Part shown: positions 1 through 64,000 of the stretch, one piece after another
Numbering within the stretch: the stretch's first letter is position 1
Layout of the letters: every line of letters starts with the position of its first letter
Assembly (NCBI RefSeq): GCF_014695385.1
Contig: NZ_JACJOD010000006.1
Coordinates: 124,001-188,000 of the forward strand
Source: Trichocoleus sp. FACHB-46
GTDB lineage: Bacteria; Cyanobacteriota; Cyanobacteriia; FACHB-46
DNA length: 64,000 bases
Reading direction: 5' to 3'
Translations under genes and position numbers: made by a program
The notes under the pieces: model-generated
Database searches by the model: none
What the model was told of the DNA's origin: nothing
What the model saw: the letters and a program-made list of their open reading frames with translations, nothing else

Positions 1-440
<440 letters not shown>

Positions 441-452
441 GTGTAGGAGGAC

Positions 453-528
453 TTGGGGGCACCTGCCCCTAAATCCCCATTGAGGCCCCCGCTGAGGGAC
501 GGTTGCGTCCCCCAGACCCCCTCCAAAA
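453..528. repeat. Two-hairpin intergenic repeat, copy A
   Basis: One of four copies of a repeat of about 60 bp. It holds two small stem-loops. One is TTGGGGGC-ACCT-GCCCCTAA (one imperfect pair), and the other is GGGACG-GTTG-CGTCCC, followed by CCCAGACCCCCTCC. It lies between the convergent ilvC and the minus-strand gene ending at 573. There is no long U-tract, so it may or may not act as a terminator. Confidence 0.75.
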
Positions 529-572
529 GGGTTTGGTTTTCTTTCCGCTTTTCGGTGGAGAGGTTTTAGAGT

Positions 573-791
573 TTAGGGAGCGCTTTGTTCTTGTTCTAGG
601 GCTTTTTCGGTGCGTTCGTAGGGTTTGGTTTTGGGTCGCCAGGAAGGAAAGATACCTGCGATCGCGGAATTCAGAGCAGTACGGGTGCTAAGGCTGGCTC
701 CACTCAGGGGTTGGGGTAAAAAGCTGTCGCCTAGGGCTATGAATAAAATGGCGACTAGCAAAATCAAAGGGATTGGTAACTTGCGGGACAT
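573..791 (-). CDS. Small conserved membrane protein
   Basis: A 72-residue protein starting MSRKLPIPLILLVAILFIAL. A short basic N-terminus leads into one hydrophobic helix at about residues 5-21, then a polar tail with LSTRTALNSAIAGIFPSW and a Glu/Lys-rich end. It looks like a single-pass membrane protein with the tail on one face. I recall similar short proteins in other cyanobacteria but no assigned function. It is transcribed away from the ABC exporter genes and ends facing ilvC. The plus-strand frames over the same bases look like shadows. Confidence 0.65.
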   Translation of the reverse strand: MSRKLPIPLILLVAILFIALGDSFLPQPLSGASLSTRTALNSAIAGIFPSWRPKTKPYERTEKALEQEQSAP

Positions 792-917
792 GGCAGGGCT
801 TACCTAAAGGGAACTGGCATCCTCAATTTCAGTTTTCCCTTAAACTTCAAGCCATCCGTCTCATTAAGAGCAGCGTAATAATTATTTAAATTGCTGAGTC
901 TGCTAGCAACTCAATTA

Positions 918-942
918 CGAATTGCGAACTCCGAATTGCGAA
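918..942. repeat. Short direct repeat CGAATTGCGAA x2
   Basis: The 11-mer CGAATTGCGAA occurs at 918-928 and 932-942, 14 bp apart, just past the stop of the ABC ATPase gene. AATTCGCAATTCG-type motifs are common in cyanobacterial intergenic DNA. No function is evident. Confidence 0.5.
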
Positions 943-948
943 TTAGGG

Positions 949-1668
949 TTATGCGGCTGCCACTTGGCCGAGTTCTTCAGGGTGCAGGTGGGAGTGCAGT
1001 ACTTGACCATCGCGGAACCAGACGATGCGTTTGGTGAGGCGGGCGACATCGGGTTCGTGGGTGACGATGACGATGGTGATGTCACTGGCGTTGAGCTCGG
1101 TGAAGATGTCCATTACTTCTTTGGTGGTGCGGGTGTCGAGTGCACCTGTAGGTTCGTCTGCGAGTAACAGCACGGGGCGATTGACGATCGCGCGAGCAAT
1201 GGCGACTCGTTGTTGTTGTCCACCAGAGAGTTGGTTGGGTCTATTGTTCATGCGGTTTCCTAAGCCCACTCGTTTCAAGGCTTCTGCGGCGCGATCGCGG
1301 CGTTCGTCGTTGGGGATGTTGGCGTAAACCATCGGCAGCATCACATTCTCTAAAGCGCTAAGTTGCTGCAATAAATGGAATTGTTGGAAGACAAACCCAA
1401 TCTTGCGATTGCGGATATGGGCGAGTTCGGCATCTCCGAGGCGAGCAACATCAACACCATCTAGGTAGTAGCTGCCAGATGTGGGGCGATCTAAGCAGCC
1501 GATCATGTTCATCATGGTGGATTTCCCAGAACCGGAAGCGCCCATGATGGAGCAATATTCTCCTTTTTCAATCACCAAGTCTACATCTGCGAGCGCTCGG
1601 ACTTCGGTTTCACCGGAGCCGTAGGTTTTCGCAATATCTTCTAGTCGGATAATCACAGAGTTTGGCAT
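949..1668 (-). CDS. ABC transporter ATP-binding protein, MacB/LolD type
   Basis: A 239-residue cytoplasmic ATPase of the MacB/LolD/FtsE class. In order it has a Walker [10 protein letters not shown] (about residue 41), a Q-loop VFQQFHLL, the signature LSGGQQQR, Walker [13 protein letters not shown] and an H-loop IVTHE. It would power the permease encoded 57 bases upstream on the same strand. A good Shine-Dalgarno, AGGAG, lies 9 bases before the ATG with a HIP1 site in between. No HlyD-type adaptor gene adjoins the pair, so the exporter is either two-component or uses an adaptor encoded elsewhere. The substrate is unknown. Confidence 0.95.
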
Positions 1669-1725
1669 GGCGATCGCTCCTACAACTCCTTAAGCAATTT
1701 TCTGATGCATTATCTTTTAGGCGCT

Positions 1726-2943
1726 TTATGCGCTTCTTAAGGCGACGATGGGGTCTAGTTTAGCGGCTTGACGCGCAGGCACAACTCCGAAGAACAAGCC
1801 AATGCCACCCGAAACGCCCACTGCAACCAGAATTGCGATCGGGGAAACGCCTGCTTTTAAGGGAGTAACTGCACCCACTAACCCAATGCCACCAACTCCG
1901 ATAAAGGTACCGATTGCGCCTCCTAGAGCAGCCAAAATTACTGACTCAATCATGAACTGAATCAGGATGTCTTGCTGGGTTGCGCCAATAGCTTTGCGGA
2001 GGCCAATTTCATGGGTGCGTTCTCGCACGGACACCAGCATGATGTTCATGATGCCCACGCCACCAACGAAAAGGGAGATACCTGCGATCGCCGCTAGCAT
2101 AATGGTCAGCGCTCCAGTGACGTTGTCCACTACCTCCAAGGCATCTTTTTGCGATCGCACCGTGAAGTCATCATCTCCAGCGATTTTATGTCGCAGTCTC
2201 AGCAAATTGGTGATTTGAAACTGGGCAGCTTCCACACTTTTCTCGTTTTTGGCCGAGGCGACAATGAAGGTTAAGTCGATGCCATAGGGAGACGTGCGCC
2301 CGACAATGCGGCTGGACATGGTAGTGAGTGGGATATAAAGCGTGTCGTCTTGGTTGTTGCCTAGAAAGGCTCCTTTCGCCTCCATGACCCCAACGACTTG
2401 AAAGCTGACATCTTTAATCCGAATCTGTTTACCAACAGGTTCTTCACTACCAAACAGCTTTTCGGCAATTTCAGCGCCAAGTGCAACGACTTGGTTATTG
2501 CGTTCTAAATCCAGTTCACTGATAAAGCGGCCTTGGCCGACTTCAAAGTCACGGGCCGTAAGAAATTCTGGTGTGGTGCCAATGATGATGGAGTTGCTGT
2601 TCTTATTGCGATAAGTGATTAGTTGCTGACTGTTGATTTGGGGAGCGACGGCATTGACGGATGGAACTTGAGTCGCGATCGCCTGAGCATCAGCCAGAAC
2701 CAGCGTTTTGGGAACTTCAAAGGTGGAGCGCTGGGCTTCTCTCGATCCAGGCACAATGAACAACACGTTCGGCCCTAAGGATTCAAACTGCTCGGCAGCG
2801 TACTTCTGGGCTCCTTGCCCGATTCCTACCATCGCAATCACGGAAGCGTTGCCAATAATGATGCCGAGCATGGTCAGGCCACTTCGCAGTTTGTTGGCAG
2901 TAAGGGTAGTAACGGCCATCTTGACGCTTTCTAGCGGATCCAT
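1726..2943 (-). CDS. ABC transporter permease, MacB/FtsX type
   Basis: A 405-residue inner-membrane permease. A first helix (about residues 18-45, LRSGLTMLGIIIGNASVIAM) is followed by a periplasmic MacB_PCD domain of about 200 residues. Three C-terminal helices form the FtsX domain, with the family motif RTHEIGLRKAIGAT at the cytoplasmic coupling loop. It is the first gene of a two-gene unit with the ATPase. GAGG lies 8 bases before the ATG. Relatives export lipids, peptides or macrolides, or act as mechanotransmitters. The cargo cannot be predicted here. Confidence 0.93.
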   Translation of the reverse strand: MDPLESVKMAVTTLTANKLRSGLTMLGIIIGNASVIAMVGIGQGAQKYAAEQFESLGPNVLFIVPGSREAQRSTFEVPKTLVLADAQAIATQVPSVNAVAPQINSQQLITYRNKNSNSIIIGTTPEFLTARDFEVGQGRFISELDLERNNQVVALGAEIAEKLFGSEEPVGKQIRIKDVSFQVVGVMEAKGAFLGNNQDDTLYIPLTTMSSRIVGRTSPYGIDLTFIVASAKNEKSVEAAQFQITNLLRLRHKIAGDDDFTVRSQKDALEVVDNVTGALTIMLAAIAGISLFVGGVGIMNIMLVSVRERTHEIGLRKAIGATQQDILIQFMIESVILAALGGAIGTFIGVGGIGLVGAVTPLKAGVSPIAILVAVGVSGGIGLFFGVVPARQAAKLDPIVALRSA

Positions 2944-3041
2944 GCTGTGACCTCACAAAGGGCTTGGTAGAACTTGAGCTGACTACAACTTCACCCTAGC
3001 GTACAGGCGAGATGTCTTGTTCATTAGACTTGAATCAAAAT

Positions 3042-3106
3042 CTTGAGGGCGCTTGCTCCCAAACCCCCGCTGAGGGCCGCTTGCGTCCCCCAGACCCCCT
3101 CCAAAA
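3042..3106. repeat. Two-hairpin intergenic repeat, copy B
   Basis: Same orientation as copy A. It contains AACCCCCGCTGAGGGC and TTGCGTCCCCCAGACCCCC, but both stems are weaker than in the other copies (TTGAGGGC-GCTT-GCTCCCAA and a mismatched GGGCCG/CGTCCC). It lies between the divergent permease and msrB genes, in what should be the msrB promoter region. Confidence 0.7.
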
Positions 3107-3164
3107 AGTTGCTAGCTGAATTTAGCTGGCTGATCAGCCGCTTCATAGACTTCATAATGGAGGA

Positions 3165-3668
3165 ATGCAGAGACGAAACTTTATCTGGGCGGGTGCGGCA
3201 ATTGTTGGCTCGGCCTGGGGCTTATCTTATTTACGTGGAAACTCAAGCGCTATGACAACTACCAACGAAAACTTTGAAATTACTAAAACAGAAGCAGAGT
3301 GGCGGCAGATTTTGACGCCAGAACAGTTTCAAGTACTGCGTCAGCATGGAACAGAACGGGCTGGCACTAGCCCACTAGACAAGCAATATGGTCAGGGCAC
3401 TTATATCTGTGCTGGTTGTGAGTTGCCACTATTTACTTCTGAAACTAAATTCGATAGCCGTACGGGTTGGCCTAGCTTCTATGCTCCGATTGAGGATGCG
3501 ATCGCGACTACTACTGATAAGTCTTGGTTCATGACACGAGTGGAGGTACATTGCCGCCGTTGCGGGGGGCATCTCGGTCACGTGTTTGACGACGGTCCTC
3601 GGCCTACAGGGCAGCGCTACTGTATGAATGGAGTTTCCCTGAAATTTCTTCCTAGTCAGGCAACTTGA
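3165..3668 (+). CDS. msrB: Peptide-methionine (R)-S-oxide reductase, exported
   Basis: A 167-residue protein that reduces R-methionine sulfoxide in proteins. The Zn site is two CxxC pairs, C82/C85 (CAGC) and C130/C133 (CRRC). The catalytic Cys is C153 in QRYCMNG, and GHLGHVFDDGPRPTG is the family hallmark. The N-terminus MQRRNFIWAGAAIVG has a twin arginine before a hydrophobic stretch, so Tat export to the periplasm or thylakoid lumen is likely. GGAGG lies only one base before the ATG, an unusually tight spacing. The next in-frame ATG (3252) would give a cytoplasmic form. Confidence 0.95.
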   Translation: MQRRNFIWAGAAIVGSAWGLSYLRGNSSAMTTTNENFEITKTEAEWRQILTPEQFQVLRQHGTERAGTSPLDKQYGQGTYICAGCELPLFTSETKFDSRTGWPSFYAPIEDAIATTTDKSWFMTRVEVHCRRCGGHLGHVFDDGPRPTGQRYCMNGVSLKFLPSQAT

Positions 3669-3681
3669 GACCTAACCCCAG

Positions 3682-3704
3682 CCCCTTCCCTACTAGGGAA
3701 GGGG
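3682..3704. repeat. Palindrome CCCCTTCCCTA-C-TAGGGAAGGGG
   Basis: A perfect 11-bp inverted repeat with a 1-base centre, 14 bases after the msrB stop. Sequences of this kind (CCCCTTCCCT...AGGGAAGGGG) recur in cyanobacterial intergenic regions. It may also act as a transcript-end hairpin, although no U-tract follows at once. Confidence 0.6.
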
Positions 3705-3758
3705 AGACAGATTTATAATTCTTTTTGGCTTGGGAGAGTGGATTGGGGGAGATTGGTC

Positions 3759-4826
3759 TTAGCGATTTTGGGGGTCGAGTCCCATGAGCAACCGATAGCG
3801 ATTGGTTTCAGGGATATAGCGTCGCCCCCGGATTTCATCTGGGATTTGATTACGAATCACCTGTCGCATGTCAGTCACGACTCGCGGCACAGTCGTAAAA
3901 TAGCCATGCTCGGTGGGATCGGTAATGCGGGAGATGATATCGGTGCAGTCGATTGGGTAGACGTTGCGAGGCAGTTGTTGTGGTTGCATAGGGCCATCGG
4001 TGCCCAAGCGGGGAGAGTTCCCTTTTAAGGTGTCGCTAGCCCACAAAGCTAAGTCGTTGCGGTTGAAGTAGACGCTAGTGCGACGAGTAATGCGAGGCAA
4101 GGAAAATAGCTTGTAATCGAAATCGAAGGCATCATCGTCTTCATCGGCTGCCGTCAGCAACACTTGATCAAAGATCCTAGGTAACTGAACGACTTGCTTT
4201 TTGACTTCTTGCAAGGCAGCTCGTAACACATAAGCGCCCATGCTATGAGCGATCAGGTGCAATCGTTGGTTGCAGCGGGGCTGAGAGTTCTGATTAATAT
4301 CATTAATAAAATCAGCCATTTTTAAGAAGGCGCGCGCAAAGGCGACCCCAGAGGCCGCGGCATCTAGGCGATCGTTTTTGTAGGCGACAGCATCGCGCGA
4401 TCGCGGATTGGTCAACAGCAAGGAACCATCCGACGGCCAGGAAAAGACACACATATTCAGCCGCAAGGGACGTGTCGGCTCAATGGGGTCGTTAGCTGTC
4501 AAAACTTGGTGTAGCCGAGCTGCCTGACTTAAAGCTCCGCGAAAGGAAGTATTGAAGCCATGAATAAAGATAATGGTATCTTCACCTGTCTGAGCCATCT
4601 GTTGACGCACCTGCTCAAAGATGGCTTGGCTACCCAACACAGGTGGGTCTGCCAATAAGTCCTCAGAAGCGACTCGAATCTGAATTTGATCAAAGTTGCT
4701 GCCTGACACCTCGGCTCGACCAAAGCGTAAATTTGCTAAACCATCGTCGCTAAAGTTACTACCAAAGTCATCAGGGTCTGCGGCTCGATTAGGACGGCGG
4801 TTAGTAGCAAAGTAAATTCTAGTCAT
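3759..4826 (-). CDS. Alpha/beta hydrolase, DUF900 family
   Basis: A 355-residue protein. FIHGFNTSFRGAL (about 88) is the oxyanion-side strand-loop. LIAHSMGAYVLRAAL places the nucleophile Ser at S195 in a GxSxG-like HSMGA. A C-terminal His would complete the triad. This is the DUF900 group of esterase/lipase-like proteins, whose substrates are mostly unknown. The start MTRIYFATNRRP is typical of the family. No signal peptide is visible, so it is probably cytoplasmic. The gene stands alone, convergent with msrB. Confidence 0.88.
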   Translation of the reverse strand: MTRIYFATNRRPNRAADPDDFGSNFSDDGLANLRFGRAEVSGSNFDQIQIRVASEDLLADPPVLGSQAIFEQVRQQMAQTGEDTIIFIHGFNTSFRGALSQAARLHQVLTANDPIEPTRPLRLNMCVFSWPSDGSLLLTNPRSRDAVAYKNDRLDAAASGVAFARAFLKMADFINDINQNSQPRCNQRLHLIAHSMGAYVLRAALQEVKKQVVQLPRIFDQVLLTAADEDDDAFDFDYKLFSLPRITRRTSVYFNRNDLALWASDTLKGNSPRLGTDGPMQPQQLPRNVYPIDCTDIISRITDPTEHGYFTTVPRVVTDMRQVIRNQIPDEIRGRRYIPETNRYRLLMGLDPQNR

Positions 4827-5156
4827 AGGCCAACTTTGAGTGACTGTTTTTTAGCGGCGGTACTGTCTGCAATCATGTGGTTAAGTTAAGCAGAATTGAG
4901 CAGACTACCTGTAAAAAATCAGACCATAATCTAGGATAGCTTGGGAGAGATTGCACGCAGTTCTTAATAGTTCTGTGGAGTTTGATGTAGTATCTGAAGC
5001 AATGGTTTGAGTATGAATTTCGAATTATTTTTTGTGTCTCACTTAACTAATTAATATTTTCTGGCACCGTTCCTGGCCTGATTCCAACTCTAAATTCAAA
5101 GAATATTTGGATCGGAAACTATCTTTAAGAGAGGTAGTTTGCTGAAATTAGAGTTT
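4827..5156. other. Intergenic, no gene seen
   Basis: An AT-rich spacer between divergent genes. It must carry the promoters of the DUF900 and VOC genes, but I see no confident -35/-10 pair, hairpin or short coding frame in it. Confidence 0.5.
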
Positions 5157-5585
5157 ATGAATACTGTCTTGTTTCACTTGGCTTTTCCAGCAGCTGACAT
5201 TGCTCAAACTAAAGCCTTTTATGCGGAAGGATTGGGATGTACGGTAGGGCGCGAGAATGCTACCTCTGTGATCCTCAACTTATACGGGCATCAACTGGTA
5301 GCTCACACGACTTCAGAACCACTCATCCCACAACGAGGCATTTATCCCAGACATTTTGGGCTGGTGTTTACCTCAGAATCCGATTGGGAAGAATTGCTAG
5401 AGCGATCGCAACAACGGCAATTGCGCTTTTACCAAGAACCAAAGCGCCGATTCCCCGGTCTGCCTCTAGAACACCGCACCTTCTTTCTCGAAGATCCCTT
5501 TCACAATCTGCTGGAGTTTAAGTTCTACTGCCATCCAGCGGCAATTTTTGGCGATCGCGACTTTGCTCAAGTGGGCGATCGCTAG
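5157..5585 (+). CDS. VOC (glyoxalase/dioxygenase-fold) protein
   Basis: A 142-residue single-domain VOC protein. MNTVLFHLAFPAADIAQTKAF opens the first beta-alpha-beta-beta-beta module, and HRTFFLEDPFHNLLEFKFY closes the second with the usual metal-ligand Glu. I chose the ATG at 5157 because the family starts there; an upstream TTG at 5139 would add six residues and has AGAGAGG before it. The enzyme type (lyase, dioxygenase or resistance protein) cannot be told. The last 68 bases overlap the 3' end of the convergent lipase gene. Confidence 0.85.
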   Translation: MNTVLFHLAFPAADIAQTKAFYAEGLGCTVGRENATSVILNLYGHQLVAHTTSEPLIPQRGIYPRHFGLVFTSESDWEELLERSQQRQLRFYQEPKRRFPGLPLEHRTFFLEDPFHNLLEFKFYCHPAAIFGDRDFAQVGDR

Positions 5586-6186
5586 AGCTAGAACCTTGGA
5601 GCGGAGTTTGGAGACAGGAAGCCACGGCTTGCAAACTTTGGGGATGAGACACCATCCAAGCATGGCTCGGCACCCAAACTGGCACACTTTGACCCACAGG
5701 CATCAGCGAACTATTTGCAGGCACAATCATCAAGTCTAGCGGGGTCCAAATGGAGGTGAAATCGAGCTGTTTCAAGATCTCAGCATCTTGATTTAAGTCT
5801 TGCAAAAAAGCACTGCCAGGCCGCATTTGTCTGCAACCAGGCCGCTCAGAGCCGTAGGCGAGCCAGGTACCTTGATGGGGTGAAGCAATGGTGACAAAAC
5901 GTTTAACTTGGGCAATTCCGCCTAAGCGCTGCACGTAATAACGGCTAACGATGCCACCCATACTGAAGCCAACTAAGTCAAAGTGTTGCTCTGGTGCAAA
6001 GGTTCTAGCTACATAATTAGAAACTTGAGCTGCTAGATGTTCCAAGCCTAAATGACCGTTGTTAGGCGTTAAGCTAAGACTGTGGACTGAGTAACCTAAT
6101 CGCGTTAAGCAACGAGACATGGAGTGGAAGACGGCTTCGGTGTCGTTAATGCCGTGAATTAGCAACACTGGATGGCGAAAACCCAT
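5518..6186 (-). CDS. Lipase/esterase-like alpha/beta hydrolase
   Basis: A 222-residue hydrolase resembling EstA/PGAP1-type lipases. HPVLLIHGINDTEAVF carries the HG oxyanion motif. DLVGFSMGGIVSRYYV gives the nucleophile S75, and RFVTIASPHQGTWLAYG follows as in triacylglycerol lipases. No signal peptide is present. AAGGAG lies 4 bases before the ATG. The final 22 codons run antisense to the VOC gene, so this tail (SSSSDRPLEQSRDRQKLPLD) may be constrained by the other strand more than by function. Confidence 0.85.
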   Translation of the reverse strand: MGFRHPVLLIHGINDTEAVFHSMSRCLTRLGYSVHSLSLTPNNGHLGLEHLAAQVSNYVARTFAPEQHFDLVGFSMGGIVSRYYVQRLGGIAQVKRFVTIASPHQGTWLAYGSERPGCRQMRPGSAFLQDLNQDAEILKQLDFTSIWTPLDLMIVPANSSLMPVGQSVPVWVPSHAWMVSHPQSLQAVASCLQTPLQGSSSSDRPLEQSRDRQKLPLDGSRT

Positions 6187-6570
6187 GCAACTCCTTAATG
6201 TGTTCTGCTTACACTTCTAGCTTAGACAGTAGCGATCGCAATTTTGAGCTTGATTTAGGACAGCTAATAGACTGGCTAAAGACAAAAGCTAAGGGTAAAA
6301 GCCAAGGGCAAATAGTTGATTCTGAGCAGCAACCTAAAAGTCTGAAAAGCAGTTTGGCTTAATCTAGCTCTTGGGAGATAAGTATTTGTACTCCTTATGC
6401 TGTCAATAAACTTTTGTAAATTAATGTTGAGTAATCTTGTGCTTTTGAATCAGAAAATTTCATAATTTTCATAATTAAATCAATTAGATTAAGCAGCTCT
6501 AAGTCTCAGCTAGCTTCAATCTTTCGGGTTTTCATTCAACTCATCAGGACCAACGGTAGGAGCGGGTATC
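6187..6570. other. Intergenic, leader of the 6571 gene
   Basis: This 384-base spacer separates divergent genes and is AT-rich in its right half. The only clear signal is a Shine-Dalgarno, GTAGGAG, about 9 bases before the ATG at 6571. I see no gene or strong hairpin. Confidence 0.5.
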
Positions 6571-7059
6571 ATGTTCGGTTTTATTAAGAAACTAATTAAT
6601 GGAATTTTGGCCTTTGTAACTAGCTTCTTTAACAAGAAGTCATCCGCAGATGCGCCCAGTGCTGTGCCACAGCCTAAGCGGAAGTCAGGCTATTTCATGG
6701 AATTTGATGACTCCTCAGCGAATGGGCAACCTGTCAAGATTGAAGCTGCAAAAGCTGAACCCGTGAAAGCCCAACCTGCCAAGGTTGAAGCTACTAAGGT
6801 CGAAGCTCCCAAAGCGCCAGAGCCCGCTGCTCAACCTGGGAAGGCTGAAGCTAGAAAGGCTGCCAAGGCTGAGGCTGCGAAAACTGAAGCAACGCCACCC
6901 GCTCCTGCTCAGCCCGCTCCTGCCGCTGCGAATAACCAGAACGGACAAAAGTCGTCTGAACCTGCGATCGCATTTTCTAGCTTTGGCGATCGCCGTCGTC
7001 CTGGCCCTAACATGAGTTCCTTCTTGGATATGGCTCGCCAAGTTAAAGTTCCTACCTAG
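6571..7059 (+). CDS. Ala/Lys/Pro-rich protein with an amphipathic N-terminus
   Basis: A 162-residue protein of unknown function. The N-terminus MFGFIKKLINGILAFVTSFF could be an amphipathic membrane-binding helix. Residues 45-130 are a low-complexity linker of repeated (K/P)(V/A)EA(A/T)KAE units. A conserved-looking C-terminal block, AIAFSSFGDRRRPGPNMSSF, ends LDMARQVKVPT. A membrane tether, flexible linker and short peptide motif would suit an adaptor. I recall similar three-part proteins in other cyanobacteria, without a known role. Confidence 0.8.
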   Translation: MFGFIKKLINGILAFVTSFFNKKSSADAPSAVPQPKRKSGYFMEFDDSSANGQPVKIEAAKAEPVKAQPAKVEATKVEAPKAPEPAAQPGKAEARKAAKAEAAKTEATPPAPAQPAPAAANNQNGQKSSEPAIAFSSFGDRRRPGPNMSSFLDMARQVKVPT

Positions 7060-7110
7060 TTGCTAGGTTTTGAGGCTCTCCTCTCCTAATTTGCCTCTTT
7101 TAAGTCTTTT

Positions 7111-8190
7111 TCAACTTGACTGCAAAAATACCAGAGCGCTATAGAGCTGAAAAGCAGGGTCCCAATGGGTCTCTGCTTTTCTTTCTATGTCAATTTGCGG
7201 TTTGATGCGGCTTAAGGGGGGAATATGGTCTGCTGTAGTTTCAGCAAAGCCTGTGAAATCTGACCAAGTTTCTAGATTGGGCAATTTCTGATTCAGAAAC
7301 GCGATCAGGTGGTTCCAATTAATTCGAGTGGTGGTCTGGGGCGTTACCTGGTCAGCAATCGCGGCATCTTCTTGAAACAGATAGTTACTGTCGCAGAATC
7401 GTAGGATGGACTGGCGGCCCGGAATATGCAAGTCCCAAACATGCGCGTAGTCTTGGGTCTGTTCTTTCCATTGCAGCTTGCCCCAAGCTCCTTGATCAAT
7501 CACATCACCAAAAATAGGCAGGAGTCCTTCAACCCGCCGCGTCACCTCTGACCACTCAAAGGTTAGCGACCCGACTTGATCAAATTCGTTGTGGCAAACG
7601 ACAGTAATTTGGGGGGCAACTGATTGAAAATGTAGGACGCGAAAGACGCGCAACTTTTCGATTTCAGCTAAACCCGCCCAATACACAGGAATCTGAGCGT
7701 TACGTAACTCTTGGCCATAGACTTGCAGTTCCCCAATGGGGCCAGTGCGGTACAGTTGCCAACTGCGACTGGGTAGTTGCATCCGGGCGGTATAGGCATC
7801 CAGCTTCATGATGCGAGCAAAATTCTGGGCGGCGACGTTTCTGGCTTCCCCCGTTACTGGGGCCAGCATCAAAAATCCGAGTTCCGTGTTGGCAGGGTCA
7901 GCCGTTGCTTCAGCGATCGCTTGTTGCCGTTGCGCTTTTACAATTGCTTCCACTCGTTGTATCCCTTGCCGAGCTTGCGTCGCCACTTTGGGATGCAGTG
8001 AGTTGCGGAGGAGCTGCCGATAAACTGTCTCAGCCGCTTCTAGCTTCCCTGATACTTCATGCATGCGCCCTAGATACAACTGCACCCAAGGATTTTCTGG
8101 CATGCGCTGTAGCAATGTTTTCAGCAATTGGGCGGCAGTGCGATAGTCCTTGCTGTCAAAGGCAGCCGCTACTTGTTCCAGCTCAGTCAT
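7111..8190 (-). CDS. TPR-containing cyanobacterial protein
   Basis: A 359-residue soluble protein. Residues 1-70 (AAFDSKDYRTAAQLLKTLLQ, then PWVQLYLGRMHEVSGKLEAA) form two TPR-like helical pairs. The remainder is a globular domain rich in Trp and aromatic residues that I do not recognise. It starts 13 bases after the rsmE stop on the same strand and is probably co-transcribed. Such TPR-plus-unknown proteins are common in cyanobacteria and usually mediate protein contacts. Confidence 0.8.
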   Translation of the reverse strand: MTELEQVAAAFDSKDYRTAAQLLKTLLQRMPENPWVQLYLGRMHEVSGKLEAAETVYRQLLRNSLHPKVATQARQGIQRVEAIVKAQRQQAIAEATADPANTELGFLMLAPVTGEARNVAAQNFARIMKLDAYTARMQLPSRSWQLYRTGPIGELQVYGQELRNAQIPVYWAGLAEIEKLRVFRVLHFQSVAPQITVVCHNEFDQVGSLTFEWSEVTRRVEGLLPIFGDVIDQGAWGKLQWKEQTQDYAHVWDLHIPGRQSILRFCDSNYLFQEDAAIADQVTPQTTTRINWNHLIAFLNQKLPNLETWSDFTGFAETTADHIPPLSRIKPQIDIERKAETHWDPAFQLYSALVFLQSS

Positions 8191-8203
8191 ATATTTCTTC
8201 AGC

Positions 8204-9016
8204 TCACCCTGGCAATGTGGTGGAGATGGGACTCGGAGTGGCCTCAGCCACTGCAGCGACTAGAGAGAGGGCTACTAAGGGAGCGGTGACAGCTTTGAGA
8301 ATGCGCTGCCCCAAGGACACAGGTTGATATCCTAGCGCGATCGCTTGCTCAACTTCCGCCTCTGTCCAGCCACCCTCTGGCCCAGTCACAATTACCATTG
8401 AGGATAGCGCAGACAGCGACGGTTGCTGATTCCCAAACCCTAAATCTCTCTGTAAGCAGTTCAACAGATGGGGGGCATCGTAGCGAGTGACGCACAAGTA
8501 CCCAACAACCTTAGGTGTGCCCGGAGTTGTCGCTAGCAATTGCTGAAGTTGAGGCGCTAGTGGGACGGGTTCCAGAATCGTAGGCACCACTTGTCGCTCA
8601 GACTGCTCTGCTGCTTCTTGAGCAATGCGCCGCCAACGTTCTAGTTTTTGGGGGCTGGGATGCAGCAAGGTGCGATCGCTAATTACAGGCGCGATGCAGC
8701 TAGTGCCTAGTTCGGTAGCTTGTCGTACCACCTCATCAAATCCACTGCCTTTCGGTAAAGCCACAACTAGCGTGATTGCAATAGGCAACTCAGTATCAAC
8801 CGTCAAAGTTTGAATAATCTGTGCTTCTAGTGATTGATCTGGGCTCGCCAATAGCTCTGCTAGCCACCACTGACCTTGTCCGTTCATGGCAATAAAGCGA
8901 TCGCCAGAGCGGAGCCGCAAGACTCGACTCAAGTAATGCTGTTGCTCTGCGGTTAAGCAAATTTGTTCTTGATGCAGTTGAGTGGGCGCGATCGCCAATC
9001 GTTGCAACTCAGCCAA
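8204..9016 (-). CDS. rsmE: 16S rRNA m3U1498 methyltransferase
   Basis: A 270-residue SPOUT methyltransferase that methylates N3 of U1498 in helix 44 of 16S rRNA. The N-terminal PUA-like domain includes HYLSRVLRLRSGDRF. The C-terminal trefoil knot carries VTGPEGGWTEAEVEQA and LGQRILKAVTAPLVALSLV, the SAM-binding signature of RsmE. The start is TTG: AGGAG lies 8 bases before it and no ATG lies nearby in frame. It is the first gene of a pair with the TPR gene. Confidence 0.95.
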   Translation of the reverse strand: MAELQRLAIAPTQLHQEQICLTAEQQHYLSRVLRLRSGDRFIAMNGQGQWWLAELLASPDQSLEAQIIQTLTVDTELPIAITLVVALPKGSGFDEVVRQATELGTSCIAPVISDRTLLHPSPQKLERWRRIAQEAAEQSERQVVPTILEPVPLAPQLQQLLATTPGTPKVVGYLCVTRYDAPHLLNCLQRDLGFGNQQPSLSALSSMVIVTGPEGGWTEAEVEQAIALGYQPVSLGQRILKAVTAPLVALSLVAAVAEATPSPISTTLPG

Positions 9017-9464
9017 GCGATACTCCTAAGCCAACTTTTCTATCCTGCCACTTAGTGTTCTGATTTATCTATTTTTCGGCCTATTTTAAGGTTCAAAAGG
9101 TTTCTGGAACTGAGGTAGGTTCTGACCAGTGCTTAAGCCCACTTTACATTCGCGTGAATCTACATAAGCTTTTTACCAGAGCAGGGAAGTGAATCCAAAA
9201 CATAGAAAAGGATGAAGGGTTGATTACTCAATGACTTCCGTACGATTACGGCTGTACTGGGGCGGTTGATAGAACAAAGTTTGAGATAGAACAACCTCTC
9301 TCTAATCCCTAGAATTCAAACTTTATAATTTAGATTTCTTGGTTCAGGAAAACTACTAAAGATCTCTTTGCTTTTAGATAAAGTCAATCCTGGTAATGCC
9401 TATCATGAAGCAAACCAACTGATGATTCAAAAGCTGAACTCATGAAAATAAAATAATAGATTTT
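9017..9464. other. Intergenic upstream of the histidine kinase
   Basis: A 448-base AT-rich spacer between the divergent rsmE and kinase genes. The kinase ATG has no Shine-Dalgarno (AATAATAGATTTT before it). I see no RNA gene or convincing operator. Confidence 0.5.
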
Positions 9465-11408
9465 ATGTGGGAATTTTTTAGCAATTTTTTATCTTCGGAT
9501 CAATTTATTCCACATGGGCATTGCTATCTATGGCAACCTCACTTAGTTTGGCTGCATGCGATTTCAGATTTAGCGATCGCCCTAGCTTATTACTCAATTC
9601 CTGTTTTGTTGCTTTACTTTATCCACAAGCGCCGCGACATTCCTTTTCCGTGGATTTTTCTGCTCTTTGGCGCTTTCATTATTGCTTGTGGCACCACCCA
9701 TATCTTAGAGGTTTGGACCCTCTGGTATCCGATTTATTGGGTGTCTGGCACAATCAAGGCTTTCACCGCCATAGTGTCTCTCTTCACCGCTCTGGAACTG
9801 GGACCACTAATGCCGAAACTACTGGCCTTACCGAGTTCTGCCCAGTTAGAAAAAACTAATCGGGAATTAGAGCAACAGATTCTAGAACGTCAACAAGCGG
9901 AATTAGCACTCCAAGCCACTCATAGCCAACTAGAGATTCGGGTGACAGAACGCACTGCAGCGCTCGCTCAGGTCAACAAGGAACTGAGGTTAGAAATTGC
10001 TGAGCGGCAACACATGGAAGCCACGCTGAGAGAGAGTGAGCAACGGTTTCGGGCAACTTTTGAACAAGCTGCGGTGGGGATCGGCCATGTTGGTTTGGAT
10101 GGGCAATGGTTGCGGGTTAATCAAAAGCTCTGTGACATTGTTGGTTATAGCCGCTCAGAGCTACTCAATCTAACCTTTCAAGACATTACCCACCCTGATG
10201 ACTTAGCCGCCGATTTGGGACATGTTCACCAAATTTTAGCTGGGACAATTTCGACTTTCTCGATGGAGAAGCGGTACATCTGCAAAGATGGCTCTACAAA
10301 TTGGGTTAATTTAACTGTTTCACTGATGCGGGAAGCGACTCAGCCCAAATATTTCATTTCTGTGATTGAAGATATTTCTGAGCGGCGGCAGGCTGAGGCA
10401 AAACTACAAAAGTCTTTGAAAGAATTATCAGATATTAAGTTTGCTTTAGACCAAGCGGCGATCGTGGCTGCCACTGACCAAAAAGGTACGATTAATTATG
10501 TTAATGACACGTTCTGTGAACTATCCCAGTACAGCAGAGAGGAACTGATTGGAAAAAACCATCGCCTGATTAACTCTAGTTATCACGACTTGGATTTCTT
10601 CCAAAATTTTTGGGTCACGATCTCCAAGGGCAAAGTTTGGAAAGGGGAAATTAAGAACCGTGCTAAGGATGGTAGTTACTACTGGGTTGATACGACCATC
10701 GTGCCTTTTCTTAATGAACAGAGTCAGCCGTTTCAGTATCTTTCGATTCGTTTTGATATTACTAATCGTAAGCAAATCGAAGAAGATATGAGAACGTCGC
10801 TTCGAGAAAAAGAAGTTTTACTGAAGGAAATTCATCATCGGGTTAAAAATAACTTGCAAATTATTTCCAGTTTGTTGAATTTGCAAGCTCAGTATCTGAA
10901 CGATAGTGCGGCGCTGGCTATTTTTAGGGAAAGCCAAAACCGAATTGAGTCAATGGCACTAATTCACGAGAAGTTATATCAGTCAAAAGATATGGCCCGA
11001 ATTAATGCTTCTGAGTATATTTATGATCTTGTGACTAATTTGTTTTACACCTATGAAATTAATTCTGAGGCGATCGCCTTAAGAATTAATATAGATGAAA
11101 TTTGGTTGGGTCTGGATACTGCGATCCCCTGCGGCCTAATTATTAACGAATTGGTATTAAATGCACTCAAGCACGCATTTCCCAAGGGGCACACTGGAGA
11201 AATTTGTATTTCTTTTGGTCTTAGAGATGCTCATCACCTGATGCTTGTGGTCAGCGACACTGGAGTTGGTCTTCCAAAAGATTTGGATTATCAAAACACC
11301 GATTCTTTAGGTTTGCAGTTAGTGAACGCACTAACTCAGCAGCTTGAGGGGGTTATTGAAATTAATCAGAGTAATGGCGTCAAATTTGAGATTGTGTTTT
11401 CTAACTAA
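9465..11408 (+). CDS. Ethylene-receptor-like sensor histidine kinase (SynEtr1 type)
   Basis: A 647-residue membrane sensor. The first 115 residues form three helices homologous to the plant ETR1 ethylene-binding domain. Offset by ten, D35, Y42, I45, P46, I72, C75 and H79 match ETR1 D25, Y32, I35, P36, I62, C65 and H69, including the Cu(I) ligands in [14 protein letters not shown] coiled coil (about 130-190) and two PAS domains (about 190-310 and 320-440) follow. The kinase is a HisKA_2 core with [14 protein letters not shown] (phospho-His probably H458), and the HATPase has an N-box [13 protein letters not shown] and DTGVGLP. Unlike Synechocystis Slr1212, I see no GAF domain. Its partner starts 15 bases downstream. 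Confidence 0.92.
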
Positions 11409-11423
11409 AACTCACCTAGGAAA

Positions 11424-12977
11424 ATGACAACTATAAACATAATGGTGGTTGAGGATGAAAGCATTGTCGCCAAAGATCTGCAAAACAGATTGAAGAAATT
11501 TGGCTATGCAGTGCCTGTGGTTGCTGCTTCTGGTGAAGAAGCTATTTTGAGAGCGTCCGAGAGTCACTTGGATTTAGTCTTAATGGATATTCGCCTCAAA
11601 GGTGCGATCGATGGAATCGAAGCAGCTAGACAAATTCACCACCGCTTTCAACTACCAATTATTTACTTGACGGCCTACGCTGATGACGACACCTTAGCTC
11701 GTGCTAAACAAACTCAGCCGTACGGCTACATATTGAAACCCTTTAAAGAACGAGAACTCAATACAACGATCGAAATTACTTTAGCCAGGCATCGGTTAGA
11801 GAGGCAGTTGCAAGAGCGAGAGCAGTGGCTGTCAACTGTTTTGAGAAGCATCGCTGATGCTGTGATTACAATTGACACGACAGGGTTGATTACGTTCATG
11901 AACCCCGTGGCTGAAAGTTTGACTGGCTGGCAGCAAGCCCAAGCTCTTGGGAAGCCCACGATCGCTGTTTTCCAAACCGAGGATGAAGCCACTCAGAGCA
12001 TCCTCCAGCAGCCCATCAGCAGCTTCTTTGACACCAGCCTGGGCATGAAAACTGCCGTAGAAACCAGCCTCAGATGCAGTGACGACCAAGATATTCCCAT
12101 TGAGTACAGTATTACGCCGCTACAGAACGACCAACACTTAATAATGGGCGCTGTTTTAGTATTCCGCGATCGCACAGAGCAACTCAAAGCCAAGGCAGCA
12201 ATCCGCCAGCAGGCTGAACAAGCTCGGCTCGTAGCAGAATTGCAAAAATTGAATCAACTCAAAGATGACTTTTTGAGCACGGTGTCCCATGAGCTACGGA
12301 CGCCGATGTCAAATATGAAAATGGCGCTGCAAATGTTGACGATCGCTACCAACGCTGAACGCCAACAGCGGTATTTGGAAATCTTAAAAGCAGAATGTGC
12401 TCGTGAAATTGACCTAATTAACGACCTACTAGATTTACAGCGTTTAGAAGCAGCATCTTATCCCACGTTTCTAGTAGAGGCGATCAATTTACAGGATTGG
12501 TTCTCTAGCTTAATTGAGCCTTTCCGTTCCCGCCTGCAAGAACATCAACAGGTAATCAAGATTGACCTGCCAGAAAACTTTCCGCCCTTAATTACCGATC
12601 GCGCCAGCTTAGAGCGCATGTTAGTCGAATTACTGAATAATGCTTGCAAGTACACCCCGGCGGGTGGCCAAATTATTCTGAAGGCAGAGCAGGTGACTAG
12701 TACTTCACCACCTTTTGAGTCAGTTCCTCTCACTTGCCTAATTATTCAAAATCAAGCCGAAATTCCCCCAACAGAACTCCTGCGAATTTTTGATAAGTTT
12801 TATCGGGTTCCCCATGCTGACCCGTGGAAGCAAGGAGGTACTGGTTTAGGCCTAGCCTTAGTCAAGCGGCTGGTAGAGCAGCTACAAGGTAACATTCAAG
12901 TCGAGAGCAGCCACGGGTGGACGGTTTTTACGATGCAGCTCCCACCCTTGAATTTAGTGACCAATCCAGAAAGCTAA
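11424..12977 (+). CDS. Hybrid response regulator/histidine kinase (REC-PAS-HisKA-HATPase)
   Basis: A 517-residue soluble protein. An N-terminal receiver (1-125) has phospho-acceptor D55 in LVLMDIRL and K106 in YILKPF. A PAS domain (about 132-255) and a short coiled coil follow. The HisKA has FLSTVSHELRTPM with H289, and the HATPase has LLNNACKYTPAGG, FDKFYR and GGTGLGLALVKRL. REC before kinase is the layout of an intermediate that takes phosphate from an upstream kinase. The gene follows the ethylene-receptor-like kinase by 15 bases, so the two probably form one relay. No DNA-binding output domain is encoded in the pair. Confidence 0.92.
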   Translation: MTTINIMVVEDESIVAKDLQNRLKKFGYAVPVVAASGEEAILRASESHLDLVLMDIRLKGAIDGIEAARQIHHRFQLPIIYLTAYADDDTLARAKQTQPYGYILKPFKERELNTTIEITLARHRLERQLQEREQWLSTVLRSIADAVITIDTTGLITFMNPVAESLTGWQQAQALGKPTIAVFQTEDEATQSILQQPISSFFDTSLGMKTAVETSLRCSDDQDIPIEYSITPLQNDQHLIMGAVLVFRDRTEQLKAKAAIRQQAEQARLVAELQKLNQLKDDFLSTVSHELRTPMSNMKMALQMLTIATNAERQQRYLEILKAECAREIDLINDLLDLQRLEAASYPTFLVEAINLQDWFSSLIEPFRSRLQEHQQVIKIDLPENFPPLITDRASLERMLVELLNNACKYTPAGGQIILKAEQVTSTSPPFESVPLTCLIIQNQAEIPPTELLRIFDKFYRVPHADPWKQGGTGLGLALVKRLVEQLQGNIQVESSHGWTVFTMQLPPLNLVTNPES

Positions 12978-12998
12978 GGCCCAAGATGGGCTTAAGCT
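12972..12998. terminator. Stem-loop shared by two convergent gene ends
   Basis: AGCTAAGGCCCA-AGA-TGGGCTTAAGCT pairs over 12 positions with one mismatch and a 3-base loop. It includes the stop codons of both convergent genes (12975-12977 plus strand, 12992-12994 minus strand). There is no U-tract on either strand, so it may protect 3' ends rather than terminate transcription. Confidence 0.5.
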
Positions 12999-13393
12999 AC
13001 GCTGACTTGTGAGGTGTCTACTGCCTGGGTGCCGTCCACTTTGGCTGCCATACCTGTGATGTGTTCCAGAATCTCTGAGTTAGGCACAGAGCCTTTGAGG
13101 ATAATCGTGCCCCCGTTCTGGTCAATTTCTAAGCTGTCAATTTCACTAATCTGGGGATCACGATCGAAGGCGATCGCAACTCGCTTCGACAAACCCGCCG
13201 GGTCATATTCACCTTCAAGTCCCATATGCTCTGGAGCGGGCGGAGGTTGATGCATACCCGCCTTCTCTCGGAGTTCTAAGTCATACTCACCTGTAAGCCC
13301 AGGAGTCATCCCCGCTTCGTCTGGGTGCTTCTGAGTCTCCGACTGGAATTTTTTACTGCACTCCTGACCAAAGTGCCGTTCTAGCCAAGTCAT
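12992..13393 (-). CDS. BON-domain protein
   Basis: A 133-residue soluble protein. The C-terminal half (about 68-133) is one BON domain: DRDPQISEIDSLEIDQNGG, then IILKGSVPNSEILEHITGMA and a closing VDTSQVSV strand. The N-terminal half is polar, with two copies of a GLxGEYD motif (GLTGEYDLELREK and GLEGEYDPAGLSK). BON domains bind phospholipid or act in osmotic-shock proteins, but no signal peptide is seen here, so the protein is probably cytoplasmic. The role is unknown. Confidence 0.85.
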   Translation of the reverse strand: MTWLERHFGQECSKKFQSETQKHPDEAGMTPGLTGEYDLELREKAGMHQPPPAPEHMGLEGEYDPAGLSKRVAIAFDRDPQISEIDSLEIDQNGGTIILKGSVPNSEILEHITGMAAKVDGTQAVDTSQVSVA

Positions 13394-13556
13394 AATTCCA
13401 CCCCATAGGAGAGATAGGTTCTCGTATCCTCTATTACAAACTGGATGAGCCTAGTGTGGCATCTCTCGTTTGGTATGAGATGAAGGCGGAAAGAAGTCAG
13501 GAGTTAAAAAGCGAGAAAAGAAAAATCTCGAAACACTTACAATTACGTTCGTTTGC

Positions 13557-13613
13557 AGGGGGGCTGGGGGACGCAACTGTCTCTCAGGGGGGTTTGGGGG
13601 CGAGTGCCCCCAA
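13557..13613. repeat. Two-hairpin intergenic repeat, copy C
   Basis: Inverted relative to copies A and B. The stem TTGGGGGC-GAGT-GCCCCCAA is perfect over 8 bp. The second stem, around GGGGGACGCAACTGTCTC, has decayed. It lies just downstream of the sir stop. Confidence 0.75.
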
Positions 13614-13639
13614 GGATCGGATTTCGTAGATCTTAAGAA

Positions 13640-15634
13640 CTACGGCTTTTGGTTGGCTTGCACATAAGCTGCGATCGCTTCGGTAGCCAGTTGAGACACC
13701 TTTTTACCTTGCTGAGTGGCCATCGCTTGCAGACTGGCATAAAGGTCTTCTCGAACCGTGATGCGGCGGCGGATTTTGCCAAGCCCATCAGTCTCGCTCA
13801 CAGTAGCGATCGCTTCATCGTTAGCAGTGCTGATGGTAGCGGCGTAGCTACTCACAAGCTCGGGCGGTTCAGATTGGTAAGCCACAGCAAACTGCCGAAT
13901 TGCCTCTAAGCCAACGCGATCGCAGAAGTCGCCAAAGCTTTCCCCTGGTGTGCGAGATTGCTTGAAGTAGACAAAAATTGGCTCTAGTCCAATTTCTAAG
14001 TCATTGATGTGGAGCTTCTCCACATAAGGCTGAGATAGGCGGGTTTGGTTCGGAGAAGCCCCGAGCCAGACTTGGTAATGCTCTGGAGCACTGCCCACAA
14101 AACCGAGTTCTGCTAGGTAAGGACGGGCGCAGCCGTTAGGGCAACCTGTCATCCGAATAATAAAGTGCTCCTGCTCTAGACCCACTTTGTCTAGCAAAGC
14201 GCGAATCCGCTCCAGAATCTCTGGCATAATTCGCTCAGATTCGGTGACAGCCAAACCGCAAGTGGGCAAAGCAGGGCAAGCCATCGAATAGCGCACTAGA
14301 GAGTCGATCTGCTCGGGATCAACCTGCACACCACAGCGATCGAATATGGCTTGAATGGCGGCGCGATCGCTAGGAGCAATGTCACACAACATCACATCTT
14401 GACTACCCGTCAGCAAGATGGGCAGATTGTACTGCTGCACCACTTCTCGCAACGCAGTTCTCAGTTGAAAGGCACCTTCATCTTTGATGCGGCCATTCTC
14501 CACAGAGATGCCGAGAAATAGCTTGCCATCTCCCTGTTCTTGCCAGCCGAGAAAATCTAGATACTTAAATTCGGGTAACGGCTTGAAGGGTTGCAATGGC
14601 TTGCCAAAGTACTGCTCCACCTCGCTGCGGAACTTGTCAACCCCCCACTCTTCCATCAAGTATTTTAGGCGGGAGTGACGGCGATCACTGCGGTTGCCAT
14701 TGTCTCGCTGCGTCGCCACGATCGCTTTGACTGCCTCGTAAATGTCCGCTTTATCGACATAACCTAGCGGATCGGCAATGCGAGGAAAAGTGTCTTCTTT
14801 GCCGTGGGTACGGCCTAAACCGCCACCTGCCAGAATATTGAACCCCTCTAGCTCGCCCTGCTCATTGGTAATCACGACCAAGCTCAAATCTTGCGAGTAC
14901 AGGTCGATGGAGTTATCTCCTGGAATCGTGACCGCAATTTTGAATTTACGGGGCATGTAGTAAGTGCCATAGATCGGCTCCTCACTGTCCTGAAAAATGG
15001 TGCCATTACCGTTTTGTTGCCGAGCTGCCTTAACCTCTGGACGCTCCTCAGCACTGACAAACTTTTCGCCATCCAACCAAATTTCGTAATAAGCACCTGT
15101 TTGGGGGGTGAGTAAGTCGGCAATGCTGTTGGCGTACTCATGAGCGTAGATATACTCAGGCCGATTCTTGTAGGGCGCGGGCGGTGCCATGACGTTGCGA
15201 TTCAGGTCGCCACAAGCTCCTAGCGTGGAACCCATGCTCTTGACAATCGCGGCGATCGCGGTTCGCAGATTTTTCTTTAGGATGCCGTGGAGTTGAAATC
15301 CTTGGCGGGTCGTAGCGCGCAAGGTGCCATTGCCATAGTCGTCTGACAATTGGTCCAAAGTCAGGTAGAGCTGGGGGGGAATAAAGCCACCTGGACTCCG
15401 AGTCCGCAGCATAAACTGGTAGTCTTTCTCCTGCCCTTTAACCCGGTTGTCCCGATTGTCCTGCTGATAGGAACCGTGAAACTTCAGGATTTGAATCGCA
15501 TCTTCTGTAAAACAATTAGTATCAAGTAGCAATTCACTGGCAACAGGTTCACGTAAAAATTGGCTACGTTCCTTAAGACCTTCTACCTTAGAAGGTTTGC
15601 GAGCCACGGGAGTCGGAGTCGGAGTTTTAACCAT
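13640..15634 (-). CDS. sir: Ferredoxin-dependent sulfite reductase with ribbon-helix-helix-like tail
   Basis: A 664-residue enzyme that reduces sulfite to sulfide with six electrons from ferredoxin. The siroheme/4Fe-4S ligands are in [14 protein letters not shown] (CX5C) and [11 protein letters not shown] (CX3C). The N-terminal half has the paired sulfite/nitrite-reductase repeats ([31 protein letters not shown]). After about residue 615 comes an extra segment, [20 protein letters not shown] and [17 protein letters not shown], which has the strand-helix-helix pattern of a CopG/Arc ribbon-helix-helix domain. Typical Sir is about 20-30 residues shorter. The ATG lacks a Shine-Dalgarno. The gene stands alone. 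Confidence 0.95.
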
Positions 15635-16202
15635 CGGAGTTGCGGTACGAATTGAAAATAGTCAGAGGTGTGGAATACAACCAAACGTTGCAGTTAAAGT
15701 CAGGTCTGAACCATAAAGCCTTTAGTTAGTTCAGAGCCTCAGTAGTTCTAAGCTTTTTGATTCCCGGTAATCCGCCCGGAATTACGGTCAATCTATTTAT
15801 TTTATCATTGCATTTGCTGGGTCAACCTGCTTGTCAGGAATTTTGCATGAAAGTCCACCCTAACTTGAGGGAAAAGGGAGTTCTAAACCAAGCAGATTCA
15901 AGTCTAACGCTAGCCAACTTTACTCATTCAAGTTGCAACCCAGTAAGTTGATGATATCGCTTCAGAATTTCTCTGTAAACTCGTGTGAAGCAAAGCGAGA
16001 AAGCAGAGCTACAACCAGCGAACTCAGCATTACATTGACAAGCACTCCTTATCTTTCGGGTTAAGGTGCTCAAAACAGATATTTCGCTGTTATACAACTG
16101 CTGTAAGCAAAATGCTTAAGTTAAAGTGACGGCTGAGTTTGTTGTTAAAATTAAGCCATCAAACTCAAAAATATTATTTATTGAAGCTAGTTTTTAACTA
16201 TT
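15635..16202. other. Intergenic upstream of sir, no gene seen
   Basis: This spacer must hold the sir promoter. I see a bulged hairpin at 16041-16070 (AGCAC and CTTA pairing with TAAG and GTGCT), but no convincing regulatory site, RNA gene or coding frame. A 64-codon plus-strand frame at 15757 looks non-coding. Confidence 0.45.
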
Positions 16203-16232
16203 AAAAAAGCTCCTAACACCAAAGTTAGGAGC
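16203..16232 (-). terminator. Intrinsic terminator of the outer-membrane barrel gene
   Basis: On the minus strand GCTCCTAAC-TTTGGT-GTTAGGAGC forms a perfect 9-bp stem followed directly by six T. It lies about 170 bases beyond the stop at 16400, leaving a long 3' untranslated region. Confidence 0.88.
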
Positions 16233-16399
16233 CGACTAAAGCTGAGTTGAATTACTATTCAGTCTTGCTGAGCTGATGTAGAGTTGCTGAAAGGCTGCAT
16301 CAGAACTAACGGTTAAAAACTAGCAGATGAATGCCTACAACTTAGCCTGTTGTCATAGCGGCCTTGAGGCAATATTAAGCCTAAGTAGCTTCAGTGAGT

Positions 16400-16930
16400 T
16401 TAGAAGCGTAGACCTGCACCAGCTTGGAAGCTTAGAGAATCAGCAGGGCCATTTTGGTAAGCGTTAATGCCCCACTTGGTGTTACCGTAAACCACTACAT
16501 CTTTGGTGACTTTGGATTCAACACCAGCAGTTAATATAACTGCATCATCGTTACCTACTGGGGTTGGCTGGCCGTTTGCTTCCACAAAAGAATAGCCAAC
16601 ACCGCCATAAACTTGGGTATTTTTAGTGATCCCTTTGTCATAGGTGATCATCGGAATGATAGCGCTAGTGTCGTCGCTGTAAATAACTGAACCGCGCAGA
16701 GAAACGGGAGCTTTGCGAAGGCCGAAGCGACCATCAATCGTGCCGCCAAAGGTTGCAGCATCATTGTTTTGGCCACCGTTGGTGACACCTGCCGCTACAC
16801 CTGCACCGACATAGCTATCACTGAATCCTTTTCTAGGTTGAGCAGAAGCAGAACCAGCAGAAAGTAGAGGTGCGATCGCAATAACAGACAAAGCAGAAAA
16901 AGCAGCAATAGATTTCAGAGAGAGTGTCAT
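16400..16930 (-). CDS. Exported outer-membrane beta-barrel-like protein
   Basis: A 176-residue protein with a clear Sec signal (MTLSLKSIAAFSALSVIAIA, cleavage near SASA-QP at about 30). The mature part alternates short hydrophobic strands and turns (SYVGAGVAAGV, GGTIDGRFGLRK, QVYGGVGYSF, VVVYGNTKWGINAY) and ends in Phe (FQAGAGLRF), the usual signal for outer-membrane insertion. It would make a small barrel of about eight strands. GAGGG precedes the ATG by about 8 bases. A -10 box and an intrinsic terminator bracket it as a single-gene unit. The function is unknown. Confidence 0.85.
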   Translation of the reverse strand: MTLSLKSIAAFSALSVIAIAPLLSAGSASAQPRKGFSDSYVGAGVAAGVTNGGQNNDAATFGGTIDGRFGLRKAPVSLRGSVIYSDDTSAIIPMITYDKGITKNTQVYGGVGYSFVEANGQPTPVGNDDAVILTAGVESKVTKDVVVYGNTKWGINAYQNGPADSLSFQAGAGLRF

Positions 16931-16973
16931 TTTGGTTCCCTCAAAGGGTGAAGTTAATGTTTGCGTTCCTGAA

Positions 16974-16979
16974 TTTATA
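16974..16979 (-). promoter_or_regulatory. -10 box of the barrel gene
   Basis: TATAAAT on the minus strand about 45 bases before the ATG. No good -35 is present, so this is a tentative promoter call. Confidence 0.4.
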
Positions 16980-17386
16980 GTCGAAGAACCTGCTTGGAAA
17001 GTTCCAGGATAAATTGACTTAATTTCAGATTTCTAGAGGTAGCAGATCTGGGATTTTTGACTCTCTAAAAAGACTGGCCAGCTCAGAATTTTCACCTTCA
17101 AAGCAAAAAAACCATTATCTATATTTTCTAGATAAAGGTTTGCTGGATGTGATCCGATATTTCTAATCTAGCGTGTCGGATTAGTTTGAGTTGGTTGACA
17201 CAGTCGCTTTCTCAACTGGCACAGATAGCATCAAGTCAAATTAATAGATGCCACTAGCAAGAAGTTACTCCGAGCACTAGGTTTTCTGATGAAGAATACA
17301 TAATATCCAAACCAAGAAATTGGCCTCCGGATATTTATTGAAAATAGATTAATTAGATTGAGAAAATAGATGGAAGTCTGGTGAGA
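16980..17386. other. Intergenic, nothing assigned
   Basis: An AT-rich spacer between the barrel gene and the lipid-kinase stop. A weak 6-bp inverted repeat (ATCCGA/TCGGAT, about 17150-17190) is the only structure noticed. Confidence 0.4.
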
Positions 17387-18388
17387 TTACCGAACCTCAG
17401 AAGATTTTTCGTCGTCCTCTGACTCTAATTGCGCTTTAGAAACCACAACTAAGTTAGGCAACCCATCTAACTTTTCTTCGATAACGGTTTCAGGCGCGGA
17501 CGGTGCAAAAATAGTTAATCCTTGCGGGACACACTCTAGTTCGATGGGAGTTGTACCAATTAGTTCCCCATCCAAAACTACCTTCTGGGGAGGCTGAGTT
17601 GAAACTTTCAGACGTTTTGCTCTCAAATAGCCAATGTCATCCCGCTCGGTGGCGTTGCCAGTCAGGGCAGATTGCAGCAGATGATAGGAAGCTGCGATCG
17701 CCCCTGCTACATTGCGGGGAGCCACTACCGTTAGGTCAAGCAAACCATCATCAAAAATCACCCCAGCCGGTCCCTGCGCCAGAATTGAAGTGGGTGGGGC
17801 TGCATTGGCCACGGTAATCGCCGAAGCGGAAACTTGAATAATTTGGTCATCTGTTTCAATTTCTGCGTCAAAGGCAGGTAGCTGCCCCAGTTGCTTGACT
17901 CCGGCTAGGATGTAAGCCAGCATACCCAAGCGATTTTTAGAAGTGCGGTCTGCTTGTTCAACCGTCTCAGCTTCAAAGCCAATCCCAGCTAGCAGGAGCA
18001 TGGGTTTGCCATTACAGTAAGCCGCATCTACCTTTTTAGTTTCTCCGGCCAAGATGGTGGCGCAAGCAGCTTCAATGCTGTCAGGAATGCCGAGCGCATT
18101 GGCAAAGGCGTTAGCGGTGCCGCGTGAAATCACCCCCAGAGGAATATCGGTACCGACCAGAGCGGCTGCGGTCGCCGATAAAGTGCCATCCCCGCCAGAG
18201 GCGATTAAAGCTTCCACTCCTCGCTGCACCGCGTTATAGGCAAGTTGATCCGCATCGACTGTCTTGGTCGTCGATAGAATCTCTAGCTCCATCTCTGGCT
18301 CCAGCAAAGCCCGAATTTTAGCTAAATCTTGGGCTGGGTCGCTTTGGCCAGCGATGGGATTGAAAATGAGGCAAGCTGAGCGGATCAT
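17387..18388 (-). CDS. YegS/DAGK-family lipid kinase
   Basis: A 333-residue soluble kinase of the diacylglycerol/sphingosine kinase fold. ACLIFNPIAGQSD opens the nucleotide domain. SGGDGTLSATAAALVG is the glycine-rich ATP loop, and GVISRGTANAFANALG is the second DAGK signature. The C-terminal beta-sandwich domain (about 150-290) includes DDGLLDLTVV and VVLDGELIGTTPIELEC. Relatives phosphorylate diacylglycerol, phosphatidylglycerol or undecaprenol-like lipids; the substrate here is not known. The last 35 residues are an acidic extension. Confidence 0.92.
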   Translation of the reverse strand: MIRSACLIFNPIAGQSDPAQDLAKIRALLEPEMELEILSTTKTVDADQLAYNAVQRGVEALIASGGDGTLSATAAALVGTDIPLGVISRGTANAFANALGIPDSIEAACATILAGETKKVDAAYCNGKPMLLLAGIGFEAETVEQADRTSKNRLGMLAYILAGVKQLGQLPAFDAEIETDDQIIQVSASAITVANAAPPTSILAQGPAGVIFDDGLLDLTVVAPRNVAGAIAASYHLLQSALTGNATERDDIGYLRAKRLKVSTQPPQKVVLDGELIGTTPIELECVPQGLTIFAPSAPETVIEEKLDGLPNLVVVSKAQLESEDDEKSSEVR

Positions 18389-18546
18389 AGGGATGCAGAC
18401 GGGGGCTGTAGATGAAAGGTTGCAAACGTCTCTATTTCAAGTCTTAGAACTTGAAAGCTAAACGCCATCCTTCTCGGGAGGCGTTGTTAGGATATCTGTA
18501 TGAGCGCGATCGCCCAAAAAGCTGAAACTCTCAATTTATAAAGCTT

Positions 18547-18804
18547 ATGCCCGACCCATTAATGTACAGGCAGGACCATTTTGTGGTTTTGGCAGCTAAT
18601 CAGCCAGAACAATTTCTCACGGCTGCTGAACTGCTCAGCAAACTGGAGGCGATTTTAGCCCAACGCCAAGACAGCCTGCCTCAAGATTTGCAGAAGCTTA
18701 GCTCTATCCCAGACCAGGCCCAATATCTGCTAGACACTTCTTGCGAACTCGATATGGGGCCTGGGGATTTTTTGCAGTGGTATGTAGTCAGACTGGAAAA
18801 GTAA
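18547..18804 (+). CDS. crr7: NDH-1 complex assembly protein CRR7
   Basis: An 85-residue protein beginning MPDPLMYRQDHFVVLAANQ and ending with CELDMGPGDFLQWYVVRLEK, the conserved core of chlororespiratory reduction 7. In plants CRR7 is needed for assembly of the NDH-1 subcomplex at the thylakoid membrane, and the cyanobacterial protein is presumed to do the same. There is no transmembrane segment. It is probably monocistronic, and no Shine-Dalgarno is seen. Confidence 0.88.
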   Translation: MPDPLMYRQDHFVVLAANQPEQFLTAAELLSKLEAILAQRQDSLPQDLQKLSSIPDQAQYLLDTSCELDMGPGDFLQWYVVRLEK

Positions 18805-18826
18805 GGAACGTGGGGGTTGCAATTGC

Positions 18827-19396
18827 TCAGTCAGTGGCTTGAGGCTGGGCTGGGGGTGCAGTAATCAGAGCCACTTCAATCTGACGCTCTACTGGTTGGG
18901 TTAGTTGGACTCGAATGCCAGGACCAAAAAACCCTTCTATTTTTGCTTGCTTCTGCTGCCAAGTTTCCAAGGAAATGAGCGGAGAATTGAACTCCAAAAT
19001 CAAGGCATAAGCAGCATCAATTTGGGTTTCGCGAATGCCGATCAGCTCAGGACGCTCCTCATTGGTAGGGCTTAACCCTAGGTGGCTCAGCGAAGAGTCT
19101 AAATGAGCAGATTGGCCGTACCGATAGCGAGTCACATCTTTACGAATCTGATTCTGGGTTGTGGTGGCTTGCTGATCCCGTAGCTCAGCGATCGCTGGTG
19201 GTGTGGGTTGTGTATAAGGAACTGGCTTGAGTTCTGAAGCTATCAGCGCCAACCCTCCTAGAAGTAGCGGAATGCCATAGAAGAATCCCACAAGATTTAA
19301 GGTGGCGTTACTAGAAAAGTAAGCTACAAAACCGATTAAGGTTAGAGCCCCACCTACTCCTAATCCCAGCGTTCCTAGAGAAGTTTGACGTAACAT
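18827..19396 (-). CDS. DUF2854 membrane protein
   Basis: A 189-residue protein with two N-terminal helices (about 10-28, GLGVGGALTLIGFVAYF; 34-53, LVGFFYGIPLLLGGLALIA), then a soluble domain containing GLSPTNEERPELIGI and a C-terminal beta-rich part. This matches DUF2854, which is found in cyanobacteria and plant chloroplasts and is of unknown function. It is convergent with crr7, 22 bases apart. Confidence 0.85.
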   Translation of the reverse strand: MLRQTSLGTLGLGVGGALTLIGFVAYFSSNATLNLVGFFYGIPLLLGGLALIASELKPVPYTQPTPPAIAELRDQQATTTQNQIRKDVTRYRYGQSAHLDSSLSHLGLSPTNEERPELIGIRETQIDAAYALILEFNSPLISLETWQQKQAKIEGFFGPGIRVQLTQPVERQIEVALITAPPAQPQATD

Positions 19397-19751
19397 ATTT
19401 GTTAATGAGATGAATTAAGCGGTGTGCAAAGTTAACCTTTATATCATTACCTTTACAGGAAGTTTGGTGGACCTAAGCTCCGACAATTTTTCTCTGAAGC
19501 CTAAAGTTTCTTGCCAAAAAGCAGAGCTAGAGGCCAGAAATCAGAGCTAGAAGATTGTGGTTAGCAAAGTGAGCGTTCATGAATAGCGAGATATGCTGGA
19601 GGTGCCGAGGCGCGATCGCCCACTTCAGCGGGAGGTACTCTGGGGAGGCTTGGCCATCTAACTCATCTTTATGGTTCATCTAGATAGTATGAGTGCCACT
19701 CTCAGCGAATGTGATTCAGTCCCTTTTTACGGTCTTCAGTAGGTCCGAGCC
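19397..19751. other. Intergenic, no gene seen
   Basis: The spacer upstream of two divergent small genes contains a GC-rich patch at about 19595-19660. I see no tRNA or clear stem-loop RNA. A 34-codon frame at 19579 is not convincing. Confidence 0.4.
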
Positions 19752-20009
19752 ATGATCAAAGACGAAAAGCAGCCATCCGCAACCAAAGGTAAATTATTAG
19801 AGCAGATTGATTCTCTCAAGCGAGAAGATGAAACGCTCTACAACATCTTGGCCGTGGATGTTTGGGCACTGGCTAAAACTATGGATGAGTTCCAGCCAGG
19901 CTTTTGGGCCGCTTTTATGAAAAACCGCGAGAAGGCACTCAAGCGCTTCATCACTGAAGTAATGCGGACTAAGACAAGTGATAGCAAGCGACCACCTTTT
20001 CTGCACTAG
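19752..20009 (+). CDS. Small conserved hypothetical protein
   Basis: An 85-residue soluble protein, charged and helical (LLEQIDSLKREDETLYNILA, then MDEFQPGFWAAFMKNREKAL). No domain is recognised. A minus-strand frame covers the same bases, but the plus-strand composition (Lys/Glu-rich with spaced aromatics) looks like the real product. Confidence 0.6.
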   Translation: MIKDEKQPSATKGKLLEQIDSLKREDETLYNILAVDVWALAKTMDEFQPGFWAAFMKNREKALKRFITEVMRTKTSDSKRPPFLH

Positions 20010-20203
20010 TTCTGCGCTCGTCTATCCTGAGACTGAGGCATGTCTATATTAATTAGTGTTACCAATTCAAGGTAAATCACAGGCTAAATCCCAGTGACTT
20101 GCAGCTCTTAACCTGGGCTAGGTCATAAGAATAGAGTTGAGCCCGTGACTAGGGCCGAAGATGGTTTATCTTACTTAATAGAAGTAAATATAAAGATACA
20201 AAA

Positions 20204-20386
20204 ATGAACGCCGAAACCATTAAAGAGCGGATTACGCTGATTAAAAGCAAGCGGGAAACTTTACTAAGATTACTAGAACAGCCTGATTTAGGAACTCTGA
20301 GAATTGATGTGAATCAGGCCTTAGAAGAGATGGATGATTTGATTGACGAATTTCAACGAACCTTCCCAGAAGCAGGAAATCTCTAA
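20204..20386 (+). CDS. Small helical hypothetical protein
   Basis: A 60-residue acidic, all-helical protein (MNAETIKERITLIKSKRETL, then VNQALEEMDDLIDEFQRTF) that could form a short coiled coil. No Shine-Dalgarno is present. The following inverted repeat at 20408 would serve as its transcript end. The function is unknown. Confidence 0.5.
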   Translation: MNAETIKERITLIKSKRETLLRLLEQPDLGTLRIDVNQALEEMDDLIDEFQRTFPEAGNL

Positions 20387-20407
20387 ACTTCCATCGCCTT
20401 AACCCCT

Positions 20408-20434
20408 TGCCTGGAACGACTTATCTTCCAGGCA
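20408..20434. terminator. Stem-loop between convergent genes
   Basis: TGCCTGGAA and TTCCAGGCA form a perfect 9-bp stem with a 9-base loop, between the ends of the 60-residue gene and the response regulator gene. No U-tract follows on either strand. Confidence 0.5.
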
Positions 20435-20451
20435 GTAAAGGTTGTGGATGC

Positions 20452-20856
20452 TTAGGCACTCGCATTCTTAGCTGCTTGCCCTAGTTCTTTCACCAAAGCT
20501 ACAAGTTCATGAGTCGCAACGTCTTTCTTGCAGAAAGCGTCAATTTTGGCTGTTTGAATCATCACCTCTGTTTGAGGATCGTCTACTGATGAGTAAGCGA
20601 TGATGCGAATATTGGGAGCAAAGCTTTTAATCTGGGTGGATGCGCTTAAACCATCCAAAACTGGCATTTGTAAATCAATAATAATTACATCAGGGTGCTG
20701 ATGCTTAACCAGCTCAACTGCTTCTTGACCATTACTCGCTAGACCAACCAGTTCAATGTTGGATTGGTTCTGTAAAGCCAGCTTGAGGCTGAGTCGAGTC
20801 AACTCATGATCATCGACAACAAGGACACGGAGGGCAGAGCGCATACAGGATAACAT
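20452..20856 (-). CDS. Single-domain response regulator
   Basis: A 134-residue stand-alone receiver. VLVVDDHELTRLS holds the acidic pair, DVIIIDLQMPVLDG holds the phospho-acceptor Asp, and CKKD holds the conserved Lys. There is no output domain, so it should act through protein contact or a phosphorelay. It resembles the receiver of NarL/LuxR-type regulators. ATG at 20856 or at 20844 (four codons in) could be the start; neither has a good Shine-Dalgarno. No cognate kinase is adjacent. Confidence 0.88.
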   Translation of the reverse strand: MLSCMRSALRVLVVDDHELTRLSLKLALQNQSNIELVGLASNGQEAVELVKHQHPDVIIIDLQMPVLDGLSASTQIKSFAPNIRIIAYSSVDDPQTEVMIQTAKIDAFCKKDVATHELVALVKELGQAAKNASA

Positions 20857-21118
20857 GACTACTCAGTCAAGTAAGAGACATTTCAGATTTAGACAATTTT
20901 AGTCTAGTAGTAGGCACTACTGAAATCCCTCTACCGTTGGGGCGAATCGCAAGAAGGAATTTATGGCTAGCGGGTGACTGCCAAAATCACGGTGGTTTAG
21001 GTGGGATTTTATACCTTGAAAACTATTTTTGATGGTCTTGATAGTTATCTCATGTTTAGCAGCTTAAGCATTGAGTTATACAGGTAAGGTGACGTTCCTA
21101 AGCCGCTTCTTAAGTTGC

Positions 21119-23278
21119 TTAAGTTGTTGAGCTGGCTGCCATCTCCATGAGAATTTTTTGCGAGCTGAGTTCTGGACAGTCCGCTGCGGGGCGACGTTGA
21201 ATGTAGCGGCCATTTGGTTGTAGTTCCCAGGCATGGCGGTTGTCGGAGAGCATGGTTCCCAAGATTTCTTGTAAGTCTTTTTTCAGGTCTGGGTCTTCAA
21301 TGGATACGACTGCCTCTACACGGCGGTCTAGGTTGCGTGGCATCCAGTCGGCACTGCCAATAAAGACTTCATCCTCCCCTCCGTTGTGGAAGTAAAAGAT
21401 ACGGGAGTGCTCTAGGAAACGGCCTACGATACTAACAACACGGATGTTGTCGCTGACACCTTTGATGCCAGGTCTGAGGCAACAGATGCCACGAATGATG
21501 AGGTCAATTTGGACCCCTGCTTGAGAAGCTTCGTATAAAGCCACCATAATTCGCTTGTCTACCAAAGCGTTCATTTTGGCGACGATGCGACTAGGCAAGC
21601 CGTTTTTGCAGTTTTCAATTTCTCGGTAGATCAAGCTCAACATGCGATCGCGCAAGTTAACTGGAGCGACTAACAACTTGCGATAGGACTGTTGGCGGGA
21701 ATAGCCCGTTAGATAATTGAACAGATCGGTTAAATCAGCCCCCAACTCATCACGACAGCTCAACAAACCAATATCGGTATAGATCCGCGCTGTTTTGGGG
21801 TTGTAATTTCCGGTGCCAATGTGGACGTAGCGACGAATGCGGTTCTCTTCCCGGCGCACTACCAAGGCAATTTTGGTATGGGTCTTCAGTCCTACTAGGC
21901 CATAAACCACATGCACGCCCACTTTTTCCAGCTTGCGGGCCCAGTTGATATTGTTTTCTTCGTCAAAGCGAGCTTTGAGTTCTACTAAAACAGCTACTTG
22001 CTTGCCATTCTCAGCAGCAGCAATCAGGGCGTTGAGAATGGGCGAGTCGCCAGAGGTGCGGTAGAGCGTCATTTTGATCGCTAGCACGTCTGGATCATGG
22101 GCGGCATGGGTAATGAAGCGCTGCACCGTCCCCGAAAACGATTGGTACGGGTGATGCACCATCAAGTCTTGCTTCCGAATCAAGCTGAAGAAATCTTCCC
22201 CATCTTCTCCTTCTGGGCCATTGCGATCGCTCGTAGGTTGACTCAAGCGCCGCAAACGAGCTGGGACAACGGGAGACCAAGGAGCATCTTTAAGATCTGG
22301 CCGTGGCAAGGCCAAAAAGGACATCAGATCGCTCAGTCCCAGCATGCCTTCCACTTCGTAGACATCGCTTTCCTCGAGCGACATCTCCTGAATCAACATT
22401 TCTCGTACTGCTGGGGGAGTGGAAGATTGAATCTCCAAACGCACCACGGAACCGCCAAACCGCCGCTTCCGTAACTCCTGCTCGATCGCAAGCATCAAAT
22501 CATCGGCTTCATCTTCTTCCAGTTCGAGGTCGGCATTGCGGGTAATCCGGAAGGGATAGTACTCTTGGATGTTCATGCCTGGAAACAAAGACTCCAGGTT
22601 ATGAGCCACCACTTGCTCCAGCGGCACTCCTGTCCAAGCTCCGCCTTGGCCCTTGTGCTGTAGCTGTAAGTTTTCCGGTAACTGCAAGAAGCGGGGTAGC
22701 ACTTTAGGAACTTTGACGCGGGCGAAAAATTCTTCCTCCGTCTCTGGATCTTGAATCACCACCGCCAAGTTGAGGCTGAGATTGGAAATGTAGGGGAAGG
22801 GATGGCTCGGATCAACCGCCAGAGGCGTGAGCACTGGAAAAATCTGCTCTTCAAAGTAGCGCTGCAAATAAACCCGCTGCTCTTGGTTTAAGTCCATGTA
22901 GTCGAGCAGATAAATGCCTTGGTTGGCGAGTTGGGGCCGCAAGGCTTGCTCAAAATGCCGATGCTGCTTGATCACCATAGGTCGCAGGCGATCGCAGATG
23001 GCATCGAGTTGCTCTTGAGGATTGCGCCCCTCTGAGGTGAGCTGGCTGACCTTCGCTTCTACCTGCTGCTTCAGGGCCGATACCCGCACCATAAAGTACT
23101 CATCCAAGTTAGAGCTAAAAATGCCCATAAACTTGAGGCGCTCTATCAAAGGAGTACGAGGGTCAAAGGCTTCATGCAAGACCCGGTTATTAAACTCCAG
23201 CCAGCTCATCTCGCGGCTGAAATAATACTGGGAGTCAGTGAGGCTGGGCTCAGCAATGATCTTTTTAGTTTTCGGCAT
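21119..23278 (-). CDS. ppk1: Polyphosphate kinase 1
   Basis: A 719-residue enzyme that reversibly makes polyphosphate from ATP. In order: the N domain YFSREMSWLEFNNRVLHEA; the head domain; the first catalytic domain with KMTLYRTSGDSPI and the autophosphorylated His in LKTHTKIALVVRR; VHIGTGNYNPKTARIYTD; and the second catalytic domain FYFHNGGEDEVFIGSADWM with NLDRRVE. The length is normal. A 68-residue gene lies 66 bases upstream on the same strand and may be co-transcribed. Confidence 0.97.
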   Translation of the reverse strand: MPKTKKIIAEPSLTDSQYYFSREMSWLEFNNRVLHEAFDPRTPLIERLKFMGIFSSNLDEYFMVRVSALKQQVEAKVSQLTSEGRNPQEQLDAICDRLRPMVIKQHRHFEQALRPQLANQGIYLLDYMDLNQEQRVYLQRYFEEQIFPVLTPLAVDPSHPFPYISNLSLNLAVVIQDPETEEEFFARVKVPKVLPRFLQLPENLQLQHKGQGGAWTGVPLEQVVAHNLESLFPGMNIQEYYPFRITRNADLELEEDEADDLMLAIEQELRKRRFGGSVVRLEIQSSTPPAVREMLIQEMSLEESDVYEVEGMLGLSDLMSFLALPRPDLKDAPWSPVVPARLRRLSQPTSDRNGPEGEDGEDFFSLIRKQDLMVHHPYQSFSGTVQRFITHAAHDPDVLAIKMTLYRTSGDSPILNALIAAAENGKQVAVLVELKARFDEENNINWARKLEKVGVHVVYGLVGLKTHTKIALVVRREENRIRRYVHIGTGNYNPKTARIYTDIGLLSCRDELGADLTDLFNYLTGYSRQQSYRKLLVAPVNLRDRMLSLIYREIENCKNGLPSRIVAKMNALVDKRIMVALYEASQAGVQIDLIIRGICCLRPGIKGVSDNIRVVSIVGRFLEHSRIFYFHNGGEDEVFIGSADWMPRNLDRRVEAVVSIEDPDLKKDLQEILGTMLSDNRHAWELQPNGRYIQRRPAADCPELSSQKILMEMAASSTT

Positions 23279-23344
23279 GGTTCTGAGGCAATCACGGCAG
23301 CGTTATCTGGACAGCAGGAGTAGCAGCGTCACAAGCCAGCTCGC

Positions 23345-23551
23345 TTAAAACACTTGGTCTTCCATCCCTATCCACCATTCTCCTAAATTCATTAGAGATT
23401 GGTGGATGTCAGCTAGCTCATTAGCATATTCATCTGCGGGTATGCTGTCTCGCCGCTCTTGCAGTTTTTGCAAGCGTAATTGCAGCAGTAGCCAAGGCTT
23501 GGCCATACCATTGGTGGCCTCAATATACTGAGCGATCTCGTTGCTATTCAT
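23345..23551 (-). CDS. Small conserved protein upstream of ppk1
   Basis: A 68-residue helical protein (MNSNEIAQYIEATNGMAKPW, RLQKLQERRDSI) ending LGEWWIGMEDQVF. No domain is recognised. The position immediately before ppk1 on the same strand makes a functional link possible, but this is inference. Confidence 0.6.
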   Translation of the reverse strand: MNSNEIAQYIEATNGMAKPWLLLQLRLQKLQERRDSIPADEYANELADIHQSLMNLGEWWIGMEDQVF

Positions 23552-23619
23552 TGCTAAATTTATAATTAATTTTCTTAAGCTATTTCATTGTAAGGATTGA
23601 TGCTGCTGAAACACGGCCA

Positions 23620-23655
23620 AACAGAAAACAGCCACGAAATAAAACGTGACTGTTT
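23620..23655 (-). terminator. Terminator of sodB
   Basis: On the minus strand AAACAG-T-CACG and CGTG-G-CTGTTT pair around an 8-base T-rich loop, followed by TCTGTTT. It lies about 75 bases after the sodB stop. Confidence 0.6.
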
Positions 23656-23730
23656 GAGTGTGGTTGCAGGTGATTTAGCTCAGCTCAGGACTGAGAAAAC
23701 TGTCAACTGCTGCGATTGAGAGCAAGTGGT

Positions 23731-24333
23731 TTAAGCCGCTGCTGCCAAGTTTTGAGAAACGAAGTCCCAGTTCACGACATTCTCTAAGAAGGCTTGAATG
23801 AAGTCAGGACGACGGTTTTGGTAGTCGAGGTAGTAGGCGTGCTCCCAAACATCCAAGGTTAAGAGGGGAGTTTGGCCGTGAGCGAGCGGGTTTTCAGCAT
23901 TGGGGGTCTTGGTGACCTTGAGGGTGCCGTTATCAAGCGCCAACCAAGCCCAACCGCTACCAAACTGAGTTGTGGCTGCGTTCTTGAACTCTTCAACGAA
24001 CTTATCGAAGCTGCCAAAGTCAGCATTGATTTTGTCCGATAGAGCACCGCTGGGAGAACCACCACCGCTGGGCTTCAGGCTGTGCCAAAAGAAGGTGTGG
24101 TTCCAGACTTGAGCCGCGTTGTTAAATACACCGACTTTATCTGGGTTTTTGAAGGTGGCCTGGATCACTTCTTCGAGAGATTTATCCGCCAACTCAGTGT
24201 CTTGGGTGAACTTGTTCAGGTTAGCCACGTAACCTGCGTGGTGCTTGTCGTGGTGGAACTCTAGGGTGCGTGCTGAGATATAAGGTTCTAGCGCGTTGTA
24301 GTCGTAAGGTAAAGGGGGAAGTTCAAAGGCCAT
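23731..24333 (-). CDS. sodB: Iron superoxide dismutase
   Basis: A 200-residue cytosolic enzyme that dismutates superoxide to peroxide and oxygen. The metal ligands are H27, H79, D161 and H165 (DVWEHAYY). The active-site Gln is Q75 in [11 protein letters not shown], the position that marks the Fe-dependent rather than Mn-dependent class. There is no signal peptide. The leader carries a Shine-Dalgarno GGAGAGGA whose sequence up to the ATG is complementary to the small RNA at 26299-26367, so translation is probably shut off in iron starvation. Confidence 0.97.
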
Positions 24334-24349
24334 GTGTTCAATCCTCTCC
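24334..24349 (-). promoter_or_regulatory. Predicted IsaR1 binding site over the sodB ribosome-binding site
   Basis: The mRNA reads GGAGAGGAUUGAACAC just before AUG. GAACAC pairs with GUGUUC and GGAGAGGA with UCCUCUCU of the predicted sRNA: 13 Watson-Crick pairs plus one G-U, with a 2-base bulge in the mRNA. It covers the Shine-Dalgarno completely. Confidence 0.75.
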
Positions 24350-24408
24350 GAATGGCTGGTGGAGCGATCGCGGGTAGCAAGCCCAGTTCAATCGGCGATC
24401 GCTTCTGT

Positions 24409-24431
24409 CCAATGCTGCATGACAGCACTGG
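24409..24431 (-). promoter_or_regulatory. Stem-loop in the sodB leader
   Basis: CCAGTGCTG-TCATG-CAGCATTGG forms a 9-bp stem with one G-T pair. A TATAAA at 24457-24462 could be the -10 box, which would give a leader of about 120 bases that includes this hairpin. Confidence 0.4.
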
Positions 24432-24537
24432 TAGAGACAGCAATTTACGATAGGATTTTATATCAAAAGTCCGGTGAGAGCTAGAGCAAACCTGGAATCC
24501 TAATCATTTAGCCTATTTCAAAGCTTTATTCAGGGCG

Positions 24538-26085
24538 TTAAAGTTTTAAGTCGACGGCAATTCGATGGGCACAGGCAAAGCCAGAGAAAGCGACCGCATT
24601 GAGTCCTTGCCCCGGAAAAGTGCTGTCTCCCGCGCAGTACAGCCCTGGCACCGTAGTACGATTGAAGGGCATACCCAACAGTCCCAACAATTTGCGCTTA
24701 GGGATAGGGCCATAGGTGCCGTCTTGCCGCCCTAGGAAGCGACGATGAGTCCGAGGGGTGCCCACTTCTTGATAGTCCAGTGCTTGCTCTAACCCAGGAA
24801 AAATCTTCTCTAATCTTTGTATTAAAGTTGCTGCGGCTGCTTCTTTTTTTTCTTCGTAGTCACTGGGGGATAATCCTTGCCATTCCTCCAGGTAACTAGG
24901 GGTAAAGGTATGGATGATGTGATGACCTGGCGGCGCTAAGTCAGGGTCGAGCAAAGTTGGGATCGAGACAAAAATCGTACTTTGAGACTGCTCCATCCGC
25001 TGCCAGTCTTCCAATAGAATGTGATGGCATTCCGTACCAGTCGGCAAGGCTTCGGCTTTCACGCCTAAATGCAAGCTAAGGAAACTGGGAGATTTTTGAT
25101 AGCGTTGTTGCCACTTCTTCTCAGCAATGGGCATTTTATCGGTCGGCAGCAAATGCTCGAATGTATCCCAGCGGGTGGCATTAGAGACGATTCGCTTGGC
25201 TCGATAAACCTTGCCAGAAGCGAGTTCTACTCCGACTGCTCGGCCATTCTCCATCAAGATCTGCTTGACTCTGGCTTTATACTGAATCTGACTTCCCGCT
25301 TTCTCTAAACCTTCGACCAATTTTTGAGCAATTTGACCGACACCGCCTTTGGGGTAGTTGATGCCGCCATAGTGGCGATCGCTAAACACCATCCCCGCAT
25401 TGATCATCGGAGTTTTATCAGCCGGAACCACAGACCAGCAGTAGCACTCCATGTCGATAAATTTCAGCAGTGCCGGATCTTTGATGTAGCGGCGGGCAAT
25501 ATCTCCGACATTTTGAGGCAAATACTGGACCAATCCCAAACAAGCCAAGGGATGCTGAAAAAACACGCGCATCAAATAGCGAGGTTCTTCCAACGACAGC
25601 AAATCCATCGCATTGAGACAGTTAAAGACTTTCCAGCATTCATCGTAAAACTGCCGAATGCCCTCGCGCTCGTGGGGAAACTTGGCAATCAGTTCTTGCA
25701 AGAACTTCTCATAGTCTCGGTGAACTTTTAGATCTAACCCGTCGGGTAGGTGGTAGTGAATTTGCACTGGATCTGGAATCGTTTCCAGACTCATATCCAC
25801 CGCCTGCAAGGCTCGCGTCAGCAAATTTGTAGTGCCTTGCTGACCAAAGCCAAAAATCATCGAGGCTCCCACATCAAACCGATATCCAGCCCGCTCGAAA
25901 TAGCCAGCGCTCCCCCCAGGAATCAAGTAACGCTCTAAGACTAACACTTGAGCTCCTTTAGCCGCGAGTTGGGTCGCTGTTACTAAACCGCCAATCCCAG
26001 AGCCAATGACGATGGCATCAAATTCTGTGGACTCAGCAAAGGCACTTTGACCAGAAGCAACGGGAGATGTATTGAAAGCAGGCAT
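24538..26085 (-). CDS. crtH: Carotenoid (prolycopene) isomerase
   Basis: A 515-residue FAD enzyme of the CRTISO family that converts poly-cis lycopene to all-trans lycopene before cyclisation. [20 protein letters not shown] is the dinucleotide-binding fold, and [19 protein letters not shown] follows. [31 protein letters not shown] and the C-terminal [19 protein letters not shown] match CrtH rather than phytoene desaturases. It is associated with thylakoid membranes. The length is normal. The gene is divergent from upp, with the small RNA gene in between on its own strand. Confidence 0.93.
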
Positions 26086-26298
26086 GACCCAAGGAGATTG
26101 CAGAACAGTGCAGGAAGCAGGTAATGAGGACTAAAACAACGAGTTGGCGATCGCACTCACCTTTGTCAGTCCACCCGCTCCTCTGTTCAGTGTATCTGAG
26201 TCTGTATATCTATACGGCGATCACCCTAATGGCAATCATGGCCGTGATCAGCAGTGATTAATCGGGGCGATCGCTAAATTGACAACGAAAATATAACC

Positions 26299-26367
26299 AA
26301 AAAAGAGGGGACCAGTCTGCTGCCGCTAACCGATCCCACCTGCCGATCCTTAGAGAGGAGAACACTT
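26299..26367 (-). ncRNA. isaR1: Iron-stress small RNA, IsaR1 candidate
   Basis: A predicted RNA of about 69 nt lies in the crtH-upp gap, where no protein gene is credible. It has a sigma70 promoter overlapped by a Fur-box-like palindrome, a 5' single-stranded GUGUUCUCCUCUCU, a short middle part, and a terminator stem whose arms GGGAUCGGU and ACUGGUCCC pair over nine positions, followed by CUCUUUUUU. In Synechocystis IsaR1 is a Fur-repressed sRNA of similar size that lowers expression of iron-using proteins, including sodB. The CU-rich 5' region here is anti-Shine-Dalgarno and matches the sodB leader. The name rests on this architecture, not on an alignment. Confidence 0.78.
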
Positions 26368-26373
26368 GAAGTT

Positions 26374-26405
26374 AATATAATCTTATTGAAAATGATTGTC
26401 AATCA
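26374..26405 (-). promoter_or_regulatory. Promoter with Fur/Zur-type box for the small RNA
   Basis: Minus-strand TTGACA (26402-26397), a 17-base spacer, then TATATT (26379-26374). Two overlapping palindromic reads cover the -35: TGAAAATGATTGTCA (26387-26401), close to the Fur/Zur consensus TGATAATNATTATCA, and TGATTG-T-CAATCA (26393-26405). Repressor binding here would block polymerase. Fur is favoured over Zur because of the IsaR1 context. Confidence 0.75.
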
Positions 26406-26564
26406 CTAATGAAAATAAGTTGCAACAAGTATGATGAATTTCCAGTGGCGATTGCATCAGAATCCGATGAAGTGCCCTTAGTGGTTCGCATCTATGCAGA
26501 GGGGAAAGGAGTATCATAGTGAACGCTTGAGACCTAGCAATTTCTACCTCTTTAACTTCTGGCT

Positions 26565-27215
26565 ATGGCTTTGCAACTGCGAGTTTATGTTCCGCCCCAT
26601 CCTTTAATTAAGCACTGGCTCGCTGTAGCCCGTGACATTTCGACTCCCCCCGCCCTCTTTCGCAGTGCCATGACCGAGTTAGGGCGCTGGTTAACCTACG
26701 AAGCCATCCGGGACTGGTTGCCTACCGTAGAAACCACGGTGGAGACTCCTCTCAGTCCTTGTGCTGCCACGTTTGTAAATCCAGAAGTACCGGTTGTGGT
26801 AGTGCCGATTTTGCGGGCAGGTTTAGCACTATTAGATGGAGCGCAAGCTCTGTTGCCCTTGGCCTCAATTTATCATTTGGGTTTTGTGCGAGATGAAACT
26901 ACCCTAGAAGCCAGTTGCTATCTCAACAAGTTGCCAGAAGTATTTCCACCCGAAACCCATGTCTTAATTAGTGAACCGATGTTGGCAACGGGTGGCACCA
27001 TTATGTCAACAATGGCAGAATTGACCCGCCGAGGAATTGATCCAGCCTTCACCCGCATTATTTCTGTAGTGACGGCTCCTCCAGCTTTACAAAAGCTGAG
27101 CACGGCTTATCCCAGCTTGACGATCTACGCGGCTGCCATTGATGAAGGGACGAATAGCCACGGCTTCATTGTGCCAGGGCTAGGAGATGCGGGCGATCGC
27201 ACCTTTGGCACTTAG
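26565..27215 (+). CDS. upp: Uracil phosphoribosyltransferase
   Basis: A 216-residue salvage enzyme making UMP from uracil and PRPP. VVVVPILRAGLALLDGAQAL is the family hallmark. ISEPMLATGGTIMSTM is the PRPP loop (DPMLATGGS in most relatives; here SEPML). DEGTNSHGFIVPGLGDAGDR closes the uracil site. The start MALQLRVYVPPHPLIKHW is typical of cyanobacterial members. Glu replaces the usual acidic Asp of the PRPP loop. Confidence 0.93.
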   Translation: MALQLRVYVPPHPLIKHWLAVARDISTPPALFRSAMTELGRWLTYEAIRDWLPTVETTVETPLSPCAATFVNPEVPVVVVPILRAGLALLDGAQALLPLASIYHLGFVRDETTLEASCYLNKLPEVFPPETHVLISEPMLATGGTIMSTMAELTRRGIDPAFTRIISVVTAPPALQKLSTAYPSLTIYAAAIDEGTNSHGFIVPGLGDAGDRTFGT

Positions 27216-27282
27216 GACTTCCCCTACTCCATGAATTCGTAGTAGTTACGCTAAGCTGAACACTAAAGCAGGACAGTACGAG

Positions 27283-27612
27283 ATGAGCAATCGAGACGGT
27301 TTCACAGGCGGCTTTATCGCAGGAGCCCTCTTTGGCGGCATTGTGGGTGGCATTCTAGGCACCCTCCTGACTTCCAATCGCTTGCAAGAGTCGCTTCCCG
27401 GTGATGACGCTTTGAGCGGTAAAGGTAAAAAACGCAATCTCAAGCCTCCCACCGAGCAGAGCATTGAAGCGTCCCGTCGTGGCTTAGAAGACAAAATTGC
27501 CCAACTTAACGAAGCCATTGATGATGTGCGCGAGCAACTCAGCACCGTAAATGGCAGACCAGAAGAACGCGAAGTGGTGGGTTGGGAAGAGCAGGCCCAA
27601 CGCGATCGCTAA
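27283..27612 (+). CDS. Gly-rich single-pass membrane protein
   Basis: A 109-residue protein. Residues 6-30 (GFTGGFIAGALFGGIVGGIL) form a glycine-zipper-like membrane segment. A basic stretch (GKGKKRNLKPP) and a coiled coil (SRRGLEDKIAQLNEAIDDVR) follow. The layout resembles YtxH-type proteins. A related short protein appears to be common in cyanobacteria. The function is unknown. It follows upp by 67 bases and could be in the same transcript. Confidence 0.75.
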   Translation: MSNRDGFTGGFIAGALFGGIVGGILGTLLTSNRLQESLPGDDALSGKGKKRNLKPPTEQSIEASRRGLEDKIAQLNEAIDDVREQLSTVNGRPEEREVVGWEEQAQRDR

Positions 27613-27787
27613 CCGAAGCGTGTCAAACCAAAAGTTTCAAATAGTTGTCCTGCCAACTCAAGCAACAAGCTGTAATACTTCCCAAGGTGTAACTTCTGCT
27701 TGACCAATCTCGAAGGCACTGATATTCGTTAAAGTAAATTCAAGCCTAGATTGCTTGTATCTCTTCTAGAAGGAAGCCAGATTATTT

Positions 27788-28072
27788 ATGAATTCCTCAG
27801 TAGCGCTGCTGACTGATACCTTTGCTACTTTCCTGAATATCTATGTGGTTCTGTTGATTTTCCGGATTCTTTTAAGCTGGTTTCCTAACATTAGCTGGTC
27901 TGATCCACCGTTCTCCATCGTGAGCCAGTTAACGGATCCTTACCTCAACTTATTCCGCTCTTTTATTCCTCCCTTGGGTGGCATGGATTTTTCCCCCATT
28001 TTGGCTATTTTCCTGCTGCAATTTTTGGCTCAGATTTTCAGCAGCTTGCAGCAGGGTTCCTACGGGATCTAA
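27788..28072 (+). CDS. YggT/Ycf19-family membrane protein
   Basis: A 94-residue protein with two transmembrane helices (FLNIYVVLLIFRILLSWF; ILAIFLLQFLAQIF) and the YggT loop SQLTDPYLNLFRSFIPPLGG. Cyanobacterial and plastid relatives (CCB3/Ycf19 group) are linked to cytochrome b6f heme attachment, cell division or K+ homeostasis. Which role applies here is not known. GAAGGAA lies about 12 bases before the ATG. Confidence 0.9.
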   Translation: MNSSVALLTDTFATFLNIYVVLLIFRILLSWFPNISWSDPPFSIVSQLTDPYLNLFRSFIPPLGGMDFSPILAIFLLQFLAQIFSSLQQGSYGI

Positions 28073-28123
28073 ACGTGGAATTTGAGTTAGCTGTCGTTAA
28101 AGCTAGTTGACTCAGTCGCTCAG

Positions 28124-28558
28124 CTAACGACGGACCATGCCAGTAAAACCTGCCGCTTTGAACTGCTTTAGCTTTAAAGGAGTAGGTTGGCTGGCTGGAA
28201 CAGTAATTCTCAATTGAAAATCGCTGACACCCGGTGGCAACTCATCAATAGAGCCCAGGCGGGTACGATTTTGCATGACTAGATCATTATTGGCATCGTA
28301 AATGCGGCCAAAGATATCTGCATTAATCACGGGCTTGCCAGAATCGTTTTGAGCTTTGCCAGTCACCAGAAAGCAGTTGGCGGGCATCGCTGCACCGCCA
28401 CTCGTGACAGTTCCCTCGGCTAGCTCCGCTGGACATTCGTGATAAGAAATGTCAAACAACTTAATTTGGGTGAGTGCGATCGCAGCAGGACTCACCAGCC
28501 AACTGCCTACCGAGAATAGGCAAGCAATCACAAGGACAGCAAAGGCCCGAAAGCGCAT
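28124..28558 (-). CDS. Exported protein of unknown function
   Basis: About 144 residues starting MRFRAFAVLVIACLFSVGSW, a Sec signal ending near AIALTQ. The mature part is a small beta-rich domain with two Cys (HECPAELA, ANCFLVTG). It includes GKAQNDSGKPVINADIFGRI, a pattern close to FxLYD-type domains that carry an N-x-S/T after the first strand. An in-frame GTG three codons earlier is possible, but the ATG gives a cleaner signal. It probably resides in the lumen or periplasm. It is convergent with the YggT gene. Confidence 0.75.
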   Translation of the reverse strand: MRFRAFAVLVIACLFSVGSWLVSPAAIALTQIKLFDISYHECPAELAEGTVTSGGAAMPANCFLVTGKAQNDSGKPVINADIFGRIYDANNDLVMQNRTRLGSIDELPPGVSDFQLRITVPASQPTPLKLKQFKAAGFTGMVRR

Positions 28559-28893
28559 AAACTTCACTGTAATGACTCAATAACGACTAGGTGAGCTGAT
28601 TGTAAAGCAGCCTAAACTCAGCTTAGCGTGAATTGGCTCTAAACCTTTTCAGTTCGCTGAGCCTGCTTCGCTGAGCCCTTCTGTAATAATAGAAATTTAA
28701 TCTTCGCTGTAAAAAGTTAATATTTTTATTAATGATTGGTGCGAAGTTCAACTCCTAAAAGCTCATCAAAAACGCCGAAGATGACTCCCAAAATTTCGGC
28801 AATTTGATAGTAAAGCTGATTGATCAGCGCGGAGTGATGTAGAAATAGAGATTGGTTTTGAGGTTGGTTCATCCACTTTAGCTACCATCTGCC
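28559..28893. other. Intergenic, nothing assigned
   Basis: An AT-rich spacer between divergent genes. CGCTGAGCC occurs twice at about 28655-28680. No promoter or RNA was identified with confidence. Confidence 0.4.
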
Positions 28894-29523
28894 ATGACCA
28901 AAGCTGAGATTGAAGCGGTCCTACAAGCAGCATTTAGCCGATGTGATGCCGTCAACTACCCGCTCAACGAGCAACAAAAGCAAATTCTGCTGGGCCTGGT
29001 AGTGGAATTAGAGCGTTTACAGCGCCAAAGTAACAATGGCGATGATCACAGTGAAGAGAATCCGCTGGATGAACTGACTGTTGAGCAACGAAGCCTTCTC
29101 CTAGAATTTGTCAAAGAGCAAGAGCAACAAAACCATCCCTGGAAAATTAAGCTACTCAACGATTGGCTACACAATCGCAACTCCGCCTCAATGCAATTTA
29201 TTCGTGAATTGTACGGCCCGCAGTGGCTTAATCGAGTTCAACCTAGGCACGTTGCGGCCTACGCCGAGCTAGACAATCGCGAAACCTTAAAGGTCAAAGT
29301 GGGCGATCGCATTGAAGTTTGCAACAGCCTCTGGGAATGGGTTCAAGAATCAGGCCCCTGCGCCCCAGAATGGTTTCCTTGCACCGTCATTGGCATCGCT
29401 GAAAAAGACGACAACGGCCAAGCCTACACCAGTTGCTTGATTCGCTTCGACAGCGGCATGGAATACGAAATCCAAGGCATCTACCGCTGGAACCGCTACA
29501 ACTGGCGCTGGCCTAATACATAA
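28894..29523 (+). CDS. Conserved hypothetical protein
   Basis: A 209-residue soluble protein. The N-terminal 100 residues are helical and acidic (EIEAVLQAAFSRCDAVNY, VEQRSLLLEFVKEQEQQ). The C-terminal 70 contain a small beta-barrel-like segment, LKVKVGDRIEVCNSLWEW, then EWFPCTVIGIAEKDDNGQAY and IRFDSGMEYEIQGIYRW, which resembles an SH3-like or Tudor-like fold. No function is known to me. Confidence 0.7.
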   Translation: MTKAEIEAVLQAAFSRCDAVNYPLNEQQKQILLGLVVELERLQRQSNNGDDHSEENPLDELTVEQRSLLLEFVKEQEQQNHPWKIKLLNDWLHNRNSASMQFIRELYGPQWLNRVQPRHVAAYAELDNRETLKVKVGDRIEVCNSLWEWVQESGPCAPEWFPCTVIGIAEKDDNGQAYTSCLIRFDSGMEYEIQGIYRWNRYNWRWPNT

Positions 29524-29530
29524 GTCAAAT

Positions 29531-29593
29531 TTTTGGAGGGGGTCTGGGGGACGCAACCGTCCCTCAGCGGGGGTTTGGGGGCAATCGCCCCCA
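29531..29593. repeat. Two-hairpin intergenic repeat, copy D
   Basis: The best-preserved copy. GGGACG-CAAC-CGTCCC and TTGGGGGC-AATC-GCCCCCAA are both perfect stems. It sits between the convergent gene ending at 29523 and aroE, and runs in the same orientation as copy C. Confidence 0.78.
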
Positions 29594-29613
29594 ATGGCTC
29601 GGTTTTAGTTAAC

Positions 29614-30480
29614 CTACAAGCCCAAATAATCCCGCAACGCTTGCCGCATCACCTCCACCGGAGCCGTCTGCCCCACCCAAATTTCCAGGGCCGCTGCTCC
29701 CTGCTGTACCAGCATCTCCAACCCATCGATCGCGATCGCTTCTTGCTGCTGCGCTTGTCGCAAAAACCGTGTGGGGCTCGGCGTATAGATCAAGTCATAA
29801 GCGATCGCACCTGCCGCAATCTTGGTCGCGATTGCGTCTTCTAATGGCGATGCTTGATCATGGGGATGCATGCCAATCGGCGTACTGTTCACAATCAAAC
29901 CCGCATCAGGCAAAAGACTCGGCAACTCCTCCCAAGCATGAATCGTCAGCTCAACCGGAATCGGAGAAGTAACCCAACTTTGTTGAAACGCCGCTAACTT
30001 TTGGCGATCGCGCCCCACGACCTTCACCGCCGCGCAACCCAACTGAGCACACCCTGCTACGACTGCCCGCGCCGCACCACCATTGCCTAAAATCACCGCC
30101 GTTGTTTGGCTCCAATCGCGATCGTAGATTTTGAGGGGAGCCAGAAAACCAATCACATCTGTATTCGTGCCGCTCCAGCCTTGCTCTGTGCGCCAAACCG
30201 TGTTCACAGCCCCAATCGCCTGCGCCACATCCGACACCTGATTCAGTAAGGGAATAATGGCTTGTTTGTGCGGAATCGTAATACTGAATCCGCGTAGGTC
30301 AATGGCAGCAAATCCAGCGATCGCCGTGGCTAAATCTGATGGTGCGACGGGCAGAGCTACATAAACGTAATCCAAATCCAGCGCTGCGATCGCCGCATTG
30401 TGCATCACGGGTGAGAGCGAATGCTTGATCGGGTCTCCAATCACACCCAAAAGTTTAGTTGTGCCTGTTATTAACTTCAT
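29614..30480 (-). CDS. aroE: Shikimate dehydrogenase
   Basis: A 288-residue NADPH enzyme reducing 3-dehydroshikimate to shikimate in aromatic amino acid synthesis. DPIKHSLSPVMHNAAI binds shikimate, SITIPHKQAI carries the catalytic Lys, and VNTVWRTEQGWSGTNTDVIG and VILGNGGAARAVVAG (NADP loop) follow in order. GLEMLVQQGAAALEIW closes the C-terminus. The length is typical. It starts 10 bases after the DUF4332 gene and is probably co-transcribed with it. Confidence 0.95.
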   Translation of the reverse strand: MKLITGTTKLLGVIGDPIKHSLSPVMHNAAIAALDLDYVYVALPVAPSDLATAIAGFAAIDLRGFSITIPHKQAIIPLLNQVSDVAQAIGAVNTVWRTEQGWSGTNTDVIGFLAPLKIYDRDWSQTTAVILGNGGAARAVVAGCAQLGCAAVKVVGRDRQKLAAFQQSWVTSPIPVELTIHAWEELPSLLPDAGLIVNSTPIGMHPHDQASPLEDAIATKIAAGAIAYDLIYTPSPTRFLRQAQQQEAIAIDGLEMLVQQGAAALEIWVGQTAPVEVMRQALRDYLGL

Positions 30481-30490
30481 GCCCTGCTAG

Positions 30491-30970
30491 CTATTTAGAT
30501 CCTGTTGTCAGAATAGAGCTAGCTGTGAGCGATCGCGCCTGTTGCATCCAGATCGCCACTGCTTCCACAGGAGGACACAAATCAGGTCGCTGCATCATGG
30601 CAACTTGCAGACGCATAATTTGGGGATGCAGCCGATGCAAGGGTGTTTGGGCGAGTTGAGCGCAAGAGGCAATCCCTGCATGTAGCAACAGCCCGCAATA
30701 TTGACAGCCCACATTGGGAATTTTTGCCAGGTCAGCTAAAGCCACCCATTTGTTGACATGCTGAATATGGATTTGCAGTTGAGCCGCTAGGTGCTGTTTC
30801 TGAGTTGGTGTAGCAGCTTGCTGCAATAGCTGTTGAGTAGTGTGAATGCCGTGATCTTGTAATCGAGTCTGGTCTTCTTGGCTCAGACCTGGCAGTTGTT
30901 CAATGGGCCAGCTACAGGGCCTTAGGGGTTGAGGACGAGACCCAGAACGATGGCGATCGCGCGTACGCAT
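30491..30970 (-). CDS. DUF4332 helix-hairpin-helix-like protein
   Basis: A 159-residue protein. A basic N-terminal tail is followed by two helix-hairpin-helix-like units, IEQLPGLSQEDQTRLQDHG and LAKIPNVGCQYCGLLLHAGI, as in DUF4332. This fold is related to DNA-binding HhH repeats, but no enzyme motif is present. It is the first gene of the pair with aroE. The function is unknown. Confidence 0.8.
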   Translation of the reverse strand: MRTRDRHRSGSRPQPLRPCSWPIEQLPGLSQEDQTRLQDHGIHTTQQLLQQAATPTQKQHLAAQLQIHIQHVNKWVALADLAKIPNVGCQYCGLLLHAGIASCAQLAQTPLHRLHPQIMRLQVAMMQRPDLCPPVEAVAIWMQQARSLTASSILTTGSK

Positions 30971-31034
30971 AGTCGTGTCATTAGCAGAGAATCCTATTCT
31001 GGCGCATGTTGCCCGGATCTGCTGAGAGCAGCGT

Positions 31035-31463
31035 TCAGAAAAGCCACTGCCCGCCCCGGAAGCGCGATCGCGGAAACAGAATTCGCATCAAACTGTGAGC
31101 CGCTAGATAAATCGCGAGCCAAATTGAGCTGTAGTGCCACAAAAAACCGGACATGGATAAGTTGCGATCAATGCCAAATAAACCCACTGTTTTTAGTAAC
31201 AACACAATAAACACCGCTTCCCATAGCCCCGCTAACAGTTGCAAGGCTCCCGGCCAGTCGCGGTCCCAACGCAACTTTTGCAAGTAGGTGTATAAGGCAT
31301 CCCACCCTAGCCCAAACAGCGCTGCATAGAGCAGCACCCAGAAAAACTGGGCACTCGCACCGGGGCCAATGTAGCCGAGCGCAAACGGCAGAGTCGCCAG
31401 GACACCGACTGTGGCGAAAAGAAATAACCGAGTTTGCCAGCGTCCAAATAAGGTAAGTGTCAT
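31035..31463 (-). CDS. Integral membrane protein, unknown
   Basis: A 142-residue protein with four probable helices (LFLFATVGVLATLPFALGYI; FFWVLLYAALFGLGWDAL; LLAGLWEAVFIVLLLKTVG; SIWLAIYLAAHSLMRILF). GAGGG lies 8 bases before the ATG. A conserved-looking loop, YTYLQKLRWDRDWPG, lies between helices 2 and 3. I do not recognise a family. Confidence 0.7.
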   Translation of the reverse strand: MTLTLFGRWQTRLFLFATVGVLATLPFALGYIGPGASAQFFWVLLYAALFGLGWDALYTYLQKLRWDRDWPGALQLLAGLWEAVFIVLLLKTVGLFGIDRNLSMSGFLWHYSSIWLAIYLAAHSLMRILFPRSRFRGGQWLF

Positions 31464-31576
31464 GCTTTTACCCTCAACTTGAGGACCTCAGCCACTAGAT
31501 TGATGAAAAACCAGTAGGTAAAGGATATTACAGAACTGTTAAATCTAATCTGCTATGGCTGAGCATATCGAGTTTC

Positions 31577-32218
31577 ATGCAGCAACTTCTAGCTGAAGTC
31601 ACCGCTACTTTTCTGGCTCTACTCCCCATTGCCAACCCCGTTGGGGCGGTACCTTTGTTCTATAGCTTAACCGCTTTAGATTCCAAAGCTTATCGTCAGG
31701 CGCAGGCTCGGAAAACCTCACTGAATGTGATTTGCGTCTTGATTATCTTTTTTCTAGCGGGCAGGCTGATTTTAGAATTTTTTGATCTTTCCTTAGGAGT
31801 CTTACGAATTGCGGGGGGCTTGCTAATCGCACACACGGCTTGGGAAATGGTGACTGTACGACCCAGGCTCACTCCCCCAGAACGAGAGGAAGTTGCAGAA
31901 AAAGAAGATATTTCCTTCACGCCAATGGCTGTGCCCATGTTGAGCGGTCCGGGTGCGATTGGTGTAGTGATGGGTTTGTCAGCGAGATCAAGCCATTTGC
32001 TGGACCATTTAGGCGCTCTGATCGGAATTCTGCTACTAGGTGGCATGATCTACTTTTGCCTTTCCGTAGGCGATCGCGTCATGGCTCGTTTAGGTAAGAG
32101 TGGCGTGGGCGCTTTCAACCGCGTTTTAGGATTTTTCATTTTGGCGATCGCCGTACAGTTCATTGCCGAAGGGACGATCGCCCTCCTCAAAGATTCGCTT
32201 CCGGAGCTATTCAACTAG
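31577..32218 (+). CDS. MarC-family membrane protein
   Basis: A 213-residue protein with six predicted helices. LLPIANPVGAVPLFYSLT is the MarC signature (NP-G), and ISFTPMAVPMLSGPGAIGVV is the second half of the inverted repeat. Despite the name, the family is not clearly linked to multiple antibiotic resistance; small-solute export has been suggested. It ends 7 bases from the convergent FHA-flavoprotein gene. Confidence 0.9.
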   Translation: MQQLLAEVTATFLALLPIANPVGAVPLFYSLTALDSKAYRQAQARKTSLNVICVLIIFFLAGRLILEFFDLSLGVLRIAGGLLIAHTAWEMVTVRPRLTPPEREEVAEKEDISFTPMAVPMLSGPGAIGVVMGLSARSSHLLDHLGALIGILLLGGMIYFCLSVGDRVMARLGKSGVGAFNRVLGFFILAIAVQFIAEGTIALLKDSLPELFN

Positions 32219-32225
32219 GTGGCTG

Positions 32226-34217
32226 TTAAGAGGGAGGTTGCCCAATCATCCACTTGAACCACTGACTCAGCGATCGCACAGGGTGTAAGCGTTGCAAACT
32301 AGGAGCGCGCATTTTTGCTAAGTCTGCCACTGCGCAAAGAGCCGCATATTGTAAGCCTAAGAAACTATCGACTGCTGCATAGGGGCCACCTAGCGTCATC
32401 GCTCCCGCTGCATACATGCGCCCTCGACCATTCCGCATTTCTACCAGCTCAAAATCATTAGCTACACTCAAGCGACCTAACGGGTTGAGCGGCAAACTGT
32501 ACTGCGTCACCAAATCATCTAGAAGCGGGTTTGTTTTGACCTTTGCTTCTAAACCCGTGGCATCAATGACAAAATCTGCTTCCAAGCGCATCTGCCCCTT
32601 CAAGTTTTGTTCTTGAATGTAGGTCACAGGGCGATCGCGATCGTCTCGTTCTACCCGTTCGACTTCCCCAAAAGTAATTTGATACCAACCTTGACTCAGC
32701 CCCTCTTCTACCATGCGTCGCCAATCTCCGCGATCGGCTGTAGTCGTGCCACCCCAAACTGCTAAAAGACTCTGCCGCTGTTGCGGATCGGCTTGCTCTA
32801 GCATGGTTCGCAGCTCCCCGCTCCAGCAAGCTTTCGGCCAATTGAACGGTTGAAATTCGTAATGATTTTCGACGTGACGTTGGGCGAAGCCAAACTTGTT
32901 GCCTTGCGGTTTGGGCGAGCGCATCAAATGCAAAACCGCAATGTGAGGATTTTTTTGCCGCGCTTCGTAGAGCCGCTGCACAATCCGCGAGGCTACAATC
33001 CCCCGCCCTCGAATTAATACAGTGCCCCCCTGCCGTTCCAAGTGTTCATACACATGGTCGTGATTTTCGTAAGCATTCACCACCGATTCAAAGTCTTTCG
33101 TTTGCTCGCGATAAGCTTGCAAGTCAGGCAAAAACTGAATCGCGGGATATCCGGTGGCAAGTTGCACATAGCGGGCCACCAAGAAGGCATGATCGCGTTG
33201 CTGCGAGGTTGAGCGAGAATAGGCGATCGCGTACCGTCCATCATTGGTTTTGCGAATTCCCCGCACCCGCCCGTAGAGAAACATTTGCTCCCAACCGATC
33301 CGTTTAGCTTCGCGATCGAGAGATGCAAAGACATTGCTAGCCCGTGGGGTATAGGTTTCAGCAAAGGTTGGCTCGGCAAATACCTGCCACAGATATTTTA
33401 GTGCTAGAAGGAGTCTGCCTTTGCTCAAGTCGTGCCAAGCTTCCCGCAACGCATAGCTGGGCCAGCCCCAAATATTGTCCGGGCAAGAATCAGAGTTGGA
33501 GCGCAGCCGTTCATGCGAGGGAATCTGAGAGTTGAGGCAGAGACGTTGATAGCGAGCATAGGGCTGAGGCTCCATGCCTAAAGCAATAATTTGGGCTGTG
33601 TGGACTCCACAAATCCGCAACAAATCAACCCAGCAGAAGCTACCTAACCCTGCTCCGATCGCAGCGTAGTCAGTTTCTTGAACGGGTAACCCTGTGGCAA
33701 ACAAATCTTGTACTGAGACTTGCTGATTTTGGAACAGAGCGGGTGGAAAAGAGGCATCAGCTAGATTGACCTCTGCGGGACTCGGCAACTCTGTGACGGC
33801 AAAACGAGGATCAGGTAACTGAGTTGCCGCCAGAGAAGGTGGAGTTGAAGGAGATGCGGCAGGTGCAGGAGGAGTGACGGCGAAGGAAATGGCGATCGCA
33901 TAGGGGCCAATCTGGATCGTGTCGCCGTTGGCCAAGAAACTGCGATGATGCAGCACTCCGTTGACTAGCGTGCCATTAATGCTGCTTTGATCGGTCACGA
34001 CTAAGCCATCTGGCTCGAAGGTGATCAAGGCATGGAAGCGGGAAATATCATCACTAGCTAGAACAACTCGGCAAACTCGTTGTTCTCCCATCAGAGCGGG
34101 CATGTGAGCAAATTCTCGTCCTAGAGCGATCGGCACCGTCAAAACTGGCGATCGCCGCTCCCCTGTGACAGGTTCTTCCCAGCTCAATTGAATTTGGAAT
34201 GGTGCAGCCCCCATCAT
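32226..34217 (-). CDS. FHA domain fused to a FAD/NAD(P)-binding oxidoreductase-like protein
   Basis: A 663-residue fusion. Residues 30-115 are an FHA phosphothreonine-binding domain: GREF, the core SRFHALITFE, and DQSSINGTLVNG. After a Pro/Ala linker comes a Rossmann-type part with AAIGAGLGSFCWVDLL and a second nucleotide motif, VLIRGRGIVASRIVQRLYEA. FVIDATGLEAKVKTNPLL and MYAAGAMTLGGPYAAVDSFL resemble the C-terminal FAD site of lysine-hydroxylase-like monooxygenases. AGGAG precedes the ATG at 34217; a TTG two codons earlier is less likely. It is co-transcribed with the FHA gene 23 bases upstream. The substrate is unknown. Confidence 0.85.
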   Translation of the reverse strand: MMGAAPFQIQLSWEEPVTGERRSPVLTVPIALGREFAHMPALMGEQRVCRVVLASDDISRFHALITFEPDGLVVTDQSSINGTLVNGVLHHRSFLANGDTIQIGPYAIAISFAVTPPAPAASPSTPPSLAATQLPDPRFAVTELPSPAEVNLADASFPPALFQNQQVSVQDLFATGLPVQETDYAAIGAGLGSFCWVDLLRICGVHTAQIIALGMEPQPYARYQRLCLNSQIPSHERLRSNSDSCPDNIWGWPSYALREAWHDLSKGRLLLALKYLWQVFAEPTFAETYTPRASNVFASLDREAKRIGWEQMFLYGRVRGIRKTNDGRYAIAYSRSTSQQRDHAFLVARYVQLATGYPAIQFLPDLQAYREQTKDFESVVNAYENHDHVYEHLERQGGTVLIRGRGIVASRIVQRLYEARQKNPHIAVLHLMRSPKPQGNKFGFAQRHVENHYEFQPFNWPKACWSGELRTMLEQADPQQRQSLLAVWGGTTTADRGDWRRMVEEGLSQGWYQITFGEVERVERDDRDRPVTYIQEQNLKGQMRLEADFVIDATGLEAKVKTNPLLDDLVTQYSLPLNPLGRLSVANDFELVEMRNGRGRMYAAGAMTLGGPYAAVDSFLGLQYAALCAVADLAKMRAPSLQRLHPVRSLSQWFKWMIGQPPS

Positions 34218-34240
34218 GGGCAACTCCTATCACCTGATGG

Positions 34241-34813
34241 CTACGTTGGCGCCAGTATGACACTGACTGCCGCTGCTAAGGAAGCCCCACACCAATGACA
34301 CCCTGCCGCTACATGCTCATAGGCCAAAACTTGGTGGCATTTGGGGCACTCAAGGCCGTAGACAGCACTAGCTACCGGAACCACAGCGGGCAATGAACTG
34401 GAAGCAGGAGTGGGAACAGGAATAAGAGCAGGAATCATAGGAGTGGCAAAAAACTGGGGTGTTAAAAGCAGCGTGGCCATAATTGGCGCGATCTCAGTAA
34501 CGGTCAGATCTATTTGGCCTAACCTAATCTGGCTACCTACCTTGAGCGCTGCCTCGCCCTGCATCAAAGGCAAACCATCAATTACAGGAGGATTTTGATC
34601 TCGCAGATTGCGCAAATAATAGTGCTGCTGGCGCGGTTGCCAGAAAATCTCAACATGCAAACCAGAGACAGTAGGGTGCGATAGTATCCAATCACAGCGT
34701 TCTGGATCACGCCCAACCCGGAAACCGCCCGCATTCTTGGTAGGTTGAAAGGGATGCAGCGTTTGAGTTTTGGTCAGACCTGACTCAGTCCAGGCGAAGG
34801 TGATTTCGTACAT
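34241..34813 (-). CDS. FHA domain with C-terminal zinc ribbon
   Basis: A 190-residue protein. The FHA domain spans about residues 25-110 (FRVGRDPERCDWILSHPTVS, then GLHVEIFWQ and YLRNLRDQNPPVIDG). A Pro/Ala linker leads to a CxxC...CxxC zinc ribbon (GLECPKCHQVLAYEHV, CHWCG). It would recognise phosphothreonine on a partner made by a Ser/Thr kinase, none of which is encoded in the window. It is the first gene of the pair with the FHA-flavoprotein. Confidence 0.85.
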   Translation of the reverse strand: MYEITFAWTESGLTKTQTLHPFQPTKNAGGFRVGRDPERCDWILSHPTVSGLHVEIFWQPRQQHYYLRNLRDQNPPVIDGLPLMQGEAALKVGSQIRLGQIDLTVTEIAPIMATLLLTPQFFATPMIPALIPVPTPASSSLPAVVPVASAVYGLECPKCHQVLAYEHVAAGCHWCGASLAAAVSVILAPT

Positions 34814-35040
34814 CGTCCCAGCTTTTAATGACTTGCTATCAATTACCTCAGCTGTAGTGGGGGCAATTCCCTATTCTGTTTCGCCAGATTTATGAAATAG
34901 CTAGGATTTACAAGTCTGATCTTCTGCCTAACTTTGTGTTTTCTAATGAGTAAATTTGCTTATCAAAATTCGGCTGACAATCTTGATATTGTTTTTTTGC
35001 AACGCAATAAAAGCAGCGGATTATTTTCTTGTTTAGGTAG

Positions 35041-35103
35041 AGCAATCCTAGATGGGGTGCACCTCCCACAACCCATCAAATTGATCAATCATTTAGGATT
35101 GCT
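35041..35103 (+). other. Structured inverted repeat upstream of the small gene
   Basis: AGCAATCCTA (35041-35050) pairs perfectly with TAGGATTGCT (35094-35103). Inside are a second stem, GATGGG/CCCATC, with a 15-base loop that holds GTGCACC, and a small ATTGATCAAT palindrome. The folding resembles a three-way junction. The strand is uncertain. Confidence 0.45.
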
Positions 35104-35142
35104 ATATTTCTTTCAGATAGAAAAGTACAAAATTCTTCTGAT

Positions 35143-35158
35143 TGTGATGTGTCTCACA
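35143..35158. promoter_or_regulatory. SyCRP1 (cAMP receptor) operator
   Basis: TGTGA-TGTGTC-TCACA is a perfect match to the CRP consensus TGTGAN6TCACA used by cyanobacterial SyCRP1. An AT-rich stretch with -10-like TATTAAAT lies about 25 bases downstream, and the next gene starts at 35238. Confidence 0.75.
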
Positions 35159-35237
35159 GCAAAATTAATTAAATCTTTATTAAATATCAAAGAGATTAAC
35201 TCAGTCCGTTGTTGTAGCTTTTCACGGAGCATAACTT

Positions 35238-35438
35238 ATGGCTACAAGTGGCGCTCCCAAACGAGACAATATTAACCAGGATGAGGTGACTAAGTTTTGG
35301 GGGCGCGAGATGACAGACCTCGCCCCCCGAGAAAAAGAACTGGTGGTGATGCTCTGGCAGAAGCTCAAGCAACGCCGTCAGAACCCGTCCAAGTCACCAA
35401 CTACATCGCACAGCTTAGATCTCCGGCTTTTTGGGTAA
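35238..35438 (+). CDS. Small basic hypothetical protein behind a CRP site
   Basis: A 66-residue protein (MATSGAPKRDNINQDEVTKF, then REKELVVMLWQKLKQRRQ), charged, helical and without a membrane segment. No family is recognised. Support comes from plausible composition and from the SyCRP1 site 80 bases upstream. Its last 38 bases overlap the 3' end of the convergent decarboxylase gene. Confidence 0.5.
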   Translation: MATSGAPKRDNINQDEVTKFWGREMTDLAPREKELVVMLWQKLKQRRQNPSKSPTTSHSLDLRLFG

Positions 35439-37059
35439 AGCGCAGATTTTCGCTGTAGTCCACTGGGCAATCGATCACGGCTGGGACATCCTGAGCTAAA
35501 GCGGTTTTCAAGGTGGGAATCAAATCGGTTGCAGATTCAACTCGGTAGCCTTTCAAGCCCATGCTTTCAGCCAGCTTGACAAAGTCAGGATTGGTGAATT
35601 TGACAAAGGCAGAATGGCCATAGTAGTTCTGTTGCTTCCATTCGATTAAGCCATAGCCACCGTCGTTAAAGATGATGGTGACAAAGGCGGTGCCGACTCG
35701 TAGCGCGGTTTCTAGCTCTTGGCAGTTCATCATAAAACCACCATCTCCAGTTACCGCGACTACCTTACGGTCTGGGTGCACCAGCTTAGCCGCGATCGCG
35801 CCTGGAATGGCAATGCCCATCGCCGCAAACCCATTGGAGATAATGCAGGTGTTAGGGCGATCGCAGTGGTAGTGCCGCGCCATCCACATTTTGTGTGCAC
35901 CCACATCGGAGATCACCACGTCCTCTGGCCCCATGACTTGCCGTAGGTCGTAGACTAGCTTTTGGGGTTTAATGGGGAAACCATCATCCTTGGCATACTG
36001 CTCGTAGTCAGCTTGAATGTCTGCCCGTAAGCTAATGGCATAAGGCTCTGGCTGGCCTTGGCGGTTAGAGCGCTTCAATATTTCTTCTAGGGAATCAGAA
36101 ATATCTCCCACGACATCGGCGATCGGCATATAGCTGCTATCAACTTCTGCGGTGGTTTCGCCAATATGCACAATCGGAATCGTGCCGTTGGGGTTCCACT
36201 TCTTGGGTGAATACTCGATTAAGTCGTAACCAATCGCAATTACTAAGTCAGCGCGATCGAAGCCACAACTGATGTAGTCGCGCAATTGCAAACCCACTGA
36301 CCACAAAGCTAAAGGATGGGTGTAAGGAATCACCCCTTTGCCCATAAAGGTATTCGCCACAGGAATGTTGAGTTCTGTAGCGAACTTAGTCAAGGTTTCG
36401 CTAGCATGCGCCCGAATTGCTCCGTTACCTACCAGAATGATCGGGTTTTTAGCATTAGCGATCGCCAATGCCGCTTGCTCAATGCTGTGGAATGAAGCGT
36501 AGACTTTCTCCATCGAGCACTTGGACAGGGGTTGCCCTGGAGCCGTCATGGCGGCAATATTTTCTGGGAAATCGATGTGAACGGCACCCGGCTTCTCGCT
36601 TTCAGCGATCTTGAACGCTTTGCGGACGATTTCTGGAGTGTTGCTAGGGCGAACAATTTGGGCGTTCCACTTGGTTACGGGCGCAAACATGGCCACTAAG
36701 TCGAGGTATTGGTGCGACTCAATGTGCATGCGATCAGTGCCAACCTGCCCAGTGATAGCAATTAGCGGAGCACGATCTAGATTGGCATCTGCCACACCAG
36801 TCATCAAGTTGGTGGCACCAGGGCCGAGGGTGGAGAGGCAAACTCCCGCTTTCCCCGTCAAACGACCATAGACATCTGCCATAAAAGCAGCGCCTTGCTC
36901 GTGACGAGTGGTGATGAACTGAATTGAGGAATGGCTTAAGGCTTCCAGCATGTGGAGGTTTTCCTCACCGGGTAAGCCGAAAACGTAGCGAACTCCCTCA
37001 TTTTCTAGGCACTTAACCAACAGTTCAGCAGTGTTGATTTGACCTGTCGTTTCACCCAT
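35401..37059 (-). CDS. 2-oxoglutarate decarboxylase (acetolactate-synthase-like)
   Basis: A 552-residue ThDP enzyme. VRYVFGLPGEENLHMLEAL and the catalytic E54 in TRHEQGAAFMADVYGRLTG form the Pyr domain. The C-terminal PP domain has VTGDGGFMMNCQELETALR and IIFNDGGYGLIEWKQ. Sequence alone says acetolactate-synthase-like. It follows the succinate-semialdehyde dehydrogenase gene by one base, as for Synechococcus 7002 A2770-A2771. There this protein decarboxylates 2-oxoglutarate to succinic semialdehyde, replacing the missing 2-oxoglutarate dehydrogenase. The alternative is catabolic acetolactate synthase. Confidence 0.88.
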   Translation of the reverse strand: MGETTGQINTAELLVKCLENEGVRYVFGLPGEENLHMLEALSHSSIQFITTRHEQGAAFMADVYGRLTGKAGVCLSTLGPGATNLMTGVADANLDRAPLIAITGQVGTDRMHIESHQYLDLVAMFAPVTKWNAQIVRPSNTPEIVRKAFKIAESEKPGAVHIDFPENIAAMTAPGQPLSKCSMEKVYASFHSIEQAALAIANAKNPIILVGNGAIRAHASETLTKFATELNIPVANTFMGKGVIPYTHPLALWSVGLQLRDYISCGFDRADLVIAIGYDLIEYSPKKWNPNGTIPIVHIGETTAEVDSSYMPIADVVGDISDSLEEILKRSNRQGQPEPYAISLRADIQADYEQYAKDDGFPIKPQKLVYDLRQVMGPEDVVISDVGAHKMWMARHYHCDRPNTCIISNGFAAMGIAIPGAIAAKLVHPDRKVVAVTGDGGFMMNCQELETALRVGTAFVTIIFNDGGYGLIEWKQQNYYGHSAFVKFTNPDFVKLAESMGLKGYRVESATDLIPTLKTALAQDVPAVIDCPVDYSENLRFTQKAGDLSCAM

Positions 37060-37060
37060 G

Positions 37061-38428
37061 TCATTTCACCCAAACGGTTTTGATATTGACGAATTCATGA
37101 ATGCCCTGAATGCCTAACTCTCGCCCATATCCCGATCGCTTAATGCCACCAAAAGGCAGGCGCGGATCGGATTTGACAAGCCCGTTAATAAATACAGCAC
37201 CCGCGTCTAGTTCTTCGATCAGGCGGCTTGATTCGTCTGCGACTTGGGTCCAAGCACTGGCTCCCAAGCCAAAAGAAGTGCTATTAGCGAGGCGAATCGC
37301 TTCATCGATATCTTTCACCCGAAATAGCAGTGCCACCGGACCAAAAAATTCTTCTTGGTCGGCAGGGGTACCAGGGGGAAAGTCGGTGAGAATTGTAGGA
37401 GCGTAGAAATTACCAGGGCGCTCTTTTATAGGATGCCCACCCACTGGCGCTCTTGCACCTTTTTCTAGGCAAGCCTGTACCTGCTGGTCTAAATCTTGCA
37501 GGATGCCAGGGGTAGCTAAGGGACCAATATCAGTGTCGAGATTCATGGGGTCGCCGACTTTCAGCGCCTGATACTGCTCGACTAAGCGGCGCTCAAACTG
37601 ATCGGCGATCGCCTCAGCAATAATAAAGCGCTTGCCAGCAATGCAAGATTGGCCGTTGTTCATGAGGCGCGCAGTTACAGCAGTGGTCACTGCTGCCTCT
37701 AGATCTGCACTCTCTAAGACAATAAAAGGGTCACTGCCACCCAACTCCAATACCGTTTTTTTGATTTGTTTCCCACAAGCAGAGGCGAGACTAGCGCCTG
37801 CATGTTCGCTTCCCGTTAGGGCGGCTGCTTTGACGCGATCGTCAGCAACTAGAGTCGCCACGCGATCGGAACCGATCAGCAGCGTTTGGAACACTCCAGC
37901 TGGAAAACCAGCTTTATCAAAAACGTCTTGGATGGCTAAGGCGCACTGGGGCACGTTTGAGGCATGTTTAAGCAAGCCAACATTTCCGACCATCAGAGCA
38001 GGTGCGGCAAAGCGGAAAACTTGCCAAAAGGGAAAATTCCACGGCATCACCGCGAGCACTGCCCCAATGGGTTGGTAGCGCACAAAGCTCTGACTGGCAT
38101 CGGTTTGAGTGGGTACATCCGCCAAAAATTCTGCGGCATTTTCTGCGTAGTAGCGGCAAACCCAGGCGCATTTCTCTACTTCAGCGATCGCTGACTTGAG
38201 AGTTTTGCCCATTTCCAGGGTCATGATTTTGCCGAAGTGTTCTTTGTTCGACTCCAGAATCTGCGCGGCGGCTTGCATCCATTCCGCCCGTTGCGCGATC
38301 GCAGTTTTTCGATACTGCTGAAAGGCTTGGTCTGCTTGCTGAAGTTTAGCTTCTAGTTCTGCGTCTGTAAGGGGTTCAAATGTCTTGAGCGTCTCTCCCG
38401 TGGCTGGGTTAATCGTTGCGAGCCCCAT
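37061..38428 (-). CDS. Succinate-semialdehyde dehydrogenase
   Basis: A 455-residue aldehyde dehydrogenase. MGLATINPATGETLKTFEPL is the usual N-terminus. GGGAGG lies about 7 bases before this ATG, so I prefer it to the ATG at 38449. Features in order: AVMPWNFPFWQVFRFAAPAL, the Glu of LELGGSDPF and the nucleophile Cys of NNGQSCIAGKRFI. It oxidises succinic semialdehyde to succinate, the second step of the cyanobacterial TCA bypass. It is first in a two-gene operon with the decarboxylase. Confidence 0.93.
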   Translation of the reverse strand: MGLATINPATGETLKTFEPLTDAELEAKLQQADQAFQQYRKTAIAQRAEWMQAAAQILESNKEHFGKIMTLEMGKTLKSAIAEVEKCAWVCRYYAENAAEFLADVPTQTDASQSFVRYQPIGAVLAVMPWNFPFWQVFRFAAPALMVGNVGLLKHASNVPQCALAIQDVFDKAGFPAGVFQTLLIGSDRVATLVADDRVKAAALTGSEHAGASLASACGKQIKKTVLELGGSDPFIVLESADLEAAVTTAVTARLMNNGQSCIAGKRFIIAEAIADQFERRLVEQYQALKVGDPMNLDTDIGPLATPGILQDLDQQVQACLEKGARAPVGGHPIKERPGNFYAPTILTDFPPGTPADQEEFFGPVALLFRVKDIDEAIRLANSTSFGLGASAWTQVADESSRLIEELDAGAVFINGLVKSDPRLPFGGIKRSGYGRELGIQGIHEFVNIKTVWVK

Positions 38429-38889
38429 ATCCAACCTCCCGTTGAACACAAATGAGGTAGCTCATCTAGCTCACCTTTGCTAACTCAAATACCCCAAGTG
38501 CCTCAAGTGTCTGATTCTGCTCAATTCATAGACGCTCAATGCGTAAAAACAGACACGGAGCCAGCAGTTCTAAAAAATTCTCAGCTTTCGCAGCGTGTTG
38601 AGAAGAGGTTTATCTGCTGTAAAGAAATGGCAATCAGTTGGATACTTGGAGGGTAAGAGATTAGTCAATGTGCTTACTAAATCAGTTGTGTAGCTACCAG
38701 CTGCTAGCACGAGTCTAACAACAAATTTCTTGAATGGCGGATATTGAGCCCTTGATCCCTATCCCAAGTAGGAGACAACCTCCAACCCGGAGGCCAGAGG
38801 TTGTTTGATCAAGATGCAGATCTGGTAAATCGAAATTAGCGTTACCTGGCAAGGCAAGATCTGAGCGGAGACCTAGGTTTCGTAAACGC
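38429..38889. other. Intergenic with one stem-loop
   Basis: Only one structure stands out: ACAACCTC (38775-38782) pairing with GAGGTTGT (38797-38804), with a nested CTCC/GGAG alternative. It may belong to the 3' end of the 38890 gene or the leader of the SSADH gene. There is no U-tract and no coding frame. Confidence 0.4.
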
Positions 38890-39309
38890 TTACTTTACGG
38901 TGTTGATCTCAACTGAAGTAGAAGTCTGACTGGTGGAAGTTGTAGTCGTTGAGGGCGCAGTTGTAGAACTGGAGGGTAGCTGCGGTAGGCCTGTGCAGGC
39001 ATTTGGCACTTGCCCTGCTAAACGTTGCTGCTTTTTAGCTTGGTTGAGTTGATGCACATACTGAGCCCGCGCTTGACCGCGCAGTTTTCCACCTTTGTTA
39101 GAACGTAGGTTAGCAGCCTTACCCTCAGCGCTTAAAGGGCTTTGTTGACAAATTGGCTGAAGATTTGGATCGGTTGAGCTAGGCTGCTCGGAGATTTTCT
39201 CTGTTTTTTGCGGCTTCTGCTGCTTTTGGGGTTTGCCTTTAGCCATTGCAGGCATTGTCACGGTGGCGAGGCAGACAATGATCAGGCCCGAATACAATAA
39301 TTTCTTCAT
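38890..39309 (-). CDS. Exported Lys/Gln- and Thr/Ser-rich protein
   Basis: A 139-residue protein with a Sec signal (MKKLLYSGLIIVCLATVTMP, cleavage near AMA-KG). The mature part has a basic KPQKQQKPQKTEK segment, two Cys (PICQQSPL; NACTGLPQ) and a Ser/Thr tail. It has no recognised domain and probably lies in the periplasm or envelope. The function is unknown. Confidence 0.65.
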   Translation of the reverse strand: MKKLLYSGLIIVCLATVTMPAMAKGKPQKQQKPQKTEKISEQPSSTDPNLQPICQQSPLSAEGKAANLRSNKGGKLRGQARAQYVHQLNQAKKQQRLAGQVPNACTGLPQLPSSSTTAPSTTTTSTSQTSTSVEINTVK

Positions 39310-39544
39310 GATTGTCTGGGGAAACTTAAGAATGGGTGATGCTCTAGCAATCGCGAATTGCAGCGGGAACGAAGCCTGAAACCTGAACGAAAGGAAGCGA
39401 AATCTCCCTTATGCAAGAATGGACGAAGTATAAATTTATACTGTTCCTGAGGAGTAAAAAATTGCAGAAGTTGCTCTTGTCTGGAAGCCTCGGTCTATGA
39501 GTAAAGGCTCAGAGTCCAAGATTCAGTATGCCCAACTTCGCAGT

Positions 39545-39586
39545 AAAAAATAATCGCCGCTTTGTCTAGGGGGATGACAAAGGGCG
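39545..39586 (-). terminator. Intrinsic terminator of the 71-residue gene
   Basis: On the minus strand CGCCCTTTGTC pairs with GACAAAG-C-GGCG (11 bp, one bulge) and is followed by ATTATTTTTT. It lies about 100 bases past the stop at 39687 and supports that small gene as a real transcript. Confidence 0.78.
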
Positions 39587-39686
39587 ATCGCTAGAAAGTA
39601 TTTAATTTGCAATTGTGGGTGAATCTTGGTTGAGGCTGCCTTAAAGCCTGAGTGATGGTTTCTGGCGTTGCTGCGATTGAGTGTAC

Positions 39687-39902
39687 TTACACACCGGCTG
39701 ATTCATCGTTAACAGAAGAATCTGAAGCATTCCAATCAACGCCCCAAGAGTAAGCAAGTAGCTCCGTCCAGCTTTCAGCATCGCCATCAATGGCTCCAAA
39801 GCTGAGAAATGGATCAAAGGCACCCGCAATATCGAGTGGGGAGTCTTGCTCAGGGAATTTGTTTTTGTCTAGAAGTGCAGTTGGCTTGGAGTCTGCAAAC
39901 AT
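39687..39902 (-). CDS. Small acidic hypothetical protein
   Basis: A 71-residue, strongly acidic protein (FPEQDSPLDIAGAFDPFLSF, then GAIDGDAESWTELLAYSW), rich in Asp, Ser and aromatics and without a signal peptide or Cys. AGAAG precedes the ATG, and an intrinsic terminator follows. A 62-codon frame overlaps it on the same strand but has a less natural composition. The function is unknown. Confidence 0.5.
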   Translation of the reverse strand: MFADSKPTALLDKNKFPEQDSPLDIAGAFDPFLSFGAIDGDAESWTELLAYSWGVDWNASDSSVNDESAGV

Positions 39903-40026
39903 GGTCTTCTCTTGAATTCATCATTCCATGTCAGCCCATGAAGTGTCGTGACACGAACTTGAGCCAATAGATATTTCTAAAGATGCGCCAAGACTCCGGA
40001 CAAATCCTGTCTCGAAAGGCTAACGT

Positions 40027-40063
40027 GCTCCCCTTCTGAGGTTCAGTATAAATTGAGGGGAGC
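40027..40063. terminator. Stem-loop after the metalloprotease gene
   Basis: GCTCCCCT and AGGGGAGC form an 8-bp perfect stem around a 21-base loop, about 25 bases past the minus-strand stop at 40089. There is no U-tract, so it is only a possible transcript end. Confidence 0.4.
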
Positions 40064-40088
40064 TGTCATGCTTACGGAGGACAAGCAC

Positions 40089-43004
40089 TCAGTTAGTTTG
40101 CAATTGAGCTTCTAGGGTTTTAGCAATGCGATCGCGGGTTTCCTCTAAGTGAGCTTTGGTGTATGTGTCTAGCTTGCGGCCTTGTTTGCGTAAGGTATCG
40201 CTCAGCGAGCCATGTAATTGTCGTAGCTCATACCATGCTAGGGTTCGGGCATCTTCTGGAGCTTCCCGCTTCCGCAGCACCATCGCAGTTAAGAGATTCA
40301 GATGCTCGCGTTGCAGGGCGCGATTGAGGCTGGAGAATTTCATCGGCTGGTCACTAGGCCGCACCACTCCTTGCCAAATACTGGTTTGAATGGTGTCAAA
40401 TAGTTCTGGCAGCGTTAAAGCTTTTCCAGCCTCGGTTTTGAGCTCTGTATCTTGCAGTCGGCTGAGGCGATCGGCAGAGAGGAGATCTCGCAGCACAATG
40501 CTTTGGAGAAACAAGACGCGATCGTGAATGGGATAATCCAGATTGAACACTGGAACGTTGGTGCCCCAATGGTTCCAGCGTGAAGGAGCTAACTTGTTGA
40601 GGAGTTGGGGCGAGAACTGGAAGGACTCTTCATTGAACACATATTTCTGGACCAAGGCTAAGGCTTGCCGCTGTTTTTCCACCGGAATCGGTTCTAACGG
40701 TAGACGGCCAGCCGCATCTCCCCCGTGGTAACGACTTAAGGATTGACCACCGATAAAGTTGTTGGCATTGAGGGCGTAGCCCAAGTAGTAGAAAAAGATG
40801 GTGTCGAAGACGTCCCGAACTTCGCTATAGCTTTCTCCTGCTACGGGATAACGCTTATCGAGCCGTTTCCACATTTCACGAGCGTTGTCCATCTGCCATT
40901 GTGAGTAGAGCAAAACATCGCCACTCAAATCAAAGGCGTTTACCTCTGGATCGAGACCTGCGATGACGTCTTCGTCGGTGGCATAGGCTAGGTGAGCTTG
41001 CGGAGCGCGTTGGGCGATCGCTTGTAACCCCCGAATTTCTGCCTGCGGCACCGTCGCGATAATGGGTTTGTAACCGTACTCGATCGCCCACTCATCGTAG
41101 GGACCGACCACCTCAGTAAAATAGTCGCCCTGCTTGCCGCCTTGAGGAGCTAGGTTAGCAGCGTTGTAGTCCATCACCGAGGCAACTAGGCCCTGAGATT
41201 GGGTGAGTTTAGTATTGTTCAAATCTTGGGGCGGAACCATTGTGCTGCCGTGGAAATTATGCCGCAACCCCAATGTATGCCCGACTTCATGAGCAATCAG
41301 CTCTCGCATGAACTGATGGATATATTTCTGCATTTCCGCTCCACTGGGCATGGCGTTTTGCAACAAGGAGAGGGAGAGGTGCCCAGCGGCAAACTGGTGC
41401 GCTAGCTCCATGCCATAACAAGCATCCTGCTCGTGGGTTTGCTGCACGATCCGAGCGACCGCAGGGGGAATGGCAGGCTGAGCGATCGCAGAGTCAGATT
41501 GCATGGCCCGCAAGTAACGAGGCTGCACTCCGCCTAGGGCACACAAGTTTTTGGCAGTGGCTGGGCCAGAAGGCTGACCAGAAGGTTGGCTTTGGGACAC
41601 CAAGGCCTGAAAACCTTGCTTGAGATAGCGAATGAAGTTGCCATCGACAATAATGTCAGCGTCGAGAATTTCGCCTGTGAGCGGATTGACGCGAGAAGGC
41701 CCCATCGCAAAGGCGCTGTCGAAGGAGTTGAACCAGCGAATCGTGTTATAGCGAATGTCCGCAGGGTCCCAAGTGGCGTTGTCAGGCATCTGCTTGACTT
41801 CGATCGCATTCAGGAAGCCAATTTTCTCAAAGGCCCGATTCCACATCAGTACGCCTTCTTGGACTGCCTCGCGGTACTCCAGCGGCACTGTGTTCTCAAT
41901 CCAAAAGACAATCGGTTGCTTGGGAGGTGACAGAGCTGCGTCAGGGTCTTGTTTCTGTAAATCCCAACGGTTGATGTAGCGAACAAAAGGTTCTCGGCGG
42001 TTGTCATCGGAAAAATCTTGATAAGCCGTGATGAAGTAACCCACGCGATCGTCTGCAATCCGAGGTCGATAGGGATTGTTTTTGGGCAACTCCGAGAAGC
42101 TGTAATGAACTCGCAAGGTCAAGGCGCGGCTGTCAGGTAACGCATTGATATAGGAGGGAGCACCCTCTCCGCCTCCGCCAGAAAAGCCATACACTGACTC
42201 AATTTCCACATTGAACGGAAACGCCTTAGCTGGACCGAAGTAAGACTTATTGGAATCGATGCTGTAGGGGCTTTCTAGCATCCAGCTTACGACTGGAGAG
42301 AGGCTGGCAAAGTCATTGAGCAGGAGGGGGCCTAAATCCACCAAGACAGTCTTGCGTTTGGGATGGATACTTTTGATCGGTAAGGACGCGAGGACAGAAT
42401 CACTAAAGGATCGGTCAAGGGATCGTTGGAGTGGATCACCAGCGCGGGTGCGGAAATAGGTGTTGGGCACCACGAAATGAATGTTCTGATTGACTCGGCG
42501 AAACTGAAAGAGAAAGTCTCCGGTGGGCAAGCCACTGTAGAGTCCGCTTTCTCCAATTCCAGATTCTAAAGTCATTGTGGCCAAGAAGTTTTGGTTCAAC
42601 TGTCCTGGCTTGATTTCAGCGTAGAGTTTACCTGTCTCTTTGTTGCGATAGAGGGTAAACAGTCCGCTGATTTTTTGAGTTTTCTTAATGACTTTATCAA
42701 AGGGTTGCAGATCGGGTAGGTCTGATGCCTCATCTGCATCTTCGGAGGAATCGTCCGATGCGGCGATCGCGAAGGGCTTGGAGTTAACCAAGCTTTCAGC
42801 ATTTCCCCCTGCCTGATCCAAAGCCTGATCTATGGTTGGCTCGACCAGGGGTTGGATAGTGGCTGGATCGCTCGTTACGAGTGTGGAGTTGGGTGCGATC
42901 GCTGCATTGGTGCTGACATTGGGTTCGTAAGCCTGGACTAGACCCATTCCTAAAAATAGAAATAGGCCACAGAGAAAAGCGATATAGAACGAAAACTTTT
43001 TCAT
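40089..43004 (-). CDS. Exported zinc metalloprotease (DUF5117/DUF5118 type)
   Basis: A 971-residue protein. MKKFSFYIAFLCGLFLFLGM is a signal peptide or N-terminal anchor; I use the ATG at 43004 rather than a GTG three codons earlier. A Pro/Asp-rich spacer, the DUF5118/DUF5117 region (NFLATMTLESGIGESGLYSG) and the catalytic domain follow. The metzincin zinc motif is IAHEVGHTLGLRHNFHGS (HExxHxxGxxH), followed by VASVMDYNAANL with the Met-turn. It probably acts in the periplasm or at the outer face. It is the last gene of the co-oriented block, 157 bases after GH116. The substrate is unknown. Confidence 0.9.
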   Translation of the reverse strand: MKKFSFYIAFLCGLFLFLGMGLVQAYEPNVSTNAAIAPNSTLVTSDPATIQPLVEPTIDQALDQAGGNAESLVNSKPFAIAASDDSSEDADEASDLPDLQPFDKVIKKTQKISGLFTLYRNKETGKLYAEIKPGQLNQNFLATMTLESGIGESGLYSGLPTGDFLFQFRRVNQNIHFVVPNTYFRTRAGDPLQRSLDRSFSDSVLASLPIKSIHPKRKTVLVDLGPLLLNDFASLSPVVSWMLESPYSIDSNKSYFGPAKAFPFNVEIESVYGFSGGGGEGAPSYINALPDSRALTLRVHYSFSELPKNNPYRPRIADDRVGYFITAYQDFSDDNRREPFVRYINRWDLQKQDPDAALSPPKQPIVFWIENTVPLEYREAVQEGVLMWNRAFEKIGFLNAIEVKQMPDNATWDPADIRYNTIRWFNSFDSAFAMGPSRVNPLTGEILDADIIVDGNFIRYLKQGFQALVSQSQPSGQPSGPATAKNLCALGGVQPRYLRAMQSDSAIAQPAIPPAVARIVQQTHEQDACYGMELAHQFAAGHLSLSLLQNAMPSGAEMQKYIHQFMRELIAHEVGHTLGLRHNFHGSTMVPPQDLNNTKLTQSQGLVASVMDYNAANLAPQGGKQGDYFTEVVGPYDEWAIEYGYKPIIATVPQAEIRGLQAIAQRAPQAHLAYATDEDVIAGLDPEVNAFDLSGDVLLYSQWQMDNAREMWKRLDKRYPVAGESYSEVRDVFDTIFFYYLGYALNANNFIGGQSLSRYHGGDAAGRLPLEPIPVEKQRQALALVQKYVFNEESFQFSPQLLNKLAPSRWNHWGTNVPVFNLDYPIHDRVLFLQSIVLRDLLSADRLSRLQDTELKTEAGKALTLPELFDTIQTSIWQGVVRPSDQPMKFSSLNRALQREHLNLLTAMVLRKREAPEDARTLAWYELRQLHGSLSDTLRKQGRKLDTYTKAHLEETRDRIAKTLEAQLQTN

Positions 43005-43161
43005 TTCACCCACTGCGCCCCTACTGCCAATGACGAAAAGGTAAACGGTGCGGGAGGGTAGGGAGAAACTCCTGCACCATTAAATGAAGCATTCATACTA
43101 AAGCTATCCCCAAATAACGGGGGAAATAGCGCAAATTCAAACAATCTACGGATTGTCCTAA

Positions 43162-45591
43162 CTAGGACTCTGTATTGAATTCAGTCAGCACGCCATAGAT
43201 CGCCCAAATTGCCATCGCTCGCAAATAATGGCTCGCTCGGAACGTACCATTCGCAGTGATGGCTTCGGGTGTGCGGAATTGCAAACCATGAGTATAGATT
43301 TGCTGGACTACTGCCTCGGTGAGTTGGAATGCTTCAGCCTTCCTCTCCATCTGCAGCAAAAAAGCAGCGAGTCCGAAGTTAATTCCAGTCCAAACTTCCA
43401 ATGGATGGGTGGCTTGGGGGTTTTCGGGAGAGCCATCGGGTTTGACTCCATTGGCTGCTCCAAATTTCCCCTCAAAGAACTTCAGGAAGCAGGCTTCGTA
43501 GACGGTGTTTAAGGCTGAGCGGGCGCAGTCTAGAGGGACGACATCTGGCAAGCTGAGCAACCGCGCGTAGAACTGACCACAGAGTTGGTCGGCCATCACT
43601 ACATCCGAGCCACTTTCACTGTCGAGGCGGTAGTATTGACCATTCCAGAGTTTGGCTTGGTAGAGGGGACGTGCTTGAACCAGCCAAGTTTGATAAGTTG
43701 CGATCGCCGCTTCAATCTCCGCATTAGAGGTATCTGTGTGCTGATGAATCAAAATCTGGCCAATCGCGATCGCGGCTTCCAGGGCAGCGATCCATAAAGC
43801 ACCGCAATAAGCACTAATTCCCTGTAAGCGCCAATCATCAAAGGTTTGGTCGGGAGCACCGGAGTTTTCCGGGATGCCATCGCCATCAAGGTCAAAGGTT
43901 TTGAGATAAGCCAACGCAGCTACAACCGAGGGCCAACATTCTTCTAAGAACTGAATATCATTGGCTCCGGTTAGCAGGTAATCCCGGTAGACCTGCAAGA
44001 CAAAATCGGAGGGCAAATCTTTCCAGAGGTTGCAGTCTTGGTAGCTGGTGTAGTTGGTTTTCTCCCAGACATGCTCGTTTGGTGCGCCTAAATCGTGAGG
44101 AGTGGCGTTGGCAATTTTTCGTAATGCGGTAGGGCTTTCTGCGCCAATGGTGTAGTAGTAGCCAATCACACGAGTGCGATCGTCAGTGGCAGGAATAGCG
44201 CGGGCAAAAGCTCGGACCACAGATTTTTCTAGCCCTGGCCACAGCATCAGCAGCCCGAAGGAGCCATACAACCGCACATCTAAGCTTTCGTACCAGCGGT
44301 AGTCGATACACTCTAGAACTGCAAACTGGCCAATGGGGTCGCGATCGCTTGCCGCACTCCATAACGCTCCGCCATCCGTGAGGTCGTACAGCTCATTAAA
44401 CAGGGCCATCTTGAACCAGTCGGGCAAATCGGCTCGCTCTAGAATCGATTGCTGCCACGCTTGAATTTTGGCGTTCCAGTCTTCGTAGTGCTTGAGCGCT
44501 GTCCGAGCCATTGACCAAGCATTTTGCCCACTGCGACCAAAGAAATCGGTATAGCGGCGGTAGTACTCTACCCCAGCCGCAAATTCAGTAACGGGGAAGT
44601 CCCAGGCCAACACAAAGGGAATCTGGCGCGACTCACCTGGGGCAAGGGTAAACCGGATGGCGATCGCTGCGCCGACTTGCTCTCCTGCGGCAGCAGGAGT
44701 CTCGTCGCTACAGTCTGCCAAAGAACCATCTTGGGCAAAGGTCTGCCAAACGTCGGCTCCATCTCCCACAGAGTTCCAACGAGTGTGGTAAAACACTTCT
44801 GAGGTGTAAGGAGGTGCGAGAGAAGCGATCGCCCACTGGCCCTCTCCTTCCTGCGGGTTGGCGTTAGGGTCTCGCCCTGCTCGGTCTAACAAGCACCCCA
44901 CCCGATGACGATCCACCACCCATTGGTTAAAGTTACCTTGGCTATCGCTTAAGCGCGGCTGGTACTCATACACGGGACTGCCATCATCCCGCACCCGGAT
45001 ATCGGGTGACTTGTTGGCATTGGTAAACCAACCCACCATGTTTTGCCAGGTCAGCATGATGCTGAGAGTGATTGGTTGATCAGTGGGATTATGGGCAGTC
45101 CATTCAAAAACCGCGATCGGATAACTGGCTTCCTGGTAGTTGTGCGCCCATATTGGTGAGAACTGCTGGCAGGTTAATTCGGCTTGAAACACACCAGAAT
45201 AGACGAACCAACTTCTGGGATAGAGCGCGTGATAGGTGCCAGATTTTTGGGGGTACCATTGCCACTCGCTGAGGCTACCGTCTGTAGGGGGTTCGGTGCA
45301 GAGGGCGTAAGCTTGAGGAGTTGCTGTGCCAACTTGCTCGAAAACACTAAACTGGCAGGCTGAAATCGATTGAAAAACGTGTTCTCCGCCGTCGATGTGC
45401 CAGAGATTGAAGTCTCCCCGTGAGGAACGACCGATACACCCAGCCCCAAAGCCGCCTAAAGGCATGCCATGCCAGGGACCATCATCTAAATTGCTAGGGT
45501 AGCGAACGGTGTAAGGCTTGTCCCAACCTAGACCAATAGGCCGTTGCCAAGCACAAGCAGGAATTGCTGAAAGAGGATGCTGATTCGTCAT
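43162..45591 (-). CDS. GH116 beta-glucosidase (GBA2-like)
   Basis: An 809-residue enzyme related to human non-lysosomal glucosylceramidase. The N-terminal GBA2 beta-sandwich has PLGGFGAGCIGRSSRGDFNL. The C-terminal (alpha/alpha)6 barrel has DLDGDGIPENSGAPDQTFDD, which holds the acid/base Asp as in TxGH116, and QLCGQFYARLL further on. It would cleave beta-linked glucose from glycolipids or glycosides. No signal peptide is seen, so a cytoplasmic location is likely. Its place next to glycosyltransferase and acyl-transfer genes suggests a glycolipid substrate, which is inference. Confidence 0.92.
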   Translation of the reverse strand: MTNQHPLSAIPACAWQRPIGLGWDKPYTVRYPSNLDDGPWHGMPLGGFGAGCIGRSSRGDFNLWHIDGGEHVFQSISACQFSVFEQVGTATPQAYALCTEPPTDGSLSEWQWYPQKSGTYHALYPRSWFVYSGVFQAELTCQQFSPIWAHNYQEASYPIAVFEWTAHNPTDQPITLSIMLTWQNMVGWFTNANKSPDIRVRDDGSPVYEYQPRLSDSQGNFNQWVVDRHRVGCLLDRAGRDPNANPQEGEGQWAIASLAPPYTSEVFYHTRWNSVGDGADVWQTFAQDGSLADCSDETPAAAGEQVGAAIAIRFTLAPGESRQIPFVLAWDFPVTEFAAGVEYYRRYTDFFGRSGQNAWSMARTALKHYEDWNAKIQAWQQSILERADLPDWFKMALFNELYDLTDGGALWSAASDRDPIGQFAVLECIDYRWYESLDVRLYGSFGLLMLWPGLEKSVVRAFARAIPATDDRTRVIGYYYTIGAESPTALRKIANATPHDLGAPNEHVWEKTNYTSYQDCNLWKDLPSDFVLQVYRDYLLTGANDIQFLEECWPSVVAALAYLKTFDLDGDGIPENSGAPDQTFDDWRLQGISAYCGALWIAALEAAIAIGQILIHQHTDTSNAEIEAAIATYQTWLVQARPLYQAKLWNGQYYRLDSESGSDVVMADQLCGQFYARLLSLPDVVPLDCARSALNTVYEACFLKFFEGKFGAANGVKPDGSPENPQATHPLEVWTGINFGLAAFLLQMERKAEAFQLTEAVVQQIYTHGLQFRTPEAITANGTFRASHYLRAMAIWAIYGVLTEFNTES

Positions 45592-45651
45592 CTCCCGATT
45601 TTAGAGGCTGCTGCCCCACTTGAAAATTCGGGAGTTGAAATTGTGGAGAAT

Positions 45652-47238
45652 TTACTGAAAACGATACACAGAAGTCGTGGGTGTTTCCCAGAGTAGCGTT
45701 GCATTTCCTGAAAAGGGTTTAGTCGGCGCAACCTTAAGCGCAGGCCACAAATTATCTTCTAAAAACTGGTAGTAAAACTTGGAATGTAGAGCATAACTGC
45801 CTGGTTGACACTCAGCGGTAATCTTAAAAGATCTCTTGGTAATGTATTTGTCAAGATAACGGTATGGATGATTAACTTTTCTCCATCCTCTGATGTTGCG
45901 ATCGCAAATCGTGGAACCAGCAGGTAATTGATTCAATACCTCCACCATTTCTTGCGTTGTAATTACCCGATTGGCTCCATACTTGCCAGACATGTACTCA
46001 TAATCCATATTGAGATTGATGCCAATTGAAACCACGATGCCTAATAGCAAAGAGAAAATCGTAATATTGTCAACCAGGGTTTTTGACTGGGAATTAGTGT
46101 CAAATGCTGCAAGGCTGAGAACAGTAAAGATAATCGGACTAAATAAAATCGGCATTTTAAAGTGGATGGGATACACACCTGTATGGTTAGAAGCGGCGTA
46201 GAAATAGACCAACCAGGTGAACGCTAAAAAAACAAAAATAGTTTTGTTGCCTTTAAGCTTAAAGCTACCTAGGATTAAAACTAAAAATAAAAATGTAATG
46301 GCAATGATAGTAAAGAGCCAAGAAGCATTTAGAACATAAGCTTGTCTGCCCAATTCTGCATAGTTGAACAGAATTCTGCCGATTTTCTCCCAGGGTGTAT
46401 AAGCTTGAACTTCTCGATTGGAATTGAAGACAGTGAGGAGGATTTCCTTTGTATTTACCCAGCCACGGCTGACTTCACCTTTCCAATAAGGCAACAAGCA
46501 AACGATTGCCGATATGACGGAAATAAGGGGCCATAAGCACTGGCGCGATCGCTTCCGATTTTTAGCAATAAATAAAATAGAGCTGGCAATGAAAACGACA
46601 GGCATCACAAACATGGTGCTGGAGTGAAGACTAGCCAGAATCGCTAAAACCACGCCATAAGCTGCCCAGGAAAGTATTTGAAGCTTCGTAGAAGCGTTAC
46701 CTTCTAGCTGAAATTGGTAGAGTAGTGCAAAACAAATTAAAAAGAATGGAATTGGACTAGGGTTCCATTCATAGGTGTTTAAATAAATATCAACAAATAA
46801 GCTGCTATACCAAAATCCTGCTAAGCCTGCCAAAAATAATCGTTTTGTTGGAGGCAAATTTTCTAAAAGCTGGTAAACCAAATAGATCAGCAGTGGAATG
46901 GATAAAAAAGAAAATAAAGCATTAGGTAGGGCTTGAAAAACTGGCTCAGGTCCAAAGATGGTAAACGGAAACACCAAATAATAATAAAGTGGCAATGTGT
47001 TGAAACCGCCAATTGAAGAGGCTGGTCCCAAACTGGGCCAAACTCCTTGCCACATTTGCATGTAGATATTGGCATCTCGAACTTGGTCGGGAGAGAATCC
47101 TACATCAAAAGTGTTGTACTGAAACACACTCACCACTCGGCTAAAGAAGCCAAAACCGATCGCTAGAAGAATGAGAATTTTTCCAGCTAATTCGGTTGGA
47201 TTGGCTGTGTGCGTGAGGAGCAGTTTTTTAAGTCTCAT
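45652..47238 (-). CDS. GT-C-like multi-pass membrane protein
   Basis: A 528-residue protein with about 11 hydrophobic segments and a C-terminal extracytoplasmic domain of about 120 residues. An acidic motif, FSPDQVRDANIYMQMW, follows the first helix, where GT-C glycosyltransferases keep their catalytic acid. PLYYYLVFPFTIFGPEPV then resembles the PMT/ArnT region. It probably transfers a sugar from a polyprenyl phosphate. The base composition is more AT-rich than that of its neighbours. Confidence 0.75.
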   Translation of the reverse strand: MRLKKLLLTHTANPTELAGKILILLAIGFGFFSRVVSVFQYNTFDVGFSPDQVRDANIYMQMWQGVWPSLGPASSIGGFNTLPLYYYLVFPFTIFGPEPVFQALPNALFSFLSIPLLIYLVYQLLENLPPTKRLFLAGLAGFWYSSLFVDIYLNTYEWNPSPIPFFLICFALLYQFQLEGNASTKLQILSWAAYGVVLAILASLHSSTMFVMPVVFIASSILFIAKNRKRSRQCLWPLISVISAIVCLLPYWKGEVSRGWVNTKEILLTVFNSNREVQAYTPWEKIGRILFNYAELGRQAYVLNASWLFTIIAITFLFLVLILGSFKLKGNKTIFVFLAFTWLVYFYAASNHTGVYPIHFKMPILFSPIIFTVLSLAAFDTNSQSKTLVDNITIFSLLLGIVVSIGINLNMDYEYMSGKYGANRVITTQEMVEVLNQLPAGSTICDRNIRGWRKVNHPYRYLDKYITKRSFKITAECQPGSYALHSKFYYQFLEDNLWPALKVAPTKPFSGNATLLWETPTTSVYRFQ

Positions 47239-47306
47239 TGCTAGCTCAAACGTTATGAGTGATTTAGGTGTTGATGTAGAAGTTAACCCTGTGAACTGAA
47301 GATGAT

Positions 47307-48956
47307 TTAAGCAACTGGAATGAACAGAGGCCGAAGATACAAGACTGTACTAACGATCGCGATTGCTACCACAACTCCCCATATCACCCATAAAACCCTA
47401 GCGATCGGTGCTAGCGTTGGCTGAGTATTGGCTTGCTGACTGAAACTAAAGGGCAGAAGGCTGATTACGTTATATTCCTTCAGATGATCACTGATTTTTG
47501 GGGGCAGTTGGCTTGGACAGCGATTGGAAATAGAGCTATTGGCTAAGCAGGCAACATTGATCATCCGCTGCCCTAGACGGAACTGGAGGCGTGAGCCTGG
47601 TGCGCCTACTAGGGTCTGGGTTTCCTCCATTTGTCTGGGCATTGCCACTGAAGTGAGTTGAATTGCGATCGCTAAAACAATCAAACCCCGCATTACCCAA
47701 GCGGTGAGTCTTCGGCTATGCAGTAACCGTTGAATAAAGAGGGCGAGCAGAGGAATCAGCAAGAGATGGACGGAGGTGACGTGGTATCTCGCTCCCCAAG
47801 CCGCATCTCCATGCCAAAACACAAAGCGACTGTAGGCCAAGAGATGCAACCCTAAGTTGATTACGCCAGCGACCAAGTAAAACTTGATAAATGGATGCAA
47901 TTTTCGCCAAAGCAACACTCCCAGAACTATGCAGGGGATGAGGAGGGGGTCATAGAGAAAAATGCTTTTAGCGGGAGAGAACAGCGCTCCCAAAATACCG
48001 ATGGAGGGATGATTGATTAACGGATAATTAGCTGGTAAATCTGGCAAGCCCTGCCATAAAGGATCGGTCGTGAGTTGTTGTTGCTCGACAAATTTACCAG
48101 TCGCCCAAAAGTTACCATACCGCCAGTAGTCTAGAATGCGGCTCAGCAGGGCTAAGGGTAAAAAGCCCACAAACCAGAGGCAGACAGCTTGTGCAGTTTT
48201 AGCAGGATTACGGCTTTGGTAAAACTCACAACTGGCTAAAAAGAGTAAGACGGTGACGACGTGTAAGGTGCTGGTAGAGCGAATCAGTAAGGCTGCGCCT
48301 AAAGCTAGACCACTCAGAAGCACAAAGTAACGTTGTCGATGGTGTATGTAAGCCAAAGCAGCAGCGTATCCGAGCGTCACCAATAGTAACAACTGATTGT
48401 TATGTTGCGGGATTTGGGCGTAATGCAACATTGTTGTCGTGAGGAAAAGCGTGGCACTGGTCAGTCCAGCAACTTGGTCGTCAAAGTTAAACAGACGCAG
48501 CAGCCAGAAACAGGCCACAACGGTAGCGGCATTCAGGGGAATAAAGATCAGAAAGTTAACGGCTAAGGTGCGCCATTGCCAGGAAGCGACCGCAGGAAAG
48601 AGCCGATGCAGTTGTGTGCCAACCCAGTCTCCGGGCAACATCAACATTGACTGCCCCACTTCATAGGCGATATACCGCTTTCCACCTGTGCCCATGACGC
48701 CAAAACGGATATCTCCTCTGACTTTGGGCGTCATGTCAGGCGTGATAATAACTTCTTCCGTTCCGGTCCACCAAGCATGAGCCATTTGTAGCCGCAAATC
48801 TGTGTCTAGCCCTATCGTGTCTGAGGTGACAGCGATCGCCCAGAGCGAAGTGATCAGCGCGATCGTCAGGATGGTCTTGACGGCAGTTTTTCCAGCCAAT
48901 CTTGGTGGCGTATCTTTGGCCTTAGTGAGCTTGCCGAGTGGGCTGAGCCGTTGCAT
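47307..48956 (-). CDS. GT-C-like multi-pass membrane protein
   Basis: A 549-residue protein with a cytoplasmic N-terminus, about 11 helices and a short tail. The first loop has DTIGLDTDLRLQMAHAWWTG, and GKRYIAYEVGQSMLMLPGDW follows; both fit a GT-C fold with acidic catalytic residues. GGAG lies 9 bases before the ATG. It probably works on lipid-linked sugars together with the GT2 enzyme 114 bases upstream. The donor and acceptor are unknown. Confidence 0.75.
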   Translation of the reverse strand: MQRLSPLGKLTKAKDTPPRLAGKTAVKTILTIALITSLWAIAVTSDTIGLDTDLRLQMAHAWWTGTEEVIITPDMTPKVRGDIRFGVMGTGGKRYIAYEVGQSMLMLPGDWVGTQLHRLFPAVASWQWRTLAVNFLIFIPLNAATVVACFWLLRLFNFDDQVAGLTSATLFLTTTMLHYAQIPQHNNQLLLLVTLGYAAALAYIHHRQRYFVLLSGLALGAALLIRSTSTLHVVTVLLFLASCEFYQSRNPAKTAQAVCLWFVGFLPLALLSRILDYWRYGNFWATGKFVEQQQLTTDPLWQGLPDLPANYPLINHPSIGILGALFSPAKSIFLYDPLLIPCIVLGVLLWRKLHPFIKFYLVAGVINLGLHLLAYSRFVFWHGDAAWGARYHVTSVHLLLIPLLALFIQRLLHSRRLTAWVMRGLIVLAIAIQLTSVAMPRQMEETQTLVGAPGSRLQFRLGQRMINVACLANSSISNRCPSQLPPKISDHLKEYNVISLLPFSFSQQANTQPTLAPIARVLWVIWGVVVAIAIVSTVLYLRPLFIPVA

Positions 48957-49070
48957 GTTGGTGCGCTCCAGTAGATCTCAGGGGGCTAGAACTTTGATGT
49001 AGTGGATGATGCAGTTAAGTTTTGAGTTCTGGCTGTGATGTTGTAAATCTGTGCCAGGTTTAATCTCGCC

Positions 49071-50057
49071 TTACTGATGGATCAACTCAGAGGTGCCTGG
49101 GGCTGGATAGGATAAATAAACCATGCGCTTGGCTTCCCGTCGTCCTCTTGCTACGGAGTCCAAGACCATGCCACAGGTCAGGCTCAGAAAAGCCAGCAGC
49201 ATAACTGAGGCGGAGAGGATGGCTGTCGGAAATCGCGGCACTAATCCTGTGGACAAGTAGGTGCTCACAATTGGCACACTCAAACTAATAGAAGTGAGGG
49301 CTAAAAGGAGAAAAATCAGACTGAAGAATAGGAGCGGTCGTATCTCCTTAAACAGCAGCAAAGCGGTCCCGACAATCCGCCAACCATCACTAAAAGTTTT
49401 CAGCTTGCTGGTAGAACCGGGCGGCCGAGATTTATACCAGGTCGGTTCTTCCGCAAAAGGCATTTTTAGTTCTAGGGCGTGAACTGTAAACTCGGTTTCA
49501 ATTTCAAAGCCATTGGATAGTGCCGGGAAGGATTTGACAAACCGCCGCGAGAAAACCCGATATCCCGAAAGCATGTCGGAAAATCGAGCACCGAATAGCA
49601 TCCGGACAAAATAGGTCAACATCAGATTGCCACCACGATGCCCGAGCCGATAGGCGGCTAGTTCGCTAGGGGTACTCCGGCGCATGCCCACCACCATATC
49701 TAATTGATGCTCCAGTAAGCGAGCAACGAGATGCCTGACGGCTCCAGCTTCGTAGGTGTTGTCGCCATCTACGATCACATAGATGTCGGCTTCAATGTCA
49801 GCAAACATCCGCCGCACTACATTGCCTTTGCCAGGAATCGGCTCATAACGCACGATCGCGCCTGCTGCATCTGCGATCGCGGCTGTATCATCTACTGAGC
49901 GATTATCGTAGACGTAGATTTTGGCTTCTGGCATCGCGGTTTGGAAATCCGCAACCACTTGGGCGATCGTCAACGCTTCGTTATGACAAGGAACTAAGAC
50001 CGCCACACTAGATGTCAGGCGAGCTGTGGGCTGAATGGTAGGAAACTGTTGCAGCAT
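49071..50057 (-). CDS. GT2 glycosyltransferase, DPM1-like, with C-terminal membrane anchor
   Basis: A 328-residue enzyme. VLVPCHNEALTIAQVVADF opens the GT-A fold. IYVYDNRSVDDTAAIADAA, IVDGDNTYEAGAVRHLVARL (DxD-like DGD) and MLSGYRVFSRRFVKSFP follow, as in dolichyl/polyprenyl-phosphate sugar transferases. Two C-terminal helices (about 245-265 and 280-305) anchor it. It would load a sugar onto a polyprenyl phosphate for the GT-C proteins encoded downstream. AAGGA lies about 9 bases before the ATG. Confidence 0.9.
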   Translation of the reverse strand: MLQQFPTIQPTARLTSSVAVLVPCHNEALTIAQVVADFQTAMPEAKIYVYDNRSVDDTAAIADAAGAIVRYEPIPGKGNVVRRMFADIEADIYVIVDGDNTYEAGAVRHLVARLLEHQLDMVVGMRRSTPSELAAYRLGHRGGNLMLTYFVRMLFGARFSDMLSGYRVFSRRFVKSFPALSNGFEIETEFTVHALELKMPFAEEPTWYKSRPPGSTSKLKTFSDGWRIVGTALLLFKEIRPLLFFSLIFLLLALTSISLSVPIVSTYLSTGLVPRFPTAILSASVMLLAFLSLTCGMVLDSVARGRREAKRMVYLSYPAPGTSELIHQ

Positions 50058-50093
50058 GAGCGGATGTCCTTTTGACGTAAATGATTCGTGGGG

Positions 50094-51911
50094 CTACGAA
50101 CAGGACTGTTGCCAAGTTGTTTTTTGATCCACTGGCTGGGTTTGGCCACGAGGAACGGTTTTCTCGTTTATAAAGTGGATTTCAAAGTTTTTTAGTTGCT
50201 TCAGCCCTTGATGGCGGCCATTCCAACGACGACAGAGATACTCGCCATAGTAGGGATATAGTTTCTTGCCGATACCTCGATTCAGGTTAATGAAATAGGT
50301 ACGCCATTGCATGTTGTGATAGATGGCGTTGCGCGTCTGCACAGTCGGTTTTTCATAAGAAACAGCGCTGCCATCTTTAAGCAAATCAACTTGTGTGCCA
50401 TCAGCAAGCTGACCGGGAATCACATACCAACCATCGTCTCTAGGAGGAGAAGGCGCAAAGATACTCCACGATTGATCGAGACGAGTGACGCGGCTAATCC
50501 AATCTACAGAGTTGAGCGTTCTCCGGTTAAAGACTTCGGGAGCAAAGCTGCGTAGATTCCAGATAAAGGTATAGGCAAACAGCAGTAGCGTAATTAGATT
50601 CAAGGGACGAGGCGATCGCACCTCTATCGGGCGGAACTTGAGGGGTTTGGTAAACTTCCCAGCCGTGCGGCGATTGGAAGCAACGGTCTCGTAGAATTTA
50701 GTGCCAACTGACATCACAGGCCGCCAGCGCAGCACCGGAGTCAAGAACTTGAATACAGGAGATAGAGAGCAAATATAGGCGATCGCTTCAAACTTATAAT
50801 GTCTGCGTTCTTGCCAATCGACGACCACCCAGGAATTGTAGGTTTGCATATCTGCAAAGATGGTGGGATCTTCCTGTGCCATCAGTAAGGGGATATTGGG
50901 TAACAGGAGAAAGGTGCGGAGGAGATGGACTACTTTCTTGCAGAAGCCACATTCGCTGTCGTAATAGATCCGCAATCCTGCTCGTTCTGGCGTGTACAGG
51001 CGTTTGCCCCAACTGTCCCAAACCTCACTGGGGATGAACACTAACCAGCAAAAAACACTTAAAACTGGAAAGATGCCGATCTGAAGACTGAGACCAAAAC
51101 CGATGTGCAGCGAGATAAACGTGAGAATGGTAGCGCAGCGGAACCAAGTCGTGCGGAACGGCACGAAGAGAAATAAAGGCCCAATCCACTCCAGCCAGAG
51201 TGTGCTTAAGGTAAAAAAAGTGAGTAAAGGTGGGAACTTGAGCAGAAATTGACCAAAATGAGTTGCATACTGGTCAAAGCTCAAAGCATAGTAAACTGCG
51301 TTTCCTTGCGGCCACCAAATCGGGCTAGTGGTTTTGAAAGCGGCGGAAAACCAGTAGACAAAGCAGATTTGTAAGGTGAGCGCCAGAGTTGCCCCAGATA
51401 GTACCCGTTTGGGTAGCGGTTTAGGAGAAGTGTTGAGGGCGCGCTCAATGGAGTAGTAGGCTCCCAGCGGTAGAAACATGCACCAAAATAACAGCGCTCG
51501 CAACACATCATCAGCCGCGAAGATTAGCGCTGGATTGCGGTTATGGAGGGAGACGACCAAGGCCCAAGAGGCGATCGCGGCAAGGCGAGTTTGGTAGCCT
51601 ACCAAGAGCGCTAAAGCCATACCGCCAGCAATAAGGAAAATCAACGCTTGCACGAGGGGTTGACCGCTGATGGCATGAATGGACCAATAGCCTGGTTTCC
51701 ACAATTCCTCTGTTAAGAGCGATCGCGGCAACACACCTGCATCGGTGTAGTGAGCTACTAGATCTCCCGAACGAATGAACAAATCTGTGAGCAGCAGTAG
51801 GGCGATGCCGATGCGAAAGAGAGCCAAGGAACGTAGGTCTAAGCCAAACAGTTCTTCTAGCTTGCTCCTAGTTTTGATTAAAGATTTAGATTTTTGCGCC
51901 TCAGCCACCAT
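50094..51911 (-). CDS. HTTM-DCC fusion membrane protein
   Basis: A 605-residue protein. Residues 15-320 are an HTTM domain (horizontally transferred transmembrane, related to vitamin K-dependent gamma-carboxylase): LRSLALFRIGIALLLLTDLF and ADDVLRALLFWCMFLPLG. Residues 325-430 form a DCC/DUF393 thioredoxin-like domain with IYYDSECGFCKKVVHLLRTF (CxxC). A C-terminal domain includes WSIFAPSPPRDDGWYVIPG. Redox or carboxylase-like chemistry at the membrane is possible, but no reaction is established for bacterial members. GAGG lies 7 bases before the ATG. Confidence 0.88.
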   Translation of the reverse strand: MVAEAQKSKSLIKTRSKLEELFGLDLRSLALFRIGIALLLLTDLFIRSGDLVAHYTDAGVLPRSLLTEELWKPGYWSIHAISGQPLVQALIFLIAGGMALALLVGYQTRLAAIASWALVVSLHNRNPALIFAADDVLRALLFWCMFLPLGAYYSIERALNTSPKPLPKRVLSGATLALTLQICFVYWFSAAFKTTSPIWWPQGNAVYYALSFDQYATHFGQFLLKFPPLLTFFTLSTLWLEWIGPLFLFVPFRTTWFRCATILTFISLHIGFGLSLQIGIFPVLSVFCWLVFIPSEVWDSWGKRLYTPERAGLRIYYDSECGFCKKVVHLLRTFLLLPNIPLLMAQEDPTIFADMQTYNSWVVVDWQERRHYKFEAIAYICSLSPVFKFLTPVLRWRPVMSVGTKFYETVASNRRTAGKFTKPLKFRPIEVRSPRPLNLITLLLFAYTFIWNLRSFAPEVFNRRTLNSVDWISRVTRLDQSWSIFAPSPPRDDGWYVIPGQLADGTQVDLLKDGSAVSYEKPTVQTRNAIYHNMQWRTYFINLNRGIGKKLYPYYGEYLCRRWNGRHQGLKQLKNFEIHFINEKTVPRGQTQPVDQKTTWQQSCS

Positions 51912-51969
51912 ACTTCAACCTCAGAAAAATCTTTTGTTAAGTTCGCGTTTAGAGATCTCGTTGTTATTT

Positions 51970-53310
51970 TTAGTAGGGCAAACGTCGGGGATAGTGAGCC
52001 ACCGTTCTTCGCGATCGCCTGGTTAATCGCTGCCAAGCTTGGCGCACAGGCTGTCGGGTTGGGGTGGGCAACCAGCGCAGGAGACCACTCGCCAGCCAAT
52101 GCCCCATGACTCGCAAACGATGGCGCAGCGTTGGCATGCGCTGGAGATAAATCCAATGGCGCATTACACAGGCGATCGCACCTTGTAAGGTAAGACCAAA
52201 GCTACAGACCACAGCGGCGTTGGTACCCAGCGTTAACATCTCTCCTAAATGGAGATAGCGAAAGGAAAGCAGTGGCTTCTCTGTGATTACAGCGCGGAGA
52301 TTACGAGCAGCACAACTGGCTTGTTGGTAAGCGGCTTGAGCAGTCGCCGGAACCAGTTGTCTTCCCGCATCTTGAATCGCGGCTAAATCTCCCAGAGCAA
52401 ATACCTCTGGATGATCTACAAGTTGCAGTGTGGGTAACGTCAGCAGTTGCCCTTGAGCGTTTTGTTGGCAAGGGAGATTCCGGACCCAATCAAGCGTTTG
52501 GGTGCCAGCAGTCCACAGCACTAAATCTGTATCTATCGTGTGGGTTTGTTTTTGCTGGGTTAACGTGATGTGGTTGGATGCGATCGCCTCAATGCCAGTT
52601 TCTAGCTCAACCTGTATCCCTCTCTGCCGTAAGGCTTTGTAAGCGGCTGCTCGACTAGCACCTGAAAAAGTTTTGAGGATGCGATCGCCCCGCTCAATCA
52701 GCCGCACTTGACCTCTACTCGTGAGGCGATCGGCTAGTTTACAAGCAAGTTCTACCCCGTTTGGTCCACCGCCGATGACAGCGACTCGAATTTGGTGTTG
52801 CCTGGACGCTTCTAGAAACCGCAATCTCTCTTTCAAATGCACAGCATCTGCCAAGGAGCGAAAGGGAGAAGCATGTTCTACAGCGCCAGGGATGCTACCT
52901 AAGCAAGTTTCTCCGCCTACCGCCAAAACTAGATAATCATAGGTGAGAGAGTCACCATTACAGAGATAAACATAACGAGCTGTTAAATCAATGCTAGAAA
53001 CGGCTTCCTGGCAAAATTCAACCTTGTTATGCGCCAGCAGTTGTCGATAGGTCGGTGCAATTTCCCAAGCCTGTAGTTCACCTGTCACCAATTCATAAAG
53101 CAGCGGCGTAAATAGAAAATGATCTTTCGGTTCAACCAGAGTGATTTGATAGTTTTTTAACTGCGATCCTAGGGTGCGCTGCAAATATAAGGCTGTATAG
53201 AGTCCCCCAAATCCTCCTCCCAAAATACAAATTTGTACCGGACCTCGACCCGGACGTAAAACGGAAGGGGTTTCAGGTTGATCTGCAAGCCTATTTTTTT
53301 TGCAGTACAT
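51970..53310 (-). CDS. Type II NAD(P)H dehydrogenase, NdbB-like
   Basis: About 446 residues. ICILGGGFGGLYTALYLQRT is the FAD-binding motif, VAVIGGGPNGVELACKLADR binds NAD(P)H, and VFALGDLAAIQDAGRQLVPA is the second FAD site. The C-terminus is a basic amphipathic membrane-binding region. Cyanobacterial NdbB (Slr1743) reduces demethylphylloquinone, and other NDH-2 enzymes feed quinones. I chose the ATG at 53310 (GGTGG before it) over the TTG five codons earlier. Whether it serves the acyl pathway or only happens to lie within the block is unclear. Confidence 0.85.
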   Translation of the reverse strand: MYCKKNRLADQPETPSVLRPGRGPVQICILGGGFGGLYTALYLQRTLGSQLKNYQITLVEPKDHFLFTPLLYELVTGELQAWEIAPTYRQLLAHNKVEFCQEAVSSIDLTARYVYLCNGDSLTYDYLVLAVGGETCLGSIPGAVEHASPFRSLADAVHLKERLRFLEASRQHQIRVAVIGGGPNGVELACKLADRLTSRGQVRLIERGDRILKTFSGASRAAAYKALRQRGIQVELETGIEAIASNHITLTQQKQTHTIDTDLVLWTAGTQTLDWVRNLPCQQNAQGQLLTLPTLQLVDHPEVFALGDLAAIQDAGRQLVPATAQAAYQQASCAARNLRAVITEKPLLSFRYLHLGEMLTLGTNAAVVCSFGLTLQGAIACVMRHWIYLQRMPTLRHRLRVMGHWLASGLLRWLPTPTRQPVRQAWQRLTRRSRRTVAHYPRRLPY

Positions 53311-53396
53311 TATCTTTTCCACCAATAGGGTTAGCAGCGCTGACAGCCTGAGGGAGCAGAACGGATTACTCTTAGCTCTGTTGCAAAGGGCGATCG

Positions 53397-54359
53397 CTAT
53401 TGCGAAGGTTGATTGATCGGTGATGATGCAATTTGATCTCCCATCACTTGCTTAAATTGTTGGGCTAGCTCGACCGAGCGTATTCTTCTAGCAGGTTGAT
53501 TGAGGTGGTAATGGGTATCGGCAAAAAAGCTAGAGTCTGTTTTGAGATTGAAGGAAGTTGGATCGTGAAGCAGCGGTGCGATCGCCGCTAACTTAGTTGC
53601 TGTTTTCTGCACATTCTCAATCGTCTGTGGGTCATCACTGGCATAGAGCCAAGGTAGTCCCAAGACTAAAGTGGCTCCTTTGGCTTCTACTTCTTGGCGA
53701 AACTGCACAATTCGTTGGTAGGCGTAGTCGGAAATGGGAGCCTTAATTTTCATCTGCCACCACTTAGACTTGGTGCGCTGCTTCAATACCGTGGGGTCGC
53801 CATTCTGGGTAATAGGGTCGGAGTAGTAACCTGTCAGCTTGCCTTTCTCCACCACATCTAGAGAGGATTTGGTCAAAGCTCGCAAAGTTGGGGCTCCCAC
53901 CATCAACGTGTCTTGAGCCAGTTGCTGAGTAGGAATCCTGCCTAGCCCAGGCTTGCCGATCGCGATGCCAAACTGCCCAGAGCGATCGCCAAAGCCATCC
54001 TCATCTAACAGCAGTAGATATTCAGGGATCAGCAGCACCACATCTCCGGGCCGAATCTTATCCTTGACGCTGGGGAGAATCACATCTAAACCAATTGGGC
54101 CATCCAAGCCCAAGTTCAGCACAGGTCTCCCTAACTCTTGCTGCATCACCCCAGCATCAACCGTGTAGTGTGCCCCAGAGCCACCTAAGATCAAGACTCG
54201 TTTGGATTCCTGAACTTGATCAGCTAGTGCCATCTTTTGCTCATACATGATGCGTAGCCAGCTCAGTTCACCGCCATAGCGGGCGTTGTAGATGTAGCCA
54301 GCCGTCCAGGCTAAACCTGCGATCGCAACCCAACTAGTGAGGTTCAGAAGTTTCCGCAT
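53397..54359 (-). CDS. SGNH hydrolase-like (DltD/AlgX-type) O-acylation partner
   Basis: A 320-residue protein with an N-terminal signal anchor (LTSWVAIAGLAWTAGYIY), so it lies outside the membrane. VLILGGSGAHYTVDAGVMQQ puts the nucleophile at S61, and FFADTHYHLNQPARRIRSVE holds the Asp/His pair, as in DltD and alginate O-acetylation proteins. The start overlaps the MBOAT stop by one base (TAATG), so the two are translationally coupled. It would take an acyl group passed by the MBOAT and place it on an envelope acceptor. Confidence 0.85.
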   Translation of the reverse strand: MRKLLNLTSWVAIAGLAWTAGYIYNARYGGELSWLRIMYEQKMALADQVQESKRVLILGGSGAHYTVDAGVMQQELGRPVLNLGLDGPIGLDVILPSVKDKIRPGDVVLLIPEYLLLLDEDGFGDRSGQFGIAIGKPGLGRIPTQQLAQDTLMVGAPTLRALTKSSLDVVEKGKLTGYYSDPITQNGDPTVLKQRTKSKWWQMKIKAPISDYAYQRIVQFRQEVEAKGATLVLGLPWLYASDDPQTIENVQKTATKLAAIAPLLHDPTSFNLKTDSSFFADTHYHLNQPARRIRSVELAQQFKQVMGDQIASSPINQPSQ

Positions 54360-55822
54360 TAGAACTCAAAGTAGATAAACTGCGAGGGAGTATTGGCAGC
54401 CAGTAGAACCGTCAAAGCGAGTAAGGCTCGTGAGACCCAAGGAGAAGTGAGCAAGTCATATTCAGACTCACGTTTTTGCCAAACCGCTATATGTTCAAGT
54501 AACAACACTAAAGTTGCGAGTCCCAGGGTTAAGGCCAAGACGGTGGCTTCATTACCGCTGAAAGAACTAAAAGCACTGCCAATGTTGGCAAAAGAGTACG
54601 CTCCTGGACTGACCAGAGTTTGTAACTTGGTGGCTAAACGATGCACATTGGTCTCCATGAAAAACAGACATCCCAAGATGACTGAGCCAAAGGTCAAGAT
54701 CCAGGAAATGAACTGAGGCATGAACAACCGCTGACCGACAAAGCTGTAAAAAGGCCGCCCCGCATAGCGCAGGACTAACAGCAGTAGACCGTGATAAGCA
54801 CCCCAAAGGATAAAGTTCCAGGCGGCACCGTGCCAAAATCCCGAGAGAGTAAAAGTCAGAAACAAAAAGAAAGGTGCCCACTGTTTCCTAGAACCCATCA
54901 GGGGTAGAAACACATAATCTCGGAACCAAGTGCTAAGAGTGACATGCCAGCGTCGCCAGAATTCGTTAATGCTTTGGGAGGTATAAGGAGCTAGGAAATT
55001 GGTAGTGAGCTTGACTCCTACAAACTTGGCCAGACCCAAGGCCATAAAGCTGTAGCCAGCGAAGTCAAAATAAATCCTTAAAGTAAAGAGATAAGCCGAA
55101 AACCAGACTAGCCAAGCATTACCTGTCTCTTCTAGGTCGATATAGGGAGAGATGTTATCGGCAAGGACAAATTTCATGAATAGGCCCAGGGAGAGCCAAC
55201 GTAGACCTGCCTCAAAGTTATCCAGCGTGAATTTAAAGCGAAACGCTTCAATTTGGGGGAAGAAATCGGCTCGGCGTTCAATCGGACCTGCAACAACTTG
55301 GGGAAAGAAGGAGACAAAGTTGACATAATCAACGATTCCAATGGGGCGCTTCTTCTTGCTGGTAAAAGAGTCAACCACAAAGGCAACCATCTGAAAGGTA
55401 TAGAAGGAGAGACCCGGTGGAATCGCTCCCATGCCTGGGATTCCACCTTGCGCCTGCCAACTAGTAGCAACCCCCGGTAATAGCAGCCCTAGGACATCCT
55501 CTACAAAGAAGTTGAGGTACTTGAAGTAAGCAAGGATGGCAATATCGATCGCGACTAAGCTAGTGGCAATCATCTTGGCTTCCCATCCTTGGCGACGCAG
55601 CATCAGCCGTACCAGGATGTAGTTAAAAATAAGTTCGCAGGCAAAGATGATAAAGCTAGAGCGCGAGGCATTGACAAACAGGAACAATGACATCGCCGCT
55701 AAGCCAACACTGTCAAAAGAACCTCGCCAGAGGTTGAAGTATTGGCCAATCCAGCGAACCGTGAAAAAAGGAATACTAAAGAGTAGTAATACCCACCAGA
55801 AGGAGAACTCTGAGAAGTTCAA
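54359..55822 (-). CDS. MBOAT-family O-acyltransferase (AlgI/DltB-like)
   Basis: A 487-residue protein with about 11 membrane helices. FVSFFPQVVAGPIERRADFF and NEFWRRWHVTLSTWFRDYVF are AlgI/DltB hallmarks. The catalytic His lies in LSGFWHGAAWNFILWGAYHG. The start is TTG with a strong GGGGAGG 9 bases before it. MBOATs move acyl groups across the membrane onto hydroxyls. Here the donor is probably the acyl carrier protein encoded 144 bases upstream, and the acceptor is unknown. Confidence 0.93.
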   Translation of the reverse strand: MNFSEFSFWWVLLLFSIPFFTVRWIGQYFNLWRGSFDSVGLAAMSLFLFVNASRSSFIIFACELIFNYILVRLMLRRQGWEAKMIATSLVAIDIAILAYFKYLNFFVEDVLGLLLPGVATSWQAQGGIPGMGAIPPGLSFYTFQMVAFVVDSFTSKKKRPIGIVDYVNFVSFFPQVVAGPIERRADFFPQIEAFRFKFTLDNFEAGLRWLSLGLFMKFVLADNISPYIDLEETGNAWLVWFSAYLFTLRIYFDFAGYSFMALGLAKFVGVKLTTNFLAPYTSQSINEFWRRWHVTLSTWFRDYVFLPLMGSRKQWAPFFLFLTFTLSGFWHGAAWNFILWGAYHGLLLLVLRYAGRPFYSFVGQRLFMPQFISWILTFGSVILGCLFFMETNVHRLATKLQTLVSPGAYSFANIGSAFSSFSGNEATVLALTLGLATLVLLLEHIAVWQKRESEYDLLTSPWVSRALLALTVLLAANTPSQFIYFEF

Positions 55823-55966
55823 TTAACCCATCCTCCCCAAGCTGCAATTCATCCGTTCCAAACCTTGACCAAGCTTGATTCAGAGATTGATCAGTAGAAT
55901 CTGAGAGAGCCTTAAAAATCCCGCTTGGTTTACATCAGCCACACATTTAGGCTCTCGAGTTGTCAA

Positions 55967-56398
55967 CTAGCTACCACTAATGCGGTTCCACAAGCCACCC
56001 CAACCAGAAGCTTTCTCTGCCTTCTCTGCGGGAGCATTGAGGGCTGGCTCAGCTTTAGCGCCGCTCAGTGCGGCAGCAATGTCAAACTCTTGCACTAAGA
56101 AGTTTGCGGCCTTCTCAACCGTGGGGTAATCCCACAAGAGAGTAGAAGGAAGTTCTAGCTCAAGCCAGTCTTCTAGCTCTCCTACCAGAGTTACTGCATC
56201 AATAGAGTCGAGACCATAACGAGTAAGCGGCTCTTGCACCTTAATGTTTTTGGGATCAAGAGATAGCTGCTTGGCCAATTGGCTGACTAGCCACTGTTGA
56301 ATCGCTTCAGTTGGAGAAGTCTCGATCGCCTGACTGCTGCCTGAATCAATTGGGCTCAAAACTTCGCTAGGCTTGTAGCTGGAGTTCTGAAGTTGCAT
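55967..56398 (-). CDS. Acyl carrier protein with C-terminal tail
   Basis: A 143-residue protein. The carrier domain (about 30-105) has the phosphopantetheine site S65 in YGLDSIDAVTLVGELEDWL. Residues 110-143 are an Ala/Glu-rich linker ending in GWGGLWNRISGS, which could be a membrane- or partner-docking peptide not found on ordinary AcpP. The start overlaps the dehydrogenase gene by 32 bases and has AAGGGG before it. It would carry the acyl chain activated by the ligase. Confidence 0.9.
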   Translation of the reverse strand: MQLQNSSYKPSEVLSPIDSGSSQAIETSPTEAIQQWLVSQLAKQLSLDPKNIKVQEPLTRYGLDSIDAVTLVGELEDWLELELPSTLLWDYPTVEKAANFLVQEFDIAAALSGAKAEPALNAPAEKAEKASGWGGLWNRISGS

Positions 56399-58175
56399 TG
56401 GTTTGATCCCCTTGTACTTTTGATGTTGCTAACTGAAAAGGAACAATAGAGAAGAGTTTGTCTTCTTGGTAGAGCCGTAATAGCTCCTGAGCGATCGCTT
56501 CGTCGTTAATCCGAGAAGCAAGACTGTGAGCAGGGCGGAACTTCAGCGCCAAGCGTCTGAGACAAAGCGCTAGCCATTCTCCCTGGGCAAAAAAGGCACC
56601 TAAATGGTGGCGGTTGTGGAGCCACATATGGATGCAAGCTGCGGCTGCATGTAAAGTGCAGTACTGCTTAGCCAGGTCAAATAACTCTGGCGATTGGTCG
56701 TGCCCAAATTCAAAGGTGGAATGTTCTAGGCTGTGATCGAGGGCATTGAGTTCTTCGAGCAGCAGATGGGTGAAGCTCACGATTTGCTCTAATACCGCTG
56801 GATTGAGATCAGGATCTGCTTCCAGGGTTTGCAGTTGCGCTAGTGTTAGCTCCAAGCCTTGCAAGACATCATCCGCGCCACGGCTGAATAGCTCCAATTT
56901 GCGACCGTCAAAGGTGGGGACTGACTGCTCTAAGGAGAAGCAATCGGCTAGGCGAGCTTGCAGCGCTTCTAAGTTTTTACCGCGTTGGCGCGATCGCTGT
57001 TTTGCCAATTGGCGTAATTGCAGCAGCAGGGCATGTAAGTTCACGACCGTACTGCCGTCAAAGACGCTAATGATGGCGTTGTCTCTCACCACTTTTTGGA
57101 AGATACCCCAATCATGGGCATCCCGCATGTAGTAGCGTGCCCCCAGCACCACCGAAACATCCGCTACCATGCTCTCTAGCTGCGTCGTGACAAAGTATTT
57201 CACGACTGCTGACCAAACGCTAAACTGCTCAGGCACCACATGGAACCCTCTAGCGGCACCGATAGTGGCGCAATCGCAGATCAAAATATCTAGAAAAGCA
57301 TCCACCAGAGTTCGCCGAGGCTGCGGCATGTCAAAAACTGTTTTGCCATACAGCTGGCGGTTCAGAGCGAAGTTGAGTGTGGTTCTCAACGCAGTATCTG
57401 CGGCTCCTTGGGAGAAAGCGGCGCAGAGAGCCCGAGTCACCTGAAATCCTTTCAATGCCCACTCTAGGCCCGCTCCTTCGGCCCCGATGAGGCTGGATTC
57501 TGGGATAAAGCAGTCCTTGAAACCAATACCGCTCATGTCAGAACCACGAATGCCGTGGGTCAGGAGCTTGGGCAGGTTGTAGTAGGAGTTGGGATCGAGT
57601 TGTTTTTTCTCCACCATGAAGAGCGATAAGCTCCGGGCTCCCCCTGACTCATCGGTTTTAGCCAAGACAAAGGAGACACCAGAGATAGTCGCTCGGTTAA
57701 TCGGCCACTTTTCTCCATTCAGGAGATAGCCGCCTGGAACCTTGGTGGCTTGCACATCACTCCCTACCAAGTCGCTGCCATGCGCTCGTTCTGAGTAAGC
57801 GAGGCACATCGCGCCATTGTGGTCTTTGATAAAGCTAGCTAACCGTTGCTTTTGTTCCTCAGTGCCTGCCATCCAAACCAGATAAGACCAGAACAAGGTA
57901 GTGAAGCTAATGGAGGTCGTGAGATCCCGTCGAGACATGACGCGAACGAACGCGACAAACTCCTCAAAAGAGGTGAACTCGCCGCTGCATTCGGTTGGGA
58001 TGTAGTAATGATTGAGTTTCCAGTTGTAGAGCCAGTTGAGCAGAGCTTCAGGAAATTCTTCTTGCTCGTCTAGCGCTACAACCTGTTGAAAAGACATCAC
58101 GCTATCTGGATTGCCAGGATCTCCGAGATCTCGTTCCAGGGCTTCCGCGACCCAGTATTGTTTGAGTGAATGCAT
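56367..58175 (-). CDS. Acyl-CoA-dehydrogenase-like flavoprotein, probably acyl-ACP specific
   Basis: About 602 residues. MHSLKQYWVAEALERDLGDP is preceded by AAGGAG at 6 bases; a longer frame from 58277 lacks such a signal. LAYSERAHGSDLVGSDVQAT and YLLNGEKWPINRAT are the family FAD/substrate motifs. RDNAIISVFDGSTVVNLHAL aligns with the catalytic-base region (YEGT in MCAD) but has Asp where Glu is usual. About 200 extra C-terminal residues are helical. Lying between a fatty acyl-AMP ligase and an ACP, it probably desaturates the ACP-bound chain, as TamT does in tambjamine synthesis. Confidence 0.88.
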   Translation of the reverse strand: MHSLKQYWVAEALERDLGDPGNPDSVMSFQQVVALDEQEEFPEALLNWLYNWKLNHYYIPTECSGEFTSFEEFVAFVRVMSRRDLTTSISFTTLFWSYLVWMAGTEEQKQRLASFIKDHNGAMCLAYSERAHGSDLVGSDVQATKVPGGYLLNGEKWPINRATISGVSFVLAKTDESGGARSLSLFMVEKKQLDPNSYYNLPKLLTHGIRGSDMSGIGFKDCFIPESSLIGAEGAGLEWALKGFQVTRALCAAFSQGAADTALRTTLNFALNRQLYGKTVFDMPQPRRTLVDAFLDILICDCATIGAARGFHVVPEQFSVWSAVVKYFVTTQLESMVADVSVVLGARYYMRDAHDWGIFQKVVRDNAIISVFDGSTVVNLHALLLQLRQLAKQRSRQRGKNLEALQARLADCFSLEQSVPTFDGRKLELFSRGADDVLQGLELTLAQLQTLEADPDLNPAVLEQIVSFTHLLLEELNALDHSLEHSTFEFGHDQSPELFDLAKQYCTLHAAAACIHMWLHNRHHLGAFFAQGEWLALCLRRLALKFRPAHSLASRINDEAIAQELLRLYQEDKLFSIVPFQLATSKVQGDQTNATSELQLQA

Positions 58176-58236
58176 GACATTCTCCTTGGAGCGATCGCAA
58201 TGTGAGCAGAGGCTACAATAGAGCCGTAGCCAGGGT

Positions 58237-60069
58237 TTAGTGAGTGGTTTGAATGCGCTGAAGGAGAGAGTTGACATCTCCTTGCAAATGGCGGAAGTTA
58301 GACCGAATTTGGGGATTCTCGCTCCAGTCTGCTAAGACTTCTAGTTCTCCAGCCAAGAAGCTAGACCGACAAGCTTGGCGCTGAATCTTGCCACTGGAAG
58401 TTTTGAGGATATTGCCTGGTTTAACGAGGACAACCACATAAACTTGCAGCTCATGTTGCTCAGCGATCGCCTGTCGAATCTCACTGATCACCTCATCGAC
58501 ATCTAGGTTTTGAGCTTGCCGCTCGACTTCTTGCACCACCACGAGTCGTTCTTCTCCCTCAAGCTCGACAGAGAAGGCTGCACCATAGTCAGGGCGCAGA
58601 GCTGGGCTCACTTCCTGCACTGTCCACTCAATGTCTTGGGGATAGTGATTCGTGCCTCGGATGATGATCAGGTCTTTGATCCGACCTGTGATAAATAACT
58701 CCCCATCTTGCATGAACCCTAAGTCGCCGGTGCGGAGGAAGGGGCCTTCTCCAGTATCCTGCAAGTAAGCTTGGAAGGTCGTTTTGGTTTCTTCGGGACG
58801 TTGCCAGTAGCCTTGAGCGACACCGGGATCTGCTACCCAGATTTCGCCGACTTCGTCTGCTGCACAACGAGTTAGGGTTGGGGAGTTGGCGATCGCCACT
58901 TGAGTCTCACAGACTAAACGCCCACAACTGGCGATCGTCCGGACCCCTTCTGTTTGGGTCGGCGGTGCCAGCACGATGCGATTTTTCTCGATCGCGGCAG
59001 CCTCAACCGTACAGATGACAGGCGAAGTGCGGACGGGGCTGGTAGAGACAAGCAAAGTGGCTTCGGCTAGTCCGTAAGCGGGCGCAAACGCATGCCACTG
59101 AAAACCGCAAGGAGAAAATGTTTCATAAAAGCTTTCCATGACCCTCGGGTTAATCGGTTCGGCAGCGTTGCCTGCTCCTTGCCAACTGCTGAGGTCTAGC
59201 GTTTCTAGTTGAGCGGGAGTGACTCGCCGGACACATTGGTCGTAGGCAAAGTTGGGGCCTTGGCTATGGGTGGCTCTATAACGTGAGATAGCTTGCAACC
59301 ATCGGACGGGCTGTTTAATAAAGGCAAACGGCGACATCACATAACAAGGCGTGCCGTTGTAGAGCGGCTGAGTTAACCCTTCCACCAAACCGTAATCATG
59401 GAAGTAAGGCATCCAAGTGACGGTCACACTCTCCGGGGTATATCCACAAGCTCTTTGCAGATATGCGGAGTGAAACATGAGATTCTTGTGGCTGATCATC
59501 ACCCCTTTGGGTGTAGAAGTCGAGCCAGAAGTATATTGCAGATAAGCCAACGTGTTGCTGTTCACGTTGGGGTCTTGCCACTGCTCTGCTAAGGTGAGAT
59601 CTACCTGCTCGGTGTCGATCCACCGCATACTTTGAAACTCAGGAAATTCCAATCCTGCATTGGCCAAGATATCGAAGATACGACTGGTGGTTAGCACCAC
59701 CGAAGCTTGAGCATCTTTGACGATCGCTCGTAACCGAGGTAGCGTTCGCTTCAGACGACTGCCATCTGGAGGCGGTACCGGGATGGCAATTATGCCTGCG
59801 TAGAGACACCCACAAAAAGCTGCGATCACGTCTAAGCCTTGAGGATAGAGCAGTAAAGCTCGTTCTCCCTGAGCTTGGTGCTGTTGTAGTAATGCTCCGA
59901 TCGCACGGGCTTGACGATCCAGTTCGGCATAGGTAAGGGTAGGTCCTGCCGTTTTGCCATCAACCAAAAATGTGTAAGCGTGGCCTTCGGGCTGCTGCTG
60001 CGATCGCCAACGCAATAACTCGATTAGTGTAGAAAACTCAACGATGGGTTGAGAAAGACATTGGGTCAT
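58237..60069 (-). CDS. Fatty acyl-AMP ligase
   Basis: A 610-residue adenylating enzyme that activates a fatty acid and loads it on a carrier protein. The ATP loop is QYTSGSTSTPKGV (about 178). FAAL-type motifs follow: FHDYGLVEGLTQPLYNG, AYGLAEATLLVS, LRTGDLGFMQDGELFITGR and KDLIIIRGTNHYPQDIEWTV. It has no CoA-binding features. The ATG at 60069 has GGAG 9 bases before it and is preferred to the TTG five codons earlier. It is the first gene of the acyl cassette, 61 bases before the dehydrogenase. Confidence 0.94.
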   Translation of the reverse strand: MTQCLSQPIVEFSTLIELLRWRSQQQPEGHAYTFLVDGKTAGPTLTYAELDRQARAIGALLQQHQAQGERALLLYPQGLDVIAAFCGCLYAGIIAIPVPPPDGSRLKRTLPRLRAIVKDAQASVVLTTSRIFDILANAGLEFPEFQSMRWIDTEQVDLTLAEQWQDPNVNSNTLAYLQYTSGSTSTPKGVMISHKNLMFHSAYLQRACGYTPESVTVTWMPYFHDYGLVEGLTQPLYNGTPCYVMSPFAFIKQPVRWLQAISRYRATHSQGPNFAYDQCVRRVTPAQLETLDLSSWQGAGNAAEPINPRVMESFYETFSPCGFQWHAFAPAYGLAEATLLVSTSPVRTSPVICTVEAAAIEKNRIVLAPPTQTEGVRTIASCGRLVCETQVAIANSPTLTRCAADEVGEIWVADPGVAQGYWQRPEETKTTFQAYLQDTGEGPFLRTGDLGFMQDGELFITGRIKDLIIIRGTNHYPQDIEWTVQEVSPALRPDYGAAFSVELEGEERLVVVQEVERQAQNLDVDEVISEIRQAIAEQHELQVYVVVLVKPGNILKTSSGKIQRQACRSSFLAGELEVLADWSENPQIRSNFRHLQGDVNSLLQRIQTTH

Positions 60070-61056
60070 CTCTAGACTCCGCAAGGATAGAAACCAACTC
60101 TAGGGAGTTCCTCGGTTACGCTCTGGCCAAAGTTGGAATTTTAAGCTTTTTATTATGTGAATTTACTTAAGCCTTACAGTGAACAAGACCTAAGTTGCTT
60201 CTCTAAGTAGATACTGAACTTACGTGCAGATACTGGCATACCAAAACTAGCGATCGCCAGTCTTTTAGATTAGATTTATCAAAAAAAAATTTTTTCATAC
60301 TCCTAAAGAGTGAGATATTGCCTCAGTGAGTCCCCCAAAATGCTGGTTTTGGGGCAATCTGAGTTCAACTAGAAATCAAATTTTGCTTGAAAGAAATATA
60401 AAGTTTCTGTATAGTTACCGATTTTGTGGTCGGAAGTACAGTTAACTCTGCTAAATACATGCTCAGAGTAGATAACGAATCCTCGGTAATTACGTAAACA
60501 TTTCTTAATCAAACAGTGCCGATCGCCTGAGATGGGTATCTTCTCAGCCTGGCGATCGCCCACTTGAGCCTAGAATTGCTTAGGAAAAGGCCTACTCTAG
60601 CTAGTAATACGGCTTTTAGTAGCTAATCAGCTCACCTGGCTGGGGCTAAATCTCTATTTAATTTTCAAGTTGCAGTAAAAGTACTTAGATTTTTGGCTGA
60701 ACCATGAAGCCTGTCTGAAGCGCGCCTTTCCGGCTGTTGTCACTACAACAAAATTGCACTTCCAGCCAGCAATTAAACAAGTACTTAGCACAGCAACCGT
60801 AAATTCACTAGGTTCTCTATCCATCGATAAAGAGCAAGGAAAGAGATGTTGAGCAGCAAAGCAGCCTAAGTGATTCCAGTCCTGCCTTTCCGGTCAAGGT
60901 GCAGTTTTAACGAACCTCAAGCTTGCTAACTGAGATTAGCTATGTCTACCAGCGATAGATACCCCAGTGTGATCAGCTCTATTTCGCAAAACATGAGTTT
61001 TCTGATTTACCAGCAAACCGAACCCTAACGCTAAGGCCCCCTTAGGTAAGGCAACC
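60070..61056. other. Long intergenic region upstream of the acyl cassette
   Basis: Almost 1 kb without a credible gene, between divergent transcription units. Visible items are a perfect 8-bp hairpin CCCCAAAA-TGCTGG-TTTTGGGG (60333-60354), an ACTCTG/CAGAGT hairpin near 60435-60465, an A9-T6 tract near 60282, and a 10-base direct repeat GCCTTTCCGG (60724, 60885). It should hold the cassette promoter, but I cannot place it. A 64-codon frame at 60369 is not convincing. Confidence 0.5.
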
Positions 61057-62667
61057 ATGAAAATCCTGCGCTTTAATCTCCCACTCACCATCATTTTTAT
61101 CGGTATTTTATTTTCTTTATGCCTGCAAGCTCTGGTACCCAACGATGTCTTTTACAGCGGGGATGGTGGACTCAAAGCTTTATTGGCACAGCAGTTTAGC
61201 GCTGGAAAGCTCCACTTTGATCTCCGCTTACCAGCAAATAATTGGATACAGAACCTTTGGGATGGTGGACTGTATCCTTTTCGGCCTCCTTTTGTCTACA
61301 ACGTAGAAAGCCGTTACTTTATTACATTTCCTTTCACATTTCCTCTGATTACTGCGCCTTTTCACGCTTTGTTTGGGTTTAGAGGTCTTTACGTCATTCC
61401 TCTGCTGGCCACCTGGGCTTTATGGTTGAGCTTTTATTCAGCTTGTCGGCGACTGAAACTGGGTAGAACAATTACGGCGATCGCTCTAGTGCTTCTGATT
61501 TTTGCTGCACCACTTTCTTTATATAGCGGCATGTACTGGGAACATACTTTAGCAGTTGCCTTAGCCTTTCAGGGTTTGGCTATAGCATTAGTTCCACCTG
61601 CTCAAGGTCTCTCTACTAGAGATGCAATTGTTAGCGGTAGTCTAATTGGTTTATCTGTATGGTTTCGGCCTGAATTTTTGTGTTTGGTTGGCATCATATT
61701 TTTTTGGTTATGTGCAACTCAGATCAAAGCGCTACAAGATCTTAAAATCATCTCAGACAAAGCTGCTGCTTTTGCCGTAAGCATGCTTTTAATGACGGCA
61801 TTGTTTTTCAGCCTTAACTTGCTTATCTACCAACATCCCTTAGGAATCCATTCGGTTCAAATTGTCGAAGAGTTCTCGCTAAAAGAACGGCTAGTAGAGG
61901 CATTCAGTAATTTCAAACAACTACTATTTAGCCTGTCCTATTACTTCCCAATTGTTTTCTTTTCATTAATCTACGTCTGCTTAGCCTTAGTCAGCGGTAA
62001 ATTAAAACTGACTGGCAAAATGCAGGTAATTTTGATAGTTAGTACTTTGTTTGTCTTGGCAGTGCCTCTGATCGTGCCCGCAGGCGCAGGTGGCAAACAA
62101 TGGGGGCCGCGTTTTTTATTAATCACGGTGCCACTCGTTTCTTTACTAGCAGCAATGCAGCTCAAGCTACTTTTACAAACTTATCAACGCAACCTACAGT
62201 TGGCATTATTAGGATTATTTGCTGTATTTTTGACCACTGGTCTGTATATCAACAGTTATTTGGGAGCCGTTGATTTAGCTCGTAATTACCAAGTAATTTT
62301 GCCCGCGGTTAAGGGGTTGCGATCGCAACCTGATCCAATAATTGCTATGTCTCATGAGTATGTCGCTCAAGCCCTAGCTCCATCTTTACCCGATAAAACA
62401 TTTTTCTTGACTGAAGATAGCCAAGCAGTGAAGCATCTGGGTGGAACGCTATTAACTCAGGGATATAAAAAGTTTTTGTATGTTTGCTACCCCCATCGCG
62501 ACTGCAATACTCCTCAAACTAGCCCAGATAATTTAAAGTTTTCGCAAGCAAATCAGCGATTTACGCTACAGTTCTCGGATTTGGGTAAGTTGGGTAAGTA
62601 TCCCATCTATGAAGTGTCGATCATGCAGAGTTCTAGCGACGCAGACGCTCCATCTAACCAAGTTTGA
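61057..62667 (+). CDS. GT-C-like multi-pass membrane protein
   Basis: A 536-residue protein with about 10-11 membrane segments. After the first helix the loop reads DVFYSGDGGLKALLAQQF, with the acidic residues GT-C enzymes use. SRYFITFPFTFPLITAPFHA follows. The C-terminal 130 residues are soluble and probably extracytoplasmic. GTAAGGCAACC precedes the ATG. It forms a pair with the next GT-C-like gene, 25 bases away. The donor and acceptor are unknown. Confidence 0.75.
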   Translation: MKILRFNLPLTIIFIGILFSLCLQALVPNDVFYSGDGGLKALLAQQFSAGKLHFDLRLPANNWIQNLWDGGLYPFRPPFVYNVESRYFITFPFTFPLITAPFHALFGFRGLYVIPLLATWALWLSFYSACRRLKLGRTITAIALVLLIFAAPLSLYSGMYWEHTLAVALAFQGLAIALVPPAQGLSTRDAIVSGSLIGLSVWFRPEFLCLVGIIFFWLCATQIKALQDLKIISDKAAAFAVSMLLMTALFFSLNLLIYQHPLGIHSVQIVEEFSLKERLVEAFSNFKQLLFSLSYYFPIVFFSLIYVCLALVSGKLKLTGKMQVILIVSTLFVLAVPLIVPAGAGGKQWGPRFLLITVPLVSLLAAMQLKLLLQTYQRNLQLALLGLFAVFLTTGLYINSYLGAVDLARNYQVILPAVKGLRSQPDPIIAMSHEYVAQALAPSLPDKTFFLTEDSQAVKHLGGTLLTQGYKKFLYVCYPHRDCNTPQTSPDNLKFSQANQRFTLQFSDLGKLGKYPIYEVSIMQSSSDADAPSNQV

Positions 62668-62692
62668 AATGAGGCATAGATAGCCCAAGCTT

Positions 62693-64000
62693 ATGTATAA
62701 GCACTTTAAAGTTCTTGGATTTAAGTTTGTTGTTTCCCTAGAAACTCTGCTGATCCTGGCGATCGCGATTGGTGTTTTGCTCCGCTTGATTAACTTAGAT
62801 AACCGCGAGTTTTGGTACGACGAAGTCTTGTCACTGCTTTTGTCAACCGGGCAAAAAACTGCTTATCGTGGGCCCAAGGATTTACCTGTTGTCTTAGCCC
62901 AATACACTCCTTTACTGGACTTACCACCAGAAGCTACAGTCAAGGATGTTGTGAAAACAGTGGTCAACCTCCTGAAAGGTCTTGCAGGCGGAGAGCCCCA
63001 TCCCCCCCTCTTTTTCCTGGCGCAACATCTGTGGCTACGTTTGTTTGGTAATGGAGTGGCAGCAGTGCGAAGCTTGGGGGCCTTACTCAGCGTGGGAGCG
63101 ATCGCCAGTTCCTATGGTTTAGGACGAGTGCTGTTAGGCCATCGTGGTGGCTTGCTCCTGGCGGCACTCCTAGCGACTAATCCTTTTTATCTCTTCCACT
63201 CCCTTAACGTGCGGATGTATGGTCCGCTAGTGCTTTGGGCCGTGCTAAGTGCCTGGGCTCTGCTAGAAATCATTGGTTTCAAGCAGCAGAAAGCCAACGA
63301 TGTTCAACAAAAAGGCCAAAAGACCCAAGAAATTCTTTGGAGCCTCATCTTCATTGGTTCTGTAACGGCTGGACTGATGACGTTTTACCTTTTTGCCTAC
63401 TGGGTAGTAGCTCTGGCGGTCGTGGTGCTCTATTTAGACTGGCGGCGATGGTGGCATCATGGGCTGCGCTTTGGAGCAAGTGTGTTGTTGACTGTTCCTT
63501 GGGTGCTGTGGGGGACTAAACAACAACTCCGGAATGCAGACTTAGGGCGCTTTGATGCTCCAGCGGGCTTTTTAGGAGCTACGATCGCCCATTTAGGAGA
63601 TGTTGTTAATACCCTAGGCACGCATCTGCTCTTGGGAGACTGGGTGACTAGCCTGCCACAAACCATCATCACAACTGCGGGTGTAGCCGTGATCGGGCTA
63701 CTGTTGGTCGCAGTGCCCAGGCTCTGGAAGCAGAGTGAACGGCGAACCTTGGGAGTCGCTTTGATTTTAGGAATTTTCCCCTTACTGCTAGCCCTGGGTT
63801 TGGACGTTGTCACAGGTAAGTTTACTTTGGGGTTTGGTTGGGGAAGGAGTATGATTGTCATCCTGCCCGGATGTTTACTGTTGCTCGCAGTGGGCTTGGA
63901 ACAGGCATTTGTGAGCTGGCGTCAATCGGTAGCTGCGGCTGTTTTGCTGTTGTATATCGGCATTAATGTTGGCGACTTTACCCTCAGACCGCGCTCGATG
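62693..64000 (+). CDS. GT39/PMT-like glycosyltransferase, 3' end outside window
   Basis: An open frame of exactly 436 codons from the ATG at 62693 to the window edge without a stop. It starts MYKHFKVLGFKFVVSLETLL. The first loop has NREFWYDEVLSLLLSTG, with the acidic pair of ArnT/PMT enzymes. EPHPPLFFLAQHLWLRLFG and RSLGALLSVGAIASSYGLGR are the next conserved steps. It would transfer a sugar from a lipid carrier at the outer face. Tight spacing to the 61057 gene makes an operon likely. Confidence 0.82.
   Translation, partial: MYKHFKVLGFKFVVSLETLLILAIAIGVLLRLINLDNREFWYDEVLSLLLSTGQKTAYRGPKDLPVVLAQYTPLLDLPPEATVKDVVKTVVNLLKGLAGGEPHPPLFFLAQHLWLRLFGNGVAAVRSLGALLSVGAIASSYGLGRVLLGHRGGLLLAALLATNPFYLFHSLNVRMYGPLVLWAVLSAWALLEIIGFKQQKANDVQQKGQKTQEILWSLIFIGSVTAGLMTFYLFAYWVVALAVVVLYLDWRRWWHHGLRFGASVLLTVPWVLWGTKQQLRNADLGRFDAPAGFLGATIAHLGDVVNTLGTHLLLGDWVTSLPQTIITTAGVAVIGLLLVAVPRLWKQSERRTLGVALILGIFPLLLALGLDVVTGKFTLGFGWGRSMIVILPGCLLLLAVGLEQAFVSWRQSVAAAVLLLYIGINVGDFTLRPRSM

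Follow-up and report, generated by a model that had tools for sequence, protein, structure and literature searches.

In iron shortage, the Fur-controlled small RNA (sRNA) RyhB of Escherichia coli represses the iron superoxide dismutase (Fe-SOD) at the ribosome-binding region of its mRNA, and PrrF acts alike in Pseudomonas. The closest described cyanobacterial system is IsaR1, reportedly presented together with its sodB target by Georg et al. in 2017 (Curr Biol 27:1425) for Synechocystis sp. PCC 6803. The published sRNA has a length of 68 nt, is under Fur repression and regulates at the post-transcriptional level. Our preliminary description of the present locus had called sodB a reported IsaR1 target, and rightly so; in Synechocystis sodB is "unambiguously assigned" to this sRNA (PMC8136909), and it is named as a target in PMC11126600 as well (RyhB-sodB and PrrF are both mentioned in PMC3516471). 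The IsaR1-sodB link is already published for Synechocystis, and the present case is a new genome.

We analysed a window of 64,000 nucleotides (the whole stretch of DNA under study) from Trichocoleus sp. FACHB-46. The features used below are:

23731-24333, minus strand: sodB, Fe superoxide dismutase, 200 aa (open reading frame, NCBIfam, structure match)
24334-24349, minus strand: predicted IsaR1 site in the sodB leader, consisting of GGAGAGGA (Shine-Dalgarno), a UU bulge and GAACAC (direct reading, duplex energies and ranking, genome-wide pattern scan)
24334-24356, minus strand: extended predicted pairing region, mRNA -23 to -1 with sRNA nt 2-25 (duplex prediction with accessibility)
24538-26085, minus strand: crtISO, coding for a crtH-like carotenoid isomerase; it separates IsaR1 from sodB and is not predicted to be a target (TIGR02730, E 3e-292; leader pairing unremarkable)
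26299-26367, minus strand: IsaR1 homologue of about 68 nt, starting near 26366/26367 and ending in a U-run near 26299 (homologues from DNA search and covariance model; fold)
26299-26337, minus strand: predicted IsaR1 terminator hairpin and U-run (RNA fold)
26352-26365, minus strand: IsaR1 pairing arm GUGUUCUCCUCUCU, near-invariant in homologues (alignment)
26374-26402, minus strand: predicted IsaR1 promoter, TTGACA - 17 nt - TATATT, overlapped by the conserved, Fur-box-like TTGACAATCATTTTCAATAAG (promoter scan 11/12; conservation upstream of homologues; Fur control from the literature)
26565-27215, plus strand: upp, transcribed divergently from IsaR1 and not among its predicted targets (TIGR01091; synteny)

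Read directly from the minus strand, the sodB leader runs CCAGCCAUUC-GGAGAGGA-UU-GAACAC-AUG, with GGAGAGGAUUGAACAC occupying 24349 to 24334 exactly and abutting the ATG (24333-24331). The sRNA, read from 26367 to 26299 on the same strand, begins (A)AGUGUUCUCCUCUCUAAGG; its segment (A)A-GUGUUC-UCCUCUCU-AAGG contains the pairing arm (26365 to 26352). Six pairs join GAACAC to GUGUUC and eight join GGAGAGGA to UCCUCUCU, on either side of a 2-nt bulge (UU) in the mRNA. The outermost pair of the second arm is G-U, and the sum of 13 Watson-Crick pairs and one G-U given in the preliminary description is exact to the base. GGAGAGGA is the sodB Shine-Dalgarno and lies inside the duplex, which bears out the claim that the pairing covers it. 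Duplex prediction extends the pairing to sRNA nt 2-25 against mRNA -23 to -1; with sRNA nt 1-27 the hybrid energy is -27.8 kcal/mol, or -17.1 kcal/mol once the energy for opening the two RNAs is paid.

The best NCBIfam model for the sodB product is superoxide dismutase [Fe], although the score falls under that model's cut-off, and the nearest solved structure is 1my6, an Iron(III) SOD (E 6e-99). We found only one Fe/Mn-SOD gene here, whereas each of the other two genomes in the genus carries a further gene, MnSOD-like and 46-47% identical. With sodB repressed for lack of iron, this strain may have no Fe/Mn-SOD left, the Fe/Mn enzymes being the SOD family covered by the search.

On sequence grounds, we identify the predicted minus-strand sRNA at 26299-26367 as this organism's IsaR1, because its 5' core, promoter layout, terminator, position in the order upp/IsaR1/crtISO and agreement with the published 68 nt together point to it. 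The TTGACA-17-TATATT promoter puts the start at about 26366/26367, and upstream of homologues both the TTGACA and the putative Fur-box-like stretch are conserved. The terminator hairpin is seen in the RNA fold, whereas a simple terminator scan made no call there. No Rfam family, RyhB included, reached the gathering score anywhere in the window. Of 59 relatives, 23 gave a hit to the element in a DNA search. The covariance model derived from these homologues likewise picked out 23 of the 59, and also 31 of 50 named cyanobacterial genomes, including Synechocystis salina; IsaR1 is found in about 55 cyanobacterial genomes. When 34 negative genomes were searched again with laxer filters, no IsaR1 appeared; a promoter-plus-core pattern recovered all included IsaR1-positive control genomes and one further genome, G091. 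Across the alignment the 5' arm (AGUGUUCUCCUCUC) is near-invariant. The homology link to Synechocystis rests on Synechocystis salina rather than PCC 6803, where the covariance model gave a weak match (E 0.003); the matched sequence lies upstream of crtISO and shares the promoter, the arm and the terminator.

Three IsaR1 homologues carry a tandemly duplicated 5' pairing arm, two with a 15-nt unit (L183 in G059 and L185 in G065, Microseira wollei, both near position 1487) and one with a separate 21-nt unit (L024 in G024, near 1539). These are possibly sRNAs with two seeds.

The complementarity between sodB and IsaR1 exceeds chance. Leaders pairing equally well or better arose in just 6 of 2000 dinucleotide shuffles of the sodB leader for sRNA nt 1-27, the check set by the preliminary description, and in 5 of 2000 for nt 1-20; shuffling the sRNA instead gave 21/2000 and 26/2000, respectively. 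Alone, these shuffles are only moderately convincing, since pyrimidines dominate the sRNA arm and purines the leader. The real leaders of the same genome are a stronger control. From contig 6 we took about 800 kb, window included, called 631 long open reading frames and gave each start region a score that adds the energy needed to open the two RNAs to that of the hybrid. Among 630 leaders sodB ranks first for both total and hybrid energy (total -17.1, against a background mean of +1.2 and sd of 4.7); with every alternative start codon allowed it ranks 1/631 for total and 4/631 for hybrid energy. Set beside this margin over all other real leaders and nearly all shuffles, and with the retention of the site in IsaR1-positive cyanobacteria described below, the claim that the pairing supports both the sRNA and the target call stands. 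A duplex of the whole 69-nt sRNA (-58.3 kcal/mol, with 1/2000 leader shuffles as good) was set aside because the terminator hairpin would have to open.

The motifs are uncommon. Of the 630 leaders, 2 have GAACAC no more than 15 nt from the start and 2 have GAGAGGA. A scan of all 6.56 Mb of the genome for GAGAGGA-N(0-6)-GAACAC gave three hits, the first in the sodB leader, another in the IsaR1 gene (opposite strand) and the third within a coding sequence. A 13-nt perfect complement of the IsaR1 arm (GAGAGGAGAACAC) also lies at G000:C6:612533-612545 (G000 is the window's genome), in a TPR-like coding sequence and close to its 3' end, and is probably due to chance.

If the sRNA is IsaR1, other reported targets should also pair with it at their start regions. 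This was found for sufB (hybrid -31.0, total -19.7 kcal/mol), petF, the major ferredoxin (-27.2 and -15.8), chlN (-23.9 and -13.0) and acnB (-21.8 and -10.2), all four ranking in the top 1% of the background on total energy. The reported target petA came fifth of the 630 leaders without being sought, likewise in the top 1%. The sodB site is strong yet not the strongest, since sufB pairs better. The non-targets near these loci (upp, crtISO, ppk and orf68) have mean energies of only -3.8 to -5.3, and the crtISO and upp leaders fall outside the best 1% of background by total energy. A 2026 review (PMC13414033) gives upp and crtH as IsaR1 targets, for which we find no support, both leaders pairing poorly in this genome. 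As upp and crtH are the genomic neighbours of IsaR1 and pair poorly, the statement may be a citation error arising from a misreading of gene location.

Second in IsaR1 pairing energy is a ribosomal protein gene at G000:C6:497591-498004 (plus strand), with GGAGGAGAGAAG before its start. It looks like rpsI/uS9, a gene absent from the reported IsaR1 targets in the literature examined.

To see how the sodB site is distributed, we compared sodB leaders from cyanobacteria with IsaR1, cyanobacteria without detectable IsaR1 and non-cyanobacteria, collapsing similar leaders into clusters. Mean core-arm energies were -15.1 (33 clusters), -11.1 (27 clusters) and -9.2 kcal/mol (21 clusters), respectively, the IsaR1-positive group differing from the other cyanobacteria (p 3e-5) and from the non-cyanobacteria (p 3e-8; one-sided Mann-Whitney), although the genomes are phylogenetically related and clustering lowers their non-independence only partly. 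On the IsaR1-positive leaders, shuffled cores gave a mean of -7.8 (best of 500, -12.7), and the ribosomal anti-Shine-Dalgarno averaged about -9. The comparison shows that the predicted sodB site tracks IsaR1 presence across cyanobacteria. Within the genus both arms are retained around a bulge that is UU in G000 and G001 but UUA in G002. Where the arm itself varies (Synechocystis salina, G021, G037 and G009) the energies were mixed, and the covariation sought across genomes was nowhere convincing; compensatory change cannot be demonstrated because the sRNA arm hardly varies.

As the IsaR1 core resembles an anti-Shine-Dalgarno, any strong Shine-Dalgarno should pair with it to some extent, and the whole match might be a by-product of this resemblance (CUCCUCUC being the anti-SD-like stretch) rather than a specific site. 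GGAGAGGA is indeed a Shine-Dalgarno with which the 16S anti-SD pairs at about -11 kcal/mol, and AGAGG is found in 34 of 630 leaders. However, the IsaR1 core beats the anti-SD by about 7 kcal/mol, sodB outranks the 629 other leaders, and the GAACAC arm lies outside the Shine-Dalgarno. Rare as this arm is in the genome at large, it occurs within 15 nt of the start in 21 of 46 distinct sodB leaders with IsaR1, against 4 of 43 without detected IsaR1 (a count that places G091 among the negatives, though it proved to carry IsaR1) and 0 of 22 from non-cyanobacteria. We therefore regard simple mimicry as improbable.

It could also be argued that the leader motif is conserved for some other purpose, as a translation enhancer, for mRNA stability or for another regulator, and that the match to IsaR1 is secondary. 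In favour of this, 5 of 27 cyanobacterial leader clusters without detected IsaR1 are still at or below -15 kcal/mol. Yet the motif and IsaR1 co-occur across genomes, the same IsaR1 arm fits the start regions of sufB, petF and chlN in this genome, and sodB has been assigned to IsaR1 in Synechocystis; this explanation seems to us very unlikely.

The preliminary description placed regulator and target 2 kb apart. This is true, but among the genomes compared such spacing is confined to the window's genus, and the pairing is independent of it. IsaR1, crtISO and sodB lie on one strand in that order in all three genomes of the genus. Across 58 IsaR1 loci, crtISO is downstream on the same strand in 37 (91-690 nt from start to start), and upp is divergent in all 32 that have it. 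In other lineages orf68 and ppk are frequent neighbours of sodB, and upp and crtISO of IsaR1, two blocks that are joined here; neither crtISO nor upp was found within about 3 kb of sodB at any of 80 named sodB loci. In single-contig genomes the distance between IsaR1 and sodB is about 0.2 Mb (G020), 0.5 Mb (G031 and G044), 0.9 Mb (G057), 1.5 Mb (G024) or 2.6-2.9 Mb (G026), and the core energies at sodB range from -15.6 to -18.6. Since good sites are kept with the loci 0.2 to at least 2.6 Mb apart, the proximity is probably incidental. The conserved gene order in the genus might instead suggest that proximity itself matters, with locally made IsaR1, or readthrough from its promoter via crtISO, acting on sodB in cis. 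The distant yet well-matched pairs, the 0/80 count and the sRNA's own predicted terminator hairpin make this the least credible of the alternatives, and one we would give hardly any weight.

A separate idea is that the IsaR1 promoter has a second job, with read-through past the terminator leading to iron-responsive transcription of crtISO and, in this genus, perhaps reaching sodB. If true, one promoter would make both a repressor and part of its target mRNA. We think this unlikely, if somewhat less so than the alternatives above, and worth asking because the IsaR1-crtISO arrangement is conserved in most cyanobacteria examined.

Our preferred reading is that the sRNA is IsaR1, released from Fur in iron shortage, and pairs with the sodB ribosome-binding site to lower Fe-SOD and spare iron; we put its probability at roughly 0.9. 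When iron runs short, Fur would leave the IsaR1 promoter and IsaR1 would be made; its 5' arm (GUGUUCUCCUCUCU) would pair with the sodB mRNA from -23 to -1 and block 30S binding, translation of sodB would fall, and the lower Fe-SOD synthesis would spare iron. Judging from the established work on IsaR1, this chain is the most likely one. What the present analysis itself supports is the complementarity with its rank in the genome, the IsaR1 identity, the retention of the site in IsaR1-positive genomes and the fitting sites at other reported targets; transcription, Fur control, the block of translation and the direction of regulation are inferred. No principle is changed by the IsaR1-sodB case, and beyond confirmation it adds only the proximity seen in this genus and the conservation of the IsaR1-crtISO order. 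Nevertheless, sequence alone supports an iron-sparing IsaR1 regulon, sodB included, reaching well past Synechocystis, and the site offers a simple genomic test of which cyanobacteria would sacrifice Fe-SOD in iron shortage.

RyhB-sodB is a functional analogue only of IsaR1-sodB, RyhB being an unrelated, Hfq-dependent RNA. The likeness to IsaR1 of Synechocystis sp. PCC 6803, as described in PMC8136909, PMC6202907 and PMC7760821, is much closer: both are about 68 nt long, with a TTGACA promoter overlapped by a Fur-box-like stretch, a conserved 5' arm and, as in Synechocystis salina (L189) too, a downstream crtISO, and the predicted targets here include the same start regions (sodB, sufB, petF, chlN, acnB and petA). 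Arm and site differ slightly from those of Synechocystis (in Synechocystis salina the arm is GUGUUCUCUUCUC and the site GAGUAGAGAAU), and, unlike in Synechocystis, sodB here lies 2 kb from the sRNA gene.

Follow-up and report, generated by a model that had tools for sequence, protein, structure and literature searches.

The window analysed here (the whole stretch of 64,000 nucleotides, from a host genome of 6.56 Mb) contains a cassette of five genes on the minus strand at 53397-60069, in the transcription order FAAL, ACAD, ACP, MBOAT, and SGNH. Pfam and NCBIfam models confirmed FAAL, ACAD, ACP, and MBOAT, and the SGNH protein was recognized by its predicted fold, so that all five co-oriented genes of the original prediction are present with the domains named there. 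The insertion of a dehydrogenase between the ligase and the carrier likewise agrees with the gene order. The nearest related loci come from cyanobacteria. The features of the cassette and of the genes downstream of it are as follows.

58237-60069, minus strand: fatty acyl-AMP ligase (FAAL), 610 aa from the ATG at 60069; PF00501, with FAAL models and structures above CoA ligases
56367-58178, minus strand: acyl-CoA-dehydrogenase-like protein (ACAD), 603 aa from the ATG at 58178; three Acyl-CoA_dh domains
55967-56398, minus strand: stand-alone acyl carrier protein (ACP), 143 aa; PF00550, GLDSID
54359-55822, minus strand: MBOAT acyltransferase, 487 aa, TTG start after a GGGGAGG ribosome-binding-like stretch; PF03062, 91 bits
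54362-54379, minus strand: FIYFEF, an FXYXXF acyl-shuttle motif formed by the six C-terminal residues of the MBOAT; Tyr484, codon 54371-54373
53397-54359, minus strand: SGNH acyltransferase-like protein, 320 aa, with an N-terminal helix; predicted SGNH-hydrolase fold
51970-53325, minus strand: NDH-2-like flavoprotein (Pyr_redox_2), often present in addition (43 of 61 loci)
50094-51911, minus strand: membrane protein with a DCC1-like thiol-disulfide domain, often present in addition (37 of 61 loci)
49071-50057, minus strand: family-2 glycosyltransferase, AglJ-like, a companion of the cassette at 10 of the 61 loci
47307-48956, minus strand: putative glycosyltransferase with multiple membrane spans (PMT_2/LA_3751-like), a companion of the cassette at 9 of the 61 loci

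The two tight joins noted earlier are both real and recur in relatives. The ACAD and ACP genes overlap by exactly 32 bases in the window, as they do in most relatives, and the MBOAT and SGNH genes share a TAATG that recurs in roughly half of the relatives. With the ACAD start placed at the ATG at 58178, which is the most likely one although the longest open reading frame begins at 58277, a gap of 58 bases lies between FAAL and ACAD.

Components of the five-gene cassette

The ligase scored 438-554 bits against FAAL-type models and far lower against CoA-ligase models. The solved structures closest to it are FAALs, the best being the polyketide-synthase FAAL 7r7e, with CoA ligases far below and the D-alanine ligase 3e7w ranking far under the FAAL structures. 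We take 7r7e to belong to an olefin synthase. The catalytic lysine, Lys561 (TSSGKIQR), is invariant in 26 aligned orthologs. By these sequence comparisons, the protein is a FAAL-family member and not a CoA ligase. The ACP is a dedicated carrier protein encoded inside the same gene cluster, as in Dlt-type systems, and its phosphopantetheine site, Ser65, is invariant in 41 of 41 sequences. Of the 61 loci, 10 have a phosphopantetheinyl transferase gene close to the cassette. A second FAAL of the window's own genome is found within a 1787-aa open reading frame that is PKS-like by size (L146, G000:C76, 3204-8567).

The ACAD consists of an acyl-CoA dehydrogenase core (approximately residues 1-395) and a helical C-terminal part, and its predicted structure matches the fold of acyl-CoA dehydrogenases with a best Z of 34.3 across 378 residues. 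The position of the catalytic Glu (YEGT) is occupied by Asp374 in FDGST (codon 57057-57059), which is invariant in 39 of 39 sequences. Furthermore, the electron-transfer flavoprotein ETF (PF01012) was absent from all 27 cassette genomes, while 10 of 14 control genomes were positive. Desaturation on the ACP, as originally proposed, is therefore unproven. Conservation in sequence nevertheless supports some role for the ACAD in the cassette, whatever its chemistry.

The MBOAT retains its catalytic His331 and a second histidine, His344, in 51 of 51 sequences, and Tyr484 of the C-terminal FIYFEF is equally invariant (51/51). Against the DltB equivalog TIGR04091, it scored 179.8 bits, below the 375-bit cut-off; the same model scores four other MBOATs at 140-182 bits, and the match is therefore at the level of the superfamily. 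We dropped it as a sign of a DltB-like donor, because every MBOAT tested matches. In both Dlt and Pat, the acyl group is first placed by the MBOAT on the invariant Tyr of an FXYXXF motif at a C terminus and is then received by the serine of the SGNH protein; the motif sits on the microprotein DltX in Dlt and on the MBOAT itself in PatA (PMC12148441). The shuttle motif links the present MBOAT-SGNH pair with the mechanism established for these two systems, which upholds the view that this part of the cassette acts in acyl transfer.

For the SGNH protein, no Pfam or NCBIfam match was obtained and a PDB sequence search gave no match; the fold search alone gave matches. Its AlphaFold model (mean pLDDT 91, from a 32-sequence alignment) adopts an SGNH-hydrolase fold, for which the catalytic domain of PatB (8tlb, Z 12.1) is tied with thioesterase I and GDSL esterases as the top matches. 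DltD was reached by Foldseek at E 0.0025-0.005 with a low TM of 0.40-0.44. Four residues are invariant, namely Ser61 in GGSGAHYT and Asp281, His283, and His285 in FADTHYHL. By its fold and these residues, the protein is an SGNH partner of the MBOAT with a conserved Ser and Asp/His, as in Pat/Alg-type pairs. Of the signal anchor attributed to it earlier, the N-terminal helix exists but is weakly hydrophobic, with a best Kyte-Doolittle 19-mer of 1.17.

Distribution and neighbourhood of the cassette

About 50 loci of cyanobacterial type were collected from one scan, with the MBOAT at 62-80% identity, and most of them keep the order FAAL-ACAD-ACP-MBOAT-SGNH-(NDH2)-(DCC). The repetition of the same gene order in dozens of cyanobacterial loci is far above chance. 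Cassette genes of cyanobacterial type also occur in metagenome-assembled genomes labelled Gracilibacteria and Chloroflexaceae (L024 and L052), probably through binning errors.

Co-occurrence was surveyed in 390 cyanobacterial genomes sampled from the class, as the original prediction had suggested, with orthologs defined by at least 60% identity for ACAD and at least 64% for MBOAT. ACAD and MBOAT orthologs were found in an identical set of 27 genomes. FAAL orthologs are present in 26 of these and in none of the other genomes at E 1e-255; in the 27th (G277), the cassette lies on a 15,519-base contig matching locus L019, whose FAAL is split in two. The SGNH protein is present in 27 of 27, and outside the cassette genomes only two distant copies (33-39%, one genus) appeared in a 281-genome sample. 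FAAL, ACAD, MBOAT, and SGNH thus occur together in the same 27 of 390 genomes, with the FAAL split in one. These genomes belong to many genera and several families, and both presence and absence are seen within single families; they are related by descent, and a formal chance figure for the co-occurrence overstates. In L019 and L147 (G277:C413), the FAAL is in two reading frames with the other cassette genes intact, which reflects a sequencing error or decay.

The genes are also retained where the cassette is broken up. One genome (G259) carries FAAL at 0.89 Mb, MBOAT-SGNH at 3.80 Mb, and ACAD-ACP at 3.96 Mb of a single contig, and in two others (G283 and G327) the ACAD-ACP-MBOAT genes stand apart from both FAAL and SGNH. 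Among genomes chosen for an MBOAT locus lacking FAAL or ACAD, 15 of 15 gave a match elsewhere in the genome. The Microcystis loci with MBOAT/SGNH and no FAAL-ACAD-ACP trio were considered as a counter-example and rejected, as the trio was found elsewhere in those genomes. Similarly, Okeania loci that lack the SGNH gene have it elsewhere in the genome; in one genome (G405), no SGNH was found at 1e-10. Since genes are kept even when megabases apart, as in the Microcystis type, the linkage is functional and not only physical. Collectively, these results support the five genes as one functional unit. The prediction would have been undermined by MBOAT/SGNH pairs occurring mostly alone, and at the ortholog level no pair lacking the trio was seen.

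A PKS or NRPS nearby would also have counted against the prediction, and none was seen in the flanks covered. By ORF size and the start of each sequence, no PKS/NRPS-like giant gene was detected in the flanks of about 50 loci (up to 10 kb on each side), and the ORF lists of the window contain no PKS- or NRPS-like gene. The reading of the cassette as a lipopeptide or polyketide starter unit was rejected on this ground.

The genes downstream of the window cassette, among them multi-span glycosyltransferase-like proteins, recur throughout the genus and partly outside it. The NDH-2-like flavoprotein (51970-53325) may serve the ACAD as its electron partner. For the DCC protein, a vitamin-K-carboxylase-like (HTTM) reading was dropped, as Pfam gave no match for it at a cut-off as loose as E 5. 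Near the glycosyltransferase block, the window encodes a GH116 beta-glucosidase-like enzyme (43162-45591). The glycosyltransferases, found in a minority of loci (10/61), suggest a glycan as the acceptor. Judging from the neighbouring genes, the acyl group is probably placed on a glycan or glycolipid outside the cell. The separate MBOAT and AlgX-like pairs, the sulfotransferase or FkbM methyltransferase genes at some loci, and the polysaccharide cluster around the nearest outside pair (G216) point indirectly to a glycan as well.

Several variations of the neighbourhood were observed. A second, separate MBOAT and AlgX-like pair lies next to the cassette in 13-14 loci, directly downstream in L009, L011, L013, L014, L017, L023, L026, L027, L034, L035, L047, and L049. 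In Okeania and Crocosphaera, sulfotransferase genes are inserted into the cassette or adjoin it (L027:11687-12607, L018, and L033:8138-9157). An FkbM-type methyltransferase adjoins the MBOAT in L043 (8867-9838) and in eight similar loci, which come from Microcystis, Chroococcus, Aphanothece, and others, and in which the cassette is split or rearranged.

A proposed carrier-fed route for the acyl group and its alternatives

We regard it as rather likely that the cassette encodes a carrier-fed transmembrane acylation pathway, in which a fatty acid is activated, loaded onto the ACP, altered by the ACAD, and transferred by MBOAT/SGNH to an outside acceptor. From its family, the FAAL would make an acyl-AMP from a fatty acid and load the phosphopantetheine of the dedicated ACP. 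The ACAD would then modify the chain on the ACP, in the simplest case by unsaturation, with O2 or the neighbouring flavoprotein as the electron sink; this is the weakest step. The MBOAT, through His331, would take the acyl group from the ACP and pass it across the membrane to its own Tyr484 in the C-terminal FIYFEF. Ser61 of the SGNH protein would accept it and pass it to a hydroxyl on the extracytoplasmic side, where a glycan or glycolipid is the probable acceptor. The parts with their invariant catalytic residues, the shuttle motif, and the functional coupling of the genes are observed here; the chemical steps are what we infer, as are the length of the chain, its unsaturation, and the nature of the acceptor. 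The strict co-occurrence suggests the ACP as the acyl donor of the MBOAT, and this putative hand-over is the most economical path because no acyltransferase other than the MBOAT belongs to the conserved core. The fuller proposal, that an envelope glycan receives an altered fatty acyl group via a dedicated ACP and an acyl-tyrosine, as a second carrier-fed MBOAT/SGNH pathway besides Dlt, is put forward tentatively, with chances just short of even.

The ACAD step has a variant that is compatible with this pathway, in which the enzyme does not desaturate and instead performs electron-neutral chemistry, as ACAD10/11 do, or acts as an O2-using oxidase. The invariant Asp374 and the missing ETF fit such an activity, as ACAD10 has an Asp at the equivalent position and works without an added electron acceptor (PMC11342911), and the prolyl-ACP oxidase AnaB shares the ACAD fold. 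On the other hand, FAAL-ACAD-ACP trios with known products yield unsaturated chains (PMC9113097), and the NDH-2-like neighbour of 43 of 61 loci could accept electrons, which leaves the variant a serious but doubtful possibility. The ACAD may thus desaturate its substrate with O2 or the NDH-2-like neighbour as the sink, or it may work in an electron-neutral manner.

The hand-over itself is disputed by an explanation in which two arms contribute to one product. Here the trio would make a lipid or lipidic building block through steps outside the core, the MBOAT/SGNH pair would separately acetylate this product, or the glycan that bears it, from acetyl-CoA, and the co-occurrence would reflect the shared end product without any transfer of the acyl group between them. 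PatA is an acetyl-CoA user, and the other MBOAT/SGNH pathways are said to take acyl-CoA (PMC12148441). Counting against the carrier-fed pathway itself, the FAAL/ACAD/ACP trios characterised so far feed NRPSs and not MBOATs (PMC9113097). The nearest MBOAT/SGNH pair outside the cassette (G216; L134, G216:C1, 7978-16236), whose MBOAT is 49% identical and ends in FIYFSF, sits in a Kdo-type/ABC-transporter polysaccharide cluster, with FAAL, ACAD, and ACP not beside it. A trio can also precede other enzymes, as seen in G375, where an aminotransferase-fold enzyme, an SDR, and a hydroxylase accompany it. Against this explanation, the conserved core holds no other acyl-accepting enzyme, the pair was not found without the trio at the ortholog level, and 13-14 loci already have the second MBOAT and AlgX-like pair, which is suited to acetylation. 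We therefore consider the two-arm explanation unlikely.

The related trio of G375 (L135, G375:C275, 6272-14110) comprises a FAAL at 49% identity, an ACAD at 49% with the same FDGST, and an ACP at 39%; the aminotransferase-fold enzyme and the SDR follow, and the fatty acid hydroxylase is just upstream. Such a layout is possibly one of sphingoid-base-like synthesis fed by FAAL/ACP in a cyanobacterium. The FAAL-ACAD-ACP trio looks like a feeder that can be coupled to differing acceptors, which in the cassette are MBOAT/SGNH.

Finally, removal of acyl groups by the SGNH protein, with the cassette as a lipid-turnover unit, could draw on thioesterase I and GDSL esterases as structural matches tied in Z with PatB, but the tight coupling of MBOAT and SGNH, the fused shuttle motif, and the PatB and DltD precedents make it very improbable.

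If the carrier-fed pathway is correct, the cassette would be a widespread exception that joins the FAAL/ACP loading of lipopeptides and polyketides with the acyl-Tyr transfer of wall acylation. A fatty-acylated envelope molecule would be expected in Nostoc, Anabaena, Microcystis, Okeania, and others, where it is directly searchable, and it would be a lipidated surface polymer not described before. The cassette also raises the question of how a fatty chain on a carrier protein is taken over and handed on by an MBOAT.

Relation to known systems

The open literature contained no paper that pairs "MBOAT" with "fatty acyl-AMP ligase" (subscription papers lay outside the search), and a 2025 review of FAALs does not mention MBOAT. 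The original remark that no characterised pathway has exactly this set holds for the literature searched. The combination is unusual because the other MBOAT/SGNH pathways have no carrier protein (PMC12148441).

Two systems resemble the ligase and carrier side. The starter units of the lipopeptides friulimicin, taromycin, and malacidin have the same order of FAAL, ACAD, and stand-alone ACP, with the ACAD between FAAL and ACP (PMC9113097), but the cassette is without an NRPS and its conserved downstream enzyme is the MBOAT/SGNH pair. The cassette FAAL is also related to cyanobacterial PKS FAALs such as that of olefin synthase, 7r7e being the nearest among solved structures. In contrast to these, the cassette encodes stand-alone proteins, with no ketosynthase or sulfotransferase-thioesterase.

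On the transfer side, the PatA/PatB pair of peptidoglycan O-acetylation and AlgI-type pairs share with the cassette an MBOAT with a C-terminal FXYXXF and a separate SGNH protein with an N-terminal helix. They differ in that they are described as drawing on acyl-CoA and lacking a carrier protein (PMC12148441), whereas FAAL, ACAD, and ACP are constant in the cassette.

The Dlt system of teichoic acid D-alanylation (DltA, DltC, DltB, DltX, and DltD) shares an adenylating ligase, a carrier, an MBOAT, an acyl-Tyr motif, and an SGNH partner with the cassette. However, the cassette has a FAAL in place of the D-Ala ligase, an ACP of PKS/NRPS type, an added ACAD, and a cyanobacterial host, and its shuttle motif is fused to an MBOAT that falls under the DltB cut-off. 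The Dlt parts list of the original prediction therefore stands as an analogy in its ligase/carrier/MBOAT/SGNH logic and fails in its details, as the DltB cut-off is missed and the DltX part is fused as in PatA. Membership in Dlt was rejected by this cut-off, the missing DltX, and the FAAL identity of the ligase. In conclusion, the cassette is a hybrid, Dlt-like in its proposed working, that combines a Dlt-like ligase and carrier with a Pat/Alg-like shuttle on the MBOAT.
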